A stretch of 64,000 nt of DNA, taken from contig NZ_CP081294.1 in the NCBI RefSeq assembly GCF_019711315.1, forward strand, positions 2,768,200-2,832,199. The letters run 5' to 3'. Below, one piece after another: positions 1 through 64,000 of the stretch (position 1 is its first letter; each line of letters begins with the position of its first letter). The translations under genes were made by a program, and so were the position numbers. This DNA is from Qipengyuania gelatinilytica. GTDB lineage: Bacteria > Pseudomonadota > Alphaproteobacteria > Sphingomonadales > Sphingomonadaceae. The notes under the pieces are model-generated. The model was not told the DNA's origin. It was given only the letters and a program-made list of their open reading frames with translations, and did not search any database.

Positions 1-1
1 A

Positions 2-1864
2 CTGACCGTCACCGAACATCGGGGAGGACGCTCTCCACGCGCGCCCTACCGGGTGCTGGCACAGGATAGCGTGGGCAATGTCCTTGCGCTGACCTATTTC
101 GGCCGGGCGTCCTATACGGCGAAAAAGCAGCTGCCGGTCGGCGAGACGCGCTGGGTGGCGGGCAAGCTCGAACGCTATGGAGACATGCTCCAGATCGTCC
201 ATCCCGATCACGTGGTGGAAGAGGGCGGCGATACTCTGCAGCGCCTGTGCGAGCCGGTCTATCGCCTGTCCGAAGGCCTCACGCAGCCGCGCGTCGCCGG
301 ACTTGTCGACCAGGTCCTGGCGAAGCTGCCGCAATTGCCCGAATGGATCGAGCCGACGCAGGTCGAGAAAGCCGAATGGCCCTGCTGGCGCGATGCGCTT
401 CGCAGTGCTCACAAGGGCGAACACAAGGCGGCGCGCGACCGGTTGGCCTACGACGAGCTGCTGGCCAACAGCCTCGCGCTGATGCTGGTGCGGGCGGACA
501 ATCGCAAGCGCAGGGGGCAACCGCTTCAGGGTGATGGCAGCTATCGCGGCAAGCTCGACCTGCCGTTCCCGCTGACTGGCGCGCAGAAGCGCTCGATTGC
601 CGAAATCGAAGGCGACATGGCGCAGGAGGCGCCCATGCTGCGCCTGCTGCAGGGCGATGTGGGGGCAGGCAAGACCGTGGTCGCGCTCGAAGCGATGCTG
701 ATCGCGGTGGAGGCAGGGGCGCAAGCCGCGCTGCTTGCCCCGACCGAAATCCTCGCCCGCCAGCATTTCGAGAGCCTGCGGCGCATGGCCGAGCCGACAG
801 GCGCGCAGGTCGCGCTGCTGACCGGCCGCGACAAGGGCAAGGCGCGCGAGGGCACGCTGATGGGGCTTCTCGACGGAAGTATCGATATCGTCGTCGGCAC
901 CCATGCGATTTTCCAGGACAAGGTCGCCTACAAGAACCTCGCCATGGTGGTGATCGACGAACAGCACCGCTTCGGCGTCGGCCAACGCCTGATGCTGGCG
1001 AGCAAGGGCAAGCGCGCACCGCACGTGCTCGCAATGACCGCCACGCCCATTCCGCGCACGCTCACGCTGGCGCAATATGGCGAGCTCGACGTCAGCAAGC
1101 TCGACGAGCTTCCTCCCGGCAGGCAGGCGATCGACACGGTGGTCATGGGGCAGGACAAGGTTGCTCCGCTCGTCGAACGGCTGGCTGCGCAATTCGAGCA
1201 GGGACGGCAGGCCTTCTGGGTCTGCCCGATGGTACGCGAAATGGACGGGCCGGAAGAGATCGCTGCAGCCGAAGCGCGCTATGCCTCGCTCAAAGAGCGG
1301 TTCGGAGACGATGTCGTCATGGTCCACGGCCAGCTCGCGCCCGAAATGAAAGACGCCGCGATGGAGCGCTTCGCGCGCGGCGATGCGCGGCTGCTGGTGG
1401 CGACGACCGTGATCGAGGTCGGGGTCGACGTTCCCAATGCCACGCTGATGGTGATCGAGCAGGCCGAGCGCTTCGGTCTCGCCCAGCTTCACCAGCTTCG
1501 CGGACGTGTCGGGCGCGGCAGCGAGAAGAGTTTCTGTGTCCTCCTCCACGGTGAAAGCCTGTCCGAAACCGCCCAGAAACGCCTCGCCTTGATGCGCGAG
1601 AGCCAGGACGGGTTCCTATTGGCCGAAGAAGACCTGAAGCTGCGCGGCGGCGGCGAACTTCTCGGCACGCGCCAGTCGGGCGATACGCCCTTTGCCGTTG
1701 CCAGTTTCGAGCAGATCACCGAGCTCCTACCCAAGGCCCACGATGATGCCCGTCTGCTGATGGATCGCGATGGCGGGCTGGAGGGAAAGCGCGGCGAAGC
1801 GGCCCGCATTTTACTTTACCTTTTCGAACGCGACTTCGGAGTGAAGACCCTGCGTGGGGGCTAA
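2..1864 (+). CDS. recG: ATP-dependent DNA helicase RecG, 5' end outside window
   Basis: RecG remodels stalled replication forks and branched DNA using ATP. The reading frame is open from base 2, so the true start lies upstream; about 620 residues are visible against roughly 690 for the family, so some 70 N-terminal residues are missing. The visible N-terminus belongs to the OB-fold wedge domain. Helicase motifs follow in order: Walker A in GDVGAGKT (near nt 655), a DEQH box (near nt 955), MTATPIPRTL (near nt 1035), and the C-terminal helicase half ending with the QLRGRVGRG motif (near nt 1490). The DEQH box and RGRVGRG are typical of RecG/Mfd. The GTG at 53 is only an internal codon. Confidence 0.96.
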   Translation: MTVTEHRGGRSPRAPYRVLAQDSVGNVLALTYFGRASYTAKKQLPVGETRWVAGKLERYGDMLQIVHPDHVVEEGGDTLQRLCEPVYRLSEGLTQPRVAGLVDQVLAKLPQLPEWIEPTQVEKAEWPCWRDALRSAHKGEHKAARDRLAYDELLANSLALMLVRADNRKRRGQPLQGDGSYRGKLDLPFPLTGAQKRSIAEIEGDMAQEAPMLRLLQGDVGAGKTVVALEAMLIAVEAGAQAALLAPTEILARQHFESLRRMAEPTGAQVALLTGRDKGKAREGTLMGLLDGSIDIVVGTHAIFQDKVAYKNLAMVVIDEQHRFGVGQRLMLASKGKRAPHVLAMTATPIPRTLTLAQYGELDVSKLDELPPGRQAIDTVVMGQDKVAPLVERLAAQFEQGRQAFWVCPMVREMDGPEEIAAAEARYASLKERFGDDVVMVHGQLAPEMKDAAMERFARGDARLLVATTVIEVGVDVPNATLMVIEQAERFGLAQLHQLRGRVGRGSEKSFCVLLHGESLSETAQKRLALMRESQDGFLLAEEDLKLRGGGELLGTRQSGDTPFAVASFEQITELLPKAHDDARLLMDRDGGLEGKRGEAARILLYLFERDFGVKTLRGG

Positions 1865-1888
1865 TTCTAGGAATTTGCTAAGAATTAG
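1861..1888. repeat. 8-bp inverted repeat over the recG stop codon
   Basis: CTAATTCT (1861-1868) and AGAATTAG (1881-1888) are perfect inverted arms around a 12-nt loop. The stretch is AT-rich compared with its surroundings and lies between recG and the membrane-protein gene starting at 1920. It has no T-run, so it is a poor intrinsic terminator; it could be an operator or part of the downstream promoter. Function not shown. Confidence 0.35.
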
Positions 1889-1919
1889 GCGCTAGACCCC
1901 CGCGCAACAGGGGGACTTC

Positions 1920-2501
1920 ATGCAGACTGTTCATTATTCGACCGCTCGCGTTTTCGCCATGTGCATCGCGATGCTCGGCTTCATCGTCGTAGGTGTGTTC
2001 ATGTGGAGCGGGCTCTACGGCAAGGGCGCCTTTGCCGGAGCAATCCTCACGATTATCGGCATCTGCGGCCTGCCAGCCATGGCGCGCTACCTGCTGGGAG
2101 GCGGGCTGATCCTTGAATATGATCGCACCTTCGTGACGTTTCACGGCGTACTTTCGACCACCCGCCTTCGCTGGGATGAGGTGACCGGCATCGAGATCGA
2201 GGAGCAGACCTACAACTGGGTCGCCAAGAACCGCTTCCTCAAGATCAAGGGGCCGTTTTCTTTCCTCGGCTATGCCAGCATGACCGAGCGCCTGCTCGCG
2301 AAGAAGCATCGCCCGATCGGCAAGCTGCTGGATCAGATCACCGATTATCTGGAATCGCCCGAGGTCGCCCCGCAGCAGCCTGTGCGGCAGACCGGTTTCG
2401 GCAGTGTCATGCCCGATACGAGGTCGACCGGCGTCATCGGCGAACAGCCCGTCGCAGCACCGCAGATGCGCGCGGGCGGTTTCGGTCGCAAGGGACTTTA
2501 A
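1920..2501 (+). CDS. Small membrane protein with PH-like domain, unknown function
   Basis: A 193-residue protein with two hydrophobic segments near residues 8-28 and 36-58. A soluble region (about 60-145) resembles bacterial PH-like domains in length and pattern (start LILEYDRTFVTFHGVLSTT), and the C-terminal tail is rich in Pro, Gly and Gln. The start ATG at 1920 is preceded by a purine run (CAGGGGGAC). The gene converges with the fructosamine kinase gene and their stop codons overlap (2498-2501). I do not recognise a specific function; the PH-like assignment is a pattern judgement only. Confidence 0.75.
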   Translation: MQTVHYSTARVFAMCIAMLGFIVVGVFMWSGLYGKGAFAGAILTIIGICGLPAMARYLLGGGLILEYDRTFVTFHGVLSTTRLRWDEVTGIEIEEQTYNWVAKNRFLKIKGPFSFLGYASMTERLLAKKHRPIGKLLDQITDYLESPEVAPQQPVRQTGFGSVMPDTRSTGVIGEQPVAAPQMRAGGFGRKGL

Positions 2502-3307
2502 AAGCTGAGCGCCGCAAGCTCCCGCTCGACTGCAGGCCTGTAGCTTTCGCCGAACAGGCGCACGTGCAGCAACCACATCCAAAGGCGATAGATGGGAAGC
2601 CGGTTCCGCCAACCCCTCTCAAGTTCGAGCGCATCGAAGAAGGCAGGCGTCGGGGCGTCGAATACCGTCAGGCTGGCGACGTCCACTTCGCGGTCTCCAT
2701 AACACGCGCATGGATCGATCAGCCCACTGATCCGCTCGCCGGAGACGAGCACATTCCCGCCCCATAGGTCGCCATGCACCAGTGCCGGTTTGGGCACAGC
2801 CGGCAGCAGGTCGGGCAGACCTTTTGCCAGTTCCTCGATCCGCCTGCCGAGATCGGCTGCGATATGCGGGACGTGGCACAGCAGCCTGCGTTCGCCCCAG
2901 AACTGCGGCCAGTTCTCCGTGAATTGGTTCTCCACGGTCACATGCCTGAGAGCGTAGTTTTCCTGCCAACCGAATGCATCGCCCTGCATGGAATGGAGGG
3001 CGTCCAGCGCCCCAGCAAGTGAAACCCATGCATTGCCTGCGAGCATGCCATCGGAGGGCAGGTACTCGATCACAAGATGGCGCTCGTCGAACCCGATGAC
3101 CTTTGGGGAGGGAGCGGCGCTTTCCCCCATCGCTTCGAGCATTCGCGCCTCGACCGCCACAACAGGGCCGGTCTTGCCAACGACTTTCGAGCCATCGGCA
3201 AACTCGATCAGCGAAGCGCCCGAGATGTCCCCGCCGGCGACGCGCGTTACAGCGATTGGTTTCGACCCGCAGGTCGCTTCTGCAAATCCGGCAAGATCCT
3301 GGCTCAT
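2498..3307 (-). CDS. Fructosamine/ribulosamine kinase family protein
   Basis: This 269-aa protein has the aminoglycoside-phosphotransferase-like kinase fold of the fructosamine-3-kinase family, which phosphorylates sugars attached to amines (ketoamines) so that they can fall off glycated proteins. The catalytic loop is HGDLWGGN (residues 178-185, catalytic Asp180) and the metal-binding Asp is in LIDPCACYGDREVD (Asp198). The start overlaps the end of the ABC1 kinase gene by 4 nt, so it is the third gene of a coupled operon after a low-molecular-weight phosphatase and an ABC1 kinase. Bacterial members mostly act on ribulosamines or erythrulosamines rather than fructosamines; the exact substrate is not readable from sequence. 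Confidence 0.9.
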   Translation of the reverse strand: MSQDLAGFAEATCGSKPIAVTRVAGGDISGASLIEFADGSKVVGKTGPVVAVEARMLEAMGESAAPSPKVIGFDERHLVIEYLPSDGMLAGNAWVSLAGALDALHSMQGDAFGWQENYALRHVTVENQFTENWPQFWGERRLLCHVPHIAADLGRRIEELAKGLPDLLPAVPKPALVHGDLWGGNVLVSGERISGLIDPCACYGDREVDVASLTVFDAPTPAFFDALELERGWRNRLPIYRLWMWLLHVRLFGESYRPAVERELAALSF

Positions 3308-4635
3308 GCCGTCTCCGCCAGCACCTTGCTGACGATGCCGCGCACATTGACACGCGCGCCCAGACGCGCACAGAGCAGCGCAGTCCCGCTGACCTTGCGC
3401 TGGACGAAAAGAGTTTCGGCAGGTGGCAGGTGCCAGCTTTCGCGGTCGCGGGCGATCGGCATCACTGTCTCGCGGATTTCCGGCACGAATGCCCGGTCGC
3501 CGAAGTCGAGTTTCTCATCGCTCGACATCTGGGTGACGACGATATCGACCGCATGGCGCATGGCATCGGGGTGCCGTTCGAGCGCGCGCGGGTTGATGAA
3601 ACCGGCCTTGATCGCCGCGTCCATGACCTTTTCACGGTCTTGCTCGAGGCCTGCCTCGATCAAGCTGCGATAGTCCTGCGAAATACCGGCAGAGACTTCG
3701 CGCGTCGCACCAAAATCGAGCAGGACGATCCGGCCAGTCTTTGCCTGCCAGCGATAATTGGCGAAATTGGGGTCGGTCTGCATCAGGTGGCTGTCGAACA
3801 ACTCGCGCGCGACCAGTTCGATCAGCTCTGCGGCAACGCGGTCGCGCAAGTCCTGCGGCTGCGAGGCGAGGTCTTCTATCGGCGAGCCTTCCTCGTAGCT
3901 CATTGCGAGGATCCGGTCGGTGGTCAGTTCGGTTTCCAGCCTGGAGATGACGAATTCCTCGCGCCCGGCGAGCATTTCGCCAAAGCGCGTCATCATCGCG
4001 CCCTCGCGCCTGTAGTCCGCTTCTTCGCGCAGCTGTTCCTTGGCCGCCGCCAGCAGCGGATCGATATCGAGCTCTTTCGGCAGGAGGCCGGTCAGTTTCA
4101 GCAGGCTTGCGACATTGTCGACGTCGGAATCAATGCTCTGCGCAACACCCGGGTACTGGACCTTGATCGCCAAGAGACGTCCGTCCGGCAGCATGGCGCG
4201 GTGGACCTGCCCGATCGAGGCTGCCGCAATCGGGCGCGGTTCGAAGCGGCGGAATTGCTTGCGCCAGTCCTTGCCCCATTCGGCAGCCAGCACCTTGTCG
4301 AGCTGGCGCGGGGGCATGAAATCGGCCCGGTCGCGCAGGCGGGCGAGGATTTCTGCTAGCTCGGGCGGAAGCAGGTCGCCTGCATCCATTGAGATCATCT
4401 GCCCCAGCTTCATCGCGGCACCTCGCAGATGCGCGAGCCGGTCGGTCAGCCGCTTGGCTTTGCCCGGTGTCAGGAGGATCTGGTCGAGGCGCGGTCGCTC
4501 GCCATTTGCCAGCCGCCTCGCGCCTTCGCTCAATGCGCCGCCGGCGAGACCTCCGGCCAGCCGCGTGAAGCCACCCAGCCGCCCTATGCGGGACGAGGGG
4601 ACGGAACGATGCCGCGAAGGCTTGTCGTCAGCCAT
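3304..4635 (-). CDS. ABC1/ADCK/UbiB-family atypical kinase
   Basis: A 443-aa member of the ABC1 (AarF/UbiB/ADCK) family, whose best studied members support ubiquinone biosynthesis. Family hallmarks are visible: KLGQ (residues 76-79), the Ala-rich loop AAASIGQVHRA (137-147), the Lys of AIKVQYPG (Lys158), and the late MQTDPNFANY and LLDFGATR motifs. It is about 100 residues shorter than UbiB and lacks the hydrophobic C-terminal segments, so it is more likely an accessory ABC1 kinase than UbiB itself. It lies between, and overlaps, a low-molecular-weight phosphatase gene (8 nt) and a fructosamine kinase gene (4 nt), so translational coupling is likely. Confidence 0.9.
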   Translation of the reverse strand: MADDKPSRHRSVPSSRIGRLGGFTRLAGGLAGGALSEGARRLANGERPRLDQILLTPGKAKRLTDRLAHLRGAAMKLGQMISMDAGDLLPPELAEILARLRDRADFMPPRQLDKVLAAEWGKDWRKQFRRFEPRPIAAASIGQVHRAMLPDGRLLAIKVQYPGVAQSIDSDVDNVASLLKLTGLLPKELDIDPLLAAAKEQLREEADYRREGAMMTRFGEMLAGREEFVISRLETELTTDRILAMSYEEGSPIEDLASQPQDLRDRVAAELIELVARELFDSHLMQTDPNFANYRWQAKTGRIVLLDFGATREVSAGISQDYRSLIEAGLEQDREKVMDAAIKAGFINPRALERHPDAMRHAVDIVVTQMSSDEKLDFGDRAFVPEIRETVMPIARDRESWHLPPAETLFVQRKVSGTALLCARLGARVNVRGIVSKVLAETA

Positions 4636-5101
4636 GTTCGTCGATCATGACGGCGACCAGCGCCCGTGCGCCCGCGTCCACTTCGCTCCAGGTAATCGCG
4701 AAGCCTTCTTCGCCGCCATAATAGGGATCACCGACCTCGCGGCCATGCTGGCCCGGCACGAGGTCGAGCAGCATGGCGACCCTGGCCTTGCCGCCATCGG
4801 GTTCGATCCGGCGGATATTCGCCATGTTCGACCGGTCCATGCCGAGGATGTAGTCGAATTCGTGGAAATCCTGCTGCTTGAGCTGGCGTCCGCGATAGCT
4901 GCGGATGTCGATCCCGTTTCGGTCCGCCTCGTCGATGCTGCGCGGATCGGGCGGCTGGCCCACATGATAGTCGGCCGTGCCCGCGCTAGCGACCTCGACA
5001 TTCAGCCCGGCCTCCTCGGCAGCCTTGCGGAACGCCGCCTCTGCCAGCGGTGAGCGGCAGATATTGCCGAGACAGACGAACAGGACAGAAGGCTTGGACA
5101 T
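4628..5101 (-). CDS. Low-molecular-weight protein-tyrosine-phosphatase family
   Basis: A 157-aa cytoplasmic phosphatase. The P-loop C-X5-R-S is CLGNICRS at residues 10-17 (nucleophile Cys10, Arg16) and the general acid is in DPYYGG (Asp125), as in all LMW-PTPs. It is the first gene of a minus-strand operon with an ABC1 kinase and a fructosamine kinase. Some LMW-PTPs dephosphorylate ribulosamine 5-phosphate and the genes are known neighbours of fructosamine-kinase homologues, so a role in protein deglycation is as likely here as tyrosine dephosphorylation. Confidence 0.94.
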   Translation of the reverse strand: MSKPSVLFVCLGNICRSPLAEAAFRKAAEEAGLNVEVASAGTADYHVGQPPDPRSIDEADRNGIDIRSYRGRQLKQQDFHEFDYILGMDRSNMANIRRIEPDGGKARVAMLLDLVPGQHGREVGDPYYGGEEGFAITWSEVDAGARALVAVMIDEHG

Positions 5102-5214
5102 GGGAAAAGCGGTCTTTCAGCGAGGACGGAAGGGTTCCGCCATTCAATCGCCCGAAACTGCGCTTGTTCCGGAGCGCGCGCAATGCGCGGCTCGTCAGAA
5201 TGCAAGAGAATAAA

Positions 5215-5291
5215 TGGTCGGGGAGAGAGGATTCGAACCTCCGGCCCCTGCCTCCCGAAGACAGTGCTCTACCAGGCTGAGCTACTCCCCG
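5215..5291 (-). tRNA. tRNA-Pro (anticodon CGG)
   Basis: A 77-nt cloverleaf can be drawn on the minus strand: acceptor CGGGGAG/CTCCCCG, anticodon stem CTGTC/GGCAG with loop TTCGGGA giving anticodon CGG, T-arm with TTCGAAT, and an encoded ACCA end. The gene lies between the start of the phosphatase operon and thyA. Confidence 0.96.
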
Positions 5292-5411
5292 ACCGGATCG
5301 GCCCGCTGCGTCGAAACGCTGCGGGAGCGAAGCAAGGCGCGCCCTATAGGTGTGGATTGCGGTAGGCGCAAGCGGGCTTTTGCGTTAATTTGGGACTAGG
5401 ACCGCAAAGCA

Positions 5412-6374
5412 ATGAAAAGCGATCAAGAGCCGGTGCCAGAAACACATTTCGAAACCCAGTATCTCGAGCTGATGCGGCGCATCTGGCTCGAAGGCGACGA
5501 GCGGCGCGATCGCACGGGTATCGGGACGCGCTCTGTCTTCGGCGCGATGCTGCGATTCGACCTTTCCGATGGTGCGATGCCGCTGATCACGACCAAGCGC
5601 GTGTACTGGAAAACCGCAACGCGCGAATTGCTGTGGTTTCTTACCGGCGACACCAACATCCGTCCGCTCGTGCTGCAGGGCGTGAAGATCTGGAACGAGT
5701 GGCCACACGCGAAATATGTCGAACAGACGGGCGACGAGATTTCGCTAGACGATTTCGTGCAGCGCATTGCCGATGACGAGCATTTTGCGGCCATGTGGGG
5801 CGACCTTGGGCCGGTGTACGGCAAGCAGTGGGTCGATTGGCCGACCTTCCAGCCGGTGAAAGGCGGGCTATTCCGCAAGGGGCGGGGCATCAACCAGGTC
5901 GCCGAAGTGGTCGAATCGCTGCAGGAAAATCCCGGCAGCCGTCGCCACATCATCGAAGGCTGGAACGTTGCCGACGTGCCGCGCATGGCGCTGCCGCCTT
6001 GCCACAAGACCTACCAGTTCCACGTGAGCGAGGGCAGCGACGGCAAGGCGCGCCTCAATGGCCTGCTCTACCAGCGCAGCTGCGATGTCGCGCTCGGCCT
6101 GCCCTTCAACCTGTGGTCGGCGGCGCTGCTCCAGCGCATGCTTGCCCAACAGGCGGGGCTTGAGCCGGGCGAATTCGTATGGATGGGAGGCGACACGCAC
6201 CTCTATCTCAACCACGAACACCTTGTGAAAGAGCAGCTTTCACGGGAACCGCAAGGCCACCCGCGGCTTGAGATCCTGCGGCGTCCGGCGACTATCTTCG
6301 ACTACCGGATTGAGGATTTCGCGGTTCACGACTACACGCCGCACGAGCCCATCAAGGCCCCCGTCGCGGTGTGA
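5412..6374 (+). CDS. thyA: Thymidylate synthase
   Basis: ThyA converts dUMP to dTMP using methylene-tetrahydrofolate. Visible motifs: RRDRTGIGTRSVFG near the N-terminus (phosphate-binding Arg), the active site ALPPCHKTYQFHV with nucleophile Cys197, YQRSCDVALGLPFNL, and GDTHLYLNH near the C-terminus; the protein ends in the usual Pro-Val-Ala-Val type tail. At 320 residues it is longer than the 264-residue E. coli enzyme because of an insertion in the region around residues 90-150, as in other long-form ThyA proteins. The first ATG, after tRNA-Pro, gives a good N-terminus. It stands alone; no folA follows. Confidence 0.97.
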   Translation: MKSDQEPVPETHFETQYLELMRRIWLEGDERRDRTGIGTRSVFGAMLRFDLSDGAMPLITTKRVYWKTATRELLWFLTGDTNIRPLVLQGVKIWNEWPHAKYVEQTGDEISLDDFVQRIADDEHFAAMWGDLGPVYGKQWVDWPTFQPVKGGLFRKGRGINQVAEVVESLQENPGSRRHIIEGWNVADVPRMALPPCHKTYQFHVSEGSDGKARLNGLLYQRSCDVALGLPFNLWSAALLQRMLAQQAGLEPGEFVWMGGDTHLYLNHEHLVKEQLSREPQGHPRLEILRRPATIFDYRIEDFAVHDYTPHEPIKAPVAV

Positions 6375-6398
6375 CCGAAATCGTATGCATAGGCGTAC

Positions 6399-6427
6399 TT
6401 GACCGTTTCTCCCGCGCGAAATAAAAT
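6399..6427 (+). promoter_or_regulatory. Sigma-70-type promoter of the bkd operon
   Basis: TTGACC (6399-6404), a 17-nt spacer and TAAAAT (6422-6427) form a near-consensus housekeeping promoter 39 bp before the E1alpha start codon. It lies in the thyA-bkdA1 gap and points into the operon. Predicted from sequence only. Confidence 0.65.
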
Positions 6428-6465
6428 AACGCGCAAGCGTAAGATTACGTCTGGGAGACGATTCT

Positions 6466-7782
6466 ATGGCCGACAGGCCTCAAGGTACCGCGAAAGCTGG
6501 CGATAACCGCCCCAAGCTCTCGCTTCACGTACCCGAACCAAAATTCCGGCCCGGTGATGCGGTCGACTTCTCGCACATCGAGGTGCCCGAAGCAGGCGCG
6601 CAGCCGCGCCCTGACGAGACCACCGATCCCAAGGACATGCTGGATTTCGCCCACGGGCTGATCCGCGTACTGGGCGAGGACAACAAGGCGCATGGTCCGT
6701 GGGACCCGAAGCTCGACCCCGAAACGCTGCGCACCATGCTTGGCCACATGGCCATGACGCGCGCCTTCGACGAGCGCATGTTCCGCGGCCAGCGGCAGGG
6801 CAAGACTTCGTTCTACATGAAGTGCACCGGCGAAGAGGCGACCAGCGTCTCTGCCTCTATGGCGCTCGCGGCGGACGACATGGTCTTCCCGAGCTACCGC
6901 CAGCAGGGCATCCTGATCCAGCGCGGCTATCCGATGATCGAGATGATCAACCAGATCTACTCGAACCGGGGCGACAAGCTGAAGGGCCGCCAGCTGCCGA
7001 TCATGTACTCCTCTAAGGAGCACAGCTTCTTCACCATCTCGGGCAACCTCGCCACGCAGACCCCGCAGGCGGTTGGCTGGGCGATGGCATCGGCGATCAA
7101 GGGCGACAGCCGCATTGCCGCGACTTGGGTGGGCGAGGGCAGCACCGCGGAAGGCGACTTCCACTCGGCCTGCCTCTTCGCAACCGTCTATAACGCTCCG
7201 GTCATCCTTAACGTGGTCAACAACCAGTGGGCGATTTCCAGCTTCAGCGGCTTTGCAGGAGCCGAACGTGCGACATTCGCAGCGCGCGGAGTGGGCTACG
7301 GCATCGCCTCGCTGCGCGTCGACGGTAACGACCCGCTTGCCTGCTATGCAGCAGAGCAGTGGGCCGCCAACCGCGCGCGTGCCAATGCCGGGCCGACGCT
7401 GATCGAATTCTTCAGCTACCGCGCGGAAGGGCACTCCACCTCGGACGACCCCAGCGGCTATCGCAGCGCGCAGGAGCGTGACGAGTGGCCGCTCGGCGAT
7501 CCCGTCATGCGCCTCAAGAACCACCTCATCGAAATCGGCGAGTGGGATGAGGAGCGTCAGGAAAAGATGGACCTCGAGGCGGCCGAATACGTCAAGAAGA
7601 CCACCAAGGAAGCCGAAGAGAACGGCATTCTCGGCCACGGCCTCCACCACCCGTTCCGCACCATGTTCGAAGACGTGTTCGAAGAGCTGCCCTGGCATCT
7701 CAAGGAACAGGCGCAGCAGGCGATCCACGAACGCGAGACCAAGTTCCCCGAAGGACTCCCGAACGGAGGGAAGGGCGCATGA
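6466..7782 (+). CDS. bkdA1: Branched-chain 2-oxoacid dehydrogenase E1 component, alpha subunit
   Basis: E1alpha of the branched-chain 2-oxoacid dehydrogenase complex decarboxylates the 2-oxoacids of Val, Leu and Ile with thiamine diphosphate. At 438 aa it has the extended N-terminus (about 65 residues) of the BkdA1 type. The ThDP/Mg site is the GEGSTAEGDFH to NNQWAIS stretch (about residues 223-253), and the loop RAEGHSTSDDPSGYR (near 325-339) matches the phosphorylation-loop region of the family. The operon continues with an alpha/beta hydrolase (start overlaps this stop by 4 nt), E1beta and E2. The Bkd call rests on the long N-terminus and NNQWAIS signature; a pyruvate-specific enzyme is less likely. 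Confidence 0.92.
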   Translation: MADRPQGTAKAGDNRPKLSLHVPEPKFRPGDAVDFSHIEVPEAGAQPRPDETTDPKDMLDFAHGLIRVLGEDNKAHGPWDPKLDPETLRTMLGHMAMTRAFDERMFRGQRQGKTSFYMKCTGEEATSVSASMALAADDMVFPSYRQQGILIQRGYPMIEMINQIYSNRGDKLKGRQLPIMYSSKEHSFFTISGNLATQTPQAVGWAMASAIKGDSRIAATWVGEGSTAEGDFHSACLFATVYNAPVILNVVNNQWAISSFSGFAGAERATFAARGVGYGIASLRVDGNDPLACYAAEQWAANRARANAGPTLIEFFSYRAEGHSTSDDPSGYRSAQERDEWPLGDPVMRLKNHLIEIGEWDEERQEKMDLEAAEYVKKTTKEAEENGILGHGLHHPFRTMFEDVFEELPWHLKEQAQQAIHERETKFPEGLPNGGKGA

Positions 7783-8612
7783 GGTCCGCATTTGCACTCG
7801 GCCTCGCGGCGTTGGCGTTGGCCGCCCAACCGGCTTTTGCCGGTCCGCTCGCAGAGCCGGGAACGGTGGAGATTGCCACGCCCGATGAGCGTGTCCTTCC
7901 GGTTCGCGTCTGGCTTCCACAAGTCGAGAAACGCGGTGTCGCGTTGTTCTCGCATGGTTACAATTCTTGGCCCTCTGCCTACGAAGCGCTTGTCGAGCGG
8001 CTCAACGGTGAAGGCTTTGCAGTTGTCGCGCCGCTGCACCCAGATTCGATGCGCTCGTCGGTCGAGGGCAAGATTGCACCAGAGCAGGCCTTTGCATCGC
8101 GGATGATCGACATGGCGCTCACTGCGGACTTCGTGAGCGAGCGCTTCGAAGGACTTCCGGTGCTGGCGGTAGGACATTCCTTCGGCACGCTCGATGCCAT
8201 GGTGCGAGCTGGCGGACTGCCCGGCTTCGATGCTCCGACGGACGACAGGGTTTCCGCAGTCCTTGCCTTCTCCAGCCCGGGCAAGATCCCCGGACTGGTC
8301 GGCGATGACGCGTTCTCTACTGTTGCCTTGCCGACGATGCTGGTGACCGGCGACGAAGATGTCGTACCCGGCTATGTCGCCGATCCTGCCGATCACCTGA
8401 TCTACGCAGAACGTGTGGCCGGCCCGTCCTATGCCATTTCCGTATCCGGCGGCGATCACGAACTGGTTGGCGACGAGGCTATTGTGACGCAGGTCTGGCC
8501 TGCCGTTGCCGATTTCATCGCAACCCACGTGCTGGGCGAGGCGGAGACGCCCGCGCTCATGCAACATGCACTCGAAAAGCCCTCGACGGCCCGCAAAGGG
8601 GACGCAGAATGA
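7779..8612 (+). CDS. Exported alpha/beta hydrolase inside the bkd operon
   Basis: A 277-aa protein with a clear signal peptide (residues 1-21, cleavage after AQPAFA) and an alpha/beta-hydrolase core. The nucleophile elbow is GHSFG (about residues 131-135), preceded by the oxyanion region ALFSHGYNSWP. A later VTGDEDVV could hold the acid and GGDHELVG the His. Its start overlaps the E1alpha stop (ATGA, 7779-7782) and its own stop overlaps the E1beta start (8609-8612), so it is firmly embedded between two subunits of one enzyme. The substrate is unknown; the export signal separates it from the cytoplasmic dehydrogenase complex, so a direct enzymatic role in that complex is doubtful. Confidence 0.85.
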   Translation: MRSAFALGLAALALAAQPAFAGPLAEPGTVEIATPDERVLPVRVWLPQVEKRGVALFSHGYNSWPSAYEALVERLNGEGFAVVAPLHPDSMRSSVEGKIAPEQAFASRMIDMALTADFVSERFEGLPVLAVGHSFGTLDAMVRAGGLPGFDAPTDDRVSAVLAFSSPGKIPGLVGDDAFSTVALPTMLVTGDEDVVPGYVADPADHLIYAERVAGPSYAISVSGGDHELVGDEAIVTQVWPAVADFIATHVLGEAETPALMQHALEKPSTARKGDAE

Positions 8613-9670
8613 CCGAGGTGAAAGACAAACCCGCCAGCGAAGGCGAAGCGGGCACCGAACGCCGCCTCAACATGATCGAGGCGATCAACGACGCGCTCGA
8701 TGTGACTATGGGCCGCGACGAGAACATCGTCATCATGGGCGAGGACGTCGGCTACTTCGGCGGCGTGTTCCGCTGCACCGCCGGTCTCCAGCAGAAATAC
8801 GGCAAGAGCCGCGTGTTCGACACGCCGATTTCCGAATGCGGCATCATCGCCGCGGCAGTGGGAATGGGGGCCTATGGCCTGCGTCCGGTGCCGGAAATCC
8901 AGTTTGCCGATTATATCTACCCCGGCCTCGACCAGCTGATCTCCGAAGCGGCGCGCCTGCGCTATCGTTCGGCAGCCGAGTACACTGCGCCGATCACCGT
9001 GCGCAGCCCGTTCGGCGGCGGCATCTTCGGTGGCCAGACGCACAGCCAGAGCCCCGAGGCGATCTTCGCCCATGTCTCCGGCCTGAAGACGGTCATTCCG
9101 GCGACACCCTATGACGCGAAGGGCCTGCTGATCAGCGCCATCGAAGACAATGACCCGGTCATCTTCTTCGAGCCCAAGCGCATCTACAACGGCCCGTTCT
9201 CGGGCTATTACGACAAGCCGGTCGAACCTTGGAAGCGCTTCGATGCGAGCATTGTGCCCGAGGGTCATTACACAATCCCGCTCGGCAAGGCGCGTTATGC
9301 GACGCAGGGTGATGAGCTCACCATCCTCGCCTATGGCACGATGGTTCACGTGGTCGAGGCGGTCTGCCGCGAGAAGGGCGTGGAGGCCGACATCGTCGAC
9401 CTGCGCACCATCGTCCCCGTCGACATCGAAACGATCGAGGAATCAGTCAAGAAGACCGGCCGCTGCCTCATCGTCCATGAAGCGACCCGTACCGCCGGTT
9501 TCGGCGCGGAGCTTTCCGCGCTGGTAACCGAGCGCTGCTTCTATCACCTCGAAGCTCCGATCGAACGCGTGACCGGTTTCGACACACCCTATCCCCACAG
9601 CCTCGAATGGGCCTATTTCCCCGGCCCGATCCGCATCGGCGAGGCCCTCGACAAGATCCTCAAGGACTGA
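8609..9670 (+). CDS. bkdA2: Branched-chain 2-oxoacid dehydrogenase E1 component, beta subunit
   Basis: E1beta pairs with E1alpha to form the ThDP-dependent decarboxylase. The 353-aa protein shows the typical transketolase-like pyrimidine-binding domain (MGEDVGYFGGVFRCT, ISECGIIAAAVGMG, VRSPFGGGIFGGQTHSQS) and C-terminal transketolase domain (VDLRTIVPVDIETI, HEATRTAGFGAELSA). These are the family blocks of BkdA2. It starts in a 4-nt overlap with the alpha/beta hydrolase gene and is followed after 5 nt by E2, so all four genes are probably one transcript. Confidence 0.95.
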   Translation: MTEVKDKPASEGEAGTERRLNMIEAINDALDVTMGRDENIVIMGEDVGYFGGVFRCTAGLQQKYGKSRVFDTPISECGIIAAAVGMGAYGLRPVPEIQFADYIYPGLDQLISEAARLRYRSAAEYTAPITVRSPFGGGIFGGQTHSQSPEAIFAHVSGLKTVIPATPYDAKGLLISAIEDNDPVIFFEPKRIYNGPFSGYYDKPVEPWKRFDASIVPEGHYTIPLGKARYATQGDELTILAYGTMVHVVEAVCREKGVEADIVDLRTIVPVDIETIEESVKKTGRCLIVHEATRTAGFGAELSALVTERCFYHLEAPIERVTGFDTPYPHSLEWAYFPGPIRIGEALDKILKD

Positions 9671-9675
9671 TCCCC

Positions 9676-10980
9676 ATGGCAAAGTTCATATTCAACATGC
9701 CCGACATCGGCGAAGGCATTGCCGAGGCGGAAATCGTCCAGTGGCACAAGAAGGTCGGCGACACGGTCAAGGAAGACGAGGAATTCGTCGACATGATGAC
9801 CGACAAGGCCACCGTGCCGATGGAAAGCCCGGTCGACGGCAAGATCCTCGAGATCGCTGGTGAAGAAGGCGACATGGTCTCGATCGGTTCGATGCTGGTC
9901 GTGATCGAGGTCGAGGGCGAAGTGCCTGAAGACGTTGCCGAGGAGGCTCCTGCTCCTGCTGCTGCGCCCGCACCGGCTCCCAAGGCGGAAGAAGTCGAAG
10001 AGCGTATCGAAGTCGAGACTTCGGACGCCAGCGATGCCGACGATGCACTCGCTGCCGACCCCGATCCCGAGCCGCTGCCAGCACCGACGCCGGCGCCCGA
10101 GCCGAAGCACCAGGCAAAGGTCCTTGCGACCCCTGCTGTGCGCAAGCGCGCCAAGGAACTCGGCGTGGACCTCAGCCAGGTTAAGCCGTCCGAAGAAGGC
10201 CGCATCCGTCACGGCGATCTCGACCAGTTCCTTTCCTACACCTCGGGCTATGGCGCTGCTGCCAAGACCCGCGAGGACGAGGAAAAGAAGGTCATCGGCA
10301 TGCGTCGCCGCATCGCCGAGAACATGGCTGCGTCAAAGCGCAACATCCCGCATTTCTCCTATGTCGAGGAATGCGATGTTACCGACCTCGAGGTGCTGCG
10401 CGCACAGCTCAACGCCAGCCGCGGGGACAAGCCCAAGCTGACGATCCTGCCGCTGCTGATCACCGCGATCTGCAAGACGCTGCCCGACTTTCCGATGATC
10501 AACGCACGCTATGACGATCAAGCTGGCGTTGTGACGCGCCACGGTTCGGTCAACATGGGCATGGCCGCACAGACCGACGCGGGCCTGATGGTGCCGGTCA
10601 TCAAGAACGCGCAGGCGAAGAACCTGTGGCAGCTGGCGAACGAGATTTCGCGCCTTGCGGATGCCGCACGCAACAGCACGGCGAAGAAGGAAGAGATGGA
10701 AGGCGGCACGCTGACCGTCACTTCGCTCGGACCGCTCGGCGGCGTGGCTACCACGCCGGTTATCAACCGTCCCGAAGTCGCTATCATCGGCCCGAACCGC
10801 ATTATCGAGCGCCCGATGTACGTCACCGGCAGCGATGGTGTCGAACGGATCGAGAAGCGCAAGCTGATGAATATCTCGATCAGCTGCGATCACCGCGTGG
10901 TCGATGGCTGGGATGCAGCAAGCTTCATCCAGGCGTTGAAGAAGCTGCTGGAAACGCCAGCGCTTATCCTCGTCGACTGA
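9676..10980 (+). CDS. bkdB: Dihydrolipoamide acyltransferase (E2) of branched-chain 2-oxoacid dehydrogenase
   Basis: A 434-aa E2 core protein. Domain order: one lipoyl domain (1-76, lipoylated Lys44 in MMTDKATVPMES), an Ala/Pro/Glu-rich linker (about 80-150), a peripheral subunit-binding domain (about 153-188, starting LATPAVRKRAKELGV) and the catalytic acyltransferase domain, whose active site is DHRVVDGWD (His406, Asp410). An in-frame ATG lies upstream at 9607, but the family N-terminus begins MAKFIFNMPDIGEG, so 9676 is used. The operon ends here with a terminator; no E3 (lipoamide dehydrogenase) gene follows, so E3 must be encoded elsewhere. Confidence 0.95.
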   Translation: MAKFIFNMPDIGEGIAEAEIVQWHKKVGDTVKEDEEFVDMMTDKATVPMESPVDGKILEIAGEEGDMVSIGSMLVVIEVEGEVPEDVAEEAPAPAAAPAPAPKAEEVEERIEVETSDASDADDALAADPDPEPLPAPTPAPEPKHQAKVLATPAVRKRAKELGVDLSQVKPSEEGRIRHGDLDQFLSYTSGYGAAAKTREDEEKKVIGMRRRIAENMAASKRNIPHFSYVEECDVTDLEVLRAQLNASRGDKPKLTILPLLITAICKTLPDFPMINARYDDQAGVVTRHGSVNMGMAAQTDAGLMVPVIKNAQAKNLWQLANEISRLADAARNSTAKKEEMEGGTLTVTSLGPLGGVATTPVINRPEVAIIGPNRIIERPMYVTGSDGVERIEKRKLMNISISCDHRVVDGWDAASFIQALKKLLETPALILVD

Positions 10981-10986
10981 TCTATG

Positions 10987-11012
10987 AAACTCCCGCTCCG
11001 GCGGGAGTTTTT
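10987..11012 (+). terminator. Intrinsic terminator after bkdB
   Basis: AAACTCCCGC (10987-10996), loop TCCG and GCGGGAGTTT (11001-11010) form a perfect 10-bp hairpin followed by T residues, 6 nt after the bkdB stop. It may also serve the possible small minus-strand gene whose stop codon abuts it. Confidence 0.85.
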
Positions 11013-11127
11013 ATTCGGCGACCTGTTCGACCGACACCGATTCCTGGATATCGATTGCCGATTTGGCCGCGATTGCGCCGCCGCCCAACATGGCGAGCGA
11101 TGCAGCGAGAAATGCTGTCTGCAACAT
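11011..11127 (-). CDS. Possible small secreted or membrane protein, 38 aa
   Basis: A short open frame on the minus strand encodes 38 residues: a hydrophobic N-terminal stretch (begins MLQTAFLAASLAMLGGGAIA) followed by AKSAIDIQESVSVEQVAE, which looks like a signal peptide plus a short acidic tail. The ATG at 11127 is preceded by a strong Shine-Dalgarno-like run, GGGGG, about 6 nt upstream, and the stop codon abuts the bkdB terminator hairpin, which could end its transcript too. No known family recognised. The RBS and the layout support a real gene; the small size keeps confidence moderate. The rest of the 10981-11435 interval holds two terminators, a promoter and tRNA-Asp. Confidence 0.5.
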   Translation of the reverse strand: MLQTAFLAASLAMLGGGAIAAKSAIDIQESVSVEQVAE

Positions 11128-11253
11128 ATCGAAACCCCCGTTTGCCCCACGTGATTTCGATGTTCAGGTTCGACCCGAAAGGTAAATTTCGGGTAAATTC
11201 CAGCCTCCTGCGCGGCATTGAAAAAAAGAGCGAAAAAAGGCGCTCAATTTGCG

Positions 11254-11282
11254 TTGACAGGAATCGGAGCCTCCACTAGATG
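11254..11282 (+). promoter_or_regulatory. Promoter of tRNA-Asp
   Basis: TTGACA (11254-11259), a 17-nt spacer and TAGATG (11277-11282) lie 33 bp before the mature tRNA 5' end. The -35 is consensus and the -10 is a fair match; the spacing is optimal. Predicted from sequence only. Confidence 0.6.
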
Positions 11283-11315
11283 CGCGGCTCCCAAGGGGGC
11301 GCTACAGCGCAATGC

Positions 11316-11392
11316 GCGGGTGTAGCTCAGTTGGTTAGAGTATCGGCCTGTCACGCCGAGGGTCGCGGGTTCGAGTCCCGTCACTCGCGCCA
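11316..11392 (+). tRNA. tRNA-Asp (anticodon GTC)
   Basis: The 77-nt gene folds as a cloverleaf: acceptor GCGGGTG/CACTCGC, anticodon stem TCGGC/GCCGA with loop CTGTCAC (anticodon GTC), T-loop TTCGAGT, discriminator G and an encoded CCA. Confidence 0.97.
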
Positions 11393-11413
11393 CCTTGGGA
11401 TTATTCTTCGAAA

Positions 11414-11435
11414 AGCCGCCTCCGGGCGGCTATTT
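11414..11435. terminator. Bidirectional terminator between tRNA-Asp and MFS gene
   Basis: AGCCGCC (11414-11420), loop TCCG, GGCGGCT (11425-11431) then ATTTT on the plus strand; on the minus strand the same hairpin is followed by TTTTC. It can therefore terminate both tRNA-Asp and the convergent transporter gene, whose stop codon is at 11436-11438. Confidence 0.8.
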
Positions 11436-12872
11436 TCATGCCTGCGATCCGGCCTTCGCTTCGGCCAGCTTGCGCAGGTTTTTCTCGTGTTCCGACTTGT
11501 CGATCCGGTAGCGCGAGATGCAGTAGAGCGCGCCCAGATAGAGCAGCAGCAGGGTGGGGGCGTAATAGGCGCCCAGCATCCACAGCGTGTCGCTCGAAAC
11601 CGTGTCCGGCTCGGCGCCCTCGGGGAAGGCGACGATCGACAGGATCGCGCCTGCCGCCGCAACGCCGATGCCTTGCGTGACTTTGCGCGTGAAGGTGGAC
11701 GCGGCGTAGTAGACGCCCTCGTTGCGCCGTCCGGTCCTGACCTGGTTCGATTCGACCAGGTCGGCGATCATCGAATAGGCGACAGCCTGCGTTGCGATGA
11801 TCAGCGCAAGGTCGATCACGTTGATGGTCATCACCAGCGGAAAGAGGATCGGATCGCCGTTCTCCGGCATAAGGCCTGCAAGCCGCAGCAGGACCGGCGC
11901 AGGCTGGATGGTGAAGGCCAGCAATCCAAGACCGATCACCGATCGCTTCTTGCCGAATTTCTTCACGCTCCACGGGGCAATCAGGAAGCCGAACAGCGCG
12001 GATAAAAGGACGGTGCAGGTCCAGATGAAGATCTGGACTTCCTCGAAGCCCCAGAAGTAGCGCAGCATGAGGAAGGACAGGGCCGCCGCGAGGCCCGACG
12101 CAATCGCAAACAGGACGGTGGCGAAGAACAGGGCGATGAAGCTCTTCTCGCTGAGCGTTTCGATCATTTCGCGAAAGATACGCCGAACTCCGAAACGCTC
12201 GCCCGTTGCAACAGGGCGGTGCAAGTAGGGAATGCGGTGGTGGGTGCCGAGGGCCGAAACCATGATCGCAAGGAAGATAAGCAGTGATGCGATGATGCCG
12301 TAGGTCGCATAGGCATTGCGATCGAGCATGCCTTGTGGACCGGTCATCAATGCGCCGAACATGATGATGCTCATCATGCTGCCGCCGGTCCAGCCGAAGA
12401 AGAGGCGATAGGACTGCAGGCTGGTGCGCTCTTCGTAGTCCGACGTCAGTTCAGGGATGAGCGCGGAACTGGGCGTCTCGTAGAAGGTGATAAAGGTGCG
12501 GATCAGCACCGCGAGCCCGGTCAGGTAGAGGAACAGTTCGGTCTGCCCCCAGTCGGGCGGGTTCCACAGCAGGAAATAGCTCAGCGCCACCGGCAGGGCA
12601 GCTGCATACATGAAGGGGTGGCGACGGCCCCAGCGGCTCCGGAAATTATCCGACCAATAGCCGACCAGTGGATCGGAGAGGGCATCGAAGACCAGTGCGA
12701 TGAAGATCGCGAGACCCACAAGACCCGGCTCGAGACCGATCACCGTGCCGTAGAACAGCAGGAGAAAGTAATCGAAGCCGTTGTTCTTGATCCCGAAAGC
12801 CGCCGCACCGAAACCGTGCGCAAGCTTCAGGCCGACCGATGGCTTGTCGGATACCCCCGCAATGGTCGCCAT
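11436..12872 (-). CDS. MFS transporter of the GPH (sugar:cation symporter) family
   Basis: A 478-aa polytopic inner-membrane protein with about 12 predicted transmembrane segments. The first half carries the GPH-type signature around FDALSDPLVGYWSDNFRSR and RWGRRHPFMY, and the start GFGAAAFGIKNNGFDYFLLLFY is typical of the glycoside-pentoside-hexuronide:cation symporters related to MelB. Substrate cannot be read from sequence; the context (isolated, ending at a shared terminator with tRNA-Asp) gives no hint. The last 20 residues are Lys/Glu-rich and cytoplasmic. Confidence 0.9.
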   Translation of the reverse strand: MATIAGVSDKPSVGLKLAHGFGAAAFGIKNNGFDYFLLLFYGTVIGLEPGLVGLAIFIALVFDALSDPLVGYWSDNFRSRWGRRHPFMYAAALPVALSYFLLWNPPDWGQTELFLYLTGLAVLIRTFITFYETPSSALIPELTSDYEERTSLQSYRLFFGWTGGSMMSIIMFGALMTGPQGMLDRNAYATYGIIASLLIFLAIMVSALGTHHRIPYLHRPVATGERFGVRRIFREMIETLSEKSFIALFFATVLFAIASGLAAALSFLMLRYFWGFEEVQIFIWTCTVLLSALFGFLIAPWSVKKFGKKRSVIGLGLLAFTIQPAPVLLRLAGLMPENGDPILFPLVMTINVIDLALIIATQAVAYSMIADLVESNQVRTGRRNEGVYYAASTFTRKVTQGIGVAAAGAILSIVAFPEGAEPDTVSSDTLWMLGAYYAPTLLLLYLGALYCISRYRIDKSEHEKNLRKLAEAKAGSQA

Positions 12873-12922
12873 ATTCTCTCCCTTGGGAATGGGAGGCTAG
12901 GGATGACTTGGCCGCTTGGCAA

Positions 12923-13138
12923 TCAGCGCCAGTTGCCGGTTTCCATCCACTTCAGGAAGCGGCCCAAGGGCAGCAGCCACACGAGGCCGAGGAAAAGGTA
13001 GATCACGGTCTGCGCAAGTGCCGGCCAGTCGCCGATGAGACCTGGCAGGTATCGCGCGATCACGATACCGTAAACCAGGAGCCCGATCAGGAGACCCAGC
13101 AGGCCGACCGGTATGCGCCAGGTGGGTTCTTCTCTCAT
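12923..13138 (-). CDS. DUF2842 small membrane protein
   Basis: A 71-residue protein with two transmembrane helices (about residues 9-32 and 41-60) and the C-terminal LLPLGRFLKWMETG block seen in DUF2842 proteins of Alphaproteobacteria. It starts 4 nt inside the end of the 5-formyltetrahydrofolate cyclo-ligase gene (overlap 13135-13138), so the two are probably co-translated. Function unknown. Confidence 0.8.
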   Translation of the reverse strand: MREEPTWRIPVGLLGLLIGLLVYGIVIARYLPGLIGDWPALAQTVIYLFLGLVWLLPLGRFLKWMETGNWR

Positions 13139-13707
13139 GCGAACGGTCCGTAGAGGCGGGTTGGGGTCACGACGGCATCGAGCCGGCGGTCATGCGGCTC
13201 GACCGGCAGGTCTTCCGCCAGCTGGCAATCCCATGCAAGGCCGATAGCCGTAACATCCTCGCGGTTCTCGAGCCAGCGGTCGTAATGGCCGCCGCCCTGA
13301 CCGAGACGGTCGCCTTTGGCGGTAAAACCCACGAGCGGGACCAGCAGGACCTGCGGTTCCATGACGGGCGCTTCGGGTGATGGCTGGAGCAGTCCGAAGG
13401 GGCCGACCTCGAGGTCTTCCTCGTCGAACGGGTCGCTATGCTGTGCGAATTCCATCGCGGAATTGCGGGTCTCGAAGCGGGGAAGGGCAATCTCGTGGCC
13501 GCGTTCGAGAAAGAACCTGGCATAGGAGGCCGCAGGCGCTTCGAACGGATCGGCGCGATAGAGGCCAACGGTCGCGCCTTCGGGCACGAGATCCAGCAGG
13601 GGCGCCGGAGGGCGGTGGAAGACCAGCCTACGCATGCTGTCGGGCAGCTGTGCAACATGATCGCGTCGCATGCTGCGGAGAATTTTCCGGAGTTGGTCCT
13701 TCGTCAC
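13135..13707 (-). CDS. fau: 5-formyltetrahydrofolate cyclo-ligase
   Basis: The enzyme converts 5-formyl-THF to 5,10-methenyl-THF using ATP, returning folate to the one-carbon pool. The 190-aa protein has the family motif LVPLVGFTAKGDRLGQGGGH followed by YDRWL (residues near 120-145), and the early R-R motif (KILRSMRRDH). It lies downstream of zapA and a 6S RNA on the same strand, the conserved bacterial arrangement zapA - ssrS - fau (ygfA), and it overlaps a DUF2842 gene by 4 nt. Confidence 0.94.
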   Translation of the reverse strand: MTKDQLRKILRSMRRDHVAQLPDSMRRLVFHRPPAPLLDLVPEGATVGLYRADPFEAPAASYARFFLERGHEIALPRFETRNSAMEFAQHSDPFDEEDLEVGPFGLLQPSPEAPVMEPQVLLVPLVGFTAKGDRLGQGGGHYDRWLENREDVTAIGLAWDCQLAEDLPVEPHDRRLDAVVTPTRLYGPFA

Positions 13708-13775
13708 GCCTTGCCTGCTCCCGCAATGATTGCCGATGCTCGGCCACCGCGCTCAAGCAGCGAAGCGTTAGCGCG

Positions 13776-13930
13776 AAAAGATTGTGGCGGGACCACTATG
13801 GGTCGTTTCCGGAAAATCCTCTGACGCCTTCACGTCAGGTGGGCGCCGTATATCCAGATCGCCAGGACGAACCCGCCAACCCGGTAGGGACAGCTCCCTT
13901 GGATTGCTTATAGCCTCAGGGATATTCATG
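13776..13930 (-). ncRNA. ssrS: Probable 6S RNA (boundaries approximate)
   Basis: No good ORF occupies the 257 bp between zapA and fau, which is the place where 6S RNA sits in many proteobacteria. On the minus strand the 5' part reads CCCTGAGGC, then GCAATCC, GGG and CTGTCCC, resembling the E. coli 6S start (CTCTGAG ... GCAAGC ... GGG ... CAGTCCC). AATATCC-CTGA (about 13926-13916) can pair with TCAG-A-GGATTTT (13824-13813). A GTGG/CCAC hairpin near 13797-13785 is followed by TCTTTT, a plausible 3' end near 13776, for a length near 150 nt. 6S RNA binds sigma-70 RNA polymerase in slow growth. Assignment rests on synteny and resemblance; a covariance search was not run. Confidence 0.62.
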
Positions 13931-13964
13931 CGGCTCGTGCCGAGCAGCCCCGCCGAGCACTTAC

Positions 13965-14291
13965 TTAGGAGGCCGAGGCCTCTCCCTCAAGTGCAGAAGC
14001 GGCACCTTCGAGCGCATTTGCGACGCGTTCCAGCCTGTTCGCCAGCGCATCGGTGTCGATTCCCGGATCGGGCGGGTGCGATTGCGCGGCATTGCGCGCG
14101 TCGGTCAGTTCATCGGCGAGCAGGATCGCGGCGAACAGCAGGTTCTTCGCTTCGTTGCTGGTCGCGTTCTTGCCCATGCCGCTGATCTTCTCGTCGACCA
14201 TCTGCGCAAGGCCGCGCACCTTGTCTTCCTGCCCGTTGGCGGTCGAGACGGTGTAGACGCGACCGCCGACCTGCAGCTTGACGTCGCTCAT
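13965..14291 (-). CDS. zapA: Cell division protein ZapA
   Basis: ZapA binds and bundles FtsZ filaments at mid-cell. The 108-aa protein begins with the short beta-rich part MSDVKLQVGGRVYTVSTANGQ, and continues with a long helical region, LAQMVDEKISGMGKNA and LLFAAILLADELTDA, that fits the ZapA coiled coil. The family is usually about 100-110 aa. Its start overlaps the stop of a small coiled-coil gene upstream (14288-14291), and 6S RNA and fau follow. Confidence 0.9.
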   Translation of the reverse strand: MSDVKLQVGGRVYTVSTANGQEDKVRGLAQMVDEKISGMGKNATSNEAKNLLFAAILLADELTDARNAAQSHPPDPGIDTDALANRLERVANALEGAASALEGEASAS

Positions 14292-14482
14292 TGCTCGAGC
14301 CTTTCGATCAGGGTGTCGAGTTCGCGCAGATTGCTCGCGACACGCGACTTCAACGCCTCGTGCGCCTCTGCCAGTCGGCTGTCGTCCGCAGGTGCGGATC
14401 GCGGTAGCGCGGCTTGTGTTTCGATACGCGCGAGGGCTTTTTCGAGCCGCTCCAGCGCGCCGTGGATACGTGTTTCACTCAT
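14288..14482 (-). CDS. Small coiled-coil protein upstream of zapA
   Basis: A 64-residue protein starting MSETRIHGALERLEKALARI and made almost wholly of charged heptad-like sequence ending LRELDTLIERLEQ. The frame is open further upstream to 14521, but the extra residues are not like a good N-terminus, so ATG 14482 is used. It overlaps zapA by 4 nt. Short coiled-coil proteins beside zapA are common in Alphaproteobacteria and may act with it in division; the function here is inferred only from position. Confidence 0.7.
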   Translation of the reverse strand: MSETRIHGALERLEKALARIETQAALPRSAPADDSRLAEAHEALKSRVASNLRELDTLIERLEQ

Positions 14483-14662
14483 CAGGCTTACGCAAATACC
14501 AAGATTGGCCCGCAACGGCAAAGGCTTGGGCTCTCCTGTTGATAAATTGCACCAAGACGATGAAGGCGCAGATCACTCGGCCACTCGGGTTGACCTTGCG
14601 CGCGCCCTCCGCGAAGGGTTCCCACGCGTCGAATCGCCACACATTTTCGGAGAATAATCCCC

Positions 14663-16642
14663 ATGAGTCTCGACACTGCTCGCATGGTCCAGATGGCCAA
14701 TGCCATCAGGGCACTTTCGATGGATGCGGTGCAGGCAGCGAACTCTGGGCATCCAGGCATGCCGATGGGCATGGCCGATGTGGCAACCGTGTTGTGGAGC
14801 GAATACCTCAAGCACGATCCGGCAGCGCCCGACTGGGCCGACCGCGACCGCTTCGTCCTGTCCGCGGGCCACGGCTCGATGCTCATCTACTCGCTGCTGC
14901 ACCTGTCGGGATATGCGGCGCCGACGATGGACGACATCCGCAACTTCCGCCAGCTCGGCAGCCCGTGCGCAGGCCATCCTGAGAATTTCCTCCTCGACGG
15001 CGTGGAATCGACCACCGGCCCGCTGGGGCAGGGCCTTGCAATGGCAGTCGGCATGGCAATTGCGGAGCGCAAGCTGAACGCCGATTTCGGTGACGGACTG
15101 GTCGATCACCGGACCTGGGTGATCGCAGGCGATGGCTGCCTCATGGAAGGCATCAACCACGAGGCCATCGGTCTTGCAGGTCATCTCAAGCTCGGCCGTA
15201 TGAACGTGCTGTGGGACGACAACCAGATCACCATCGACGGCGGTACCGAACTGTCGACCAGCGAAGACATCAAGGCCCGTTACGCGGCGACCGGCTGGCA
15301 CGTGGTCAGCTGCGACGGCCACGATTTCGACGATATCCGCCGCGCTCTCGATGAAGCGCAGGCAGACGAGCGTCCGTCGCTGGTCGCCTGCCGCACGGTG
15401 ATCGGCAAGGGCGCGCCCAACAAGCAGGGCACCAGCGCCACCCACGGCGCACCGCTCGGTGACGAGGAAATCTCGGCTGCGCGTGACGTGCTCGGCTGGG
15501 ACTACAAGCCCTTCGAAATTCCCGAGCAGGTCCTGTCGGACTGGCGCGGCACCGCCGATGCAGGTGCAAAGGCGCATGGCGAATGGAGCGAGCGCCTTTC
15601 CGCCGACAGCCAGGGCGCCGAATTCGAGCGCCGCATGTCGGGCGACCTGCCCGCCAAGTTCAGCCTCGACAACTACATCCAGTCGCTGATGAAGGAGCCG
15701 GTCAAGGTCGCCACCCGCAAGGCGAGCGAGATGGCTCTCGACAAGATCAACGCGATGCTGCCCGACACGATGGGCGGCAGCGCCGACCTGACGGGTTCGA
15801 ACAACACCAAGGCCGGCGGCATCGGCCCTTTCACGGCAGACGATTACTCGGGCCGCTACATCTATTACGGCATCCGCGAATTCGGCATGGCGGCCGCCAT
15901 GAACGGCATGGCGCTGCACGGGGGCGTGATCCCTTATGGCGGCACCTTCCTCGTCTTCACCGACTATTGCCGCGCCGCGATCCGCCTTTCGGCCCTCCAG
16001 CAGGTCCGCGCGATCTATGTCATGACGCATGACAGCATCGGGCTTGGCGAAGACGGCCCGACGCACCAGCCGGTCGAACATGTGCAGAGCCTGCGCATGA
16101 TCCCGAACCTGCTCGTCATGCGCCCTGCCGATGCGGTCGAGACGGCCGAGTGCTGGGACATCGCGCTGCGTAGCAAGGACCGCCCCGCGGTGCTGGCCCT
16201 CAGCCGCCAGAACCTGCCGCAGGTGCGCAACCATCCCGAAGAGACGGATATGTCCTCGAAGGGCGCGTATCGCCTCAAGAAGGCGGGTAACGCACACAAG
16301 GTCACGCTCGTTGCGAGTGGTTCGGAAGTGCATCTCGCGCTTGCCTGCGCCGATGAACTGGAAAAGCAGGGCGTGGGCGCCAGCGTGGTCTCGATGGTCT
16401 GCACCCAGCTGTTCGACGAGCAGGACGAGGCATACCGCAAGGACATGATCCCGGCATCGAGCCTGCGCGTCAGTATCGAGGCGGGCACCACCTTCGGCTG
16501 GGAACGCTACACTGGCGAAAACGGCCTCAACATCGGGATCGACAGCTTCGGCGCATCGGCGCCGGCGGGCGATCTCTTCAAGAAATTCGGTTTCACGGCG
16601 GACGCCATCGTTCCGCAAATCATGAACAAATTGAACGGATAA
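14663..16642 (+). CDS. tkt: Transketolase
   Basis: Transketolase moves two-carbon units between sugar phosphates in the pentose phosphate pathway, with thiamine diphosphate. The 659-aa protein has the expected length and blocks: ANSGHPGMPMGMADVA (N-terminal His), GHGSMLIYSLLHLSGY, STTGPLGQGLAMAVGMA, the ThDP/Mg motif from GDGCLMEGINHEA to DNQITIDG, and the middle-domain THDSIGLGEDGPTHQPVEH (catalytic His). It starts 180 bp after the zapA-side genes and leads a run of central carbon genes (gap, pgk) with short gaps. Confidence 0.97.
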   Translation: MSLDTARMVQMANAIRALSMDAVQAANSGHPGMPMGMADVATVLWSEYLKHDPAAPDWADRDRFVLSAGHGSMLIYSLLHLSGYAAPTMDDIRNFRQLGSPCAGHPENFLLDGVESTTGPLGQGLAMAVGMAIAERKLNADFGDGLVDHRTWVIAGDGCLMEGINHEAIGLAGHLKLGRMNVLWDDNQITIDGGTELSTSEDIKARYAATGWHVVSCDGHDFDDIRRALDEAQADERPSLVACRTVIGKGAPNKQGTSATHGAPLGDEEISAARDVLGWDYKPFEIPEQVLSDWRGTADAGAKAHGEWSERLSADSQGAEFERRMSGDLPAKFSLDNYIQSLMKEPVKVATRKASEMALDKINAMLPDTMGGSADLTGSNNTKAGGIGPFTADDYSGRYIYYGIREFGMAAAMNGMALHGGVIPYGGTFLVFTDYCRAAIRLSALQQVRAIYVMTHDSIGLGEDGPTHQPVEHVQSLRMIPNLLVMRPADAVETAECWDIALRSKDRPAVLALSRQNLPQVRNHPEETDMSSKGAYRLKKAGNAHKVTLVASGSEVHLALACADELEKQGVGASVVSMVCTQLFDEQDEAYRKDMIPASSLRVSIEAGTTFGWERYTGENGLNIGIDSFGASAPAGDLFKKFGFTADAIVPQIMNKLNG

Positions 16643-16657
16643 GCAGGAGCTCTTCGC

Positions 16658-17665
16658 ATGGCTACCAAGGTTGCAATCAATGGATTCGGACGCATCGGAC
16701 GCCTCGTGGCGCGTGCGATTCTCGAGCGTGACGACCACGATCTTGACCTCGTTTCGATCAACGATCTCGCCGACACCAAGTCGAACGCGCTGCTGTTCCA
16801 GTACGACAGCACGCATGGCCGTTTCCCCGGCACCGTCGAAGTGGGCGATAACGCGATCATCGTGAACGGCAAGTCGATCGCCGTCACCAGCGAGCGTGAT
16901 CCGGGCAATCTGCCGCATGCAGCCCAGGGCGTGGACATCGTCCTCGAATGCACCGGCTTCTTCCAGAGCCACGAAGCTGCCGAGCCTCATCTCAAGGCAG
17001 GCGCGAAGCGCGTGCTGATCTCGGCTCCGGCCAAGAACGTTTCGGCGACCATCGTTTACGGCGTGAACCATGAGACGCTGACCGCCGACGACGTGATCGT
17101 CTCGAACGCCAGCTGCACGACCAACTGCCTTTCGCCGATGGCCAAGGTGCTGCACGACACGGTCGGTATCGAGCGCGGCTTCATGACCACGATCCACAGC
17201 TACACCAACGACCAGCGCATGCTCGACCAGATGCACAGCGACATGCGCCGTGCCCGCGGCGGTGCGCAGAACATGATCCCGACCACCACGGGTGCAGCCC
17301 GCGCGGTCGGCCTCGTCCTGCCCGAACTCGCCGGCAAGCTCGACGGCAGCTCGGTCCGCGTACCGACGCCGAACGTCAGCCTCGTCGACCTCGTCTTCAC
17401 CCCAGGCCGCGACACCAGCGCCGAGGAACTGAACGCTGCGCTCAAGGCTGCTGCAGAAGGCAAGATGAAGGGCGTGCTCGACTACACCGACCAGCCGCTC
17501 GTCAGCTCGGACTTCAACCACTATCCGGCCAGCTCGACCATCGACAGCCTCGAAACCAGCGTGATGGAAGGCAAGCTTTGCCGCGTCGTCAGCTGGTACG
17601 ATAACGAATGGGGCTTCTCGAACCGCATGATCGACACCGCCGGCGTGATGGCGAAATTCCTCTAA
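16658..17665 (+). CDS. gap: Glyceraldehyde-3-phosphate dehydrogenase, type I
   Basis: GAPDH oxidises glyceraldehyde 3-phosphate with NAD and phosphate (or the reverse in gluconeogenesis). The 335-aa protein has the dinucleotide motif GFGRIGR (residues 8-14), the active-site block [12 protein letters not shown] with nucleophile Cys153, and the C-terminal [12 protein letters not shown]. It lies 15 nt after tkt and 13 nt before pgk, so tkt-gap-pgk is likely one transcript. Confidence 0.97.
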
Positions 17666-17678
17666 GGAAAGCCCTGAT

Positions 17679-18878
17679 ATGAGCAGCTTCAAGACCCTGG
17701 ATGACCTCGGTGATGTGACCGGCAAGGTCGCACTCGTGCGCGTCGATCTAAACCTTCCGATGCAGGAAGGTCGCGCCAGCGATGTCACCCGGGTCGAAGC
17801 TGTGAAACCCACCATCCTCGAGCTGGCCGACAAGGGCGCGAAGGTTCTCCTCCTCGCCCATTTCGGCCGGCCCAAGGGCCAGCGCCATTCGACCATGAGC
17901 ACCAGCATGGTGCAGGGCGACATCGAGCGCGTGCTCGACCGCGAAATCATGTTCATCCCCGAAGTGATGGGGCCGGTGGTCGAACAGTCGATCGGCATCC
18001 TTTCGAACGGCGATATCGGCCTGCTCGACAACATCCGCTTCTGGCCGGGTGAAGAGGCGAACGATCCTGAATTCGCCAAGGGCATTGCGGCTCACGGCGA
18101 TTTCTACGTCAACGACGCCTTCTCCGCCGCGCACCGCGCCCATGCCTCCACCGAAGGCCTGGCGCACCACCTCCCAGCCTATGCCGGGCGCGCAATGGAA
18201 GCGGAACTCAAGGCCCTCGAGGCCGCGCTCGGCACGCCCGAGCAGCCGGTCGCAGCGGTTGTTGGCGGAGCGAAGGTTTCGACCAAGCTCGACGTGCTCG
18301 AAAACCTCGTCGGCAAGGTCCAGCACCTCATTATCGGCGGCGGCATGGCCAACACCTTCCTCGCCGCGCGCGGGGTCGATGTCGGCAAGTCGCTGTGCGA
18401 GCATGACCTCACCGACACCGCCAACCGCATCATGGACCAGGCCGACCACGCGGGGTGCACCGTCCACCTTCCTTACGATGTCGTGGTGGCGAAGGAATTC
18501 GCCGCGAACCCGCCCAGCATGCGCGTTTGCAACGTCCATGAGGTCGCCGAAGACGAGATGATCCTCGACGTCGGCCCGCAGGCGGTCGAAGCGCTGGGCG
18601 ACGTGCTCAAGACCTGCCGCACGCTGGTCTGGAACGGACCGATGGGCGCCTTCGAAACCGAACCTTTCGATGCTGCCACCGTGGCGCTTGCCAAGACGGC
18701 CGCGGCGCTGACGCAGGACGGCTCGCTGATCTCGGTTGCAGGCGGGGGCGATACCGTCGCCGCGCTGGCACACGCGGGCGTGAAGGACGATTTCACCTTT
18801 GTTTCGACCGCAGGCGGCGCTTTCCTCGAATGGATGGAAGGCAAGGCGCTTCCTGGCGTGGCTGCGCTTACGGCCTGA
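17679..18878 (+). CDS. pgk: Phosphoglycerate kinase
   Basis: PGK interconverts 1,3-bisphosphoglycerate and 3-phosphoglycerate with ADP/ATP. The 399-aa protein is close to the standard length and shows [12 protein letters not shown] (start), [11 protein letters not shown], the [14 protein letters not shown] block, [26 protein letters not shown] and the C-terminal nucleotide-binding AGGGDTVAA. The third gene of the tkt-gap-pgk run, followed after 4 nt by a 2OG-Fe(II) oxygenase-like gene. Confidence 0.97.
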
Positions 18879-18882
18879 GCCG

Positions 18883-19524
18883 ATGGCCACCACGCGCCAC
18901 CTCTTCTCCACCCCCTTTGTCGCCGACACGCTGCAGAGCGAGCCGGGGATGCGCATGCTGCGCAATGCGATCGAGGAAGAAAGGGCGCGCGATGCTGCCG
19001 GGATCGATATCTCGAATATCGGCGGCTGGCATTCGAACACGCAGATGCTCGACTGGGGCGGCGAGGCGGCGAGGGCGCTGGCGCACAAGGCCATGACGAT
19101 GGCCGACGAGCAGACGATCGACAACCGGAGCCCGGAATTCAGCCGCTTCACCTGGCACCCCGAAATGTGGGCCAACGTCAGCGGCAAGGGCGCGGCCAAC
19201 CAGTACCACTTCCACCCGGGCAGCTTCTGGTCGGCGGTTGCCTATATCGACGATGGCTATGACGGCGATCCCGATCCGGGTCTTGGCGGTGAGCTCCAGC
19301 TACAGGATCCGCGCATGCCGATGATCCGCATGGGCGCCCCCGATCTCCGGCTCAAGCAGCCCGACGGCCAGCCGATGCACAGCGAGGTTTCGCTGCGTCC
19401 CAAGACGGGCATGATCGTGATGTTCCCCAGCTGGCTCCAGCATGCAGTGCGTCCGTTCAAGGGCGAGGGGACGCGGATATCGATCGCGATCAACCTCGTC
19501 GCGGTGCTGAAAAGGCCGAACTAG
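18883..19524 (+). CDS. 2-oxoglutarate-Fe(II) oxygenase-like protein (TIGR02466 type)
   Basis: A 213-aa protein starting MATTRHLFSTPFVADTL, 4 nt after pgk. The sequence contains NQYHFHPGSFWSAVAYIDDG and near the C-terminus PKTGMIVMFPSWLQHAV then GEGTRISIAINL, which match the putative 2OG-Fe(II) oxygenase family in which a late FPSWL-H and R-x-S/I-F/I-N block supply the second His and the oxoglutarate-binding Arg. The first His pair is in HFHPG. The substrate is unknown. Upstream in-frame ATGs would put the start inside pgk; 18883 is preferred. Its stop overlaps the convergent reductase stop at 19521-19524. Confidence 0.75.
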   Translation: MATTRHLFSTPFVADTLQSEPGMRMLRNAIEEERARDAAGIDISNIGGWHSNTQMLDWGGEAARALAHKAMTMADEQTIDNRSPEFSRFTWHPEMWANVSGKGAANQYHFHPGSFWSAVAYIDDGYDGDPDPGLGGELQLQDPRMPMIRMGAPDLRLKQPDGQPMHSEVSLRPKTGMIVMFPSWLQHAVRPFKGEGTRISIAINLVAVLKRPN

Positions 19525-20279
19525 CGATATTCGGGGTTCGGCGCGTCGAAGCGGCGGCCTTCCTTCCAGAGCTCGACTGAATTGCCCCACGCAGGGATGC
19601 CGCCTGCGTCCTTGAGCATGCGCGCCATGTGCATCAGGTTCCAGGTCATGAATGTCGTGTTCCGGCGGGTGAAGTCGTTGTCGAACCCGACATATCCGTC
19701 CCCGTCTTCCTTCGCATCGCCATAGCTCGGGCCCGGGCCAGCTTCGCCGATCCATCCCGCATCAGCCTGCGGCGGGATGGTATAACCGACATGCTGGAGC
19801 GAATAGAGGACGCCCATGCCGACGTGCTTGATGCCGTCTTCATTGCCGGTGACGATGCAGCCCCCGACCTTGCCGTAGAAAACGTACTGACCCTTGTCGT
19901 TCGTTTGGCCGGAATGACCATAGAGCCGCTCGATCAGGCGCTGGCAAACGGAGCTCTTCTCGCCCAGCCAGATCGGCGTTCCGACCACGAGGATGTCGGC
20001 TGCTTGCACCTTTTCCCATATCTGGGGCCAGTCGTCCCGATCCGCGCCGTGCTCTGTCATGTCGGGATAGACGCCGGGCGCGATGTCGTGATCGACCAGT
20101 CGCACCTGATCGAGCTGAACATCGTTTCGCACGAGGATGGTTTCGACCACGCCCAGCAGCTTGTCGGTATGCGACCCCTGGGGCGAGGGCTTGAGCGTGC
20201 AATTGATGGTCAGCGCCCTGAGATCGGAGAAATCCGTTTCGTTATCCTGACACAATTTCTCCTGGGTCTCATCCAGCAT
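19521..20279 (-). CDS. Flavodoxin-fold NAD(P)H-dependent oxidoreductase
   Basis: A 252-aa protein of the flavodoxin-like fold (WrbA/ArsH relatives), suggested by NCTLKPSPQGSHTDKLLGVV (flavin phosphate-binding region), ADILVVGTPIWLGEKSSV and YGKVGGCIVTGNEDG. Members are FMN-binding cytoplasmic reductases; the physiological electron acceptor is not known here. The start at 20279 has an AGGAGAG run 6 nt upstream. It converges with the 2OG oxygenase-like gene, with overlapping stops, and is divergent from the aldolase gene across a 125-bp gap. Confidence 0.85.
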   Translation of the reverse strand: MLDETQEKLCQDNETDFSDLRALTINCTLKPSPQGSHTDKLLGVVETILVRNDVQLDQVRLVDHDIAPGVYPDMTEHGADRDDWPQIWEKVQAADILVVGTPIWLGEKSSVCQRLIERLYGHSGQTNDKGQYVFYGKVGGCIVTGNEDGIKHVGMGVLYSLQHVGYTIPPQADAGWIGEAGPGPSYGDAKEDGDGYVGFDNDFTRRNTTFMTWNLMHMARMLKDAGGIPAWGNSVELWKEGRRFDAPNPEYR

Positions 20280-20404
20280 GGTCTCTCCTGTGCTCAACAA
20301 GAGATACGCACGATGGGCTGAATAGTTACACCCCCGCTGTTGCAGGTGCGAAGGGGCTTTTGTATGGGCCGCGCATACGAATGCACGACCCAAGGGATTC
20401 TCAC

Positions 20405-21292
20405 ATGACTTTCGATGAAATGCGCGAGCGGATCGCAACCGGACAGGGCTTCATCGCCGCACTCGACCAGTCGGGCGGTTCGACCCCCAAGGCGCTTCGC
20501 GGCTACGGTGTGGAAGACAATGAGTGGGAAGGCGACGAACAGATGTTCGGCCTGATCCACGAAATGCGCCAGCGCATCATCGAGGCACCCTGCTTCGGCA
20601 ATGGCAAGGTCATCGGCGCGATCCTGTTCGAAAAGACCATGGAAGGCGAAAGCGGCGGCAAGAGCGTGCCTGCTCGCCTGAAAGAGCGCGGCATCGTGCC
20701 CTTCCTCAAGGTCGACAAGGGTCTCGAGGACGAACGTGAAGGCGCGCAGCTGATGAAGCCCAACGCGAACCTCGAAGCCATGTGCGCCCGAGCAAAGGAA
20801 CTGGGCGTGTTCGGCACCAAGATGCGCAGCGTGATCAAGTCGGCCAATCCGGTCGGCATCAAGGAATGCGTCCGCCAGCAGTTTGCCGAAGGTGCGCGCA
20901 TCCTCAGCTGCGGCCTGATGCCGATGCTCGAGCCCGAGTATGACATCACCGCCGCAGATCGCGCCGAAGGCGAGAAGATCATGCTCGAAGCCATCGAGGA
21001 AGGGCTCGACGCGCTGCCCGAGGGCCAGCAGATCATGCTCAAGCTCTCGATTCCCAAGGAAGCCGGCCTCTATGCAGGCCTGACCAAGCACCCCAAGGTG
21101 CTGCGCGTGGTCGCCCTGTCCGGCGGCTACTCGACCGAGGAAGCTTGCAGCGAACTCGCCAAGAACCCCGGCATGATCGCCAGCTTCAGCCGCGGCCTGC
21201 TGCAGGACCTGCGCAAAACGCAGAGCGACAACGACTTCGACGGCACGCTTTCAGGCGCGATCGACCAGATCCACGCCGCCAGCGTGGCCTGA
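20405..21292 (+). CDS. fda: Fructose-bisphosphate aldolase, class I
   Basis: The enzyme cleaves or forms fructose 1,6-bisphosphate by a Schiff-base mechanism. The 295-aa protein is of the short bacterial class I type: ALDQSGGSTPKAL near the N-terminus (substrate phosphate/Lys region), FEKTMEGES, and the Schiff-base Lys213 in IMLKLSIPKEAGLY; VVALSGGYSTEEA and SFSRGL complete the family pattern. Start ATG 20405 is chosen over the upstream ATG at 20360 because MTFDEMRERIATGQGFIA is the family N-terminus. With tkt, gap and pgk it completes a group of gluconeogenic/pentose phosphate genes in one region. Confidence 0.95.
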   Translation: MTFDEMRERIATGQGFIAALDQSGGSTPKALRGYGVEDNEWEGDEQMFGLIHEMRQRIIEAPCFGNGKVIGAILFEKTMEGESGGKSVPARLKERGIVPFLKVDKGLEDEREGAQLMKPNANLEAMCARAKELGVFGTKMRSVIKSANPVGIKECVRQQFAEGARILSCGLMPMLEPEYDITAADRAEGEKIMLEAIEEGLDALPEGQQIMLKLSIPKEAGLYAGLTKHPKVLRVVALSGGYSTEEACSELAKNPGMIASFSRGLLQDLRKTQSDNDFDGTLSGAIDQIHAASVA

Positions 21293-21310
21293 CCTTAGGC
21301 TGCGAGCGGC

Positions 21311-21700
21311 CTAGCGCCGCTCGTAGACGAAGCGATAATCACCGGATGGGATCGTCCCTTCGCTGCGCTTTTCGGGCGTGGCGGAGGCGAGCACGAATGT
21401 GCGCCCCATGACCTCGTAGGGTTCGCCGAGTGTGATCTGTGCGGTCTGCGCCCAGTGAGTCGCCGTGATGCGCGTCGTCACCGTCAGCTTGCCTGCCCAG
21501 ACGCAGGTCGCGTCGGCCGGGCAACGGCTGTCTTCTTTCACGGCCTGCGGGGTCAGGATGACATCGCCTGCCCAGACCGCCTTACCAAGGCCGACCGCCG
21601 TTCCTTGCGAAGCAGCTTCCTGCCCGACCCGCGGCGTATCGGGGATGTTCGCACAGGCACTAAGAGAGAGGAGGGCGAACGAAGCGAGGAGCGTTTTCAT
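21311..21700 (-). CDS. Lipoprotein, unknown function
   Basis: A 129-aa protein with a lipoprotein signal peptide: MKTLLASFALLSLSAC, lipobox LSAC with Cys16. The mature part has two more Cys residues in SRCPADATCVWAGKLTV, probably a disulfide in the periplasm. It converges with the aldolase gene; its 3' end sits in a CGAGCGG/CCGCTCG hairpin (21303-21323) that overlaps the stop codon. I do not recognise the family beyond a small exported lipoprotein. Confidence 0.78.
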   Translation of the reverse strand: MKTLLASFALLSLSACANIPDTPRVGQEAASQGTAVGLGKAVWAGDVILTPQAVKEDSRCPADATCVWAGKLTVTTRITATHWAQTAQITLGEPYEVMGRTFVLASATPEKRSEGTIPSGDYRFVYERR

Positions 21701-21777
21701 GGCCCCGCTAGACGCGTGTCGCGCTTTCGTATCGCTGAACGGGTGACGAAGACGCGACGAGGCGATAAGGCGCGAAT

Positions 21778-22410
21778 ATGGCCGAAGAAATTCCCACCCA
21801 GCTTTACCTGATCTCGCCGCTCGACGTGTCGGGTGATTTTCCCAAGAGGCTCGAACGCGCGCTCGAAGCGGGCAAGGGCGTGCTGACCGCCTTCCAGTTC
21901 CGCGTGAAGGGCCTTAACCAGCATGACGCAGCAGCCTTGGCAGAACCGTTGCAGGAAATTTGCGCGCGCCATGAGGTGGCCTTCATCGTCAACGATTCGA
22001 TAGCGCTCGCCAAGCGTCTCGGGGCCGATGGTGTCCACCTCGGGCAGGGCGATGGCGATGTCCAGGAAGCCCGCGACGAACTGGGCCGCGATGCGCAGAT
22101 CGGCGTAACCTGCCACGCTTCGCGCCATCTGGCCTTGGAAGCGGGTGAGGCAGGTGCCGACTATGTCGCCTTCGGCGCATTCTTTCCCAGCAACACCAAG
22201 GAAACCGAGCACCAGGCCGAAACCGACCTGCTCGAATGGTGGCACGAGATGGTCGAGATCCCCTCGGTCGCAATCGGTGGGATCACGCCGGACAACTGTC
22301 GTCCGCTGATCGATGCGGGCGCGGACTTCCTTGCCGTGTCCGGTGCGGTTTGGTCGGGTGACGAAGTTGCTGTTGTCAAAGACTTTGCGGAGCAAATCGC
22401 CTCGGCGTGA
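21778..22410 (+). CDS. thiE: Thiamine-phosphate synthase
   Basis: ThiE joins the pyrimidine and thiazole halves of thiamine. The 210-aa TIM-barrel protein carries LYLISP, the substrate loop FQFRVKGL, FIVNDSIALA, GADGVHLGQGDGD, IGVTCHA, YVAFGAFFPSNTKE and VAIGGITPDN, in the family order. It is a stand-alone gene with no other thi genes or obvious TPP riboswitch in the 77-bp gap before it. Confidence 0.93.
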   Translation: MAEEIPTQLYLISPLDVSGDFPKRLERALEAGKGVLTAFQFRVKGLNQHDAAALAEPLQEICARHEVAFIVNDSIALAKRLGADGVHLGQGDGDVQEARDELGRDAQIGVTCHASRHLALEAGEAGADYVAFGAFFPSNTKETEHQAETDLLEWWHEMVEIPSVAIGGITPDNCRPLIDAGADFLAVSGAVWSGDEVAVVKDFAEQIASA

Positions 22411-22465
22411 GTTCTCTTTCCTGTACGGGGCGGGTCGCCTCCCCGAAATTCAGGAGAGATCCCCA

Positions 22466-23689
22466 ATGCGCAGCTTTATTTTTGTCGCCGTCTCGTCACT
22501 CGCGCTCGCCGCCTGTGGCAGCAATGATGCAGAGGAAGATACCTCCACCGCCACCGCGCAGGCAGAGCCTGCCGAAGACTATGGCTACGAGACCTACGAC
22601 GAGAACAATCTCGCCGATACGATGGCCTCGAATGACGACGCGCAGGGCATGGGCGACAGTGTCGCGCGCGAAGACCAGGATATTCCCGACAGTCAGGAGC
22701 GCCCGGTGATGCAGGCACAGGTCGTGCTCGATCGCATCGGCTTCGGCCCCGGCGTCATCGACGGCAAGATGGGCATGAGCACCGAGAACGCGTTGAACGG
22801 TTTCCAGGAAGCCAACGGTCTCGATGTGACCGGCGAACTGGACGAAGCCACCAAGACCGCGCTGTCCAACTGGGATTCGATCCCCGCAACGCGCGTGGTC
22901 ACCATTCCGGCGAGCTGGTCTGAAGCCGAATATGTCGACATTCCCGAAGAAACCGCCGCCAAGGCCGAGCTTGAGCGGATGGGGTACAAATCGCTCGACG
23001 AGCGGCTGGCCGAGCGTTTCCATACGACCGTGGAGGTGTTGAAGCAGCTCAATCCCGATGGCCGTCCGGCGGGGATGGAAACCTCCGCGCAGGACGAGCC
23101 GAGCGCCACACCGACGCCTGACAAGGAACAGTCTAAGGACAAGTCGGCGAGCTATTTCACCGCTGGCCAGCAGATCCGCGTACCCAACATTGGGGGCGAC
23201 CGGATCGAGAAGGGCAAGATCGGCGATCGCGACTGGCAGCGTACGCTGGCAAGCCTTGGTGTCGGTAGCGACCAGCCCGAGGTCGATCGCATCGTCGTGA
23301 GCAAGGCGGGCAAGACGCTGAAGGCCTACCAGGGCGACAAGCTTGTCGCTTTGTTCACCGTCAGCTCCGGTTCGAGCGAATTCCCGCTGCCGCTGGGCGA
23401 ATGGGACATCGTGGGTGAGGCGTATAATCCGCCCTACAGTTACGATCCCGCAGTTCTTTCCGGAGGCAAGGAAGACGGGAAGGAATATACGCTGCCGCCC
23501 GGACCCAATTCTCCCGTCGGGGTGATCTGGATCGACCTGTCCAAGGAGCATTACGGCATCCATGGCACGCCGGACCCGGAGACCATCGGCCGCGCGCAGT
23601 CGAGTGGCTGTGTTCGCCTCACCAACTGGGATGCTGCCCGCCTTGCGGGAATGGTGTCCCAGTCGACGCAGGTGATTTTCGAGGCCTGA
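22466..23689 (+). CDS. L,D-transpeptidase lipoprotein
   Basis: A 407-aa lipoprotein: signal with lipobox LAAC (Cys17), an acidic low-complexity region, a peptidoglycan-binding helical domain (about residues 75-140, VLDRIGFGPGVIDGKMGMST), and a C-terminal YkuD catalytic domain (about 270-405) with the active site HGTPDPETIG to SSGCVRLTNWDAARL (catalytic His and Cys near residue 382). It forms 3-3 peptidoglycan cross-links or anchors proteins. The start MRSFIFVAVSSLALAACGSN is chosen over an upstream ATG. It is followed 17 nt later by an M23 peptidase, another wall enzyme. Confidence 0.92.
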   Translation: MRSFIFVAVSSLALAACGSNDAEEDTSTATAQAEPAEDYGYETYDENNLADTMASNDDAQGMGDSVAREDQDIPDSQERPVMQAQVVLDRIGFGPGVIDGKMGMSTENALNGFQEANGLDVTGELDEATKTALSNWDSIPATRVVTIPASWSEAEYVDIPEETAAKAELERMGYKSLDERLAERFHTTVEVLKQLNPDGRPAGMETSAQDEPSATPTPDKEQSKDKSASYFTAGQQIRVPNIGGDRIEKGKIGDRDWQRTLASLGVGSDQPEVDRIVVSKAGKTLKAYQGDKLVALFTVSSGSSEFPLPLGEWDIVGEAYNPPYSYDPAVLSGGKEDGKEYTLPPGPNSPVGVIWIDLSKEHYGIHGTPDPETIGRAQSSGCVRLTNWDAARLAGMVSQSTQVIFEA

Positions 23690-23706
23690 GAGGCTAGGGA
23701 GGGGAC

Positions 23707-24396
23707 ATGAACTTCGTCGACAGACTGCTCACCATCGTCATCACCGCCACGATCACCAGCGCGATCTGGATCGTGGCGGGCGGATCGCTGATCGAAAACG
23801 CCACTGCCGACAGCCAGCGCGAGGCTACCCGTCCTGCGGAAGCTGCGCCAAGCCCGTCGCCGAGCGAAACCGCGTCCGGCGTCGCAGACGCGGCGACCGA
23901 CGTACCCGATGCGGGCACGCTGGACACGTCCGACGTCTCCGCGCCGAGCGATGCACAGACGCGCCAGCTAATGATCCCGGTCAAGAACATCAGGGCAAGC
24001 GATCTCACCGATACCTTCAGCGATTCGCGTGCTGGCGGGCAGCGGCTGCACGAAGCGATCGACATCATGGCGCCCAAGGGCACCAGCGTAGTCGCCGCAG
24101 CGCCGGGTACGGTAGAAAAGCTGTTCCGGTCGGATGCTGGCGGGCTGACGATCTACGTCCGCTCGAACGACGGAGAGACGATCCACTATTACGCCCATCT
24201 GGACGAGTACGCACAGGGCCTGAAGGAAGGGCAGAAGATTCGCCGCGGCCAGCGACTGGGCACGGTCGGATCTTCGGGCAATGCTTCGGAAGAAGCGCCG
24301 CACCTTCACTTCGCTATCCTGCAGACCTCCGCCGATGCGGAATGGTGGGAGCCCGCCAATGCGGTCAATCCCTATCCGCTGCTGACCAGTCGCTAG
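23707..24396 (+). CDS. M23-family peptidase (LytM/peptidoglycan DD-metallopeptidase)
   Basis: A 229-aa protein with an N-terminal membrane anchor or signal (about residues 7-30), an Ala/Pro/Asp linker, and a LytM/M23 domain (about 95-225). Metal-binding motifs are HEAIDIMAPKGT (H-x3-D) and APHLHFAIL (H-x-H), with a conserved HYYAHLDEYAQGLKEGQKI block. It hydrolyses cross-bridges or activates amidases in the periplasm. Directly follows the L,D-transpeptidase gene; the pair suggests coordinated cell-wall remodelling. Confidence 0.92.
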   Translation: MNFVDRLLTIVITATITSAIWIVAGGSLIENATADSQREATRPAEAAPSPSPSETASGVADAATDVPDAGTLDTSDVSAPSDAQTRQLMIPVKNIRASDLTDTFSDSRAGGQRLHEAIDIMAPKGTSVVAAAPGTVEKLFRSDAGGLTIYVRSNDGETIHYYAHLDEYAQGLKEGQKIRRGQRLGTVGSSGNASEEAPHLHFAILQTSADAEWWEPANAVNPYPLLTSR

Positions 24397-24755
24397 TCGC
24401 GGACCGGACCGGCACGGTGGCAGCGCAGGCGGCCAAGCTTGCCGTCCCTGTCGAGCTCCTGGAGCAGGCCGGAGGACACACGCATCATCTTGTGTCCCTT
24501 GAGCGGGCCGCGGGTGAAGGTCACCCGGCGACCTTCGAGGAGGTAGGTGCCGGATCCCTTGTCGGTCGTGTAGCTGGATGCGCCGGTGATCGAGAAGCCG
24601 TGCCCCTCGACCTCGTTCCAGGCCGCTCCATCGGCAACACCCGGCAGCGCACACACATATTCGCCCTGCGGCAGAAGGCCGAGGCGGCCCTGCGCGAGCG
24701 ACGGCGTAGCGGCGAGGGCCGCAGCTGCCAGGATTGCGTAACGAACCGGTTTCAT
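24393..24755 (-). CDS. Secreted protein of unknown function
   Basis: A 120-aa protein with a signal peptide (residues 1-22, MKPVRYAILAAAALAATPSLAQ). The mature part is basic and contains two Cys residues (YVCALPG and LRCHRAG). Its stop overlaps the M23 peptidase stop by 4 nt (24393-24396). No domain recognised. Confidence 0.7.
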   Translation of the reverse strand: MKPVRYAILAAAALAATPSLAQGRLGLLPQGEYVCALPGVADGAAWNEVEGHGFSITGASSYTTDKGSGTYLLEGRRVTFTRGPLKGHKMMRVSSGLLQELDRDGKLGRLRCHRAGPVRD

Positions 24756-24850
24756 GTCTTACCCTCCAGTCACCTGATATAGAGGAGAGGGGTGAAAATT
24801 TCCACCGCCTTGCCGTGGGCACCGCCAGCCTGTAAGGCGCGCTCCACACG

Positions 24851-24869
24851 GCCACTGGCATGCAGTGGC
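24851..24869 (+). repeat. Inverted repeat in the efp leader
   Basis: GCCACTG (24851-24857), GCATG, CAGTGGC (24863-24869) form a perfect 7-bp hairpin 26 bp before the efp start codon. It may be a leader hairpin or a regulatory site. No U-run, so not an intrinsic terminator. Function unknown. Confidence 0.35.
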
Positions 24870-24895
24870 GCTCTTTCACATCGAGGCTTATTCCC

Positions 24896-25459
24896 ATGAA
24901 GATCAGCGGCGTGGACATCCGTCCGGGCAACATCATCGAATACGAAGGCGGCATCTGGAAAGTCGCCAAGATCCAGCACACCCAGCCCGGCAAGGGCGGC
25001 GCCTACATGCAGGTCGAGATGAAGAACCTGCAGGACGGCCGCAAGACCAACGTCCGCTTCCGCAGCGCCGACACGGTCGAGAAGGTGCGCCTCGATACAC
25101 AGGACTACCAGTTCCTGTATGAAGACGGCGACATGCTCGTCTTCATGGACCAGAATACCTACGAGCAGATCACCCTGCCGAGCGACCTGCTCGGCGATGC
25201 ACGCCCGTTCCTCCAGGACGGCATGCAGGTGAAACTGGAACTGTGGGAAGAAAAGCCGATCTCGGTCGAACTCCCGCAGCACATCGAAGCCGAAATCGTC
25301 GAGGCCGATGCCGTGGTGAAGGGCCAGACCGCTTCGTCCAGCTACAAGCCCGCCGTGCTCGACAATGGCGTGCGCATCATGGTCCCGCCGCACATCGAAA
25401 GCGGCACGCGTATCGTGGTCGACGTCTACGAACAGACCTACGTCGGCAAAGCCAGCTAA
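24896..25459 (+). CDS. efp: Translation elongation factor P
   Basis: EF-P relieves ribosome stalling at polyproline stretches. The 187-aa protein has the standard three-domain length. Lys33 in [11 protein letters not shown] is at the position that receives beta-lysylation, so a lysine-type EF-P is encoded; no EpmA/EpmB gene is in the window. The start [12 protein letters not shown] is chosen over an upstream in-frame ATG at 24860. It is followed by a 117-aa hypothetical gene (27-nt gap) and suhB (9-nt gap), a probable operon. Confidence 0.96.
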
Positions 25460-25486
25460 GCATCGTCAAGCAAAAGGGTCGCATCC

Positions 25487-25840
25487 ATGGGCAAATCCAT
25501 CGCCAGTCGTTTCGACAATATCGACATTGCCAAGAGCACCTTGCGTGCCGTCATCATCAACGACGACGAGCTTACGCTGGAGATGGATTTCTGCCTCGAG
25601 CCCGAGCACGAGGATTACGAGCAACCTTTGGAAGGCGAGGACTGCTGCTGGCATCCCGGCCTGCTGAAGTTCGCCGGGATCAGCAAGCTCCAGCTCGACC
25701 GCCGCGAAGTTGCAGGCGAAAAGATGCAGCGTCGCTTTGCGATTCAGACATTCAACATCGAGGGCACCAGGTTCGACATGGCCTGCGAGTGGGGCGACAT
25801 CCACCTCCAGGCGCGTTCGATCCGCGTCCTCACCGAGTAA
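25487..25840 (+). CDS. Conserved-looking protein of unknown function between efp and suhB
   Basis: A 117-aa soluble protein with no signal or membrane segment. It is acidic in the middle (EPEHEDYEQPLEGEDCCWHP) and has a Cys-Cys pair and a third Cys (MDFCLEP), which could bind a metal. I do not recognise the family. Its tight position between efp and suhB makes co-transcription likely, so it may act near translation or RNA metabolism; that is inference from position only. Confidence 0.75.
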   Translation: MGKSIASRFDNIDIAKSTLRAVIINDDELTLEMDFCLEPEHEDYEQPLEGEDCCWHPGLLKFAGISKLQLDRREVAGEKMQRRFAIQTFNIEGTRFDMACEWGDIHLQARSIRVLTE

Positions 25841-25849
25841 GAGACTATA

Positions 25850-26671
25850 ATGGCCGCAATATCCGGACTGATCCGCGTAATGGAAAAGGCCGCCCGCAAG
25901 GCGGGTGGACGCCTGCGCCGCGACTTCGGCGAAATCGAACACTTGCAGGCGAGCCGCAAGGGTCCCGCCGACTTCGTGTCGAAAGCCGACCTCCGCGCAG
26001 AACGCACGATCTATGACGAGCTTCTCGCCGCACGCCCCGACTGGGGTTTCGAGATGGAAGAAGCCGGCACGATCGAAGGCGCGGACGACATGCCGCGCTG
26101 GATCGTCGACCCGCTCGACGGAACCAGCAACTTCCTCCACGGCATCCCGCATTTCGCGATCAGCATCGCCGTGCAGGAGCGCAAGCTGGGCAGCGATGAC
26201 TGGGGCGATGTCACGGCCGCGGTCGTTTACAATCCGATCACGGACGAAACCTTCTGGGCCGAAAAGTCCCGCGGCGCGTGGCTGCAAGATGCCCGCCTGC
26301 GTGTTTCGTCGCGCCGCAATCCGTCCGAAGCACTGATCGCGACCGGCATACCGTTCCACGGCCATGGCGACTTTGCCGAATGGTCCAAGATCTTCAATGC
26401 GATCGGCCCCAATGTCGCCGGTATCCGCCGCTTTGGCGCCGCCTCGCTCGACCTCGCATGGCTGGCGGCCGGGCGTTACGACGGCTTCTGGGAAAGCGGC
26501 CTCAACGACTGGGACACGGCTGCAGGCTGCCTGATCGTCCGCGAAGCCGGCGGCTTCGTCTCCGATTTCCGTGGACGTTCGCAGCAGATCCATTCCAAGC
26601 AGGTGCTCGCTGCCAACGACCAGCTTCACTCGCGCCTCCACAAGATGCTGGCTGGCGCATTGAAGGGTTGA
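25850..26671 (+). CDS. suhB: Inositol monophosphatase family protein
   Basis: A 273-aa Mg-dependent phosphatase of the inositol monophosphatase superfamily. Motifs: DPLDGTSNF (residues 87-95), the metal-binding EEAGT region (about 70-74, MEEAGT), and the C-terminal WDTAAGCLIVREAGG. SuhB also acts in rRNA transcription in enterobacteria. The last gene of the efp run, followed by tRNA-Leu. Confidence 0.93.
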   Translation: MAAISGLIRVMEKAARKAGGRLRRDFGEIEHLQASRKGPADFVSKADLRAERTIYDELLAARPDWGFEMEEAGTIEGADDMPRWIVDPLDGTSNFLHGIPHFAISIAVQERKLGSDDWGDVTAAVVYNPITDETFWAEKSRGAWLQDARLRVSSRRNPSEALIATGIPFHGHGDFAEWSKIFNAIGPNVAGIRRFGAASLDLAWLAAGRYDGFWESGLNDWDTAAGCLIVREAGGFVSDFRGRSQQIHSKQVLAANDQLHSRLHKMLAGALKG

Positions 26672-26712
26672 TGCAATTCCGGAGCGCGGCTAACTCCCGC
26701 GCTCCAACACGT

Positions 26713-26797
26713 GCCTCCGTGGCGGAATTGGTAGACGCGCTCGACTCAAAATCGAGTTTCTTACGAAGTGCCGGTTCGAGTCCGGCCGGGGGTACCA
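26713..26797 (+). tRNA. tRNA-Leu (anticodon CAA)
   Basis: An 85-nt class II tRNA: acceptor GCCTCCG/CGGGGGT, D-loop GGCGGAATTGGTAGACGC, anticodon stem CTCGA/TCGAG with loop CTCAAAA (anticodon CAA), a long variable arm, T-loop TTCGAGT and an ACCA end encoded in the gene. Confidence 0.95.
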
Positions 26798-26888
26798 CCA
26801 CTTTTCCAGTCCCTGTGTAACTTTTGCCGCCCCCTTTCGAATTGGGGCTCAAGGGTGCATCCTGCACCAACCAGACAAGGGACTGACA

Positions 26889-27488
26889 ATGACCGATCGC
26901 GGCCTCATCAAGGGGCTTGCCGCCGTACTCCTCGTGACGGTGGCGAGCCAGATTTTCTACATCACGGTCGTGTCAGGATCGCCCAACGAGATCCTCCGCC
27001 CGGCGACGTGGTTTACCGAGCTCTTCGCCTTCTCTGCATCCGTTGTTTTTGCCCTCGCATTGGCTGCACGGCGCCCGGTGCAGGCCGCTGCCTGGTCGAT
27101 CATTACGCTCGCCGGCATCCTCAACGTCGTCCAGGTCGGAATGGGCCTGTCGATGTTCGCGCCCGCGATGGAGGCGCAGGAAGCAGTGCCGCAACTTTTC
27201 CTCGCGATCCTCGCCGGCGCCTTCTTCTTCTATTTCCTCGCCAAGTTCCTGCTCGGGGTCGCAGCAATCATCCTCGGTTTCCAGGCCGTCCGGGCCGGGG
27301 GACTGGTTTCCAGGGCATCCGGCGGTTTCGCCATTGCGGCAGGCCTTGCCGCCATCGTCCTGTCCTTCTTGGCCATGATCGATTCCGAAGGTTGGACTTT
27401 CGCAGCGGGTGCAGCGGGCACGGCGGTGACTGCACTGCTGGCATTCGTGCTGTTCCTTCTGCCGGGACAAAGCACCGCGGAGGGCTGA
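26889..27488 (+). CDS. Polytopic membrane protein, unknown function
   Basis: A 199-aa hydrophobic protein with about five or six predicted transmembrane segments (near residues 5-28, 42-58, 68-92, 105-125, 143-165, 170-192). It begins MTDRGLIKGLAAVLLVT at an ATG preceded by GGGACTGACA. No family recognised and no charged motifs that would suggest a channel or enzyme. Stands between tRNA-Leu and an SLC13 transporter gene. Confidence 0.75.
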   Translation: MTDRGLIKGLAAVLLVTVASQIFYITVVSGSPNEILRPATWFTELFAFSASVVFALALAARRPVQAAAWSIITLAGILNVVQVGMGLSMFAPAMEAQEAVPQLFLAILAGAFFFYFLAKFLLGVAAIILGFQAVRAGGLVSRASGGFAIAAGLAAIVLSFLAMIDSEGWTFAAGAAGTAVTALLAFVLFLLPGQSTAEG

Positions 27489-27532
27489 AACTCCTTGATA
27501 TTCCGCCCGAGTGGTGAGACTTACCGCTCCGG

Positions 27533-29332
27533 ATGATCGGGATCCCATCCTATCACGCGATGGCGGCAATGGCCGTCACAGTCGCAATGTTCGTCGCCTT
27601 TGCGCGCGGACGCATGTCCATCGAAATCATTTCGCTCCTGACCATCGCGGTTATCGCGGTGGGCTTGTATTTCTTCCCGCTGGCAGGCGACCAACCGACA
27701 GACGGGATCGCGCTCGCCTTCTCCGGTTTCGGACACTACGCGCTGATCACCATCTGCGCGCTGATGATCCTCGGAAGGGGGCTTGTGGTAACGGGCGCGC
27801 TGGAACCTGCGGCGCGGTTCCTGGAGCGGATCTTCAAATTCAACCTGCAGGTCGGCCTGCTGTTTTCGCTCGTGCTGGCCTTCGTGCTGTCGATGTTCGT
27901 CAACAACACGCCGGTGCTGGTCCTGCTAATCCCGATCTTCGTGACCTTGGCGGCGCGCGGGGCAATGCCTGCCTCCAAGACGCTGATGCCGCTGAATGCC
28001 GCTTCGCTGATCGGCGGCCTGGCGACGACTATCGGCACCTCCACCAATATCCTTGTCGTTTCGATCGCGGTCGACCTCGGCATGCCGATGATGGGCGTGT
28101 TCCATTTCACCCCCATCGTGCTGGCCGCGGCGCTGGTAGCCTTGCCCTATATCTGGCTGGCCATGCCCAAGATGCTCGACGACAACCGCGTCGAACTGGT
28201 GCACGAATCGCGCAAGTTCTTCACCCGGCTGAGGGTCACGGAAAACAGCCTGCTCAACGGCCGCGAACTCTCGCAAATCGCCTCGCGCCTTCCCGCCGGT
28301 ATCGAATTCCATGACGTGAAACCGGGCCTTTTCCGGCCGGGTCAACGCATCAAGGTGTCGGGTACGCACGAAGCGATCGAGGAGGGGATCCAGGTCATGC
28401 GCGGCGAGGCTGCGCCGAGCTGGGTGCTCGAACGTATCAATCGCGCCCATAACGAGACCGGCGAGGATATCCAGGTCGTCGAAATGACGGTCACCGCCGA
28501 CAGCCGCCTGATCAGCCGAACGCTTCCGACGTCAGGCATCGCGGACCTCTATGGTGTCGCCGTGGTCGGCATCCATCGCCCCGAAACGCTGATCGGCCAG
28601 AAAGACCAGTACAGCGACGTCGGCGATATCCGCATGCGGGAAGGCGATGTGTTGCTCGTCATGGGCCTGCAGCATGACCTCGAATCCTTCGCGAATGGGG
28701 ACAGTCTGCTGATGCTCGAAGGGCGCCGCGAGCTTCCGCGCCGCTCCAAGGCATGGCTCGCCGCAGGTATCATGGGCGGCAGCGTGGCACTGGCCTCGGT
28801 CGGACTGCTGCCGATCGCCATCGCTTCGCTGGCAGGCGCGATCCTCATGTTCCTTACCGGCTGCGTGAAGTTCGACCGTGTCGGCCGCGCGCTGTCCGCG
28901 CAGGTCATCGTGCTCGTGGCCGCCAGTATCGCCATCGGGCGCATCATCCTTCAAAGCGGTGCGGCGGGGTGGCTCGGGGAATTGCTGTCACTGGGCCTCA
29001 TCCACCTTTCCCCGGCAGCAGTTCTCGCTGCGATCATGCTTTTCGTGACGCTGCTCACCAATTTCGCCTCCAACGCGACCGCAGCAACGGTCGGCACCCC
29101 GATCGCTTTCGCGGTCGCAGCGCAGCTCGGCCTGCCGCCGGAGCCGCTGGTGCTGGCCGTGCTGTTCGGATGCAACCTCTCCTATGCGACGCCGATTGCC
29201 TATCAGACGAACATGCTGATCATGTCCGAAGGCAGTTACGACTTCGGCGACTATGTGAAGACCGGCGTGCCACTGGTGCTGATCATGGTGACGGTGCTGT
29301 CGGCCGGCCTCGCGATCACTTACAGCCTCTAG
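27533..29332 (+). CDS. SLC13/DASS-family permease with regulatory domain
   Basis: A 599-aa inner-membrane transporter. The N-terminal half (about 1-205) and C-terminal half (about 405-599) are hydrophobic; each carries a conserved membrane loop, SMFVNNTPVLVLLIP and LLTNFASNATAATVGTP, typical of the divalent anion:Na+ symporter (DASS) family. Between them a soluble region of about 200 residues resembles the TrkA-C (RCK_C) insertions of SLC13-type permeases (for example IKVSGTHEAIEEGIQVM and VVEMTVTADSRLISRTLPTS). Substrate, often sulfate or dicarboxylate, is not readable. Confidence 0.9.
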   Translation: MIGIPSYHAMAAMAVTVAMFVAFARGRMSIEIISLLTIAVIAVGLYFFPLAGDQPTDGIALAFSGFGHYALITICALMILGRGLVVTGALEPAARFLERIFKFNLQVGLLFSLVLAFVLSMFVNNTPVLVLLIPIFVTLAARGAMPASKTLMPLNAASLIGGLATTIGTSTNILVVSIAVDLGMPMMGVFHFTPIVLAAALVALPYIWLAMPKMLDDNRVELVHESRKFFTRLRVTENSLLNGRELSQIASRLPAGIEFHDVKPGLFRPGQRIKVSGTHEAIEEGIQVMRGEAAPSWVLERINRAHNETGEDIQVVEMTVTADSRLISRTLPTSGIADLYGVAVVGIHRPETLIGQKDQYSDVGDIRMREGDVLLVMGLQHDLESFANGDSLLMLEGRRELPRRSKAWLAAGIMGGSVALASVGLLPIAIASLAGAILMFLTGCVKFDRVGRALSAQVIVLVAASIAIGRIILQSGAAGWLGELLSLGLIHLSPAAVLAAIMLFVTLLTNFASNATAATVGTPIAFAVAAQLGLPPEPLVLAVLFGCNLSYATPIAYQTNMLIMSEGSYDFGDYVKTGVPLVLIMVTVLSAGLAITYSL

Positions 29333-29456
29333 GGCGCTTTCCAATTCGCGGTGACCGTGCCAGTCTTCGCGCGAAACGACCGGGATCAGCGGGGCGGGGG
29401 GCTCCTCCCCTTTTACCAGGTTCCATGTGTTCCATCCTGAGGGGGAAGCCCAGACG

Positions 29457-30800
29457 ATGTCCTACTTGCGTCCTACATACCTTGCGACGGCCTGCGCCGC
29501 TGCAGCGATCGCTTTTGCCAGCCCTGCACAGGCGAACGACCTGCGCGCCAGTCTCGAAGAAGACATGCCCGGCCTGATGGAACTCTATCGCGACCTGCAT
29601 GCCAATCCGGAACTCAGCTTCGAGGAACACGAGACTGCAGCCAAGCTCGCTGCAAGGATGCGCGCGCTCGGGTTCGAAGTGACCGAAGGCGTCGGCCAGA
29701 CCGGCGTGGTGTCGGTCATGCGCAACGGTGACGGCCCGGTCGTCATGCTTCGCGCAGACATGGACGGCCTGCCTGTCATCGAACAGACCGGCCTGCCCTA
29801 TGCGAGCAAGCGTACTGCGACGCCCGCCAGCGGTGTGACGACCGGCGTCATGCATGCCTGCGGTCACGATACGCATATGGCCGGCTTCATCGGTGCCGCA
29901 CAGCTCCTCGCCGAGCGCAAGGACGAATGGCAGGGTACGCTGGTGATGATCCTGCAGCCAGCCGAGGAGCTTGGGCTGGGCGCGCTCGCCATGCTGGAAG
30001 ACGGTCTCTACGAGCGTTTCCCCAAGCCGGATTACACGATTGCCTTCCATGACGCGGCGGCACCGGCCCCTGCCGGGACGATCGGCTATACGCCCGGCTA
30101 TGCGCTGGCGAATGTCGACAGCGTCGATATCACGGTGAAGGGCATTGGCGGCCATGGCGCCTATCCGCACACGACGGTCGATCCGATCGTGCTTGCGAGC
30201 GCGATCGTGATGAAGCTGCAAACCGTGGTGAGCCGCAACTCATCGCCGCTCGACCCGGCGGTGATCACGGTCGGCAGTTTCCATGCAGGCGCCAAGCACA
30301 ACATCATTTCGGACGAGGCCAAGCTGCAGCTGACTGTGCGCAGCTATTCGGACGAGAGCCGCAAGCTCCTGCTCGACGGCATCCGCCGCGTGGCTCAGGG
30401 CGAGGCGATTACGGCCGGTCTCCCGGCAGAACTCATGCCGGTCATCACGGTCGAGGATCCCTATACGCCTTCGACCTTCAACGATCCTGGTTTCAGCGAA
30501 GAACGCGCAGCAGCCTTCCGCGCCCGCTTCGGCGAGGATCGCGTCATGCAGTGGCCTGCGGTGATGGGCGGCGAGGACTTCAGCCAGTTCCGCCGGGCCG
30601 ATCCCGAAGGCGTGAAATCCATGATCTTCTGGATCAGCGGAACCCCTGCCGAAATGCTCACCGCGCTGGAGGAGGAAGGCAAGCCTCTGCCCTCGCTTCA
30701 TTCGCCCTTCTGGGCGCCCGATGCGGAAGCGGTGGTGAAAACCGGCGCCGAGGCGATGGCGAGCGCCGCGCTCGACCTGATGCCTGCGAACGGCGGCTGA
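29457..30800 (+). CDS. Exported M20-family amidohydrolase
   Basis: A 447-aa metal-dependent amidohydrolase of the M20/HipO group with a signal peptide (cleavage near residue 26, FASPAQA). Metal-binding elements are HACGHDTHM (Cys135, His137), PAEELGLG and GGEDFSQFRR; the dimerisation domain lies about 205-320. Members hydrolyse N-acyl amino acids. Start at ATG 29457 is preceded by GAGGGGGAAG. It is followed by a strong terminator at 30815. Confidence 0.92.
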   Translation: MSYLRPTYLATACAAAAIAFASPAQANDLRASLEEDMPGLMELYRDLHANPELSFEEHETAAKLAARMRALGFEVTEGVGQTGVVSVMRNGDGPVVMLRADMDGLPVIEQTGLPYASKRTATPASGVTTGVMHACGHDTHMAGFIGAAQLLAERKDEWQGTLVMILQPAEELGLGALAMLEDGLYERFPKPDYTIAFHDAAAPAPAGTIGYTPGYALANVDSVDITVKGIGGHGAYPHTTVDPIVLASAIVMKLQTVVSRNSSPLDPAVITVGSFHAGAKHNIISDEAKLQLTVRSYSDESRKLLLDGIRRVAQGEAITAGLPAELMPVITVEDPYTPSTFNDPGFSEERAAAFRARFGEDRVMQWPAVMGGEDFSQFRRADPEGVKSMIFWISGTPAEMLTALEEEGKPLPSLHSPFWAPDAEAVVKTGAEAMASAALDLMPANGG

Positions 30801-30814
30801 GGCCGGATAAATTG

Positions 30815-30852
30815 ACGGCTGCCGGAGTGTTGGGGCACTCCGGCAGCCGTTT
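30815..30852 (+). terminator. Strong intrinsic terminator after the M20 amidohydrolase
   Basis: ACGGCTGCCGGAGTG (30815-30829), loop TTGGGG and CACTCCGGCAGCCGT (30836-30850) form a 15-bp perfect stem followed by TTCTCC. The U-tract is weak but the stem is very stable. Confidence 0.8.
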
Positions 30853-30915
30853 CTCCTCCCCAGGAGAAAGTATCTTCCGCGCTATCGCTACGCTGCTTGA
30901 GCGCGGAAATTCGGG

Positions 30916-31107
30916 TTAGCCGTCCGAAGGGACGTATGTGCCGAGCCGGTGGTGCAGGGCGTTGATCTTCGCCAGCTCCTCGCGGTCTTCCGTCTGGCGC
31001 GCGTAGCTGGTGAGAGCGGTGCGCAGGAGGCGGAAATCGGCGGTCGAGAACAGGGCGCGTGCGCGTCCGGGTTCGGTCTTCGGAGTGTCTTCGGTCATCG
31101 TAGTCAT
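30916..31107 (-). CDS. Small protein co-transcribed with aceA, unknown function
   Basis: A 63-aa soluble, charged protein (MTTMTEDTPKTEPGRARALF, then FRLLRTALTSYARQTEDREE and a C-terminus HHRLGTYVPSDG). The start codon is preceded by an excellent Shine-Dalgarno run (GGAGAGGAAGG) 11 nt after the aceA stop, so it looks translated as the second gene of the aceA operon. No family recognised. A short partner gene behind isocitrate lyase could affect its activity, but nothing in the sequence proves it. Confidence 0.7.
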   Translation of the reverse strand: MTTMTEDTPKTEPGRARALFSTADFRLLRTALTSYARQTEDREELAKINALHHRLGTYVPSDG

Positions 31108-31118
31108 CCTTCCTCTCC

Positions 31119-32717
31119 TTACGCCGCAGCGAACTGGTTCATGGTGTTGTCCTTGCCGCCGGCCTTGAGGGCCGCTTCGCCGGCAAAGTATTCCTTGTGG
31201 TCATCGCCGATATCGCTGCCGGCCATGTTCTGGTGCTTCACGCAGGCGATACCCTGGCGAATTTCCTCGCGCTGGACGTTCTTGACGTAGCCAAGCATCG
31301 CCTGCTCACCGAAGTATTCCTTGGCGAGATTGTCGGTGCTCAGCGCAGCCGTGTGATAGGTCGGCAGCGTGATGAGGTGGTGGAAGATACCGGCACGCTT
31401 CGCGGCATCGGCCTGGAAGGTGCGGATCTTCTCGTCGGCTTCGGCGGCGAGTTCGGTGCCGTCGTAGTCGATGCTCATCAGCCTGGCGCGGTCGTAACCG
31501 CTCACGTCCTTGCCTTCCTTCTCCCACGCATCGAAAATCTGCTGGCGGAAGTTGAGCGTCCAGTTGAAGCTGGGCGAGTTGTTGTAGACCAGCTTGGCGT
31601 TGGGGATCACTTCGCGGACACGGTCGACCATGCCGGCGATCTGTTCGACATGCGGCTTCTCGGTTTCGATCCACAGCAGGTCGGCGCCGTGCTGGAGCGC
31701 GGTGATACAGTCGAGCACGCAGCGGTCTTCACCCGTTCCGGCGCGGAACTGGTAGAGATTGCTGGGCAGGCGCTTGGGTGCAAGCAGCTTGCCGTCGCGG
31801 CTGATGAAGACCTGGCCATTGGTGATGTCGGCCGGATCGACTTCGTCGCAATCGAGAAAGGCGTTGTATTGGTCGCCGAGGTCGCCCGGTTCCTTCGAGA
31901 AGGCGATCTGCTTGGTCAGGCCGGCACCGAGGCTGTCGGTGCGGGCGACGATGATGCCGTCGGGAACGCCCATTTCAAGGAAGGCATAGCGGATCGCGCG
32001 GATCTTCTGGAGGAAGTCCTCGTGCGGAACGGTAACCTTGCCGTCCTGGTGGCCGCACTGCTTTTCGTCCGACACCTGGTTCTCGATTTGCAGCGCGCAG
32101 GCACCGGCCTCGATCATCTTCTTGGCGAGCAAGTAGGTCGCCTCGGCGTTGCCGAAACCGGCATCGATATCGGCGATGATCGGCACGACATGCGTCTGGT
32201 GGTCGTCGATTTCCTTCAGCAGGCGGTGCGTATTGACCGCATCGCCCTTGGCCTTGGCTTCGTCGAGCTCGCGGAACAATCCGCCCAGCTCACGTGCGTC
32301 GGCCTGCTTGAGGAAGGTGTAGAGCTCCTCGATCAGCGCGGGCACGCTAGTTTTCTCGTGCATCGACTGGTCGGGCAGGGGGCCGAATTCGCTGCGCAGC
32401 GCGGCAACCATCCAGCCCGAGAGGTAGAGGTACCGGCGCTTGGTGCTGCCGAAATGCTTCTTGATCGAAATCATCTTCTGCTGCGCGATAAACCCGTGCC
32501 AGCAGCCGAGCGACTGGGTGTAGTTCGCCGGATCCTTGTCATAGGCTTCCATGTCCTCGCGCATGATCTTCGCGGTGTAGCGCGCGATGTCGAGCCCGGT
32601 CGGGAAGCGGTTCTGCACGGCCATGCGGGCAGCGCTGGCAGCGTCGATGGCAGCCCAGCTGTCGCCGTTCTTGGCGATGGTTTCGTTCATCTGCGCGATG
32701 TGGCTCTGGTAGGTCAT
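31119..32717 (-). CDS. aceA: Isocitrate lyase (long form)
   Basis: Isocitrate lyase splits isocitrate to glyoxylate and succinate, the key step for growth on acetate and fatty acids. The 532-aa protein belongs to the longer (about 530 aa) isocitrate lyase group found in Pseudomonas, whose active-site signature is KQCGHQDGKVTVPHE here (catalytic Cys221), instead of KKCGH in the shorter form. Other blocks are IADIDAGFGNAEATY and YNNSPSFNWTLNF. It is divergent from a RamB/ScfR-type regulator gene across 155 bp; a 63-aa gene follows it. No malate synthase gene is in the window. Confidence 0.96.
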   Translation of the reverse strand: MTYQSHIAQMNETIAKNGDSWAAIDAASAARMAVQNRFPTGLDIARYTAKIMREDMEAYDKDPANYTQSLGCWHGFIAQQKMISIKKHFGSTKRRYLYLSGWMVAALRSEFGPLPDQSMHEKTSVPALIEELYTFLKQADARELGGLFRELDEAKAKGDAVNTHRLLKEIDDHQTHVVPIIADIDAGFGNAEATYLLAKKMIEAGACALQIENQVSDEKQCGHQDGKVTVPHEDFLQKIRAIRYAFLEMGVPDGIIVARTDSLGAGLTKQIAFSKEPGDLGDQYNAFLDCDEVDPADITNGQVFISRDGKLLAPKRLPSNLYQFRAGTGEDRCVLDCITALQHGADLLWIETEKPHVEQIAGMVDRVREVIPNAKLVYNNSPSFNWTLNFRQQIFDAWEKEGKDVSGYDRARLMSIDYDGTELAAEADEKIRTFQADAAKRAGIFHHLITLPTYHTAALSTDNLAKEYFGEQAMLGYVKNVQREEIRQGIACVKHQNMAGSDIGDDHKEYFAGEAALKAGGKDNTMNQFAAA

Positions 32718-32798
32718 GGGTAGTCTCCTGTCCGTGTCGCCCCGCGATTGGCGGGCTGTTGCAGTGACAATGCGCTTCAGGGAGCGATTCGGGCAGGG

Positions 32799-32873
32799 AA
32801 ATTTACAAAATATCTTGTCAGAAAGCCCGGGTTGGGCGTATTCCGGCTGTAAAGATGTAAAGGAATTTACAAA
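32799..32873. promoter_or_regulatory. Candidate operator sites between aceA and its regulator gene
   Basis: The aceA-regulator gap contains repeated TGTAAA/TTTACA elements: AAATTTACAAAATAT (32799-32813), TGTAAA (32848-32853) and TGTAAA-GGAA-TTTACA (32856-32871), the last being an inverted repeat that touches the regulator start codon at 32873. RamB-type regulators bind AAA/TTT-GCAAA-like sites near glyoxylate genes, so these are plausible operators for autoregulation and aceA control. Binding is inferred, not shown. Confidence 0.5.
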
Positions 32874-34255
32874 TGGCCAAAGATGCCGTCCGCGCAGGCC
32901 CTGCGATCAAGCGGCTCCGCAAGCGCGAGAATCTGACCCAGGCGGCGATGGCCGCCCGGCTGTCCATTTCGCCCAGCTATCTCAACCTGATCGAGCGCAA
33001 CCAGCGTCCGGTCAGCGCGCGGGTGGTCATGGCGCTGGTCGAGCAGTTCGATTTCGATCCGCGCTCCATCCGCGAGGACGAAGCCATCGGGGGGCTCGAC
33101 GGACTGGCCCGCCGCTTTGCCGACGAACGCTTCGCGGACCTCGCGGTGGACCGTGACGAGCTCGATGAATTTCTCGCCACCTCGCCGCAAGTCGCGGCCG
33201 CCTTTGCCCGGCTATATGACAATGCGGGAAGTGCATCGCGGCAAGAAGATAGCGCGCTCGCGGCTTCTCGGCGCGAGATCGAGAAATGGCGCAATCATTT
33301 CGCCGATCTCGACCATGCGGCAGAGGAACTGGCCGACGAGATGCGCCTGTCGCGCGGTGATATCGGATTGGCGCTTACCGAAAGGCTGCGCGAGCGCCAC
33401 CAGTTCTCGGTCCGGATCCTGCCGCGCGAGGTCCTGCCCGACAGCCTCAGCCGGCTCGATTTGCACGCACGCCAGGTCCAGCTTTCCGAAATGCTGGGGC
33501 CCGCATCGCGCAATTTCCAGCTCGCACTCCAGATCGCGCAGCTCGAGAAGGCCGACGACATCCAGTCGATCGCGCAAGGGGCGCAGTTCGGGGACGAGGC
33601 CGCCCGCGCGCTCTTCAAACGCCATCTCGACGGCTATTTCGCGGCCGCCTTGTTGATGCCTTATGGCCGGTTCCTGAGGGCCTGCGATGCCACTGGCTAT
33701 GACCTGCCGGTCCTGGAACGGCGCTTTTCGGTCAGTTTCGAACAACTCGCGCACCGCCTGACGACCTTGCAGAGAGTGGGGCAACGCGGCCTGCCGTTCT
33801 TCATGGTCCGGCTCGACCGTGCGGGTCAGTTCTCGAAGAGCTTCATGGGCGCAAGTACTGCACGCTTCGCAAGGGAAGACGTATCCTGCCCGCTCTGGGA
33901 TGCGCATCGCGCGTTCGAGAGGGGCGGGGAACTCGTTGTCCAATACGTGAGCCTCGACGATGCCGGCGAAGGGCAGGGTGGCTGGCTCACCATGATGCGC
34001 AGCGTCGAGGGCAGCGGGGCGCCGGGCGAAGCGCGGTTCGTGGTGGCGATCGGGATAGAAGCAGTGCTCGCTAGCGATCTTGCGCAGGCGCGCGGCCTTT
34101 CCTTGCGGCCCAATGACGCCCAGCGCATCGGCCCGGGCTGTGCTGCCTGCTTCAGGGAGGGCTGTTCGCAGCGTTCACTGCCACCGAGCGGACGCAAGTT
34201 GCACTTCGACCGGATGCGTCGCGGAACTTCCCCATTCGAATTCGGCGAGCGATGA
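32873..34255 (+). CDS. XRE-family regulator with ImmA/IrrE-type and ScfR domains (RamB-like)
   Basis: A 460-aa transcription regulator. An HTH_XRE domain occupies about residues 10-65 (GPAIKRLRKRENLTQAAMAA, then ISPSYLNLIERNQRP). The central part (about 180-300) matches the ImmA/IrrE-type region of short-chain fatty acyl-CoA regulators, and the C-terminal half (about 300-455) contains a Cys-rich segment GPGCAACFREGCSQRSLP. This is the architecture of RamB, which controls acetate metabolism in Corynebacterium; aceA is divergent to it, supporting the same role here. Confidence 0.88.
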   Translation: MAKDAVRAGPAIKRLRKRENLTQAAMAARLSISPSYLNLIERNQRPVSARVVMALVEQFDFDPRSIREDEAIGGLDGLARRFADERFADLAVDRDELDEFLATSPQVAAAFARLYDNAGSASRQEDSALAASRREIEKWRNHFADLDHAAEELADEMRLSRGDIGLALTERLRERHQFSVRILPREVLPDSLSRLDLHARQVQLSEMLGPASRNFQLALQIAQLEKADDIQSIAQGAQFGDEAARALFKRHLDGYFAAALLMPYGRFLRACDATGYDLPVLERRFSVSFEQLAHRLTTLQRVGQRGLPFFMVRLDRAGQFSKSFMGASTARFAREDVSCPLWDAHRAFERGGELVVQYVSLDDAGEGQGGWLTMMRSVEGSGAPGEARFVVAIGIEAVLASDLAQARGLSLRPNDAQRIGPGCAACFREGCSQRSLPPSGRKLHFDRMRRGTSPFEFGER

Positions 34256-34344
34256 TTTTTCTGCGTTAACCTTCTTTACCCGGAACCTGAACGCCCGACG
34301 CCGCGTTTTTGCCACATTCAAGGGTTCAGAACTGGAATTTTCTC

Positions 34345-34638
34345 ATGACTGAAGAACGTATTACCGAGACTACCGATACCGCTGGCAATACCCACACGAC
34401 CCATACCGTGGTCACCGATAACGATGGGCGTAGCGGCGGCACTTCCTGGGGTCTGATTATCATCCTCATCGTTCTTGCGATCGGCGCTATCGTCGTCTTC
34501 TCGCAGATGAGCGATGCCGAAATCGCCAAGGACAACGCCGTGGCCGGTGCAGCAGACCAGGTCGGCGAGGCTGCCAACCAGGTTGGCGACGCTGCACAGA
34601 ATGCCGGCGAAGCTGTCGAGGAAGCGGTCGAGAACTGA
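34345..34638 (+). CDS. Small membrane protein with amphipathic Ala/Glu-rich tail
   Basis: A 97-aa protein: a hydrophilic Thr-rich N-terminus (MTEERITETTDTAGNTHTTH), a transmembrane segment near residues 36-57 (GLIIILIVLAIGAIVVF), and a tail with repeated AADQVGEAANQVGDAAQNAG that should form an amphipathic helix. An upstream ATG at 34309 exists but gives a poor N-terminus. It is followed by a terminator. Function unknown; the architecture resembles small membrane-anchored stress proteins. Confidence 0.7.
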   Translation: MTEERITETTDTAGNTHTTHTVVTDNDGRSGGTSWGLIIILIVLAIGAIVVFSQMSDAEIAKDNAVAGAADQVGEAANQVGDAAQNAGEAVEEAVEN

Positions 34639-34668
34639 TCGACACGAAATCGGCAAAAACTGTCAGGC

Positions 34669-34704
34669 AGGGCGACGCTTCCTAGGGGAGGGTCGCCCTT
34701 TCTG
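34669..34704 (+). terminator. Intrinsic terminator before prsK
   Basis: AGGGCGAC (34669-34676) and GTCGCCCT (34692-34699) form a stem with an extra inner CTTCC/GGAGG pairing, followed by TTCT. It ends the 97-aa gene and separates it from prsK. Confidence 0.7.
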
Positions 34705-34716
34705 CATTCAAATGCT

Positions 34717-34727
34717 GTAAAATTTAC
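34717..34727. repeat. 11-bp palindrome GTAAAATTTAC upstream of prsK
   Basis: A GTAAA-A-TTTAC palindrome in the context CTGTAAAATTTACCGACAG lies 125 bp before the prsK start. It shares the TGTAAA/TTTAC core with the aceA-regulator operator candidates about 1.9 kb away. Function unknown. Confidence 0.35.
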
Positions 34728-34851
34728 CGACAGTTCACCCTTTGCGGGTAGTTAAGGAAGGGTATCGATAAACCTTCCGGACGCTCGCAATGACCCGCGC
34801 CTGCTACCAGTTCCCGACGATTGTGGTGCCCGGACGTGGAGGCCGTGCCTG

Positions 34852-36960
34852 ATGGCCTGGGCGAGCTCGCTTTCCTACCTGTCCTATTCGCTGGGCGCGA
34901 TCGTATGCGGTCTTGCGGCTTTGTGGATCGCAAGGGCCGGGGCCAAGGATCGTACCGACCGCTGGGCCGGCGTCGTGGCGCTCGCTCTGACGGCGAATTG
35001 GTGTTTTGCCGCAGCCAGCTTCTCGGCCGATCATGTTCTTGTCCAGTTCACCGAACTGACTGCCAATCTCGGCTGGATCTACGTCCTCTTCCGCTTGTTC
35101 GCCAATGATGGCCGGGACGAAAGCCTGCGAATTGTCCGGCCTGCGGTAATCGCGCTCGGCTTTGTAGAGAGCCTGCAATTCGTCCTGCTGATCATCCAGC
35201 AACGCTATGCCGTGACGCCCGATCTTGCCCTGCTGACCTTCGAGACGTCGAACCTGTTCCGGGTGCTCGTCTCCATCGGGGCTCTCGTGCTCCTGCACAA
35301 CCTCTACGTCGGCGCATCGCCATCTTCCCGCAGGATCCTTCGTTGGAATGCTGCCGGGCTTGCGGGCCTCTGGGCCTTCACCCTGAATTATCACACGATC
35401 GCCTATCTCACCGGCGATTATCCGACGGAAATGTTCGCTTTCCGCGGCCTTGCGCTGGCTGTGGTGGCCATCCCCTTCGCACTGGGCTTCGCCAAGCGCG
35501 CGGCAGGGCTGACCTTCAGCCCATCGCGAGCGGTTACCTTCCGTTTCCTCTCCTTGTTGGTGATCGGCGGATACCTTCTCGTCATGCTGGGCCTTGCCAG
35601 CTGGCTCGACATCCTGACGGGCAGCGGAGCGCGGCTGACGCAGGTGGGCCTGGTGATCGCCGCCGGAGCGCTCGCGCTGATCTGGCTCCCGTCGAACAAG
35701 CTGCGCGGCTGGCTGCGCGTGACGGCGATCAAGCACCTTTTCAAACATCGCTACGACTACCGGAACGAGTGGATACGCTTCACCCACACGATCGGCCGCG
35801 CCGGTCTCGACGATGCCAGCCTCCAGCAGCGCGTGATCAAGGCGCTCGCCGACATTACCGACAGTCCTTCGGGCCTCCTGATGTCCGGAGAGGATGAAGG
35901 CGCGCTGCAACTGGCGGCGCACTGGCGCTGGCCGCAAATGGCGGTGCCGGCCGATGCCTTCCCGCTCGAGCTGTGCGCCATCATGGAGCGTGAGGGCCTG
36001 ATCCTCGACCTCGATGAAGTCCGCGAGGGGATCGACTACCACGGCGAGAATGCGCTCGTCCCCCCGTGGCTGCGCGAGGAAACGCGCGCCTGGGCTGCCG
36101 TGCCGCTGATCCACTTCGATCGCCTCGTGGGCGTGATCGTCCTCGCCCGCCCGCTCCAGCAGCGCAAGCTCGACTGGGAGGATTTCGACCTTCTCGGCAT
36201 CGTCGGCCAGCAGCTGGCGAGCTATCTGGCCGAGCAGGCAGGACAGGAAGCGCTGTCCGAAGCCTCGCGCTTCGATGAATTCAATCGCCGCATGGCCTTC
36301 GTGATGCACGACATCAAGAACCTCTCCAGCCAGATGTCGCTCCTGCTCCGTAACGCCGAAAAGCACGCGGAAAAGCCGGAATTCCGCAAGGACATGCTGG
36401 TCACGCTGAAGAACAGCTCCGACAAGCTGAATATCCTTCTCGCACGTCTCGGGCGTTATGGAACGGGCTCGGTGGAGAACCTGCAGGATTTCGACCTTGG
36501 CGGCATCGCCGGGGCGGTGGTCGAGCGGTTGTCCACCAGTCATCAGGTGGACTTGTTGCGCCACGAGCCGGTGATCGTTTCCGGCCAGCCCGAAGCGCTC
36601 GAGCAGGCTCTCCTCCACATCGTCCAGAATGCCATCGATGCGAGCGAAGACGGTTCGGCAGTGCAGGTCGAAACCTTCAGCGACGGGCTGTCGGGCAATA
36701 TCCAGGTCCTCGACAGCGGTGTCGGCATGAGCCCCGCCTTCGTACGCAACAGCCTGTTCAAACCCTTCGTCTCTTCCAAGGAAGGCGGTTTCGGCATCGG
36801 CGCGTTCGAAGCGCGCGAGATGATCCGCGCGATGGGAGGACGCCTCGAAGTTGAATCGCGCGAGGGGCTCGGCACGCGCTTCCTCATTAAGATCCCGCTC
36901 AAGTCCGCCCGCTCGATCATTACCGGAAACGGTACCGCAAAAGACAAGGAACCCGCCTGA
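34852..36960 (+). CDS. prsK: PrsK-type sensor histidine kinase (XrtA/PEP-CTERM system)
   Basis: A 702-aa membrane histidine kinase. The first 290 residues hold seven or eight transmembrane segments; a GAF-like sensory domain lies about 315-455; the DHp helix carries RRMAFVMHDIKNLSSQMSLL (His-box), and the HATPase region ends GGFGIGAFEAREMI and GLGTRFLIKIPL. This layout, and its overlapping response regulator, match PrsK, the sensor of the exosortase (PEP-CTERM) system. The stop TGA overlaps the prsR start ATG (TGATG). No exosortase or EPS gene is in the window. Confidence 0.88.
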   Translation: MAWASSLSYLSYSLGAIVCGLAALWIARAGAKDRTDRWAGVVALALTANWCFAAASFSADHVLVQFTELTANLGWIYVLFRLFANDGRDESLRIVRPAVIALGFVESLQFVLLIIQQRYAVTPDLALLTFETSNLFRVLVSIGALVLLHNLYVGASPSSRRILRWNAAGLAGLWAFTLNYHTIAYLTGDYPTEMFAFRGLALAVVAIPFALGFAKRAAGLTFSPSRAVTFRFLSLLVIGGYLLVMLGLASWLDILTGSGARLTQVGLVIAAGALALIWLPSNKLRGWLRVTAIKHLFKHRYDYRNEWIRFTHTIGRAGLDDASLQQRVIKALADITDSPSGLLMSGEDEGALQLAAHWRWPQMAVPADAFPLELCAIMEREGLILDLDEVREGIDYHGENALVPPWLREETRAWAAVPLIHFDRLVGVIVLARPLQQRKLDWEDFDLLGIVGQQLASYLAEQAGQEALSEASRFDEFNRRMAFVMHDIKNLSSQMSLLLRNAEKHAEKPEFRKDMLVTLKNSSDKLNILLARLGRYGTGSVENLQDFDLGGIAGAVVERLSTSHQVDLLRHEPVIVSGQPEALEQALLHIVQNAIDASEDGSAVQVETFSDGLSGNIQVLDSGVGMSPAFVRNSLFKPFVSSKEGGFGIGAFEAREMIRAMGGRLEVESREGLGTRFLIKIPLKSARSIITGNGTAKDKEPA

Positions 36961-38327
36961 TGGCAGATGCCAAACCCAAGCTGCTGATCGTCGAGGACGA
37001 CGAGGGCCTGCAGGCCCAGCTCAAGTGGGCCTATGACGATTACGAAGTGATCATCGCGGGCAATCGCGACCAGGCGCTTGCTGCCGTGCGCAGCGAGGAG
37101 CCCGCGGTCGTGACCCTCGATCTCGGCCTGCCGCCAAATCCGGACGGAACCACCGAGGGCTTCGCCGTCCTCGACGCGATCATGCAGATCAAGCCCGACA
37201 CCAAGGTGGTGGTCGCTTCCGGCCATGGCGCGCGGGAAAGCGCGCTGCAGGCCATCGAGCGCGGGGCCTATGATTTCTACCAGAAGCCGGTCGATATCGA
37301 GAAGCTCGGCCTGATCGTCGAGCGCGCCTTCAAGCTCAGCCGGATCGAGAGCGAGAACCGCCGCCTGTCGGAGAAGGTCGGCGAGGACCAGACCGTGCTC
37401 GGCACGATGATCACCGCTGCGCCGGAAATGGCAAAAGTCGCGCGCACGATCGAGCGCGTCGCCCCGACCAATGTCTCGGTCATGTTGCTGGGCGCGAGCG
37501 GGACGGGCAAGGAGCTGCTGGCCAAGGGTGTCCACGAAGCGAGCGACCGCCGCAATGGCGCTTTCATCGCGATCAACTGCGCCGCGATTCCGGAGAACCT
37601 CCTCGAAAGCGAGCTCTTCGGGCACGAGAAGGGTGCCTTCACCGGCGCGGTGAAGACTACCGAGGGCAAGATCGAGATGGCCGATGGCGGCACGCTCTTC
37701 CTCGACGAGGTGGGCGATATCCCGTTGCCGCTACAGGTGAAGCTGCTGCGCTTCCTCCAGGAACGCGTGATCGAGCGCATCGGCGGTCGCAAGCCGATCT
37801 CTGTCGACACAAGAATCGTCTGCGCCACGCATCAGGACCTCGAGGGCATGATCGGCGAGGGGAAATTCCGCGAAGACCTGTTCTACCGCCTGGCCGAAGT
37901 CGTGGTGAAGATCCCCACGCTCGCCGAGCGGCCGGGCGACAGCGTGCTTCTCGCCAAGCATTTCCTCGCCCGCTTCGCCAAGGAGATGAACCCGCAGGTA
38001 AAGGGCTTCGCGCCCGACGGGCTGGCGGCCATCGATGCCTGGCACTGGCCGGGCAATGTACGCGAGCTGGAGAACCGCGTGAAGCGCGCGGTGATCATGG
38101 CCGATGGCAAGCTGGTGGGGGCCGAAGACCTCGATCTCGGTGACGGGAGCGAGGAGGAAGAGATGGCACTGAACCTCAAGCAGGCGCGCGAAGCAGCCGA
38201 CCGGCGCATGATCCGGCAGGCAATGGCGCGCAGCCAAGGCAATATCTCGATGACGGCCAAGCTGCTCGGCATCAGCCGCCCGACGCTTTACGACTTGCTC
38301 AAGCAATACGATTTGCAGCCCGGATAG
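36960..38327 (+). CDS. prsR: PrsR-type sigma-54-dependent response regulator
   Basis: A 455-aa NtrC-family response regulator with an N-terminal receiver domain (phospho-acceptor Asp54 in VTLDLGLPP), a AAA+ sigma-54 activator domain (about 150-385) with the GAFTGA loop at residues 225-230, Walker A GASGTGKE, and a C-terminal Fis-type HTH (about 410-455, SQGNISMTAKLLGISRPTLY). The GAFTGA motif shows that it works with sigma-54. It is translationally coupled to prsK. Confidence 0.93.
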   Translation: MADAKPKLLIVEDDEGLQAQLKWAYDDYEVIIAGNRDQALAAVRSEEPAVVTLDLGLPPNPDGTTEGFAVLDAIMQIKPDTKVVVASGHGARESALQAIERGAYDFYQKPVDIEKLGLIVERAFKLSRIESENRRLSEKVGEDQTVLGTMITAAPEMAKVARTIERVAPTNVSVMLLGASGTGKELLAKGVHEASDRRNGAFIAINCAAIPENLLESELFGHEKGAFTGAVKTTEGKIEMADGGTLFLDEVGDIPLPLQVKLLRFLQERVIERIGGRKPISVDTRIVCATHQDLEGMIGEGKFREDLFYRLAEVVVKIPTLAERPGDSVLLAKHFLARFAKEMNPQVKGFAPDGLAAIDAWHWPGNVRELENRVKRAVIMADGKLVGAEDLDLGDGSEEEEMALNLKQAREAADRRMIRQAMARSQGNISMTAKLLGISRPTLYDLLKQYDLQPG

Positions 38328-38350
38328 GACGCGCGCTAGGAGCTTGGCCG

Positions 38351-39355
38351 ATGGCGCTCCGTACGATCCTTGCCGACCCGATGTTGCGCCTTCTGGTTGC
38401 AGCAGTGATGCTGGCCGCAATCCTGCCGATCCCGGCGGCGCATTCGGGTGTTGCGCAATCGGTTTCCAATGTCGGCATCTTCGGGCTGTTCCTGTTGAAC
38501 GGCATGCGCGTGTCACGCTCCGAAATCGGGCGCGGGCTGCTCAACTGGCGCTTTATCCTGCCGATGGTCCTGTGGGTCTTCGGCGCGATGGCGCTCGCTG
38601 GCCTGGGTCTCAGCAAGCTGGTTGCGTTCGGCCTGCCGCCGCTGGTCGCCACCGGCTTTCTCTATCTCGGGGTGCTTCCCTCGACCGTCCAGTCGGCGAC
38701 GTCCTACACGACGCTGGCCGACGGCAATGTCGGGTTGTCGGTCATCTGTGCCGCACTGCTCAACATCCTCGGCGTCTTCGTATCTGTGCCGATTTTCCTG
38801 CTGCTGGGCGGGACGGGCGAAGTCGCGATCGGCATGGGAACGATCGAGCGGATCGCGCTGATCCTGCTCCTGCCCTTCGTGATCGGCCAGCTGGTGCAGG
38901 GCTGGACGAGCGAATGGGTGGCCCACCACAAGATGCGCATCGTCTGGCTCGACCGGCTGGTCATAGCACTGGCGGTTTATGTCGCCTTTTCGGGGGCGGT
39001 GGATCAGGGCATCTGGGGCAAGCTCGATGCGCTCGCATGGGGCATGCTTGCCGTCGGCATCGCGCTGTTCCTTGGTGTGGGCAATGCGGGGGCCTGGGCA
39101 GCCTCTGGCGCGCTAAGGCTGCCCCGCCGCGACCGGATCGCATTCCTTTTTGCAGGGGGCCAGAAGAGTGCCGCAGTCGGCGTGCCGCTGGCCACCATCC
39201 TGTTCGCACCGGCAGAGGCAGGCTTCGTCGTCCTGCCCCTGCTGCTCTACCACTTCTTCCAGCTGGTGCTGGCAGCGCCGCTGGCTAGTCGTCTGTCGTC
39301 AGCGACGCATCTTCGGGATGGCGGCGATTATGCCGCACCGACCACAAGAAGCTGA
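38351..39355 (+). CDS. Bile acid:sodium symporter (SBF-like) family protein
   Basis: A 334-aa protein with about ten transmembrane segments of the SBF/BASS type: GIFGLFLLNGMRVSRSEIG, LYLGVLPSTVQSATSYTTLADGN and FLFAGGQKSAAVGVPLATI (the ion/substrate-binding loops). Substrate unknown. Its last 71 bp overlap the end of a DUF475 gene on the other strand, so the 23 C-terminal residues (from about LASRLSS) are also read antisense. Confidence 0.88.
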   Translation: MALRTILADPMLRLLVAAVMLAAILPIPAAHSGVAQSVSNVGIFGLFLLNGMRVSRSEIGRGLLNWRFILPMVLWVFGAMALAGLGLSKLVAFGLPPLVATGFLYLGVLPSTVQSATSYTTLADGNVGLSVICAALLNILGVFVSVPIFLLLGGTGEVAIGMGTIERIALILLLPFVIGQLVQGWTSEWVAHHKMRIVWLDRLVIALAVYVAFSGAVDQGIWGKLDALAWGMLAVGIALFLGVGNAGAWAASGALRLPRRDRIAFLFAGGQKSAAVGVPLATILFAPAEAGFVVLPLLLYHFFQLVLAAPLASRLSSATHLRDGGDYAAPTTRS

Positions 39356-40355
39356 GCCCGATCAGGACCGCTCCGAGCAGGCCGGTGATCGTTTCGGGAA
39401 TATGCCAGCGCGCCGACAGCAGCATGATGATGCCGAGCACGATGATCGCCCAGAACGCGCCGTGTTCGAGATAGCGGTACTGCGCCAGAGTGCCGGTCTT
39501 CACGAGGTGGATGGTCATCGAGCGGACGAACATTGCCCCGACCGAAAGGCCCAGCGCGATGATCACCATGTTGTTCGATAACGCGAAGGCGCCGATCACA
39601 CCGTCGAAGCTGAAACTGGCATCGAGCACTTCGAGATAAAGGAACCCGCCGAGGCCTGACTTCACGATCTCTCCGGCCGCTTTCTTGCGTGCTTCGCGCG
39701 CCTCGATAATCGCGGCAATGGCGTGGACCGCGATGAAGGTGACGAGGCCGAGTATGGCTGCGGTCAGGAAGGTGATCGCGTCGTCGGGCGAAAGCAGTGT
39801 CGACACCGAATAGACGAGGATCAGCACCAGTCCGATCTCCACGGCGGGGACGGTCGAGAACTTGTTGATCGTGCGCTCGAGCGCGGCGATCCAGTGGACG
39901 TCCTTGTCCTCCTCGAAGAAGAAGGTCAGGCCCACCATCGCGAGGAAGGCACCGCCGAAACCGGCAATGCCGATATGCGCATCGGAAACGATCCTTTCGT
40001 ATTCCGCCGGGTTGTTCAGCGAAAGCGAGATAGCCTCCATAGGGCCGACCTGCGCCGCGATCGAAACGATGGCGATCGGAAAGATGATGCGCATGCCGAA
40101 CACGGCGATGAGGATGCCGATGGTCAGGAAGCGCTGCTGCCAGACCGGGTCCATGTCACGCAGAACGGTGGCATTGACCACCGCATTGTCGAAGCTGAGC
40201 GACACCTCGAGGATCGACAGCACGAGCACGATCCAGAGGATGCCGAGCGTCGCAGTAAGCGAACCCGTGCTCGCCCAGCCATACCACGCAGCAAGGCCGA
40301 AGCAGATCGCCGTGAAGGCGAACGAAAAGGTGTAATATTTGCGGATGGTTTCCAT
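39285..40355 (-). CDS. DUF475/TerC-like integral membrane protein
   Basis: A 356-aa membrane protein with about eight or nine transmembrane helices. It has the duplicated acidic membrane motif of TerC-type proteins: LEVSLSFDNAVVNATVLRDM in the first half and LEVLDASFSFDGVIGAFALS in the second. DUF475 relatives are linked to metal/tellurite stress or membrane metalation; the role here is unknown. The C-terminus overlaps the SBF-like gene by 71 bp, tail to tail. It follows panB in the same direction. Confidence 0.88.
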   Translation of the reverse strand: METIRKYYTFSFAFTAICFGLAAWYGWASTGSLTATLGILWIVLVLSILEVSLSFDNAVVNATVLRDMDPVWQQRFLTIGILIAVFGMRIIFPIAIVSIAAQVGPMEAISLSLNNPAEYERIVSDAHIGIAGFGGAFLAMVGLTFFFEEDKDVHWIAALERTINKFSTVPAVEIGLVLILVYSVSTLLSPDDAITFLTAAILGLVTFIAVHAIAAIIEAREARKKAAGEIVKSGLGGFLYLEVLDASFSFDGVIGAFALSNNMVIIALGLSVGAMFVRSMTIHLVKTGTLAQYRYLEHGAFWAIIVLGIIMLLSARWHIPETITGLLGAVLIGLSFLWSVRHNRRHPEDASLTTDD

Positions 40356-40370
40356 GGGTGTGGGGGTCCC

Positions 40371-41246
40371 TCAGCCCTTCTTGGGCTGGTAAGTCTGGTC
40401 TGCGGTAGGGAAGCTGCGCCCGCGCACTTCCTCGGCATATTGCGCGACGGTCTTTTCGATGACTTCGGCGATGTTTTCGTACTTCTTCACGAAGCGCGGC
40501 ACGCGTTCGAACATGCCGAGCATGTCCTCGGTGACCAGTACCTGCCCGTCGCATTGCGCAGAAGCGCCGATGCCGATCGTGGGGCAGGACACCGCCTTGG
40601 TCGCCTCAATCGCGATGGGTTCGAGCACGCCTTCGAGCACGATGGCGAAAGCGCCTGCTTCATCGAGTGCCTTCGCATCCCCGACGATCTTTTCCGCTTC
40701 TGCGCCATCACGCCCACGCGCCATGTAGCCGCCAAGCACGTTTACGGCCTGCGGTGTGAGGCCGACATGGCCCATCACCGGTATGCCGCGCTGGTTGAGG
40801 AAGGAGACGGTCTCGGCCATCTGTTCGCCGCCCTCGAGCTTCACCGCAGCCGCACCGCTTTCCTTGAGCAGGCGCGCCGCGCTTTCGAAGGCTTGTTCCT
40901 TGGAGCCTTCGTAAGAGCCGAAGGGCATGTCGACCACGACCACCGAGTGATAGCTTCCGCGGACCACGGCAGCCGCATGGTTTGCCATCATGTCGAGCGT
41001 GACGGGAATGGTGGAGGGCAGGCCGTAGATCACCTGTCCCAGCGAATCCCCCACCAGCAGCAGATCGCAATGCGCGTCGAGCAATTGGGCCTGCCGCGCC
41101 GTGTATGCGGTGAGCATGACGAGCGGGTCCTTGGTTTCCCCATCCGCCTTGTGCGCGCGGATCTTGGGGACCGTCAGCCGCTTCATCGGCTGCGGCGTAG
41201 GATTGGCTCGGCTGGTGCTCGTATCGAGCTGGAAAGTCGTCGACAT
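40371..41246 (-). CDS. panB: 3-methyl-2-oxobutanoate hydroxymethyltransferase
   Basis: PanB makes ketopantoate from 2-oxoisovalerate and methylene-THF, the first step to pantothenate and CoA. The 291-aa protein shows LLVGDSLGQVIYGLPSTI (metal/substrate), VVDMPFGSYEGSKEQAFESA, VKLEGGEQMAETV, GHVGLTPQAVNVLGGYMARG and GIGASAQCDGQVLV. No panC is next to it. A DUF475 gene follows 15 nt downstream in the same direction. Confidence 0.96.
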   Translation of the reverse strand: MSTTFQLDTSTSRANPTPQPMKRLTVPKIRAHKADGETKDPLVMLTAYTARQAQLLDAHCDLLLVGDSLGQVIYGLPSTIPVTLDMMANHAAAVVRGSYHSVVVVDMPFGSYEGSKEQAFESAARLLKESGAAAVKLEGGEQMAETVSFLNQRGIPVMGHVGLTPQAVNVLGGYMARGRDGAEAEKIVGDAKALDEAGAFAIVLEGVLEPIAIEATKAVSCPTIGIGASAQCDGQVLVTEDMLGMFERVPRFVKKYENIAEVIEKTVAQYAEEVRGRSFPTADQTYQPKKG

Positions 41247-41368
41247 GGGGCAAGCGCCTAGCGCGCTGTGGGGACAAAGGCAAAGCGCACTCGACGCGAG
41301 CGCGAAATCATTGCAGGAAGGCGCGCATCGGGCGCGGGGAGCGCCGACACGGGATCAAGGATACAAAT

Positions 41369-42799
41369 ATGCCGATTACCACCGGATCCGACGGGATCAC
41401 GCCGCGCGAGGGCTGGTCCTCACGCTCCGCATTCGTTCTGGCTGCCGTGGGGGCGGCTGTCGGACTGGGCAATCTCGTGCGCTTCCCTGCAGAAGCAGCG
41501 AACAATGGCGGCGGCGCATTTGTGCTGTTCTATATCGCGTGCATCTTGCTGATCGGCCTGCCGGTTCTGCTCTCCGAAACGCTGATCGGTCGCCATGGAC
41601 AGGCGAGCGCCGTCGAAAGCGTGAAGCGGATGGCCGCGGAATCCAGAGCATCGCAATGGTGGGGTGGGATCGCCGGGCTGGGCGTGGTTTCTGCCTTCAT
41701 GATCCTCGCATTCTACTGTGTGATCGGGGGGTGGGTGCTCTACTACATCGGTCTGTTCGCGGCCGATATCGCGCAGTCCGGAGTGACCGGCGGCGCGCTG
41801 ACCAACATGACTGCGGAGGAGATCAAGGCGCTCTTTCCTAACCTGCAACAGGACGGCTTCACCATGAGCGTCCTCGACGTCATTTTCGTCGCAGTCACGC
41901 TCATGTTCGTGGCGCGCGGCGTATCGGGCGGTATCGAAAAGGCATCTGTATGGCTGATGCCCGCCTTTTTCGTCCTGCTTCTGGGTATTACGGTTTATGG
42001 CGCATTCACTGGCGCGTTTTCAGAGGCGATTGCCTACCTCTTCACTTTCGACGCATCCAAGCTGACCGGTCCGGTCATGCTGGCGGCCGTTGGGCAGGCT
42101 TTCTTCTCGCTGTCGTTGGGCGTTGCGGGCATGATTACCTACGGCTCCTATGTTGGGCGCGACGTGAACCTCGCCAAGACCAGCACGACCATCGCTTTCG
42201 CCGACACATCGGTCGCGTTGATTGCCGGCTTGTGCATCTTCCCGATCGTGCTGGCTGCCGGGCTGAGCTCGGATGGCGGGCTCGGCCTGATGTTCGACAC
42301 CTTGCCGCATGCCTTCCAGTCCATGCCCTTCGGCACGCTGATCGGCCTGGCCTTCTTCATCATGGTGGGGTTCGCCGCCCTGACGAGCTCGATTTCACTG
42401 ATGGAGGTGCCGACCGCCTGGGCGATCGACAAGTTCCGCATGGGCCGCGCGCTCACGGCCACGATCATTGCGGTCGCAGCGGCGCTGCTGGGCGTGGTTT
42501 CGGCCTATTCCTTCAATGCGCTGTCGGGTTTCCATCCGCTCGGTTTTATCCCGCTGTTCTCGGGTGAGGGCGTTTTCTCCGCGCTCGACAGTGTGACGTC
42601 CAAACTCTTGATGCCGATCGGTGCGCTGCTTGTGTCGATTTTCATCGGATGGATTGCAGAGCGCCGTCTGGTCGACAACGAGAACGGCTTGTCGGGCGGC
42701 CTCCACCGCTTCTGGCTGTTCCTTGTGCGCTGGCTCTGCCCGTTGGCACTGACGGGGATTCTGATCGTCGGGATCTTCCCCGGCCTTCTGCCGAACTGA
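41369..42799 (+). CDS. Sodium-dependent transporter (neurotransmitter:sodium symporter family)
   Basis: A 476-aa polytopic protein with about eleven or twelve helices of the LeuT-fold NSS family. TM1 contains AAVGLGNLVRFPAEAANNGGGAF (Na+/substrate unwinding site), and later segments contain AVGQAFFSLSLGVAGMITYGSY and AALTSSISLMEVPTAWA. The substrate is probably an amino acid. It is divergent from panB. Confidence 0.93.
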   Translation: MPITTGSDGITPREGWSSRSAFVLAAVGAAVGLGNLVRFPAEAANNGGGAFVLFYIACILLIGLPVLLSETLIGRHGQASAVESVKRMAAESRASQWWGGIAGLGVVSAFMILAFYCVIGGWVLYYIGLFAADIAQSGVTGGALTNMTAEEIKALFPNLQQDGFTMSVLDVIFVAVTLMFVARGVSGGIEKASVWLMPAFFVLLLGITVYGAFTGAFSEAIAYLFTFDASKLTGPVMLAAVGQAFFSLSLGVAGMITYGSYVGRDVNLAKTSTTIAFADTSVALIAGLCIFPIVLAAGLSSDGGLGLMFDTLPHAFQSMPFGTLIGLAFFIMVGFAALTSSISLMEVPTAWAIDKFRMGRALTATIIAVAAALLGVVSAYSFNALSGFHPLGFIPLFSGEGVFSALDSVTSKLLMPIGALLVSIFIGWIAERRLVDNENGLSGGLHRFWLFLVRWLCPLALTGILIVGIFPGLLPN

Positions 42800-42808
42800 C
42801 GCAAAAAA

Positions 42809-42838
42809 AAGGGCCGCCCCCGTGAGGGGGCGGCCCTT
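42809..42838 (-). terminator. Strong intrinsic terminator, best for the minus-strand PNPOx-like gene
   Basis: AAGGGCCGCCCCC (42809-42821), loop GTGA, GGGGGCGGCCCTT (42826-42838). On the minus strand it is followed by eight Ts (the A-run at 42803-42810), a classic intrinsic terminator for the gene ending at 42869; on the plus strand only TT follows, so it also bounds the NSS transporter more weakly. Confidence 0.9.
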
Positions 42839-42868
42839 CGCGACTCATATTGTCGTTATTGGGTCGAG

Positions 42869-43354
42869 TTAAATATCGACCGAGTCCACGTGGCGTTCTT
42901 CCGCCTCGTCGTGGACAGTTATTCCGAGCGCCATCTTGGCCGTGTTGAGCAGGCCGAGGTCACCGCTCCAGATCTCGGCATCACCGAGGTCCATACGCAG
43001 GAAGAGGATATCGGGATCGTTTTTGCCGCCATCGTACCAGGCTTCGACGAAGTTGTTCCAGAAATGGTCGAAACGCTCCTTGCTGTTTTCGACCGAGAGC
43101 GTGCCGTCGAAACGCGCGAACATGTCATGGTCCTTGCCGGCAAAGCTCGCCTTGACCTTGCCGAGCTGGGCGAAGGTCGAGTTCTTCTGCGTGAAGAACC
43201 AGATCGAGCTGTTGGCGTCCTTGTCGAGCTGTGCGGTCATCGGCACCGAGGTGTCCGAGCGGCCGTCGAGCTCGAGGAAGAGGAAGGGCGAGTCCGAGAG
43301 TGCCAGCCAGAACTTCTTCTTGAGGGCGTCGGGATTACCTTCGGCGTATTTCAT
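42869..43354 (-). CDS. Pyridoxamine 5'-phosphate oxidase-like (general stress) protein
   Basis: A 161-aa protein of the flavin-binding split-barrel group, like the general stress protein 26 type. It begins MKYAEGNPDALKKKFWLALS, with SVPMTAQLDKDANSSIWFFT and a WNNFVEAWYDGGKNDPDILF block, all typical of this family. An upstream ATG at 43555 would add 67 unlikely residues overlapping imuA and is rejected; ATG 43354 has AGAAAGG 8 nt upstream. It is divergent from imuA; the LexA box is nearer imuA. Confidence 0.85.
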   Translation of the reverse strand: MKYAEGNPDALKKKFWLALSDSPFLFLELDGRSDTSVPMTAQLDKDANSSIWFFTQKNSTFAQLGKVKASFAGKDHDMFARFDGTLSVENSKERFDHFWNNFVEAWYDGGKNDPDILFLRMDLGDAEIWSGDLGLLNTAKMALGITVHDEAEERHVDSVDI

Positions 43355-43447
43355 GTCGGTGCCTTTCTGAATTGCGTTTGTCCGATCAACGACTTCGAAG
43401 GCCCGCTGTTCCATCGCTGCGCCAAACCGCAGCTGTGAAAGGATGAA

Positions 43448-43482
43448 TTGCGAATCATCGGCAGTTGGAACATAATGGGAAC
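43448..43482 (+). promoter_or_regulatory. LexA (SOS) box over the imuA promoter
   Basis: GAAC-ATAATGG-GAAC at 43468-43482 is an exact alphaproteobacterial LexA box (GAAC-N7-GAAC). It overlaps a likely promoter, TTGCGA (43448-43453), 17-nt spacer, CATAAT (43471-43476), placing LexA where it would block RNA polymerase. imuA starts 17 bp after the box. Binding is inferred from the consensus. Confidence 0.85.
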
Positions 43483-43499
43483 AAACGAGTCGATTCCCC

Positions 43500-44282
43500 A
43501 TGACCCAACCCGATCTTGCCTCCTTGCCGATCACGGCCTTCGAAGACGTCGCCACGCTGTCTGCGCGGCGCAGCGCGCGCTGGCGTCCGGGGCTGGCGGC
43601 AATGCAGGGGAAGGCCCTGCATAGCGAAATCTTCGCCTCATCGCGCGAGGCTGCGGGGGCAGGGGCGGCACTGGCGCTCGCCCTCGACGACTGGCGCTGT
43701 GCCCCCCGTGCCGATGGACAGGAAGCAGAAGACCGGCGCGGTGTGTTGTGGGTGCAGACGCGTGAAGCTGCGCGGCTCGGCGGGCGACCCTACCGTGCCG
43801 GACTGCCACAGGATCTGCAGGGGCGGGTGATCCACGTGCTGGCGGAGAAGGCGGAAGATGCGCTCTTCGCGCTGGAGGAGGGCCTGCGGTGCCGCGAACT
43901 CGCCTTCGTGATCGGAGAGGTTGCGGGCAATCCCAAGGCGCTCGATTTTACGGCCTCGCGGCGGCTGACGCTCACGGCACAGAAACATGGTGTACCGCTG
44001 TTCCTGCTGCGCATCGATGCCACACGCGACCTGTCTTCGGCACGGATGCGCTGGGATGTGACCTGCGCGCCCTCCGCTGCGCCCGAATGGAATGCGCAGG
44101 CGCCGGGCGATCCGGCGTGGAAGGCCGAACTCTTCCGGGCACGCAGCCACGCGCCGGGCGAATGGATCCTTGCCGAGAAGGACGCGCAGCTCACGGCCGG
44201 AAAGACCCGCGAAAATGCCGATCGTGCGGTCGCAAACTGGACAGCGGGGCTGCAGCATCGCCGCATGCCCCGCCGCGCGTGA
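43500..44282 (+). CDS. imuA: ImuA, mutasome RecA-like protein
   Basis: ImuA is part of the DNA-damage mutasome and regulates RecA and the error-prone polymerase. The 260-aa protein matches the ImuA size and position: LSARRSARWRPGLAAMQGKALH near the start, GVLWVQTREAARLGGRPY and LALTLDDWRC-like regions (ALALDDWRC), a weak RecA-like core. Its stop overlaps the imuB start (GTGA). SOS control is indicated by the LexA box at 43468. Identification comes mainly from the synteny with imuB plus the conserved N- and C-terminal blocks. Confidence 0.88.
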   Translation: MTQPDLASLPITAFEDVATLSARRSARWRPGLAAMQGKALHSEIFASSREAAGAGAALALALDDWRCAPRADGQEAEDRRGVLWVQTREAARLGGRPYRAGLPQDLQGRVIHVLAEKAEDALFALEEGLRCRELAFVIGEVAGNPKALDFTASRRLTLTAQKHGVPLFLLRIDATRDLSSARMRWDVTCAPSAAPEWNAQAPGDPAWKAELFRARSHAPGEWILAEKDAQLTAGKTRENADRAVANWTAGLQHRRMPRRA

Positions 44283-45862
44283 ATACCTGGGCGGCGGGCA
44301 AATTCCATCCGCCGTCGCAGGCCCGCCGCATTCTCTCGATCTGGTTGCCGGCCATGGCGATGGACCGCTGGCGGCTGGGCGCGCCCGAACGGCGCCAGCT
44401 GGACGAGACGCCGCTGGTCCTGATCGCCGACACTGCGCATGGCCCGCGGATCGAGGCCGCCAATCGTGCAGGCGCTGCTGCAGGGGCGAGGGCGGGCATG
44501 ATGCTTGCCGACGCGCGAACGCTGTGTCCTGAAATCGCGACTGCCCCGTCCGATCCGGCAGGGGATCTCGCCTTCCTCGAAAAACTCGCCGTCTGGGCAC
44601 AGCGCTGGGGGCCATGGTCCGCGATGGATGCCCCCGACGGCTTGCTGGTGGATGTCACCGCAGTGCCGCATCTCTTCGGCGGGGAGGAGAAGCTGGTCGC
44701 AGACGTCGCAGCCGCTTTCGCAAGGCGCGAGCTGGCAGTGCGCTGCGCCATCGCTCCCACAGCCGGTGCGGCCTGGGCGCTGTCGCATTATGCCGCCTCG
44801 GGCACGATCCTTGGCGCCTGCGACGATGCCGAGGCGCGGCTGGGCGAACTTCCCGTGGCCGCGCTCCGGCTCGACCAGGATGTCGTCACCGTCCTGCGCC
44901 GCCTCGGCCTCAAGAAGCTGGGGGAGCTGACCACGATCGGGCGCGATGCGATCCAGCGGCGCTTCCGCAATCGCAAGTCGCCCGCAGCCAATCCGCTGAT
45001 CCGGCTCGACCAGTTGCTCGGCCTCGTGCCGGAGCCGTTGCTCCCGGTGGTTCCGCAGCAGATGCCGCTGGTCCAGCGCCGCCTGCTCGAACCGATCCGC
45101 CATCGCCAGCTGCTCGACCAGGTGGTGTCCGATCTTGCCGACGACATGGCGCGCGAGCTGGAAGGGCGGGGCGAAGGCGCGCGCAGGCTCGAAATCGGCC
45201 TGTGGCGCGTCGATGGCGAAGTTACCGTGCGGCGTCTCGAACTTGCGGCCGCAACGCGGGAAGCGGCGCATATCGTCCGCCTTTTTGCCAGCAAGCTCGA
45301 CGACATCGACGCTGGCTTCGGCATCGAGATGTTGCGCCTGCGGGCCAGCTGGGCCGAACCTCTGGCGCTGGACCAGGGGGATATCGAGGCGGCGGCAGAG
45401 ACCCACGGGATTGCCTTGTCCGCCCTGGTCGACCGGCTGGCCGTGCGCCTCGGCGCACAGGCCGTCACGCGCCCGGTCCCCTTTGCCAGCCACATCCCCG
45501 AGCGTGCGCAGCGCTGGCAGCCGCCGCTCGAGCCGGAACCGGCGAGCCAGGGGCAGCTGGCCTTTCACAAGCGGCCGCTCAAGCTGCTCGACAAGGCGGA
45601 GCGGATTGCGGTGCTCTATGCCACGCCGGACGGCTATCCGCAGCGCTTCCGCTGGCGCGGCGAGGTGCATGAGGTCAACCGTGTCGAAGGCCCGGAGCGC
45701 ATAGCGCCTGAATGGTGGCGCGAACGCGGTGCCACGCGGCTGCGCGATTACTATAGGATCGAGGACCAGCGCGGCAGGCGCTACTGGATCTACCGATTGG
45801 GCATCGTGGGCGACGGGCGCGGCGGCGCACCCGACTGGTACCTGCAGGGGCTATCTGCGTGA
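44279..45862 (+). CDS. imuB: ImuB, catalytically inactive Y-family polymerase of the mutasome
   Basis: ImuB is a Y-family polymerase relative that lacks catalytic residues and acts as the beta-clamp-binding hub joining ImuA and DnaE2. The start is the GTG overlapping the imuA stop (44279-44282); an ATG inside would remove the RRILSIWLPAMAMDRW block. The palm lacks the DxD metal site of DinB. Blocks VRCAIAPTAGAAWALSHYA, VVTVLRRLGLKKLGELT, the little-finger-like region, and the C-terminal GPERIAPEWWR then RDYYRIEDQRGRRYWIYR are as in ImuB; the last is the family-defining tail. 527 aa. Confidence 0.93.
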   Translation: MNTWAAGKFHPPSQARRILSIWLPAMAMDRWRLGAPERRQLDETPLVLIADTAHGPRIEAANRAGAAAGARAGMMLADARTLCPEIATAPSDPAGDLAFLEKLAVWAQRWGPWSAMDAPDGLLVDVTAVPHLFGGEEKLVADVAAAFARRELAVRCAIAPTAGAAWALSHYAASGTILGACDDAEARLGELPVAALRLDQDVVTVLRRLGLKKLGELTTIGRDAIQRRFRNRKSPAANPLIRLDQLLGLVPEPLLPVVPQQMPLVQRRLLEPIRHRQLLDQVVSDLADDMARELEGRGEGARRLEIGLWRVDGEVTVRRLELAAATREAAHIVRLFASKLDDIDAGFGIEMLRLRASWAEPLALDQGDIEAAAETHGIALSALVDRLAVRLGAQAVTRPVPFASHIPERAQRWQPPLEPEPASQGQLAFHKRPLKLLDKAERIAVLYATPDGYPQRFRWRGEVHEVNRVEGPERIAPEWWRERGATRLRDYYRIEDQRGRRYWIYRLGIVGDGRGGAPDWYLQGLSA

Positions 45863-45865
45863 GGC

Positions 45866-46219
45866 TCAGCCTTCGGGGGCTGTTTCGGGGTCGAGTTCGC
45901 GCATTTCCTCTTCGGTGAGCGGCTCTTCTTCCACGCCCTCGATCTCGGAAAGCTCGGGCGCCACAGCGCTCTTGCCGCAGACGCGGTACGCGGCCTCGCC
46001 GCGACGATCGCGGATGTTCTCTACCGTCGTGGCGGCAACGCGCGACTGCTCGAGCGCACCGGGAGAATTGTTGAACGGCGGGACGAGCGCGGTCGCTGGC
46101 ACGCAGCGCTCGGTTTTCGCGCCACGATCGTCTTCGTCGACCGGACGATCCTGTGCGGACGCAAGGCTGATCGGCAGGGCGACGCTCATGGCGCCGAGGG
46201 CAAGCTTGAGTTTCATCAT
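45866..46219 (-). CDS. Small secreted protein, unknown function
   Basis: A 117-aa protein with a signal peptide (MMKLKLALGAMSVALPISLASA, cleavage near residue 22) and an acidic tail (EEEPLTEEEMRELDPETAP). Two Cys (ERCVPAT, YRVCGKS) may form a disulfide. It is on the minus strand, between imuB and a radical SAM gene, ends 4 nt after the imuB stop, and interrupts the usual imuA-imuB-dnaE2 run together with the PilZ gene. No family recognised. Confidence 0.7.
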   Translation of the reverse strand: MMKLKLALGAMSVALPISLASAQDRPVDEDDRGAKTERCVPATALVPPFNNSPGALEQSRVAATTVENIRDRRGEAAYRVCGKSAVAPELSEIEGVEEEPLTEEEMRELDPETAPEG

Positions 46220-46271
46220 ACGACCTCCGCCAGCCCGAATGGATCAGGCGAAGTGACGCAGGGGTGAACGG

Positions 46272-46670
46272 TCAGTCCTGCGAGGAAACCAGCGACGCGC
46301 GTCGACCGCGCTTGGCGACAGGGATATTGCCGAAGTTGGCGACCGGTCCGGCCTGGACTTCGACCACTTCGCAGGTCTCGGCTACGATCTTGTGCGGGAT
46401 CGGTCGTTCAAAGACGAGACCGCAGCTCTTCTCGTTGGCCCACACGACCTTCCCGAAATACTCATGGCCGCGCCATGCCAGCAGGCCGGAGACGCCTTCC
46501 TGCGGCGGATTGTCGGTCTCGAAGCGCGCACCGGCTTCCGAAAGGTCTGACAGGCGGCCGTCGCGATCGCCGCCCAGCATCTTGAGCTTGGCTTCGCAAT
46601 CGACCGAATAGCGCTGGACGGTCCGGCGCTCTTCCGCGTTCATGGTGGGAAGTTTCTGGAATAAAGCCAC
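46272..46670 (-). CDS. PilZ domain protein (c-di-GMP receptor candidate)
   Basis: A 132-aa protein with a single PilZ domain (about residues 15-110): EERRTVQRYSVDCEAKLKML with the Arg residues of the RxxxR c-di-GMP site, LSDLSEAGARFETDN and LLAWRGHEYFGKVVWA. GTG 46670 has GAGGGG at good spacing and is preferred; GTG 46676 and ATG 46643 are alternatives. It is antisense to the dnaE2-side genes and separates imuB from the radical SAM gene. Confidence 0.8.
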   Translation of the reverse strand: MALFQKLPTMNAEERRTVQRYSVDCEAKLKMLGGDRDGRLSDLSEAGARFETDNPPQEGVSGLLAWRGHEYFGKVVWANEKSCGLVFERPIPHKIVAETCEVVEVQAGPVANFGNIPVAKRGRRASLVSSQD

Positions 46671-46828
46671 GTGCACCCCTCAGTTGATCAGACAGGTGTG
46701 GGCGAGCAGTGGTTAATGCCGACCTTTGCTTCAGCCTTTATGCCATTTTAACCATGAAGGCGGGCCCGGTCCGTCGCCGCATCACCCTGCAGATGAGGAT
46801 GGGTTCCGCCTGCATATACCTTTTGATA

Positions 46829-46861
46829 TTGGCGAATCCTACCTGAGAACGTATAGTGAAC
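46829..46861 (+). promoter_or_regulatory. Second LexA (SOS) box over a likely leaderless promoter
   Basis: GAAC-GTATAGT-GAAC at 46847-46861 is an exact LexA box. It overlaps TTGGCG (46829-46834), a 17-nt spacer and TATAGT (46852-46857). The predicted start of transcription (about 46864) coincides with the ATG of the radical SAM gene at 46864, and no Shine-Dalgarno sequence precedes that ATG, so the mRNA may be leaderless. Predicted from sequence. Confidence 0.8.
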
Positions 46862-46863
46862 AA

Positions 46864-48108
46864 ATGGCCGCGCAAACTGTCCTCCAGAAGCTCGAAATTC
46901 TCGCCGATGCGGCGAAATACGATGCCTCCTGCGCCTCGTCCGGCACGGCGAAGAAGAACAGCCTTGGCGGGAAGGGCATTGGCTCGACCGAGGGGATGGG
47001 CATCTGTCACGCTTATGCGCCCGATGGCCGCTGCATCTCGCTGCTGAAGATCCTGCTGACCAACCACTGCGTGTTCGACTGTCATTACTGCGTCAATCGC
47101 AAGAGCTCGAACGTGGCGCGGGCGCGCTTCACCCCGCAGGAAGTGGTCGATCTCACGCTCGCTTTCTACCGGCGCAATTATATCGAGGGGCTGTTCCTGT
47201 CTTCGGGCATCGTGAAGAACTCGAACCACACGATGGAGCAGATCGTCGAGGTCGCGCGGATATTGCGCGAAGAGCATGATTTTCGCGGCTATATCCACCT
47301 CAAGACCATCCCCGAGGCGGATGCGGAAATCGTGCACCAGGCGGGTCTCTATGCCGACCGCGTCTCGATCAATGTCGAGCTGCCGACCGACAGCGGCCTG
47401 ACCCGCCTCGCGCCCGACAAGGATGCGCGCCAGATCGAAGGCGCGATGGGCAAGGTAAAGGCCGACCTCGTGGAGGCGAAAGATGCGCGCAAGCGGTTCA
47501 AGCACGCCCCGCGTTTCGCGCCGGCGGGCCAGTCGACGCAGATGATCGTCGGCGCCGATGCCGCGACCGATGCCGATATCGTTGGCAAGGCGAGCCGGCT
47601 CTACGACAATTTCCGTCTGCGCCGCGTCTATTACAGCGCCTTCTCGCCCATTCCCGATGCCAGCGCGGTGCTGCCGCTGAAGCGCCCGCCGCTGATCCGC
47701 GAACACCGGCTCTACCAGTCCGACTGGCTGATGCGCTTCTATGGCTACAAGCCGGCCGACGTGATGCAGGCGACCGAGGCGGACGGGAATTTGCCGCTCG
47801 ATATCGACCCCAAGCTGGCCTGGGCGCTCAAGTTTCGCGAAGCTTTTCCGGTTGATGTGAACCGCGCGTCGAAAGAGCAATTGCTGCGTGTCCCCGGTCT
47901 GGGCGTGAAGGCGGTGGGCAAGATCCTAGCGAGCCGCCGCCACCGCGCGCTGCGGCTCGACGATGTAGCATTGCTCACCCAGTCGATCACCAAGGTGCGG
48001 CCCTTCATTGTGACCGTCGACTGGCGCCCCATCACGCTGACCGACCGCGCCGATTTGCGCAGCCTGCTCGCGCCCAAGTCCGAGCAGCTGGAGCTGTTCG
48101 CCGCATGA
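46864..48108 (+). CDS. Putative DNA repair/modification radical SAM protein (TIGR03916 type)
   Basis: A 414-aa radical SAM enzyme. The Cys69-x3-Cys73-x2-Cys76 cluster motif (CVFDCHYC) binds the 4Fe-4S cluster; extra conserved Cys lie upstream (SCASSG, ICHAY). Near the C-terminus (about 330-360) is a helix-hairpin-helix element, VDVNRASKEQLLRVPGLGVK, which binds DNA backbone non-specifically. The frame is open upstream to 46726, but that would place the LexA box inside the coding region; ATG 46864 gives the family start ...TVLQKLEILADAAKYDASCA. It overlaps the UdgX gene by 4 nt (ATGA). Chemistry and substrate are unknown. Confidence 0.88.
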   Translation: MAAQTVLQKLEILADAAKYDASCASSGTAKKNSLGGKGIGSTEGMGICHAYAPDGRCISLLKILLTNHCVFDCHYCVNRKSSNVARARFTPQEVVDLTLAFYRRNYIEGLFLSSGIVKNSNHTMEQIVEVARILREEHDFRGYIHLKTIPEADAEIVHQAGLYADRVSINVELPTDSGLTRLAPDKDARQIEGAMGKVKADLVEAKDARKRFKHAPRFAPAGQSTQMIVGADAATDADIVGKASRLYDNFRLRRVYYSAFSPIPDASAVLPLKRPPLIREHRLYQSDWLMRFYGYKPADVMQATEADGNLPLDIDPKLAWALKFREAFPVDVNRASKEQLLRVPGLGVKAVGKILASRRHRALRLDDVALLTQSITKVRPFIVTVDWRPITLTDRADLRSLLAPKSEQLELFAA

Positions 48109-49541
48109 CCGCGCTCCAGCACGTCAAGCTCGGCACCTATTACGTGGTGCATCTGCCGGAAGCCGACGATTTCGATTTCTGGCGCGAACGCGCGCGCGCT
48201 CTCGTCCAGAGCGACGTGCCGCCCGACCGTATAGCATGGGTGGAGCCGGGCGGTAGCGGGGACCTCTTCGCGCATGGCGAGCGGCGCATGCCCGTGCCAC
48301 CGATGGACGCAAGGCCGGTGCGCGCCAACCGCCGCTTCGTGAGCCTTGCGAAGAACGCCATCCTCCATTCCGATCCGGAACGGTTCGCGCTGCTCTACCG
48401 CCTGCTCTGGCGATTGCAGTCGAATCCGCGGATGATGGAGGACAAGGCCGACCTCGACGTGCGGCGGGTGGAGGAACTCGACAAGAATGTCCGGCGCGAC
48501 AGCCACAAGATGCACGCCTTCGTCCGCTTCCGGCTGGTCGAGAGCGAGGATGAAGAAGTGGGCGAGCATTACGTCGCCTGGTTCGAGCCTGAGCATCACA
48601 TCCTACGCGCCAATGCGGGCTTCTTCATGCGGCGCTTTTCGAACATGCGCTGGTCGATCCTGACGCCGCGCGGCTCGCTGCACTGGGATACCGAGACCAT
48701 GTCCGAAGGCCCGCCCGCCGAGCGTCACGATGCGCCCGGCGGCGATCCGATGGAGGACCTCTGGCGCACCTATTACGCCTCCATCTTCAACCCTGCGCGG
48801 CTGAAGATCGGCGCGATGCTGAAGGAAATGCCGAAGAAATACTGGAAGAACATGCCCGAGGCTTCGCTCATTCCGGACCTCATCGCGGGCGCGCAGGGGC
48901 GCGAGGCGAAGATGGTCGAGAAGGGCGCGCTGGAGTTCGAGGAGCGGCCCGATACGCTCGCCGCCATCGACAAGGCGATCCACGCCTGCCGCAAGTGTCC
49001 TATCGGCCAGCTCGACAACCACGCCGTCATGGGCGAGGGTCCTCAGGATGCGGCATTGATGATCGTCGGCGAACAGCCCGGCGACCAGGAGGACCAGACC
49101 GGACGTCCCTTCGTGGGGCCTGCCGGGCAGCTCCTCGACACGCATCTGGAAAAGGTCGGCATCGATCGCCGCGCCGCCTACGTCACCAATGCGGTGAAGC
49201 ATTTCAAATATGTCCAGCGCGGCAAGCGCCGTCTCCACCAGAACCCGGGCGCGAAGGAAATCGACACCTGCCGCTGGTGGATCGAGAGCGAGCGCGCGAT
49301 CGTGAAGCCCAAGCTGGTGCTCGCCATGGGCGCCAGCGCGGCGCGCGGAATGCTCGGCAAGACAGTGAGCATTTCCAAGGTTCGCGGCGCGCCCATTCCG
49401 CTCGAGGACGGCAGCGAGCTCTGGGTCACCGCGCACCCCTCCTACCTCCTGCGCCTCGATGGCCCTGCGCGCGAGGAACAGGCGCGGCTCTTCGATGCCG
49501 ACCTTGCCGCCGTTCGCGCGCGGCTGGAGGATCAGGCGTGA
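48105..49541 (+). CDS. DUF4130 - UdgX-like uracil-DNA glycosylase fusion
   Basis: A 478-aa fusion: DUF4130 (about residues 85-250, ending EMPKKYWKNMPEA) followed by a uracil-DNA glycosylase domain (about 285-478). GEQPGDQED (322-330) is the uracil-binding motif and the UdgX-specific insert reads KRRLHQNPG (374-382), with His378 at the position of the covalent His in UdgX. The usual sequence is KRRIH; here Ile is Leu. UdgX proteins bind uracil-DNA irreversibly. Start overlaps the radical SAM stop; dnaE2 follows after 1 nt. Confidence 0.88.
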   Translation: MTALQHVKLGTYYVVHLPEADDFDFWRERARALVQSDVPPDRIAWVEPGGSGDLFAHGERRMPVPPMDARPVRANRRFVSLAKNAILHSDPERFALLYRLLWRLQSNPRMMEDKADLDVRRVEELDKNVRRDSHKMHAFVRFRLVESEDEEVGEHYVAWFEPEHHILRANAGFFMRRFSNMRWSILTPRGSLHWDTETMSEGPPAERHDAPGGDPMEDLWRTYYASIFNPARLKIGAMLKEMPKKYWKNMPEASLIPDLIAGAQGREAKMVEKGALEFEERPDTLAAIDKAIHACRKCPIGQLDNHAVMGEGPQDAALMIVGEQPGDQEDQTGRPFVGPAGQLLDTHLEKVGIDRRAAYVTNAVKHFKYVQRGKRRLHQNPGAKEIDTCRWWIESERAIVKPKLVLAMGASAARGMLGKTVSISKVRGAPIPLEDGSELWVTAHPSYLLRLDGPAREEQARLFDADLAAVRARLEDQA

Positions 49542-49542
49542 C

Positions 49543-52500
49543 ATGCCCGAGAACGACCAGCAGATACCCAAGCGCACGATCGAGATCGATCCTGCCGGCA
49601 TAGACGCGCCGCCGCGCAGCGCCTTCGTCGAACTCGGCCTCGTTTCCTGTTTCAGCTTCCTTCGCGGCGCGTCGGATGCGGTGGACTTGGTTCTGCAAGC
49701 CCGCGCGCTGGGTTATGACGCAATCGGGATCGCCGATGCCAACACCATGGCGGGCGTGGTGCGCGTGCATACCGAGGCGAAGACGCTCAAGCTGAGGCCC
49801 TGCATCGGCTGCCGGATCGAAACGGTCGAGGGTCTGGCCTTCCTCGCCTATCCGAAAAGCCGCAAGGCCTATGGCCGCTTGTGCCGCCTGATTTCGGCGG
49901 GGCGGATGCGCACGCTGTCGGGCGAGTGGCAGGAGAAGGGGGCGTGCGACATCAGCCTTGCGATGCTGGCGAAGCATAGCGCAGGCGTGCAGCTGATCCT
50001 GATCCCGCCACGCAACCTCGAGTGCGAATTCACTGTCCCGGCATGGGCAAGCAATGTGGTCGGCATGGGCGGCGAGAAGGTGCAGGACCATGTCGCCGCA
50101 CCTTTTGCGGATGTTATCCCGCACCTCGCAGCGGGCCTCCCCACGCTCCGCCATATCGCAGCGGCCTTCCTCTATACCGATAGTGACGTCGCGCGGATCG
50201 AGCGGCTCGATGCGCTCGCCCGCGCGAACGGCCTCTCCATCCTCGCCACCAACGACGTGCATTACGCGACGCCCGACAGGCGTCCGCTGCAGGACGTGAT
50301 GACCGCTATCCATCACAAGACCACGGTGGCGCGGGCAGGGCACCTGCTCCATGGGAATGCCGAGCGGTACCTGAAGCCGCCCGAAACCATGTGCCGCCTG
50401 TTCGAACGCTGGCCGCATGCCATTTCCGCCGCGCGCGAGGTGGCCGATGCCTGCGATTTCAGCCTCGACGAGCTGCAATACGAATATCCCGAAGAACTCT
50501 ATCCGGGCGGGGCCGAGCCGCAGGACTATCTCAAAAGCGAGACATGGAAGGGGGCGGAGTGGCGCTATCCCGAAGGCGTGCCCGACAGCGTCACCGAAAC
50601 GCTGCACAAGGAACTGGCGCTGATCGGCAAGATGGACCTTGCGCGCTATTTCCTGACCATCAAGGACATCGTCGATTTCGCGCGGACCAAGGTCGACCCG
50701 CCGATCCTGTGCCAGGGGCGCGGCAGCGCGGCCAATTCGGCGGTCTGTTATTGCCTCGGCATCACCAATGTCGACCCGGCGCAGCACCAGCTGTTGTTCG
50801 ACCGCTTCATCTCCGAAGACCGTAAGGAGCCGCCCGATATCGACGTCGATTTCGAGCACGAGCGGCGCGAGGAGGTCATCCAGTATCTCTACCGCAAATA
50901 CGGCCGCCACCGCGCCGGGCTATGCGCCACGGTGATTCACTATCGCCCGCGCATGGCGATCCGCGAGGTGGGCAAGGCCATGGGCCTGACCGAAGACGTC
51001 ACTGCCGCGCTCGCCAAGACGGTGTGGGGCGGGTGGGGCCGCGAAATCAGCGAGAAACACGCTCAGGAGACGGGCATGGATGTGACCGACCCTCACCTCA
51101 AGCGCGTTCTGAAACTGACCGAACAAATGATTGGAATGCCGCGCCATTTGTCGCAGCACGTCGGCGGGTTCATCCTCACCGAAGGCGCGCTGACCGAGAC
51201 GGTGCCGGTCGGCAATGGCGCCATGCCCGAGCGCAGTTTCATCGAGTGGGACAAGGACGATATCGAGGCGCTCGGCATCCTCAAGGTCGATGTGCTGGCG
51301 CTGGGTATGCTGACCTGCATCAAGAAGTGCCTCGACCTCTTGGGCGACCACCACGGCCGCCAGCTCACTCTCGCCAATGTCCCGCGCGAAGACCCGGAAA
51401 CCTATGCCATGCTGCGCAAAGGGGACTCGCTTGGCGTGTTCCAGGTCGAAAGCCGGGCGCAGATGAACATGCTGCCCCGCCTGCGCCCCCGCCAATTTTA
51501 CGATCTCGTCATCCAGGTCGCCATCGTCCGCCCCGGCCCGATCCAGGGCGACATGGTGCATCCCTATCTCAAGCGTCGCCGCGGGGCCGAAGAGGTGAGG
51601 ATACCGGCACCAAGCCCGCAGCATGGTCCGCCCGACGAACTCTCCAGCATCCTCGAACGCACGCTGGGCGTTCCGATTTTCCAGGAACAGGCGATGAAGA
51701 TCGCGCTCGATGCGGCCAAATTCTCGTCCAAGGAGGCGAACCGGCTGCGCAAGGCCATGGCGACTTTCCGCAGCCGCGGGATGGTGGACGAGCTGCAGGA
51801 CATGATGGTCGAACGCATGGTCACGCGCGGCTATGACCGCGAGTTCGCGCAGCGCTGCTTCAACCAGATCCGCGGTTTCGGCGAATACGGCTTTCCCGAA
51901 AGCCACGCCGCCAGCTTCGCGCATCTCGTCTATGTGTCGAGCTGGCTCAAGTGCCACTTTCCCGCGGCCTTCGCCTGCGCGCTGCTCAATTCGCAGCCCA
52001 TGGGCTTTTACGCGCCTGCCCAGATCGTGCGCGATGCGGCGGAGCACGGGGTGCGCGTTCTGCCGGCGGATGTGAATTTATCCCAATGGGACTGCACGCT
52101 GGAAGAAACGGGCGAGGGCGGAGCGGTCGAAGGCGACAGCGGCCGCCTCGACAAGCATATCGCTTTGCGGCTCGGCCTGCGGATGATCGACGGGCTGTCC
52201 GAAGCGGTTGCGGCGCAGCTTGTCGCCGAGCGGGAGGAACATGGCGCATATGAGGATGTGCGCGCGCTGCGCGACCGTGCGCGCACCGGCCCCGCGCATG
52301 TCGAACGGCTCGCCAGCGCCGATGCCTTCGGCTCGATGCAACTCACGCGACGGCAGGCCTTGTGGGATACGCGCAGCCTTGTCGGCGGGCCTGACCTGCC
52401 GCTTTTCGCGGCCGCTGCTGCGCGGGACGAGGGGGCGGAAAAGCAGGCCACGCAGCTTCCGCAGATGCCGCTCAGCGAGGAGGTGGTGGCCGATTACCAG

Positions 52501-53082
52501 ACCACGCGCCTTAGCCTGAAGGCGCACCCGATGGCGTTCCTGCGCGCCAGTCTTGCCGAGCGCGGCTTCGTGCGCGCCTGCGACCTGCGCGCGAAGAAAT
52601 TCCGGAGCATGGTCCATGTCGCCGGCGTGGTGCTGATCCGCCAGCGACCGGGCAGCGCCAAGGGCGTGTGCTTCATCACGCTGGAAGACGAGACCGGCGT
52701 CATCAACCTCGTCGTCTGGCCGGATCTGAAGGAAAAGCAGCGCCGCGTGGTCATGGGTTCGCGCCTGATGGAGGTGAGGGGCCGCGTCGAATATGACGAC
52801 GAGGTCATCCATGTCATCGCGCAGCACATGACCGATGCGACAGGCGAGTTGAACAAACTCTCGGACGACATGCTGAGCGCCCCGCTCGCCCGCGCCGACC
52901 ATGTCTCATCGCCGCTGCCCGACAAGTTCAACCCGCGCGACAATCTGCGCGAAGGCAAGGACGATCCCTACCAGCCCGTCGAGCCGTGGCAGGAACCGCC
53001 ACCGGGCAACCGCGAATGCGGTTGGCATCAAGGCCATCCGCGCGATGTGCGTATCATCCCGAAATCGCGCGACTTCCACTGA
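49543..53082 (+). CDS. dnaE2: Error-prone DNA polymerase DnaE2 (ImuC)
   Basis: A C-family polymerase alpha subunit of 1179 aa that carries out translesion synthesis with ImuA and ImuB. Domain order: PHP domain at the N-terminus (FVELGLVSCFSFLRGAS, residues about 25-250), catalytic palm with PPDIDVDFEHERR (Asp434, Asp436), the helix-hairpin-helix/tau region and a C-terminal OB-fold (VAGVVLIRQRPGSAKGVCFI, ITLEDETGVINLVVWP). Start is ATG 49543; upstream in-frame ATG 49459 lies inside the UdgX gene. It is the third gene of the radical SAM - UdgX - dnaE2 unit, so the LexA box at 46847 probably controls it. Confidence 0.95.
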   Translation: MPENDQQIPKRTIEIDPAGIDAPPRSAFVELGLVSCFSFLRGASDAVDLVLQARALGYDAIGIADANTMAGVVRVHTEAKTLKLRPCIGCRIETVEGLAFLAYPKSRKAYGRLCRLISAGRMRTLSGEWQEKGACDISLAMLAKHSAGVQLILIPPRNLECEFTVPAWASNVVGMGGEKVQDHVAAPFADVIPHLAAGLPTLRHIAAAFLYTDSDVARIERLDALARANGLSILATNDVHYATPDRRPLQDVMTAIHHKTTVARAGHLLHGNAERYLKPPETMCRLFERWPHAISAAREVADACDFSLDELQYEYPEELYPGGAEPQDYLKSETWKGAEWRYPEGVPDSVTETLHKELALIGKMDLARYFLTIKDIVDFARTKVDPPILCQGRGSAANSAVCYCLGITNVDPAQHQLLFDRFISEDRKEPPDIDVDFEHERREEVIQYLYRKYGRHRAGLCATVIHYRPRMAIREVGKAMGLTEDVTAALAKTVWGGWGREISEKHAQETGMDVTDPHLKRVLKLTEQMIGMPRHLSQHVGGFILTEGALTETVPVGNGAMPERSFIEWDKDDIEALGILKVDVLALGMLTCIKKCLDLLGDHHGRQLTLANVPREDPETYAMLRKGDSLGVFQVESRAQMNMLPRLRPRQFYDLVIQVAIVRPGPIQGDMVHPYLKRRRGAEEVRIPAPSPQHGPPDELSSILERTLGVPIFQEQAMKIALDAAKFSSKEANRLRKAMATFRSRGMVDELQDMMVERMVTRGYDREFAQRCFNQIRGFGEYGFPESHAASFAHLVYVSSWLKCHFPAAFACALLNSQPMGFYAPAQIVRDAAEHGVRVLPADVNLSQWDCTLEETGEGGAVEGDSGRLDKHIALRLGLRMIDGLSEAVAAQLVAEREEHGAYEDVRALRDRARTGPAHVERLASADAFGSMQLTRRQALWDTRSLVGGPDLPLFAAAAARDEGAEKQATQLPQMPLSEEVVADYQTTRLSLKAHPMAFLRASLAERGFVRACDLRAKKFRSMVHVAGVVLIRQRPGSAKGVCFITLEDETGVINLVVWPDLKEKQRRVVMGSRLMEVRGRVEYDDEVIHVIAQHMTDATGELNKLSDDMLSAPLARADHVSSPLPDKFNPRDNLREGKDDPYQPVEPWQEPPPGNRECGWHQGHPRDVRIIPKSRDFH

Positions 53083-53104
53083 GACCCGCGTTACTGGCGC
53101 GCCC

Positions 53105-53743
53105 ATGTTCGATCCGGAACGCCTCATTGCCTTTGCCTGGGTGACAGCGCTCACCAGCGTCGTGCCCGGCCCCTCCATGATGTTCGTCATGGGGCAGGCG
53201 ATTTGGCGCGGACCGCGCGCAGGCTGGGCGGCGCTGATGGGCATGCAGATCGGCTACATCGTCTGGTGGATTGCAGCTGCGCTGGGCCTTGCGACGCTGG
53301 CCTCGGCCTACCCGCTAGCCTTCAAGGCGCTCGCGGTGGCGGGTGTACTCTATCTTGCATGGCTGGGCGTGCAGGCGATCCGGCACTCGTTCCATGCAGG
53401 CGAGGACGAGACGGGCGAGCTCAAACGCAAGCTTTCGACCAACACCTTTCGCGACGGGATTGCCGTTGCGATCGGGAATCCCAAGTCGCTGATCTACGTC
53501 GTGGCGATCATCCCGCCCTTCGTCGATCCGGCCGGTTCGATCGGATGGCAAATCGCCACTCTCGCAGCCATCGCGCTGGTCATCGACCTGTTGATCGGCT
53601 GGCTTTATATCGGAGCGGGCAAGCAGATGGCGCGGGCCATGGAGCGCGCCGCCACGCGTCGCTGGATCGATCGGGGCATCGGGATCGTATTCATCCTGAT
53701 CGCCTTGTTCATCGCGATCGATCTTTACGGGACGCAGCTGTGA
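53105..53743 (+). CDS. LysE/RhtB-family exporter
   Basis: A 212-aa membrane protein with about six transmembrane segments, typical of the LysE/RhtB amino-acid exporter family. It starts MFDPERLIAFAWVTALTSVV and contains the family motif VPGPSMMFVMGQ and NPKSLIYVVAIIPPFVDP. Substrate unknown. An upstream ATG within dnaE2 is rejected. It overlaps the start of the extensin-like gene by 4 nt. Confidence 0.92.
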   Translation: MFDPERLIAFAWVTALTSVVPGPSMMFVMGQAIWRGPRAGWAALMGMQIGYIVWWIAAALGLATLASAYPLAFKALAVAGVLYLAWLGVQAIRHSFHAGEDETGELKRKLSTNTFRDGIAVAIGNPKSLIYVVAIIPPFVDPAGSIGWQIATLAAIALVIDLLIGWLYIGAGKQMARAMERAATRRWIDRGIGIVFILIALFIAIDLYGTQL

Positions 53744-54465
53744 ACTTCACCCTATCGCGCCGCATCGGCAAGTTCGTGTTCGACCGGCGCGTGGTCATGT
53801 TGCTCCTTGTCATCGGCTTGCTGGTGGCTGGCCGCAGCTGGCTCGCCGATCACCCGGAACACAACCCTTGGGCACCGTTGAGCCTCGACCATCCTACGGG
53901 CTGGGCGACCGAAAGGAAGCTGCTCGCCCTGAGAAGCGATGTGCCTGCCTGTCGCGCGGTCCTTGAGCGCAGCGCTGTTTCCTTCACGGCCCTCGAGCCG
54001 GCCGGCGAAGGCGAATGCCGGCGCGATGACCGGACAAGGCTAGGCGATTACCCGCTCAACCCGGATACTCCTGCAACCACGTGCCCGGTTGCAGTCGCGA
54101 TGGAGTTGTGGAAGCGAAACAGCCTCGATCCGGTCGCCAAGGAGATCTTCGGAAGCAAGGTTGCCCGGGTCGAACACATGGGCGCCTATTCCTGCCGCCG
54201 GATGTATGGCCGGGACGATGGCCCGTGGAGCGAGCATGCCACCGCCAATGCGCTCGATATCGGTGGTTTCGTCCTCGAAGACGGGACTCGGATTTCCGTC
54301 CTGGCCGACTGGCCGGGCGAGGGCGACAAACAGCGTTTCCTGCGCGAAGTCAGGGATGGTGCCTGCACGGTCTTCGCAACCGTCCTGTCACCCGATTACA
54401 ATGCTGCGCATGCCAATCACTTCCATTTCGACATGTACGACCGGTGGACCAGTGTTTGTCGCTGA
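53740..54465 (+). CDS. Extensin-like protein (C-terminal domain), exported
   Basis: A 241-aa protein with an N-terminal transmembrane anchor (about residues 19-34). The extensin-like C-terminal domain spans about 70-238: CPVAVAMELWKRNSLDPVA, GAYSCRRMYGR, SEHATANALDIGGFVL, and AAHANHFHFDMYD. The paired His and Cys pattern is typical. The GTG start (53740) overlaps the LysE stop (GTGA); an ATG further inside would lose the anchor. Likely a periplasmic D-Ala-D-Ala peptidase-fold or cell-wall protein; activity unproven. Confidence 0.85.
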   Translation: MNFTLSRRIGKFVFDRRVVMLLLVIGLLVAGRSWLADHPEHNPWAPLSLDHPTGWATERKLLALRSDVPACRAVLERSAVSFTALEPAGEGECRRDDRTRLGDYPLNPDTPATTCPVAVAMELWKRNSLDPVAKEIFGSKVARVEHMGAYSCRRMYGRDDGPWSEHATANALDIGGFVLEDGTRISVLADWPGEGDKQRFLREVRDGACTVFATVLSPDYNAAHANHFHFDMYDRWTSVCR

Positions 54466-55023
54466 TCAGGTAAACAGCTTCTTCACTTCGCGCGGCATGC
54501 GTGCATCGTCGATCTGAACGAAGGCGGTGCTGCCGAAATCACCGAGATAGGCTTGGCCGGACTCATCGATCACATGGACCCGGTCGAAATGCGTATCGTT
54601 CTCGGGGACGAAAACAAAGGCCGACTGATTGTCGGCAATGCCGGTGAGGTTGCCGGGCCAAACACGGGCAGCACCGAGGATCGAGCGACTGTCGAGGTCG
54701 AAATCCCTTGGATAATGCAGATAGTTCACCGCGAAGAGGATATGTGCCTCCTCGAGGCCACTGGGCCAGTCGATGGAGAAAATGCGGCCCGGTCCTTCGA
54801 CGATGCGCGGCTCTTCGATGTCATACATTGCCGCGAAGTCGGCAAAGATGGTGCGGAGCTCATATCCGGCCCATCCTCGCACGCGAAGAGTGAACTGGTC
54901 GCCTTCGACCAGTCGGACGTCCAGGTCCCTCGCCGGGGAGTGCCGTTTTAAGGCGTCGCCTGCCATCACAACCCCGCCCAGAAACAGTCCGCCGACAAGG
55001 ATGGCGAGAATTACGCTGACCAT
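54466..55023 (-). CDS. Membrane-anchored protein downstream of phoB, unknown function
   Basis: A 185-aa protein with an N-terminal hydrophobic anchor (VSVILAILVGGLFLGGVVMAG, residues 2-22) and a soluble remainder. Its start abuts the phoB stop with no gap, so it is probably co-translated with phoB as the last gene of the phosphate cluster. No family recognised. It ends one base after the extensin-like gene, which is convergent. Confidence 0.75.
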   Translation of the reverse strand: MVSVILAILVGGLFLGGVVMAGDALKRHSPARDLDVRLVEGDQFTLRVRGWAGYELRTIFADFAAMYDIEEPRIVEGPGRIFSIDWPSGLEEAHILFAVNYLHYPRDFDLDSRSILGAARVWPGNLTGIADNQSAFVFVPENDTHFDRVHVIDESGQAYLGDFGSTAFVQIDDARMPREVKKLFT

Positions 55024-55749
55024 CTACTGTCCGACCGCTTCCAGCGAATACCCTGCGCTGCGGACGGTGCGTACGGGATCGCGTGCCCCCTCTATCTCGA
55101 TCGCCTTGCGCAGCCGGCGAATATGGACATCGACCGTTCTCAGTTCGATATCGCTTTCCGTACCCCACACGCCGTCGAGCAGTTGGTTGCGGCTGAACAC
55201 GCGACCGGGACTTTCCATGAAGAACTTGAGAAGCCGGTATTCGGTCGGGCCAAGCTTCATCGTCTGGCCTTTACGGCTCACCTTATGAGCCACGGGGTCG
55301 AGTGCGAGATCGCCGACCTCGATGCTTTCCCCTGCCAGCACCGGCCGGATACGGCGCATGACAGCGGCGACGCGGGCCAGCAGTTCGCGGGGCGAGAAGG
55401 GCTTGGTCAGGTAGTCGTCCGCGCCAGTTTCAAGGCCACGGATGCGGTCGTCCTCGGCCTCGCGTGCGGTCAGCATGATGATGGGAACATGCGAGGTCGA
55501 CTTGTCGCGGCGCAGGCGGCGACAAACCTCGATGCCGCTAGTCCCCTCGATCATCCAGTCGAGGATTACGAGGTCGGGCAGTTCCTCGCTCGCAAGCAAG
55601 AGGGCCTCGTCGCCATCCGCAGTCGTGCGGACGTCGTAGCCCTCGTTCGAGAAGCGGTATTCGAGAAGTTCGGAGAGGGCGGGATCGTCCTCAACGAGAA
55701 GTAGCTTGCCAGCCTGCACCTTGGCCCCTTCCTGCAGTTTGTCTGGCAC
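55024..55749 (-). CDS. phoB: Phosphate regulon response regulator PhoB
   Basis: A 241-aa OmpR-type response regulator with a receiver domain (acidic pair in VEDDP, phospho-acceptor Asp64 in VILDWM, Lys116 in TKPFSPREL) and a winged-helix DNA-binding domain (about 140-240, RTVDVHIRRLRKAIE). It activates Pho-box promoters when phosphorylated by PhoR. It is the last core gene of the pst cluster, 31 nt after phoU. Confidence 0.96.
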   Translation of the reverse strand: MPDKLQEGAKVQAGKLLLVEDDPALSELLEYRFSNEGYDVRTTADGDEALLLASEELPDLVILDWMIEGTSGIEVCRRLRRDKSTSHVPIIMLTAREAEDDRIRGLETGADDYLTKPFSPRELLARVAAVMRRIRPVLAGESIEVGDLALDPVAHKVSRKGQTMKLGPTEYRLLKFFMESPGRVFSRNQLLDGVWGTESDIELRTVDVHIRRLRKAIEIEGARDPVRTVRSAGYSLEAVGQ

Positions 55750-55780
55750 GGCAGTATGACCCTCAAGCTACAGAATTGTG

Positions 55781-56452
55781 TCAGCCGTCCTCGTCGGGCG
55801 GATAGGTGCCGGTCGCAGCGAAGTGGACCATTTCCGCAACGTTGGTGGCGTGGTCGCCGATCCGTTCGAGGTTGCGGGCGACAAACAGCAATTGCGCCGC
55901 GCTGGAGATGGTTGCCGGGTTCTCGACCATGTGGCTGACGAGGTTGCGGAAGATCGAATTGTAGAAAGCATCCACCTTCTCGTCGGCAGCGATCACTTCG
56001 CGCGCCAACTCGGGATCGCGGGCAGCATAGGCGGTCAGTACATCGTGGACCATTTCGCTGGCGACTTCGGCCATGGCCGGAAGCAGCGTGAGCGGTTCGA
56101 ACTGCTTGCGATTGTCGCCGATCTCGCGGCTCGCCTTGGCGATGTTCTTCGAATAGTCGCCGATGCGTTCGACAACGCCGGCGATCTTCAGCGCAGCGAT
56201 GACTTCGCGCAGATCGTCTGCCATCGGCGCACGCAGCGCGATGATGCGAACTGCGAGCTTGTCGATCTCGCTTTCGAGAGCGTCGATCTTCTTGTCGCCC
56301 TTGACGACTTTCTTCGCCAGCACGTCGTCGCCCTTCACGAGAGCATCGAGCGCTTCCTGGATTGCGACCTCGGCGAGCCCGCCCATTTCCGCGATCAGGC
56401 CGCGCAGGCGGGTAATGTCTTCGTCGAAGGCTTTTACGGTATGTTCGTTCAT
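55781..56452 (-). CDS. phoU: Phosphate transport regulator PhoU
   Basis: A 223-aa all-helical protein with two PhoU repeats (about 5-105 and 115-215). Metal-binding-type [12 protein letters not shown] and [14 protein letters not shown] blocks are visible, with the earlier parallel [11 protein letters not shown]. PhoU represses PhoR signalling and Pst transport when phosphate is plentiful. It follows pstB by 12 nt. Confidence 0.96.
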
Positions 56453-56464
56453 GATCTCAAAGCC

Positions 56465-57256
56465 TTACCCGTAACGGCCCGTGATGTAATCCTGAGTCCG
56501 CTGTTCGATCGGATTGGTGAATATGTCAGATGTCCGGCCATATTCCACCATCTTTCCGAGGTGGAAGAACGCCGTGCGCTGGCTGACGCGGGCAGCCTGC
56601 TGCATCGAGTGGGTGACGATGACGATAGCATAGCGGCCGTTCAGCTCGTCGATCAGCTCCTCGATTTTCGCGGTGGCGATCGGGTCGAGTGCCGAGCAGG
56701 GCTCGTCCATCAGGATGACTTCCGGATCGACCGCAATGGCGCGCGCGATGCACAGGCGCTGCTGCTGGCCGCCTGACAGGGCGGTGCCGCTGTCCTGCAG
56801 GCGATCCTTCACTTCTTCCCACAGGCCCGCGCGGCGGAGCGACTTTTCGACCACGGCATCAAGCTCGTCCTTGCCCTCGGCAAGACCGTGGATCTTGGGA
56901 CCGTAGGCGATGTTCTCGTAGATCGACTTCGGGAACGGGTTTGGCTTCTGGAACACCATGCCGACACGCGCGCGCAGCTGCACCACGTCGAGGTTCGGAC
57001 TGTGAATGTCTTCGCCGTCGAGCATGATCTGGCCCTCGACGCGGGCCGAGGGGATCGTGTCGTTCATGCGATTGAGCGAACGCAGGAAGGTCGACTTGCC
57101 GCAGCCCGAAGGGCCGATGAACGCCGTGACGTATTCGGTCGGGATGTCGATCGAGACATTGTCGATCGCCTTCTTGTCTCCGTAGAATACGGAAACGTCC
57201 CGCGCACTCATCTTGGCGTCGGTGTTCTCAAGGTTTTCGTGAACTACAGTCACCAT
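56465..57256 (-). CDS. pstB: Phosphate ABC transporter ATPase PstB
   Basis: A 263-aa ABC ATPase. Walker A is GPSGCGKST (residues 48-56), signature [10 protein letters not shown], Walker [14 protein letters not shown], plus [14 protein letters not shown] near the start, all of PstB type. It drives phosphate uptake with PstC and PstA. Its start overlaps the pstA stop by 7 nt. Confidence 0.97.
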
Positions 57257-58500
57257 TTTTTCTCGAACTTGTTGCGCAGGTAGATGGCGAGGCCATTCAT
57301 CATGAGGAGGAAGGCCAAGAGCACGATGATAGCCGCACTCGTGCGTTCCACGAAGCCGCGGTCGATTTCATCGGACCACAGGAAGATCTGCATCGGCAGA
57401 ACCGTGGCGGGGGAGGTGAAGCTGTCGGGCGGCGATGCGACGAAGGCGCGCATGCCGATCATCAACAGGGGCGCGGTTTCACCCAGCGCGCGGGCCATGC
57501 CGATGATGGTGCCGGTCAGGATACCGGGCAGCGCCAGCGGAAGCACGTGGTGGAAGACCACCTGGACCGGCGATGCCCCGATTGCGAGGGCACCGTCGCG
57601 AATGCTCGGCGGCACTGCCTTGATGGCGTTGCGACCGGCGATAACGATGACCGGCATGGTCATCAGGGCCAGCGTCATGCCGCCGATCAGCGGGGCCGAA
57701 CGGTAACTCGGGAAAATCGCCAGGAAGACTGCAAGACCGAGCAGGCCGAAAATGATCGAAGGCACCGCCGCAAGGTTGTTGATCGACAGTTCGATCAGGT
57801 CGGTCCAGCGGTTCTTCGGCGCGTATTCTTCCAGGTAGAGGGCCGCCAGCACGCCGATGGGGAAGGCGAGCATGAGGGTCACGATCATGGTCAGGATCGA
57901 GCCCTTGAGCGCACCCCAGATACCGACCTGCTGCGGGTTGGTGGCGTCGGCGCGGGTGAAGAAGCCGGCGTCGAACTTCTCGTCCAGCTTGCCCTGGCTC
58001 GCAAGGGTCGAGGCGAGTTCCTGCATGTCCTGCGAGCCTTCGCCGTCATAGCCGGCGGCAAGGTCTGCGCTGGCCGGAAGCCAGAAGGTGGCCTGCCTCT
58101 GGACGAGGCCCGGATCTTCGGCGATCGCGGCAGCGACATCGCGCCAGGCCTGGGTGCCGAGTTCCTCTGCGCCTTCTTCGCCAAGCGCTTCGACCGCGTA
58201 ATACTGAACGACTTCCGGAAGGCCCTGCGCCTGCAGCGCCTGGACGGCAGTACCATCCTCGATCGCCTGCGGGTCGACCGAGATTGCTGCCTGGGTGAAG
58301 TCGATCGGCACTTCCATCTCTGCACGCTGGAAACCGCCGATGCCGTTGATGGTCATCGACCCGAGCAGGTAGATCAGCACGGCGATCGAGAACACGATGG
58401 CCGACAGGCCGAGGGCCTTGAACCGCTTTTCGGCGGCGTAACGCTTCTTCAGGCGTGCTTCGAACGCCGGGGTGCGTGTGGGGGCGATTTGCTCATTCAT
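57250..58500 (-). CDS. pstA: Phosphate ABC transporter permease PstA with DUF3333 extension
   Basis: A 416-aa inner-membrane permease. The permease core (about 195-416) has the family loops [13 protein letters not shown] and [15 protein letters not shown]. Between the first transmembrane helix (about 36-52) and the core is a soluble insertion of about 140 residues ([35 protein letters not shown]), the DUF3333-type N-terminus. It overlaps pstC and pstB at its two ends. Confidence 0.94.
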
Positions 58501-59878
58501 AAGCTTCGCGGAACCTCTTCACGACGCGCAGGGCGATGAAATTCAGGGCGAGGGTGACCATGAAGAGCACGAAGCCCAGCGCGAAGGCGCTCAGCGTGGC
58601 CGGATGATCGAAGCTGCCTTCACCGGTCAGCATGGCGACGATCTGGACCGTCACGGTGGTCATGGATTCGAGCGGGTTCGCGCTCAGGTTGGCAGCGGTC
58701 GATGCGGCCATGACGACGATCATGGTTTCACCGATTGCGCGACTGATCGCGAGCATGATGCCGGCAACGATGCCGGGGAGGGCGGCAGGAATGATGACGC
58801 GGCGGATCGTCTCGTTGGTGGTCGCGCCCATGGCAAGGCTGCCATCGCGCATCGCCTGCGGAACGGCTGCGATGCTGTCGTCCGCCATCGAGGAGACGAA
58901 GGGAATAATCATCACGCCCATGATGAGACCGGCAGCAAGCGCGCTCTCGCTCGAGGCGTTGGCGATACCCAGCGAAACCGCGAAGTCGCGGATGGCGGGT
59001 GCGATCGTCAGGGCCGCAAAGTAACCGTAAACGACTGTCGGGACACCCGCGAGGATTTCCAGCGCAGGTTTCACCCAGGCGCGGACCTTGGGATTGGCAT
59101 ACTGGGTAAGGTAGATCGCGCTCATCAGGCCAAGCGGAATTGCCACGATCATGGCGATGATAGCACCGATGAACAGCGTCCCCCAGAACAGCGGGATCGC
59201 GCCGTAGCGGGTGGGGTCGGGGTTCGCCGCATTCGCCATCGGGTCCGGTGCCCAGTGCGTGCCGAACAGGAAGTCGATCGGGCTGACCATGCCGAAGAAG
59301 CGGACGGTCTCGAACACGAGGCTCGCGAAAATTCCGATCGTGGTAAGAATGGCGACGAGCGATGCGCCGAGCAGGATCGCCATGACGATCTTTTCGACAC
59401 GGTTGCGGGCCGCGAAATCGGGCTTGAGTCGCAGGAACGAGTACGCGCCGCCCAGGAAAGCGATCAGCAGCGTGACGATGATGCCGATCCAGTTGTAGCG
59501 CGAAATGGCTTCGCGATACGGCTCGACGAATTCACGGGCGAGCGGATTGAAAACGGCCTGCGATGCGCCGGTGGCGACTGCCCGGGCTTCGTTGAGGATG
59601 GTCTGACGCTGGAATCCGAATGCGGGCAGCTGGTCGGCCGCAGGCGATGCAAGTACCGACTGGGTCACGAGACCGGGCGCAGTTGCGCTCCAGATCGCGA
59701 CAAAGGCAAGCACTGGAAGTACGATCCACAGTGCCACGTACCATGCGTGGTAGCTGGGAAGGCTCGCCAGCCGCCCGGAGGTGCTGGCGCGCCTGAAGGT
59801 CCATGCACGCGCACGAGCCGCCAACCAACCGGCGAGCCCGAGCCCGAGGGCCAGGAGAAGCAGGAGGGTCGGCGACAT
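58493..59878 (-). CDS. pstC: Phosphate ABC transporter permease PstC (extended)
   Basis: A 461-aa permease, longer than the about 310-aa E. coli protein, with an N-terminal part (two helices and a soluble segment, about 1-150) before the core. Core motifs include PLGLMSAIYLTQYA, GVPTVVYGYFAALT and ISRAIGETMIVVMAAS. It forms the channel with PstA. It starts 17 nt after pstS and overlaps pstA by 8 nt. Confidence 0.94.
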   Translation of the reverse strand: MSPTLLLLLALGLGLAGWLAARARAWTFRRASTSGRLASLPSYHAWYVALWIVLPVLAFVAIWSATAPGLVTQSVLASPAADQLPAFGFQRQTILNEARAVATGASQAVFNPLAREFVEPYREAISRYNWIGIIVTLLIAFLGGAYSFLRLKPDFAARNRVEKIVMAILLGASLVAILTTIGIFASLVFETVRFFGMVSPIDFLFGTHWAPDPMANAANPDPTRYGAIPLFWGTLFIGAIIAMIVAIPLGLMSAIYLTQYANPKVRAWVKPALEILAGVPTVVYGYFAALTIAPAIRDFAVSLGIANASSESALAAGLIMGVMIIPFVSSMADDSIAAVPQAMRDGSLAMGATTNETIRRVIIPAALPGIVAGIMLAISRAIGETMIVVMAASTAANLSANPLESMTTVTVQIVAMLTGEGSFDHPATLSAFALGFVLFMVTLALNFIALRVVKRFREAYE

Positions 59879-59895
59879 GGTGCTTGTGCTATTCC

Positions 59896-60942
59896 TTACT
59901 TGAGTTCGGAACCGTCGAGGGTGTCGTAATTGGTCGCGGCCGAAACCGAACGAGCCATTACGTCCTCAGGGTTGGCGACGAGGCCGATCTTGGCCAGTTC
60001 GCCGCCGCGGTCCCACATCTGCGTCCACTGCGCGAGGAATTCCTTGAGGCCCGGGATGGCTTCGAGGTGGGCCTTCTTCACATAGACGTAGAGCGGGCGC
60101 GCGCCCGGATATTCGAAGTTGGCGATGTTCTCGTAGGTCGGGGCAACGCCGTTCATGTTGAGGCCCTGCACCTTGTCGGCATTTTCCTCAAGATAGGAAT
60201 AGCCAAAGATACCCACAGCGTTCGGGTTGCCTTCGATCTTCTGGACGATGAGGTTGTCCTGCTCGCCCTGGTCGACGTACTTGCCGTCGCTGCGGACCTC
60301 GGTGCAAAGCTGCGCGTGGCGGTCCTTGTCGCTGTCCTTCAGCGCTTTCATTTCGGCATTGGTGTCGCAGCCGACTTCAAGGATCAGTTCCTTGAGCGCG
60401 TCACGGGTGCCCGAGGTGCTCGGCGGGCCGTAGACAAGGATTTCGATGTCGGGGAGCGAGGGATCGACATCGGCCCAGGTCTGGTTGGTCTGTTCGCCGC
60501 CATAGGGCGAAGCGGCCAGTGCTTCGTAGACCATCTTCGGGGTCAGGTTCATGGTGATGCCACCCTTCGCCGAAGCGAGAGCGATACCGTCGAGGCCGAC
60601 CTGGATTTCGATGACGTCGGTAACGCCGTTCTGCTGGCAGGTTTCGAACTCGCTGGCCTTCATGCGGCGCGAGGCGTTCGCGATGTCGGGCGTTTCAGCG
60701 CCGACGCCTGCGCAGAACAGCTTCATGCCGCCGCCCGTGCCGGTCGATTCGATGATCGGCGACTTGAAGTCCGGGTAGTTGCGGGTGAAGGTTTCCGAAA
60801 CAGCCTTGGCAAACGGATAGACGGTCGACGAGCCGACGCCCTTGATCTGGTCGCGCGAGGCGCTGCCAGCTTCATTGCCACCGCAGGCTGCGAGGGTGAG
60901 AGCCGAAGCGGCTGCGAGTGCGAATTTGAAAGTCTTGGTCAT
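59896..60942 (-). CDS. pstS: Phosphate-binding lipoprotein PstS
   Basis: A 348-aa periplasmic phosphate-binding protein. It begins MTKTFKFALAAASALTLAAC with lipobox LAAC, followed by IKGVGSSTVYPFAKAVSETF, ESTGTGGGMKLFCAG and the phosphate-site PPSTSGTRDALKE. An upstream in-frame ATG is rejected because the signal peptide starts at 60942. A candidate Pho box lies 48 bp upstream; pstC follows after 17 nt. Confidence 0.95.
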   Translation of the reverse strand: MTKTFKFALAAASALTLAACGGNEAGSASRDQIKGVGSSTVYPFAKAVSETFTRNYPDFKSPIIESTGTGGGMKLFCAGVGAETPDIANASRRMKASEFETCQQNGVTDVIEIQVGLDGIALASAKGGITMNLTPKMVYEALAASPYGGEQTNQTWADVDPSLPDIEILVYGPPSTSGTRDALKELILEVGCDTNAEMKALKDSDKDRHAQLCTEVRSDGKYVDQGEQDNLIVQKIEGNPNAVGIFGYSYLEENADKVQGLNMNGVAPTYENIANFEYPGARPLYVYVKKAHLEAIPGLKEFLAQWTQMWDRGGELAKIGLVANPEDVMARSVSAATNYDTLDGSELK

Positions 60943-60989
60943 ATGGGTACCCCTTTGGTGTCCAACTAGCCGCAAAAGAGCGCGGAATT

Positions 60990-61018
60990 GTTACGTGTTG
61001 ACGACAAGAGTGTGACTT
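60990..61018 (-). promoter_or_regulatory. Candidate Pho box upstream of pstS
   Basis: On the minus strand three 7-mers, AAGTCAC, TTGTCGT and ACGTAAC, are separated by exactly 4 nt (ACTC, CAAC), the 11-bp spacing of PhoB direct repeats (consensus CTGTCAT). It is 48 bp before the pstS ATG. A hairpin GCCGAA-TCTC-TTCGGC (61032-61047) between this box and the porin stop has no U-run. Weak match but regular spacing. Confidence 0.55.
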
Positions 61019-61068
61019 TCGCTACGGGACCGCCGAATCTCTTCGGCAGCCCCATAACGGGATTGAAA

Positions 61069-62424
61069 TCAGAAATCGACCTGCGCGCGAACACCGAAGG
61101 CATCGACGCCGTAATCGGTTTCGCCGGTGGAGGTCGGCAGGACCGCATCTTCGTAGTCCATGCGGCCATAGTTCACGCTGAAGAGCGTGTTCGAGGCCGG
61201 CTTCCAGATCAGCGAGGCCTGGTAGCCGTGCTGCACGCCGCCGATGATGCCGACATCGTTGAGGTCGAGGTGGTCGTAGCGCAGGTTGACCTGCACCGAA
61301 CCGATTCCTCCGGCACCCAGCGGATTTTCCGGCTTCACGCGGTCGAACTTGCCGCCCTTGTAACCGCGCGTATCGCCCTTGGTCAGGAAGTAACCGGCTT
61401 CGACATAGCCGCCGAAGAAGGTCGGGTCTTCCATTGCCAGCGGCATGTCGACATTTTGCAAGTAGCCTTCGGCCGCTGCGTGGAACGGTCCCGAAATCAC
61501 GGCTGCTTCGATGCCTGCACCGAATTCGCTGTCGGCATCGAGGTTGCCGGTGTTCACGAAACGGGTCGAGGTGAAGTGGACGAACGGACGCTGGCGATAG
61601 CGAACGGTCGCATCGTCTTCGCCGAGGTCATTGTAGTGCAGCGAGCCACCGAAGTGCAGCTGGGTATCGCCCATCTTCGGCATGACGACCAGGCGGCCGT
61701 CGAAGCTACGGTTGTCGGTGTCCGTGTCGTCGAAATTGTCGGTGAAGACGCCCGCCTGCGCGAGGACGATGCCACTGTTAAAGCTCACCGACGCACCGAT
61801 CCGGCGCTCGAAGCCAAAGGCATCGGTAAAGGCAGCGCGCTCGATGAAGCTGGTGTGCAGCGAGCTGGTCAGTTCTTCCAGCGACTGGAAGTTGTTCTGG
61901 TGACCGATAGCGATTTCGGCATTGCCGGCATCGTAGGTCAGGATGGCATCGGCTGCTTCGACTTCGTTCCCGGCGAAGTCGAGTTCGAACTTGTAGCCGA
62001 AGCCACCGGGCAGGTCGCCCGATGCGCCCAGGCGGGCGCGGCGCACTTCGTTGCCGAAGCCATCGTCCGCGCCGGTCGATCCAGGGGCGCTGGTCCAGCC
62101 TGCGTCGAACATCAGGCGACCGCGGGGCTTGAAGCTCCAGCCATCCTTCTTTTCCAGTGCAGCTGCCGGAACAGGTTCCGGGGCCGGCTGCGCAGCTGCT
62201 TCGGCATTGGCGGCGATTGCCGTTTCCTGCGCTTCGTTGGCAGCCCTGGTTTCGGCCAGTTCGCCTTCGAGCTGGTCGATGCGCGAAACGAGTGCCTGAA
62301 GCTGGGCGCGCATGGTTGCGAGCTCTTCTTCCGTGGTTGGAGCGGCATCCTGCGCGAAGACGGGGGTGGCGATGGTGCAGCTCATGGCCGCCGCGAGGAC
62401 GGAGAGCCGGAAAGCGGTCTTCAT
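61069..62424 (-). CDS. OprP/OprO-type phosphate-selective porin
   Basis: A 451-aa outer-membrane porin. It has a signal peptide (MKTAFRLSVLAAAMSCTIA, cleavage after VFAQ-like site near residue 24), a short coiled-coil segment (EEELATMRAQLQALVSRIDQ), and a beta-barrel region from about residue 95 with alternating hydrophobic residues, ending in F (AQVDF). Blocks such as RRARLGASGDLPGGFGYKFE and AEIAIGHQNNFQSLEEL resemble phosphate/polyphosphate porins OprP/OprO. It sits between phoR and pstS in the phosphate cluster. Confidence 0.88.
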   Translation of the reverse strand: MKTAFRLSVLAAAMSCTIATPVFAQDAAPTTEEELATMRAQLQALVSRIDQLEGELAETRAANEAQETAIAANAEAAAQPAPEPVPAAALEKKDGWSFKPRGRLMFDAGWTSAPGSTGADDGFGNEVRRARLGASGDLPGGFGYKFELDFAGNEVEAADAILTYDAGNAEIAIGHQNNFQSLEELTSSLHTSFIERAAFTDAFGFERRIGASVSFNSGIVLAQAGVFTDNFDDTDTDNRSFDGRLVVMPKMGDTQLHFGGSLHYNDLGEDDATVRYRQRPFVHFTSTRFVNTGNLDADSEFGAGIEAAVISGPFHAAAEGYLQNVDMPLAMEDPTFFGGYVEAGYFLTKGDTRGYKGGKFDRVKPENPLGAGGIGSVQVNLRYDHLDLNDVGIIGGVQHGYQASLIWKPASNTLFSVNYGRMDYEDAVLPTSTGETDYGVDAFGVRAQVDF

Positions 62425-62465
62425 GTTACGAATCCCTTACAACGTTACGATCCGGCGTCGCCTCT

Positions 62466-62494
62466 ATGACTGCTCTATTACGGGAATGTGACAA
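62466..62494 (-). promoter_or_regulatory. Candidate Pho box upstream of the porin gene
   Basis: On the minus strand three 7-mers, TTGTCAC, CCGTAAT and CAGTCAT, each 11 bp apart (spacers ATTC and AGAG), match PhoB direct repeats well, the last being a near-perfect CTGTCAT. It lies 42 bp before the porin start, in the phoR-porin gap. Confidence 0.65.
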
Positions 62495-62553
62495 GGGGTG
62501 CGCAAGGAGGTTGCGCAAAACGAAGAGCTTGATTTCTCGAATGTAAAATTAAA

Positions 62554-63732
62554 TTACGCGTCGGGCGTAGCTAGCGGGAGCGTCACCTTGATGCGCGTCC
62601 CTTCGCCCAGCGTACTGTCGATCGCGAGTTTTCCGCGATGGCGCTCGACGATGTGCTTCACGATGGCGAGGCCGAGACCGGTGCCGCCCGATGCGCGGCT
62701 GCGGCCAGGGTCGGTGCGATAGAACCGGCGCGTCAGGTGCGGGAGGTGTTCGGGTGCGATCCCGTCACCACGATCCTGCACCGACAGGAGGACGCGTTTT
62801 TCTCCCTGTGGCTGGAGACGGACCGTGACCTGCTTGTCCTCGTCCCCATATTTGAGCCCGTTATCGACGAGATTGCGCACGAGCTGTTCGAGCTGCTGCT
62901 GGTCGCCGTTGATAAGGAACTCGCCATGAGCTTCGATATCGAGCCGCTCAGCGCGATCACCGGCGGCATCGCGGGCCGCACGGTCTACCAGCTTGCCCAG
63001 ATCGATCGACTCGCTCGGAAGGTCGTGCTTTTCCGCCTCGATCCGGGAGAGCGACATCAGGTCGCTGACGAGATCCTGCAGGCGCTTACCTTCGCGCTGG
63101 ATCGTAGCGAGAAACTTGTCCCCCACCTTGGGGTCGAGGTCGTCCACGTCTTCACGAAGCGTTTCGACATATCCGAGGATCGAGGCGAGTGGCGTACGCA
63201 GTTCGTGGCTGGCATTGGCGACGAAATCGGTATGTGCCCTGCTTATGTCCGCCTCGGCAGTCTTGTTCACGAACTCGATGATGGCGAGGCCGTTTTCGAG
63301 CTTCTTGCGGTTGATGCGCCAGATATCCCGTCGCCGGGCAATGCCTCGCACCACGGCAGCGCCATCACGGTCGCTGTCGAGCAAGTCCACCGCTTCGGGC
63401 TGGCGAAGCGCCATCTTCACGTCCTGCCCGAGGATATGCGCGCCAAGGAGGCGTCGCGAGGCGAGATTCGCGATGATGACGCGCCCGCCTTCGGTCACGA
63501 TCACCGGGGTTTCGGAATGCTCGAAGAGATCGCCCATATTATCGCGGGAGATCGCGCCATTACCATTGGTGGGTGTGGGGGGCGGAGGCGTGGCACCTAC
63601 CAGCCAGAGCGACCCGGCCCAGACCAGCAATATGGCTGCTACCGGGACGACCGGGAAGCCGAGCGCAAGCAGCCCGATGGCCGTCGCGATCGCCAGTGCA
63701 AATGCCGACCAGGGAAAATCGCGTTTGCTCAT
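62554..63732 (-). CDS. phoR: Phosphate regulon sensor histidine kinase PhoR
   Basis: A 392-aa kinase with two N-terminal transmembrane segments (about 7-45), a short Pro-rich linker, a PAS-type region (about 65-160, HSETPVIVTEGGRVIIANL), a HisKA domain with His176 in ASHELRTPLASILGY, and an HATPase_c domain (NLVDNGLKYGDEDK, GGTGLGLAIVKHIVERH). It phosphorylates PhoB at low phosphate. First gene of the minus-strand phosphate cluster. Confidence 0.95.
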   Translation of the reverse strand: MSKRDFPWSAFALAIATAIGLLALGFPVVPVAAILLVWAGSLWLVGATPPPPTPTNGNGAISRDNMGDLFEHSETPVIVTEGGRVIIANLASRRLLGAHILGQDVKMALRQPEAVDLLDSDRDGAAVVRGIARRRDIWRINRKKLENGLAIIEFVNKTAEADISRAHTDFVANASHELRTPLASILGYVETLREDVDDLDPKVGDKFLATIQREGKRLQDLVSDLMSLSRIEAEKHDLPSESIDLGKLVDRAARDAAGDRAERLDIEAHGEFLINGDQQQLEQLVRNLVDNGLKYGDEDKQVTVRLQPQGEKRVLLSVQDRGDGIAPEHLPHLTRRFYRTDPGRSRASGGTGLGLAIVKHIVERHRGKLAIDSTLGEGTRIKVTLPLATPDA

Positions 63733-63800
63733 TACGATGCCGCGCTTAGCGAGGCTCTTCTGGGAGCGCTAGTACCCGGTGCATATTGTCATGGAAGAAG

Positions 63801-63875
63801 TGGTGACCCGTACGGGAATCGAACCCGTGTTTCAGCCGTGAAAGGGCCGCGTCCTAACCGCTAGACGAACGGGCC
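63801..63875 (-). tRNA. tRNA-Glu (anticodon TTC), copy 1
   Basis: A 75-nt gene on the minus strand: acceptor GGCCCGT/ACGGGTC, anticodon loop CTTTCAC (TTC), T-loop TTCGAAT and ACCA end. Identical to the copy at 63924-63998. Confidence 0.96.
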
Positions 63876-63923
63876 ACACAATGTGGCGCTTTGCGCGGAT
63901 TGCAGATGCAATAACGCCACCGA

Positions 63924-63998
63924 TGGTGACCCGTACGGGAATCGAACCCGTGTTTCAGCCGTGAAAGGGCCGCGTCCTAACCGCTAGACGAACGGGCC
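63924..63998 (-). tRNA. tRNA-Glu (anticodon TTC), copy 2
   Basis: Identical to copy 1, 48 bp further on the same strand. Two identical tandem genes suggest recent duplication or gene dosage need for glutamate codons. The gene is complete; the window ends 2 nt after its 5' end. Confidence 0.96.
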
Positions 63999-64000
63999 AC

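Follow-up and report, generated by a model that had tools for sequence, protein, structure and literature searches.

The stretch of DNA analysed here, referred to as the window, comprises 64,000 nt of the Qipengyuania gelatinilytica genome (NZ_CP081294.1, assembly GCF_019711315.1, positions 2,768,200-2,832,199), and window positions are used throughout. The locus of interest is formed by imuA-imuB, a pair of minus-strand open reading frames (ORFs) and a second unit containing a radical SAM gene, a gene for a DUF4130/UdgX protein and dnaE2, in that order (Table 1). The two minus-strand ORFs had not been included in the original prediction for this DNA.

Table 1. Position of genes and sequence elements at the imuA-imuB-dnaE2 locus of Q. 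gelatinilytica.
Feature	Position in window	Strand	Details
Sigma-70-like promoter of imuA	43448-43476	+	TTGCGA, 17 nt, CATAAT; -10 within LexA box 1
LexA box 1, GAACATAATGGGAAC	43468-43482	+	Exact GAAC-N7-GAAC, before imuA
imuA	43500-44282	+	260 aa; putative, from position and relatives
imuB	44279-45862	+	527 aa; GTG start overlaps imuA stop
ORF between the units	45866-46219	-	Without Pfam match
ORF between the units	46272-46676	-	PilZ
Sigma-70-like promoter of the second unit	46829-46857	+	TTGGCG, 17 nt, TATAGT; -10 within LexA box 2
LexA box 2, GAACGTATAGTGAAC	46847-46861	+	Exact GAAC-N7-GAAC; ends 2 nt before radical SAM ATG
Radical SAM gene	46864-48108	+	ATG start; 414 aa; TIGR03916
Radical SAM cysteines C69, C73, C76	47068-47091	+	CX3CX2C motif
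QLELF codons	48085-48099	+	Residues 408-412 of the radical SAM protein; predicted sliding-clamp-binding motif
DUF4130/UdgX gene	48105-49541	+	478 aa; start overlaps radical SAM stop (ATGA)
UdgX signature loop KRRLH	49224-49238	+	Histidine is the cross-linking one of Mycobacterium smegmatis UdgX
dnaE2, error-prone DNA polymerase	49543-53082	+	1179 aa; ATG 1 base past UdgX stop (TGAcATG)

Gene order and control signals of the two units

The imuA-imuB-dnaE2 genes form an SOS mutagenesis cassette, controlled through LexA boxes, in Caulobacter, Pseudomonas and mycobacteria. The window resembles this system in harbouring the same three genes, imuA being a putative one, LexA boxes and a polymerase with ImuA and ImuB accessory proteins, but differs in that the cassette is split by the radical SAM/UdgX pair into two LexA-boxed units, with dnaE2 as the last gene of the second. 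The three genes do not form one contiguous operon, since the pair and the two minus-strand ORFs intervene, and the locus is therefore classed as a variant of the cassette. The gene coordinates thus bear out the proposal that dnaE2 is parted from imuB by the radical SAM and DUF4130/UdgX genes, and the genes of the second unit overlap or abut. DnaE2 matches profile NF004225 at 1373.2 bits (cut-off 939), and ImuB carries the domains IMS, IMS_C and DUF6504, each scoring over its cut-off, which correspond to a Y-family polymerase fold and a C-terminal domain. ImuA matches NF033429 at only E 1.1e-05 and 25.4 bits, under the curated cut-off of 150; its position fits, and the putative identity of this gene rests on position and relatives. 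Four terminator-like sites were found between positions 43300 and 47000, a number not clearly above chance (mean of shuffles 1.9, sd 1.3).

A consensus scan of positions 43300-47000 detected two sigma-70-like promoters where 0.3 would be expected, and the -10 elements of both lie inside the LexA boxes, so that the operator overlaps the promoter at each unit, as in a LexA-controlled SOS operon. A pattern search likewise recovered the two exact GAAC-N7-GAAC boxes that had been proposed to control imuA-imuB and radical SAM - DUF4130/UdgX - dnaE2, and each precedes its unit as described. The number of boxes in the window by itself proves nothing, as four matches were found against 1.65 expected, with at least four in 7 of 100 shuffles; the two boxes stand out by their position. 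The whole genome contains 75 matches to this pattern and 64 to the reversed one, and most of its matches must therefore be due to chance. Exact boxes are also present upstream of lexA and recA in the same genome, both genes being recognized by family matches, and 11 nt before a gene read by eye, without a profile scan, as uvrA.

Conservation of the boxes and history of the gene order

Of 80 radical SAM loci, nearly all from Sphingomonadales, 78 have box 2 ahead of the gene (1.4% of control windows), and the geometry of promoter and box is the same in 78 aligned relatives. In other Pseudomonadota, 46 of 52 radical SAM loci carry either this box or an Escherichia coli-type LexA box (1.0% of control windows), 12 of the 46 having the E. 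coli pattern. The operator is therefore conserved in relatives, as it would be in a LexA-controlled operon, and the imuA box was found in all 37 testable loci that have the arrangement of the window. It could be argued that both boxes are chance matches and that the units are not SOS genes, given how common the pattern is in this genome and how close to chance the counts are in genome and window; such conservation, involving two different LexA patterns, makes this explanation extremely improbable, and it was rejected. Judged by these boxes, the radical SAM and DUF4130 genes make up a widely conserved putative SOS operon in their own right. Copies of the radical SAM gene also occur in 158 plasmid records; of three that were inspected, two annotated ones form a two-gene unit with no dnaE2 in the stretch viewed, and the third has no gene table at that place.

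The association with dnaE2 is of narrower distribution. Of the 80 loci, 37 have dnaE2 as the next gene after the pair, 36 do not and 7 are undecidable (apart in 36/73 decidable loci); outside Sphingomonadales dnaE2 lies inside the fetched flanks of only 4 of 52 loci, being apart, within those flanks, in 48. Sphingomonad genomes share the gene order only in part: the genes are co-linear in Erythrobacteraceae and some Novosphingobium, where the pair lies inside the imu cassette, but not in the group at large. A universal radical SAM - UdgX - dnaE2 operon was accordingly rejected: among the loci fetched, only one DnaE2 clade and a divergent arrangement (loci L103-L106) show the linkage.

In the DnaE2 tree all 39 rows with the inserted pair fall within one clade of 45, and the contiguous cassettes branch below it. 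A box within 200 bases upstream of dnaE2 was found in none of 42 inserted loci and in none of 21 contiguous loci, but in both of the two loci where the pair is missing and its promoter is seen; by blastn, the box stretch before dnaE2 in these two pair-less genomes aligns to the radical SAM promoters of relatives. They belong to the six loci of the 45-row clade without the pair, which also include L133-L136, where imuB and dnaE2 are contiguous and the second box is absent. DnaE2 therefore does not need the pair. Comparison of loci and the tree support an event in the ancestor that Erythrobacteraceae share with some Novosphingobium, by which the pair with its own box would have landed between imuB and dnaE2, dnaE2 having probably been read from the promoter of the pair ever since. 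The radical SAM/UdgX genes behind an SOS box, with dnaE2 third in the unit, are in line with both gene order and box conservation, and the pair appears to be switched on together with the error-prone polymerase by one DNA-damage signal.

The radical SAM and DUF4130/UdgX proteins

The radical SAM protein belongs to TIGR03916, ‘putative DNA modification/repair radical SAM protein’ (571.6 bits, cut-off 343.5), and the partner expected of this family, DUF4130 (TIGR03915), is encoded by the next gene (227.4 bits, cut-off 112.25). The cysteines C69, C73 and C76 are invariant in 135 of 135 aligned radical SAM proteins, and three extra invariant cysteines, considered for a second cluster, lie within residues 21-57, a region mostly modelled with pLDDT below 50. 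A helix-hairpin-helix match at residues 329-359 is weak and under the Pfam cut-off. Lipoyl synthase and HydE-type enzymes are the best structural matches among those listed for the model; spore photoproduct lyase (SplB) is not among the 50 listed, which are other radical SAM enzymes, though kinship with it may exist.

The partner protein is formed by DUF4130 (about residues 20-253) fused to UdgX (about 255-470). The latter part scores 323.7 bits with TIGR03914 (cut-off 189.95) and contains the GEQPG motif and the KRRxH loop; 108 of 110 full-length rows retain the histidine of this loop. The matches listed for the structural model include 6ajp and 6l6s, which have the UdgX fold, and cover the UDG part alone, leaving residues 1-253 (DUF4130) aside. 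M. smegmatis UdgX, whose crystal chains have about 205-229 residues, is about 40% identical over the UDG part and shares GEQPG and KRRxH with the cross-linking histidine; the protein of the window differs in being fused behind DUF4130 and encoded next to a radical SAM gene in one operon. Among the 131 aligned partner rows (window included), 19 are shorter than 340 aa, of which L015 (maybe a broken gene) and L107 (running off its contig) were excluded from the tally of natural DUF4130-only proteins. Two rows are intermediate in length, L018 (418 aa) and L053 (420 aa, cut), L081 was left out of the partner rows (ORF of 15 aa), and tblastn detected no partner in L076, L080 and, at a contig end, L005. 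Since DUF4130 occurs without UdgX in a number of relatives, which still keep it with the radical SAM gene behind an SOS box, the notion of a radical SAM/UdgX pair as the core was corrected: DUF4130 is the constant partner and UdgX is optional.

The TIGR03916 family is presumably the same as COG4277. On that assumption the pair resembles the COG1573-COG4277 operon, likewise a two-gene UDG unit with a LexA-type box upstream, but the operon of the window also holds dnaE2. This SOS-controlled system was described in Bacteroidetes, with reports from Verrucomicrobia and Alphaproteobacteria cited, in a paper whose searched text mentions neither UdgX, DUF4130 nor a clamp motif (PMC8565304). In 2013 Aravind and colleagues also assigned DUF4130 to an SOS gene network, together with SplB-like radical SAM proteins and UDGs (PMC3765255, in the sections available). 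The same domains thus occur in SOS gene neighbourhoods in that set, which differs in that the radical SAM protein of the window is TIGR03916, with lipoyl synthase and HydE-type enzymes as the best listed structures. SOS control of such a UDG pair is already in print (PMC8565304 and PMC3765255, as far as consulted) and hence not new, and the linkage of the pair to dnaE2 is lineage-specific.

The clamp-binding motif consensus is given as QL[S/D]LF or QxxLF (PMC12309361, in the part consulted). QLELF fits QxxLF, with E and not S or D in the third place, and lies in a C-terminal tail modelled with pLDDT below 50, an accessible position of the kind expected for a clamp-binding protein. A strict Q[LM]xLF is found in the last 15 residues of 104 of 134 radical SAM proteins from the loci, against 0 of 2647 other ORFs (250+ aa), and in the last 40 residues of 115 of 120 database relatives. 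Outside Sphingomonadales only 25 of 52 radical SAM loci have the strict motif, the other 27 having variants, e.g. QLSLL, QMALW, QASLF and QLGFGF. With the patterns used, there is no clear conserved motif in the other cassette proteins, as strict-like motifs occur in 6 of 64 ImuB (that of the window has only QLAFH), in 24 of 66 DnaE2 (for the most part, among those listed, QLILL or QLVLL around residue 150) and in 0 of 47 ImuA. The literature searched yielded no report of a clamp motif in the TIGR03916 family, though one may exist, and the tail as a predicted clamp motif is therefore new as far as these searches went. In other proteins such a tag binds the ring-shaped clamp of the replication machinery; its presence at this C-terminus suggests where the enzyme works, and the enzyme could plausibly act at the same site as clamp-docked ImuB-DnaE2.

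A probable two-part SOS mutasome cassette and its alternatives

The explanation considered probable for the locus as a whole is a two-part SOS mutasome cassette, in which the pair and dnaE2 would be expressed under box 2 and lesions would be processed by clamp-docked proteins. LexA bound to box 1 would cover the promoter of imuA-imuB, and LexA bound to box 2 that of radical SAM - DUF4130/UdgX - dnaE2; after DNA damage LexA would be cleaved and both units induced. The radical SAM protein could then dock through its QLELF tail on the beta sliding clamp, the platform on which ImuB would dock and recruit DnaE2. ImuB is described as the clamp-bound hub of the mycobacterial mutasome (PMC10421592, in the part consulted), and the clamp motif would give a possible meeting place to the original idea of a lesion cleared or flagged by the pair and then bypassed by DnaE2. 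At the clamp, the radical SAM protein and DUF4130 may process the damaged base, and UdgX may excise uracil and covalently cap the abasic site, so that a blocked site would be left to tolerance or recombination. The more specific proposal that TIGR03916 proteins are clamp clients, forming with DUF4130/UdgX a clamp-bound complex that, in the SOS response, shares the clamp or swaps places on it with ImuB-DnaE2 as the mutasome's chemical arm, so that the template base is edited or capped before or after translesion synthesis, is tentative and held with more doubt than belief.

Nearly an even chance is given to a shared alarm with separate work, whereby an independent base-repair operon landed by chance in the imu cassette and dnaE2 only borrows the promoter of that operon, without cooperation between the proteins. 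The frequent separation of pair and dnaE2 in decidable loci and in the fetched flanks of the other Pseudomonadota agrees with this, as does the persistence of dnaE2 in the six pair-less loci of its clade; moreover, dnaE2 lies behind some SOS box in nearly every arrangement, which may suffice. Yet the predicted clamp motif places the radical SAM protein where the mycobacterial mutasome works, and in a survey of the order the pair is nearly always accompanied by dnaE2, found in 42 of 43 cases with the pair vs 44 of 104 without it and, within the family, in 41 of 42 vs 18 of 22 (Fisher p 0.044), kinship not being corrected for in either count.

It is unlikely that the UDG is the main point, made together with the polymerase in order to remove uracil or misinserted ribonucleotides from error-prone synthesis. 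SOS-controlled UDGs have been suggested to address ribonucleotide misincorporation by error-prone polymerases (PMC8565304, in the text searched), and UdgX would be cotranscribed with dnaE2 here; however, the relatives without a UDG part keep their SOS box, and UdgX yields a covalent DNA adduct without turnover according to the consulted part of PMC10359453, where its physiological role is called largely unknown. Retention of the QLxLF tail for a cause other than clamp binding, e.g. an intramolecular contact or the udgX ribosome-binding site, seems quite improbable, even though a GGAG lies inside the motif codons of the window, 11 nt ahead of the udgX ATG: the motif is retained in loci whose partner begins hundreds of bases downstream or is DUF4130 alone, and where the remainder of the tail differs strongly, and it lies at, or a few residues from, the C-terminus in a region of low pLDDT.

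For the two-part cassette, and for the family to which its radical SAM protein belongs, an SOS promoter conserved across Pseudomonadota and a clamp-binding-like tail would indicate when and where to look for the function of these proteins, that is, after damage and at the sliding clamp. Genomes that lack the pair and carry its promoter before dnaE2 would provide a natural control.

Predicted promoters and gene order of the putative damage-response genes

The radical SAM, DUF4130-UdgX and dnaE2 genes are closely packed, with an overlap followed by a 1-nt gap, and two minus-strand ORFs that were missing from the original prediction lie between them and imuB. These ORFs would make read-through from imuA into the radical SAM unit less likely.

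Features of the imuA to dnaE2 region (window positions)
Feature	Position	Strand	Remarks
LexA box 1, before imuA	43468-43482
imuA	43500-44282	+
imuB	44279-45862	+	GTG start overlaps imuA stop
ORF between imuB and radical SAM gene	45866-46219	-	no Pfam match
PilZ ORF between imuB and radical SAM gene	46272-46676	-	Pfam
LexA box 2, before radical SAM gene	46847-46861
radical SAM protein	46864-48108	+
DUF4130-UdgX fusion	48105-49541	+	ATGA overlap with radical SAM gene
dnaE2	49543-53082	+	TGAcATG junction with UdgX stop

The two GAAC-N7-GAAC boxes proposed for these units are both exact in the sequence. Their number alone is unremarkable (four matches in the window vs 1.65 expected; 75 genome-wide vs 64 for the reversed pattern) and their position is remarkable. 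A sigma-70 consensus scan of 43300-47000 returned two sites vs 0.3 expected, and the -10 hexamer of each falls within a LexA box. In the source genome the same pattern is also located upstream of lexA and of recA, and 11 nt before a gene recognized by eye as uvrA. The other exact matches in the window are at 21152-21166 and 35035-35049; judging from the genome-wide count, most such matches arise by chance. The stretch G000:C1:2614940-2615689 (L162, L184), near an exact GAAC-N7-GAAC box, resembles the LexA C-terminal part weakly, at 24 bits and below the cut-off.

Conservation of the box before the radical SAM gene

Two sets of loci were compared: the best 80 of 591 radical SAM matches, nearly all Sphingomonadales by title (the exceptions being L001, titled Salinicola, and L005, L048 and L077, titled only Alphaproteobacteria, Pseudomonadota or Proteobacteria), and 52 of the 54 over-cut-off matches from outside this order, G403 and the fragment G190 being excluded. 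An exact match to a LexA-type pattern lies between -120 and +25, counted from the radical SAM start, in 78 of these best 80 loci and in 46 of the 52 others; for windows drawn at random from these loci the rates are 1.4% and 1.0%, respectively. Of the 46 boxes, 27 are GAAC-N7-GAAC, seven are GTTC-N7-GTTC and 12 follow the E. coli pattern, for which CTG[TC]-N8-[AG]CAG was used. Both misses among the 80 (L055, L068) are one base off the box; outside the order, L122, L131 and L132 have near-matches to the E. coli type by eye, and L082, L094 and L108 have neither box nor near-match in that span. These differing patterns indicate that the radical SAM gene keeps a LexA-type box in front of it through changes of the LexA motif. 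The promoters of 78 aligned relatives share a TTG-type -35 element (T 0.92, G 0.95), then 17 nt, then TATAA within the box, and in 56 of them, as in the window, the first in-frame start codon lies 2 nt past the box, so that the transcript probably starts at or beside the ATG, as a leaderless message.

We take COG4277 to be the TIGR03916 radical SAM family. PMC8565304 describes a two-gene UDG system, COG1573-COG4277, that is under SOS control in Bacteroidetes, and refers to previous reports from Verrucomicrobia and Alphaproteobacteria. SOS membership of the pair is thus prior art, which the present surveys widen; by comparison of sequences the wiring is well supported, and it is mostly known already.

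Arrangement and history of dnaE2 and the pair

The predicted order of radical SAM gene, UdgX and dnaE2 is present in the window and is shared by part of its relatives: dnaE2 stands directly behind UdgX in 37 of the best 80 of 591 loci and does not in 36, the remaining seven contigs being too short. Outside the order, dnaE2 was found within the fetched flanks (for the most part 8-10 kb on either side, less where a contig ended) in only 4 of 52 loci, L103-L106. In these four, the pair and imuA-imuB-dnaE2 point away from each other and one LexA box lies between them, a second way to wire the radical SAM operon with these genes. In L172 (G138), imuA-imuB is divergent from dnaE2, which has one GTTC-N7-GTTC box before it.

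Across 147 genomes of the order, the radical SAM family is over the cut-off in 43, dnaE2 in 86, and the ImuB query matches 89. By hand tally, dnaE2 occurs in 42/43 genomes with the radical SAM gene vs 44/104 without (Fisher p 1.6e-11), and within the window's family in 41/42 vs 18/22 (p 0.044); much of the co-occurrence over the 147 genomes is kinship. The two genes are at most 3 kb apart in 18 of the 43 (hand tally), all of the window's family. In a rapid DnaE2 tree with 63 rows, from which three partial sequences <700 aa had been excluded and in which L009 and L182 are identical, all 39 loci with the pair inserted between imuB and dnaE2 fall in one clade of 45, contiguous imuA-imuB-dnaE2 cassettes branch below, and six arrangement changes are required. 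The simplest reading would be one insertion of the pair, then several losses. The contig of L001, filed under a Salinicola MAG, is probably wrongly binned; the locus on it is 97% identical at the protein level and falls with Qipengyuania.

In L137 and L138, imuB and dnaE2 belong to the inserted clade, but neither the radical SAM gene nor UdgX is intact in this stretch; both loci retain the box GAACATATAAGGAAC, at 40 and 138 bases upstream of dnaE2. By blastn, the sequence before dnaE2 aligns with radical SAM promoters from relatives; in L138 a short, weak trace of the start of the radical SAM gene persists (tblastn E 0.012). Within the same clade, L133-L136 are contiguous from imuB to dnaE2 and the second box is absent. 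Among 66 dnaE2 loci, a box at most 200 bases before dnaE2 is found in 0/42 inserted, 0/21 contiguous, 2/2 such scar and 1/1 divergent loci, and the imuA box, where testable, in 37/37 inserted, 19/21 contiguous and 2/2 scar loci. The presence of dnaE2 behind some SOS box in nearly every arrangement supports the predicted role of box 2 as its promoter in the window. Retention of dnaE2 in loci without the pair shows that DnaE2 is able to do without it. The original observation holds, and its interpretation does so in part: we retain the SOS wiring, on the box comparison, and the placing of dnaE2 in the pair's operon, which is real and lineage-specific; a functional link of the pair to DnaE2 may exist.

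Cysteines and C-terminal tail of the radical SAM protein

Besides CX3CX2C, the radical SAM cysteines C23, C48 and C57 (46930-46932, 47005-47007 and 47032-47034) are invariant in 135/135 sequences and perhaps form an auxiliary cluster, in a region where the model is poor. The UdgX alignment cysteines are, in window numbering, C295, C298 and C389. Over 110 full-length rows, C389 is absent in nine (eight Tyr, one Thr) and C295 in nine, and 108 rows retain the loop histidine; rows without these cysteines may represent UdgX lacking the iron-sulfur cluster. In some other Sphingomonadales loci (L060, L063 and L071), a hemerythrin HHE gene lies between the radical SAM gene and its DUF4130/UdgX partner (Pfam E 1.6e-15 to 1.6e-17), with a similar arrangement by eye in L062; such a protein would sense or carry oxygen or iron next to an oxygen-sensitive enzyme. 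The radical SAM gene also matches 158 PLSDB plasmid records, most commonly from Phaeobacter, Paracoccus, Azospirillum and Leisingera.

The window protein ends in KSEQLELFAA. PMC12309361 gives QL[S/D]LF as the commonest sliding-clamp-binding motif, with QxxLF as its looser form. Among the best 80 of 591 proteins, 77 have strict Q[LM]xLF within their final 30 residues (L007, L070 and L079 have QFELF or QMEMF instead), as do 25 of the 52 outside the order, the other 27 having variants such as QLSLL, QMALW, QASLF, QLGFGF and QLSLAF. Elsewhere in these radical SAM proteins it is absent from 51,300 residues, and it occurs in 1/128 partner tails. Within the last 15 residues, 104/134 radical SAM proteins have the strict motif and 109/134 have QxxLF, vs none and one, respectively, of 2647 control ORFs from the same loci (at least 250 aa, called mechanically, many not real genes). 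A database search from the distant member L094 gave relatives with otherwise dissimilar tails, and 115 of the best 120 (of 7998) have the strict motif in the last 40 residues; many of the 120 are closely similar to each other, and their source names include Psychrobacter, Moraxella, Chryseobacterium and Ornithobacterium. The tail has a pLDDT <50 in the model, as a free peptide would give.

Mycobacterial ImuB is described in PMC10421592 as the clamp-bound hub organizing the mutasome; the ImuB of the window genome has only a weak candidate clamp motif. Given the clamp-like tail and the position of mycobacterial ImuB, it is plausible that the radical SAM protein would meet ImuB-DnaE2 directly at the sliding clamp, and the clamp motif is the first item to follow up.
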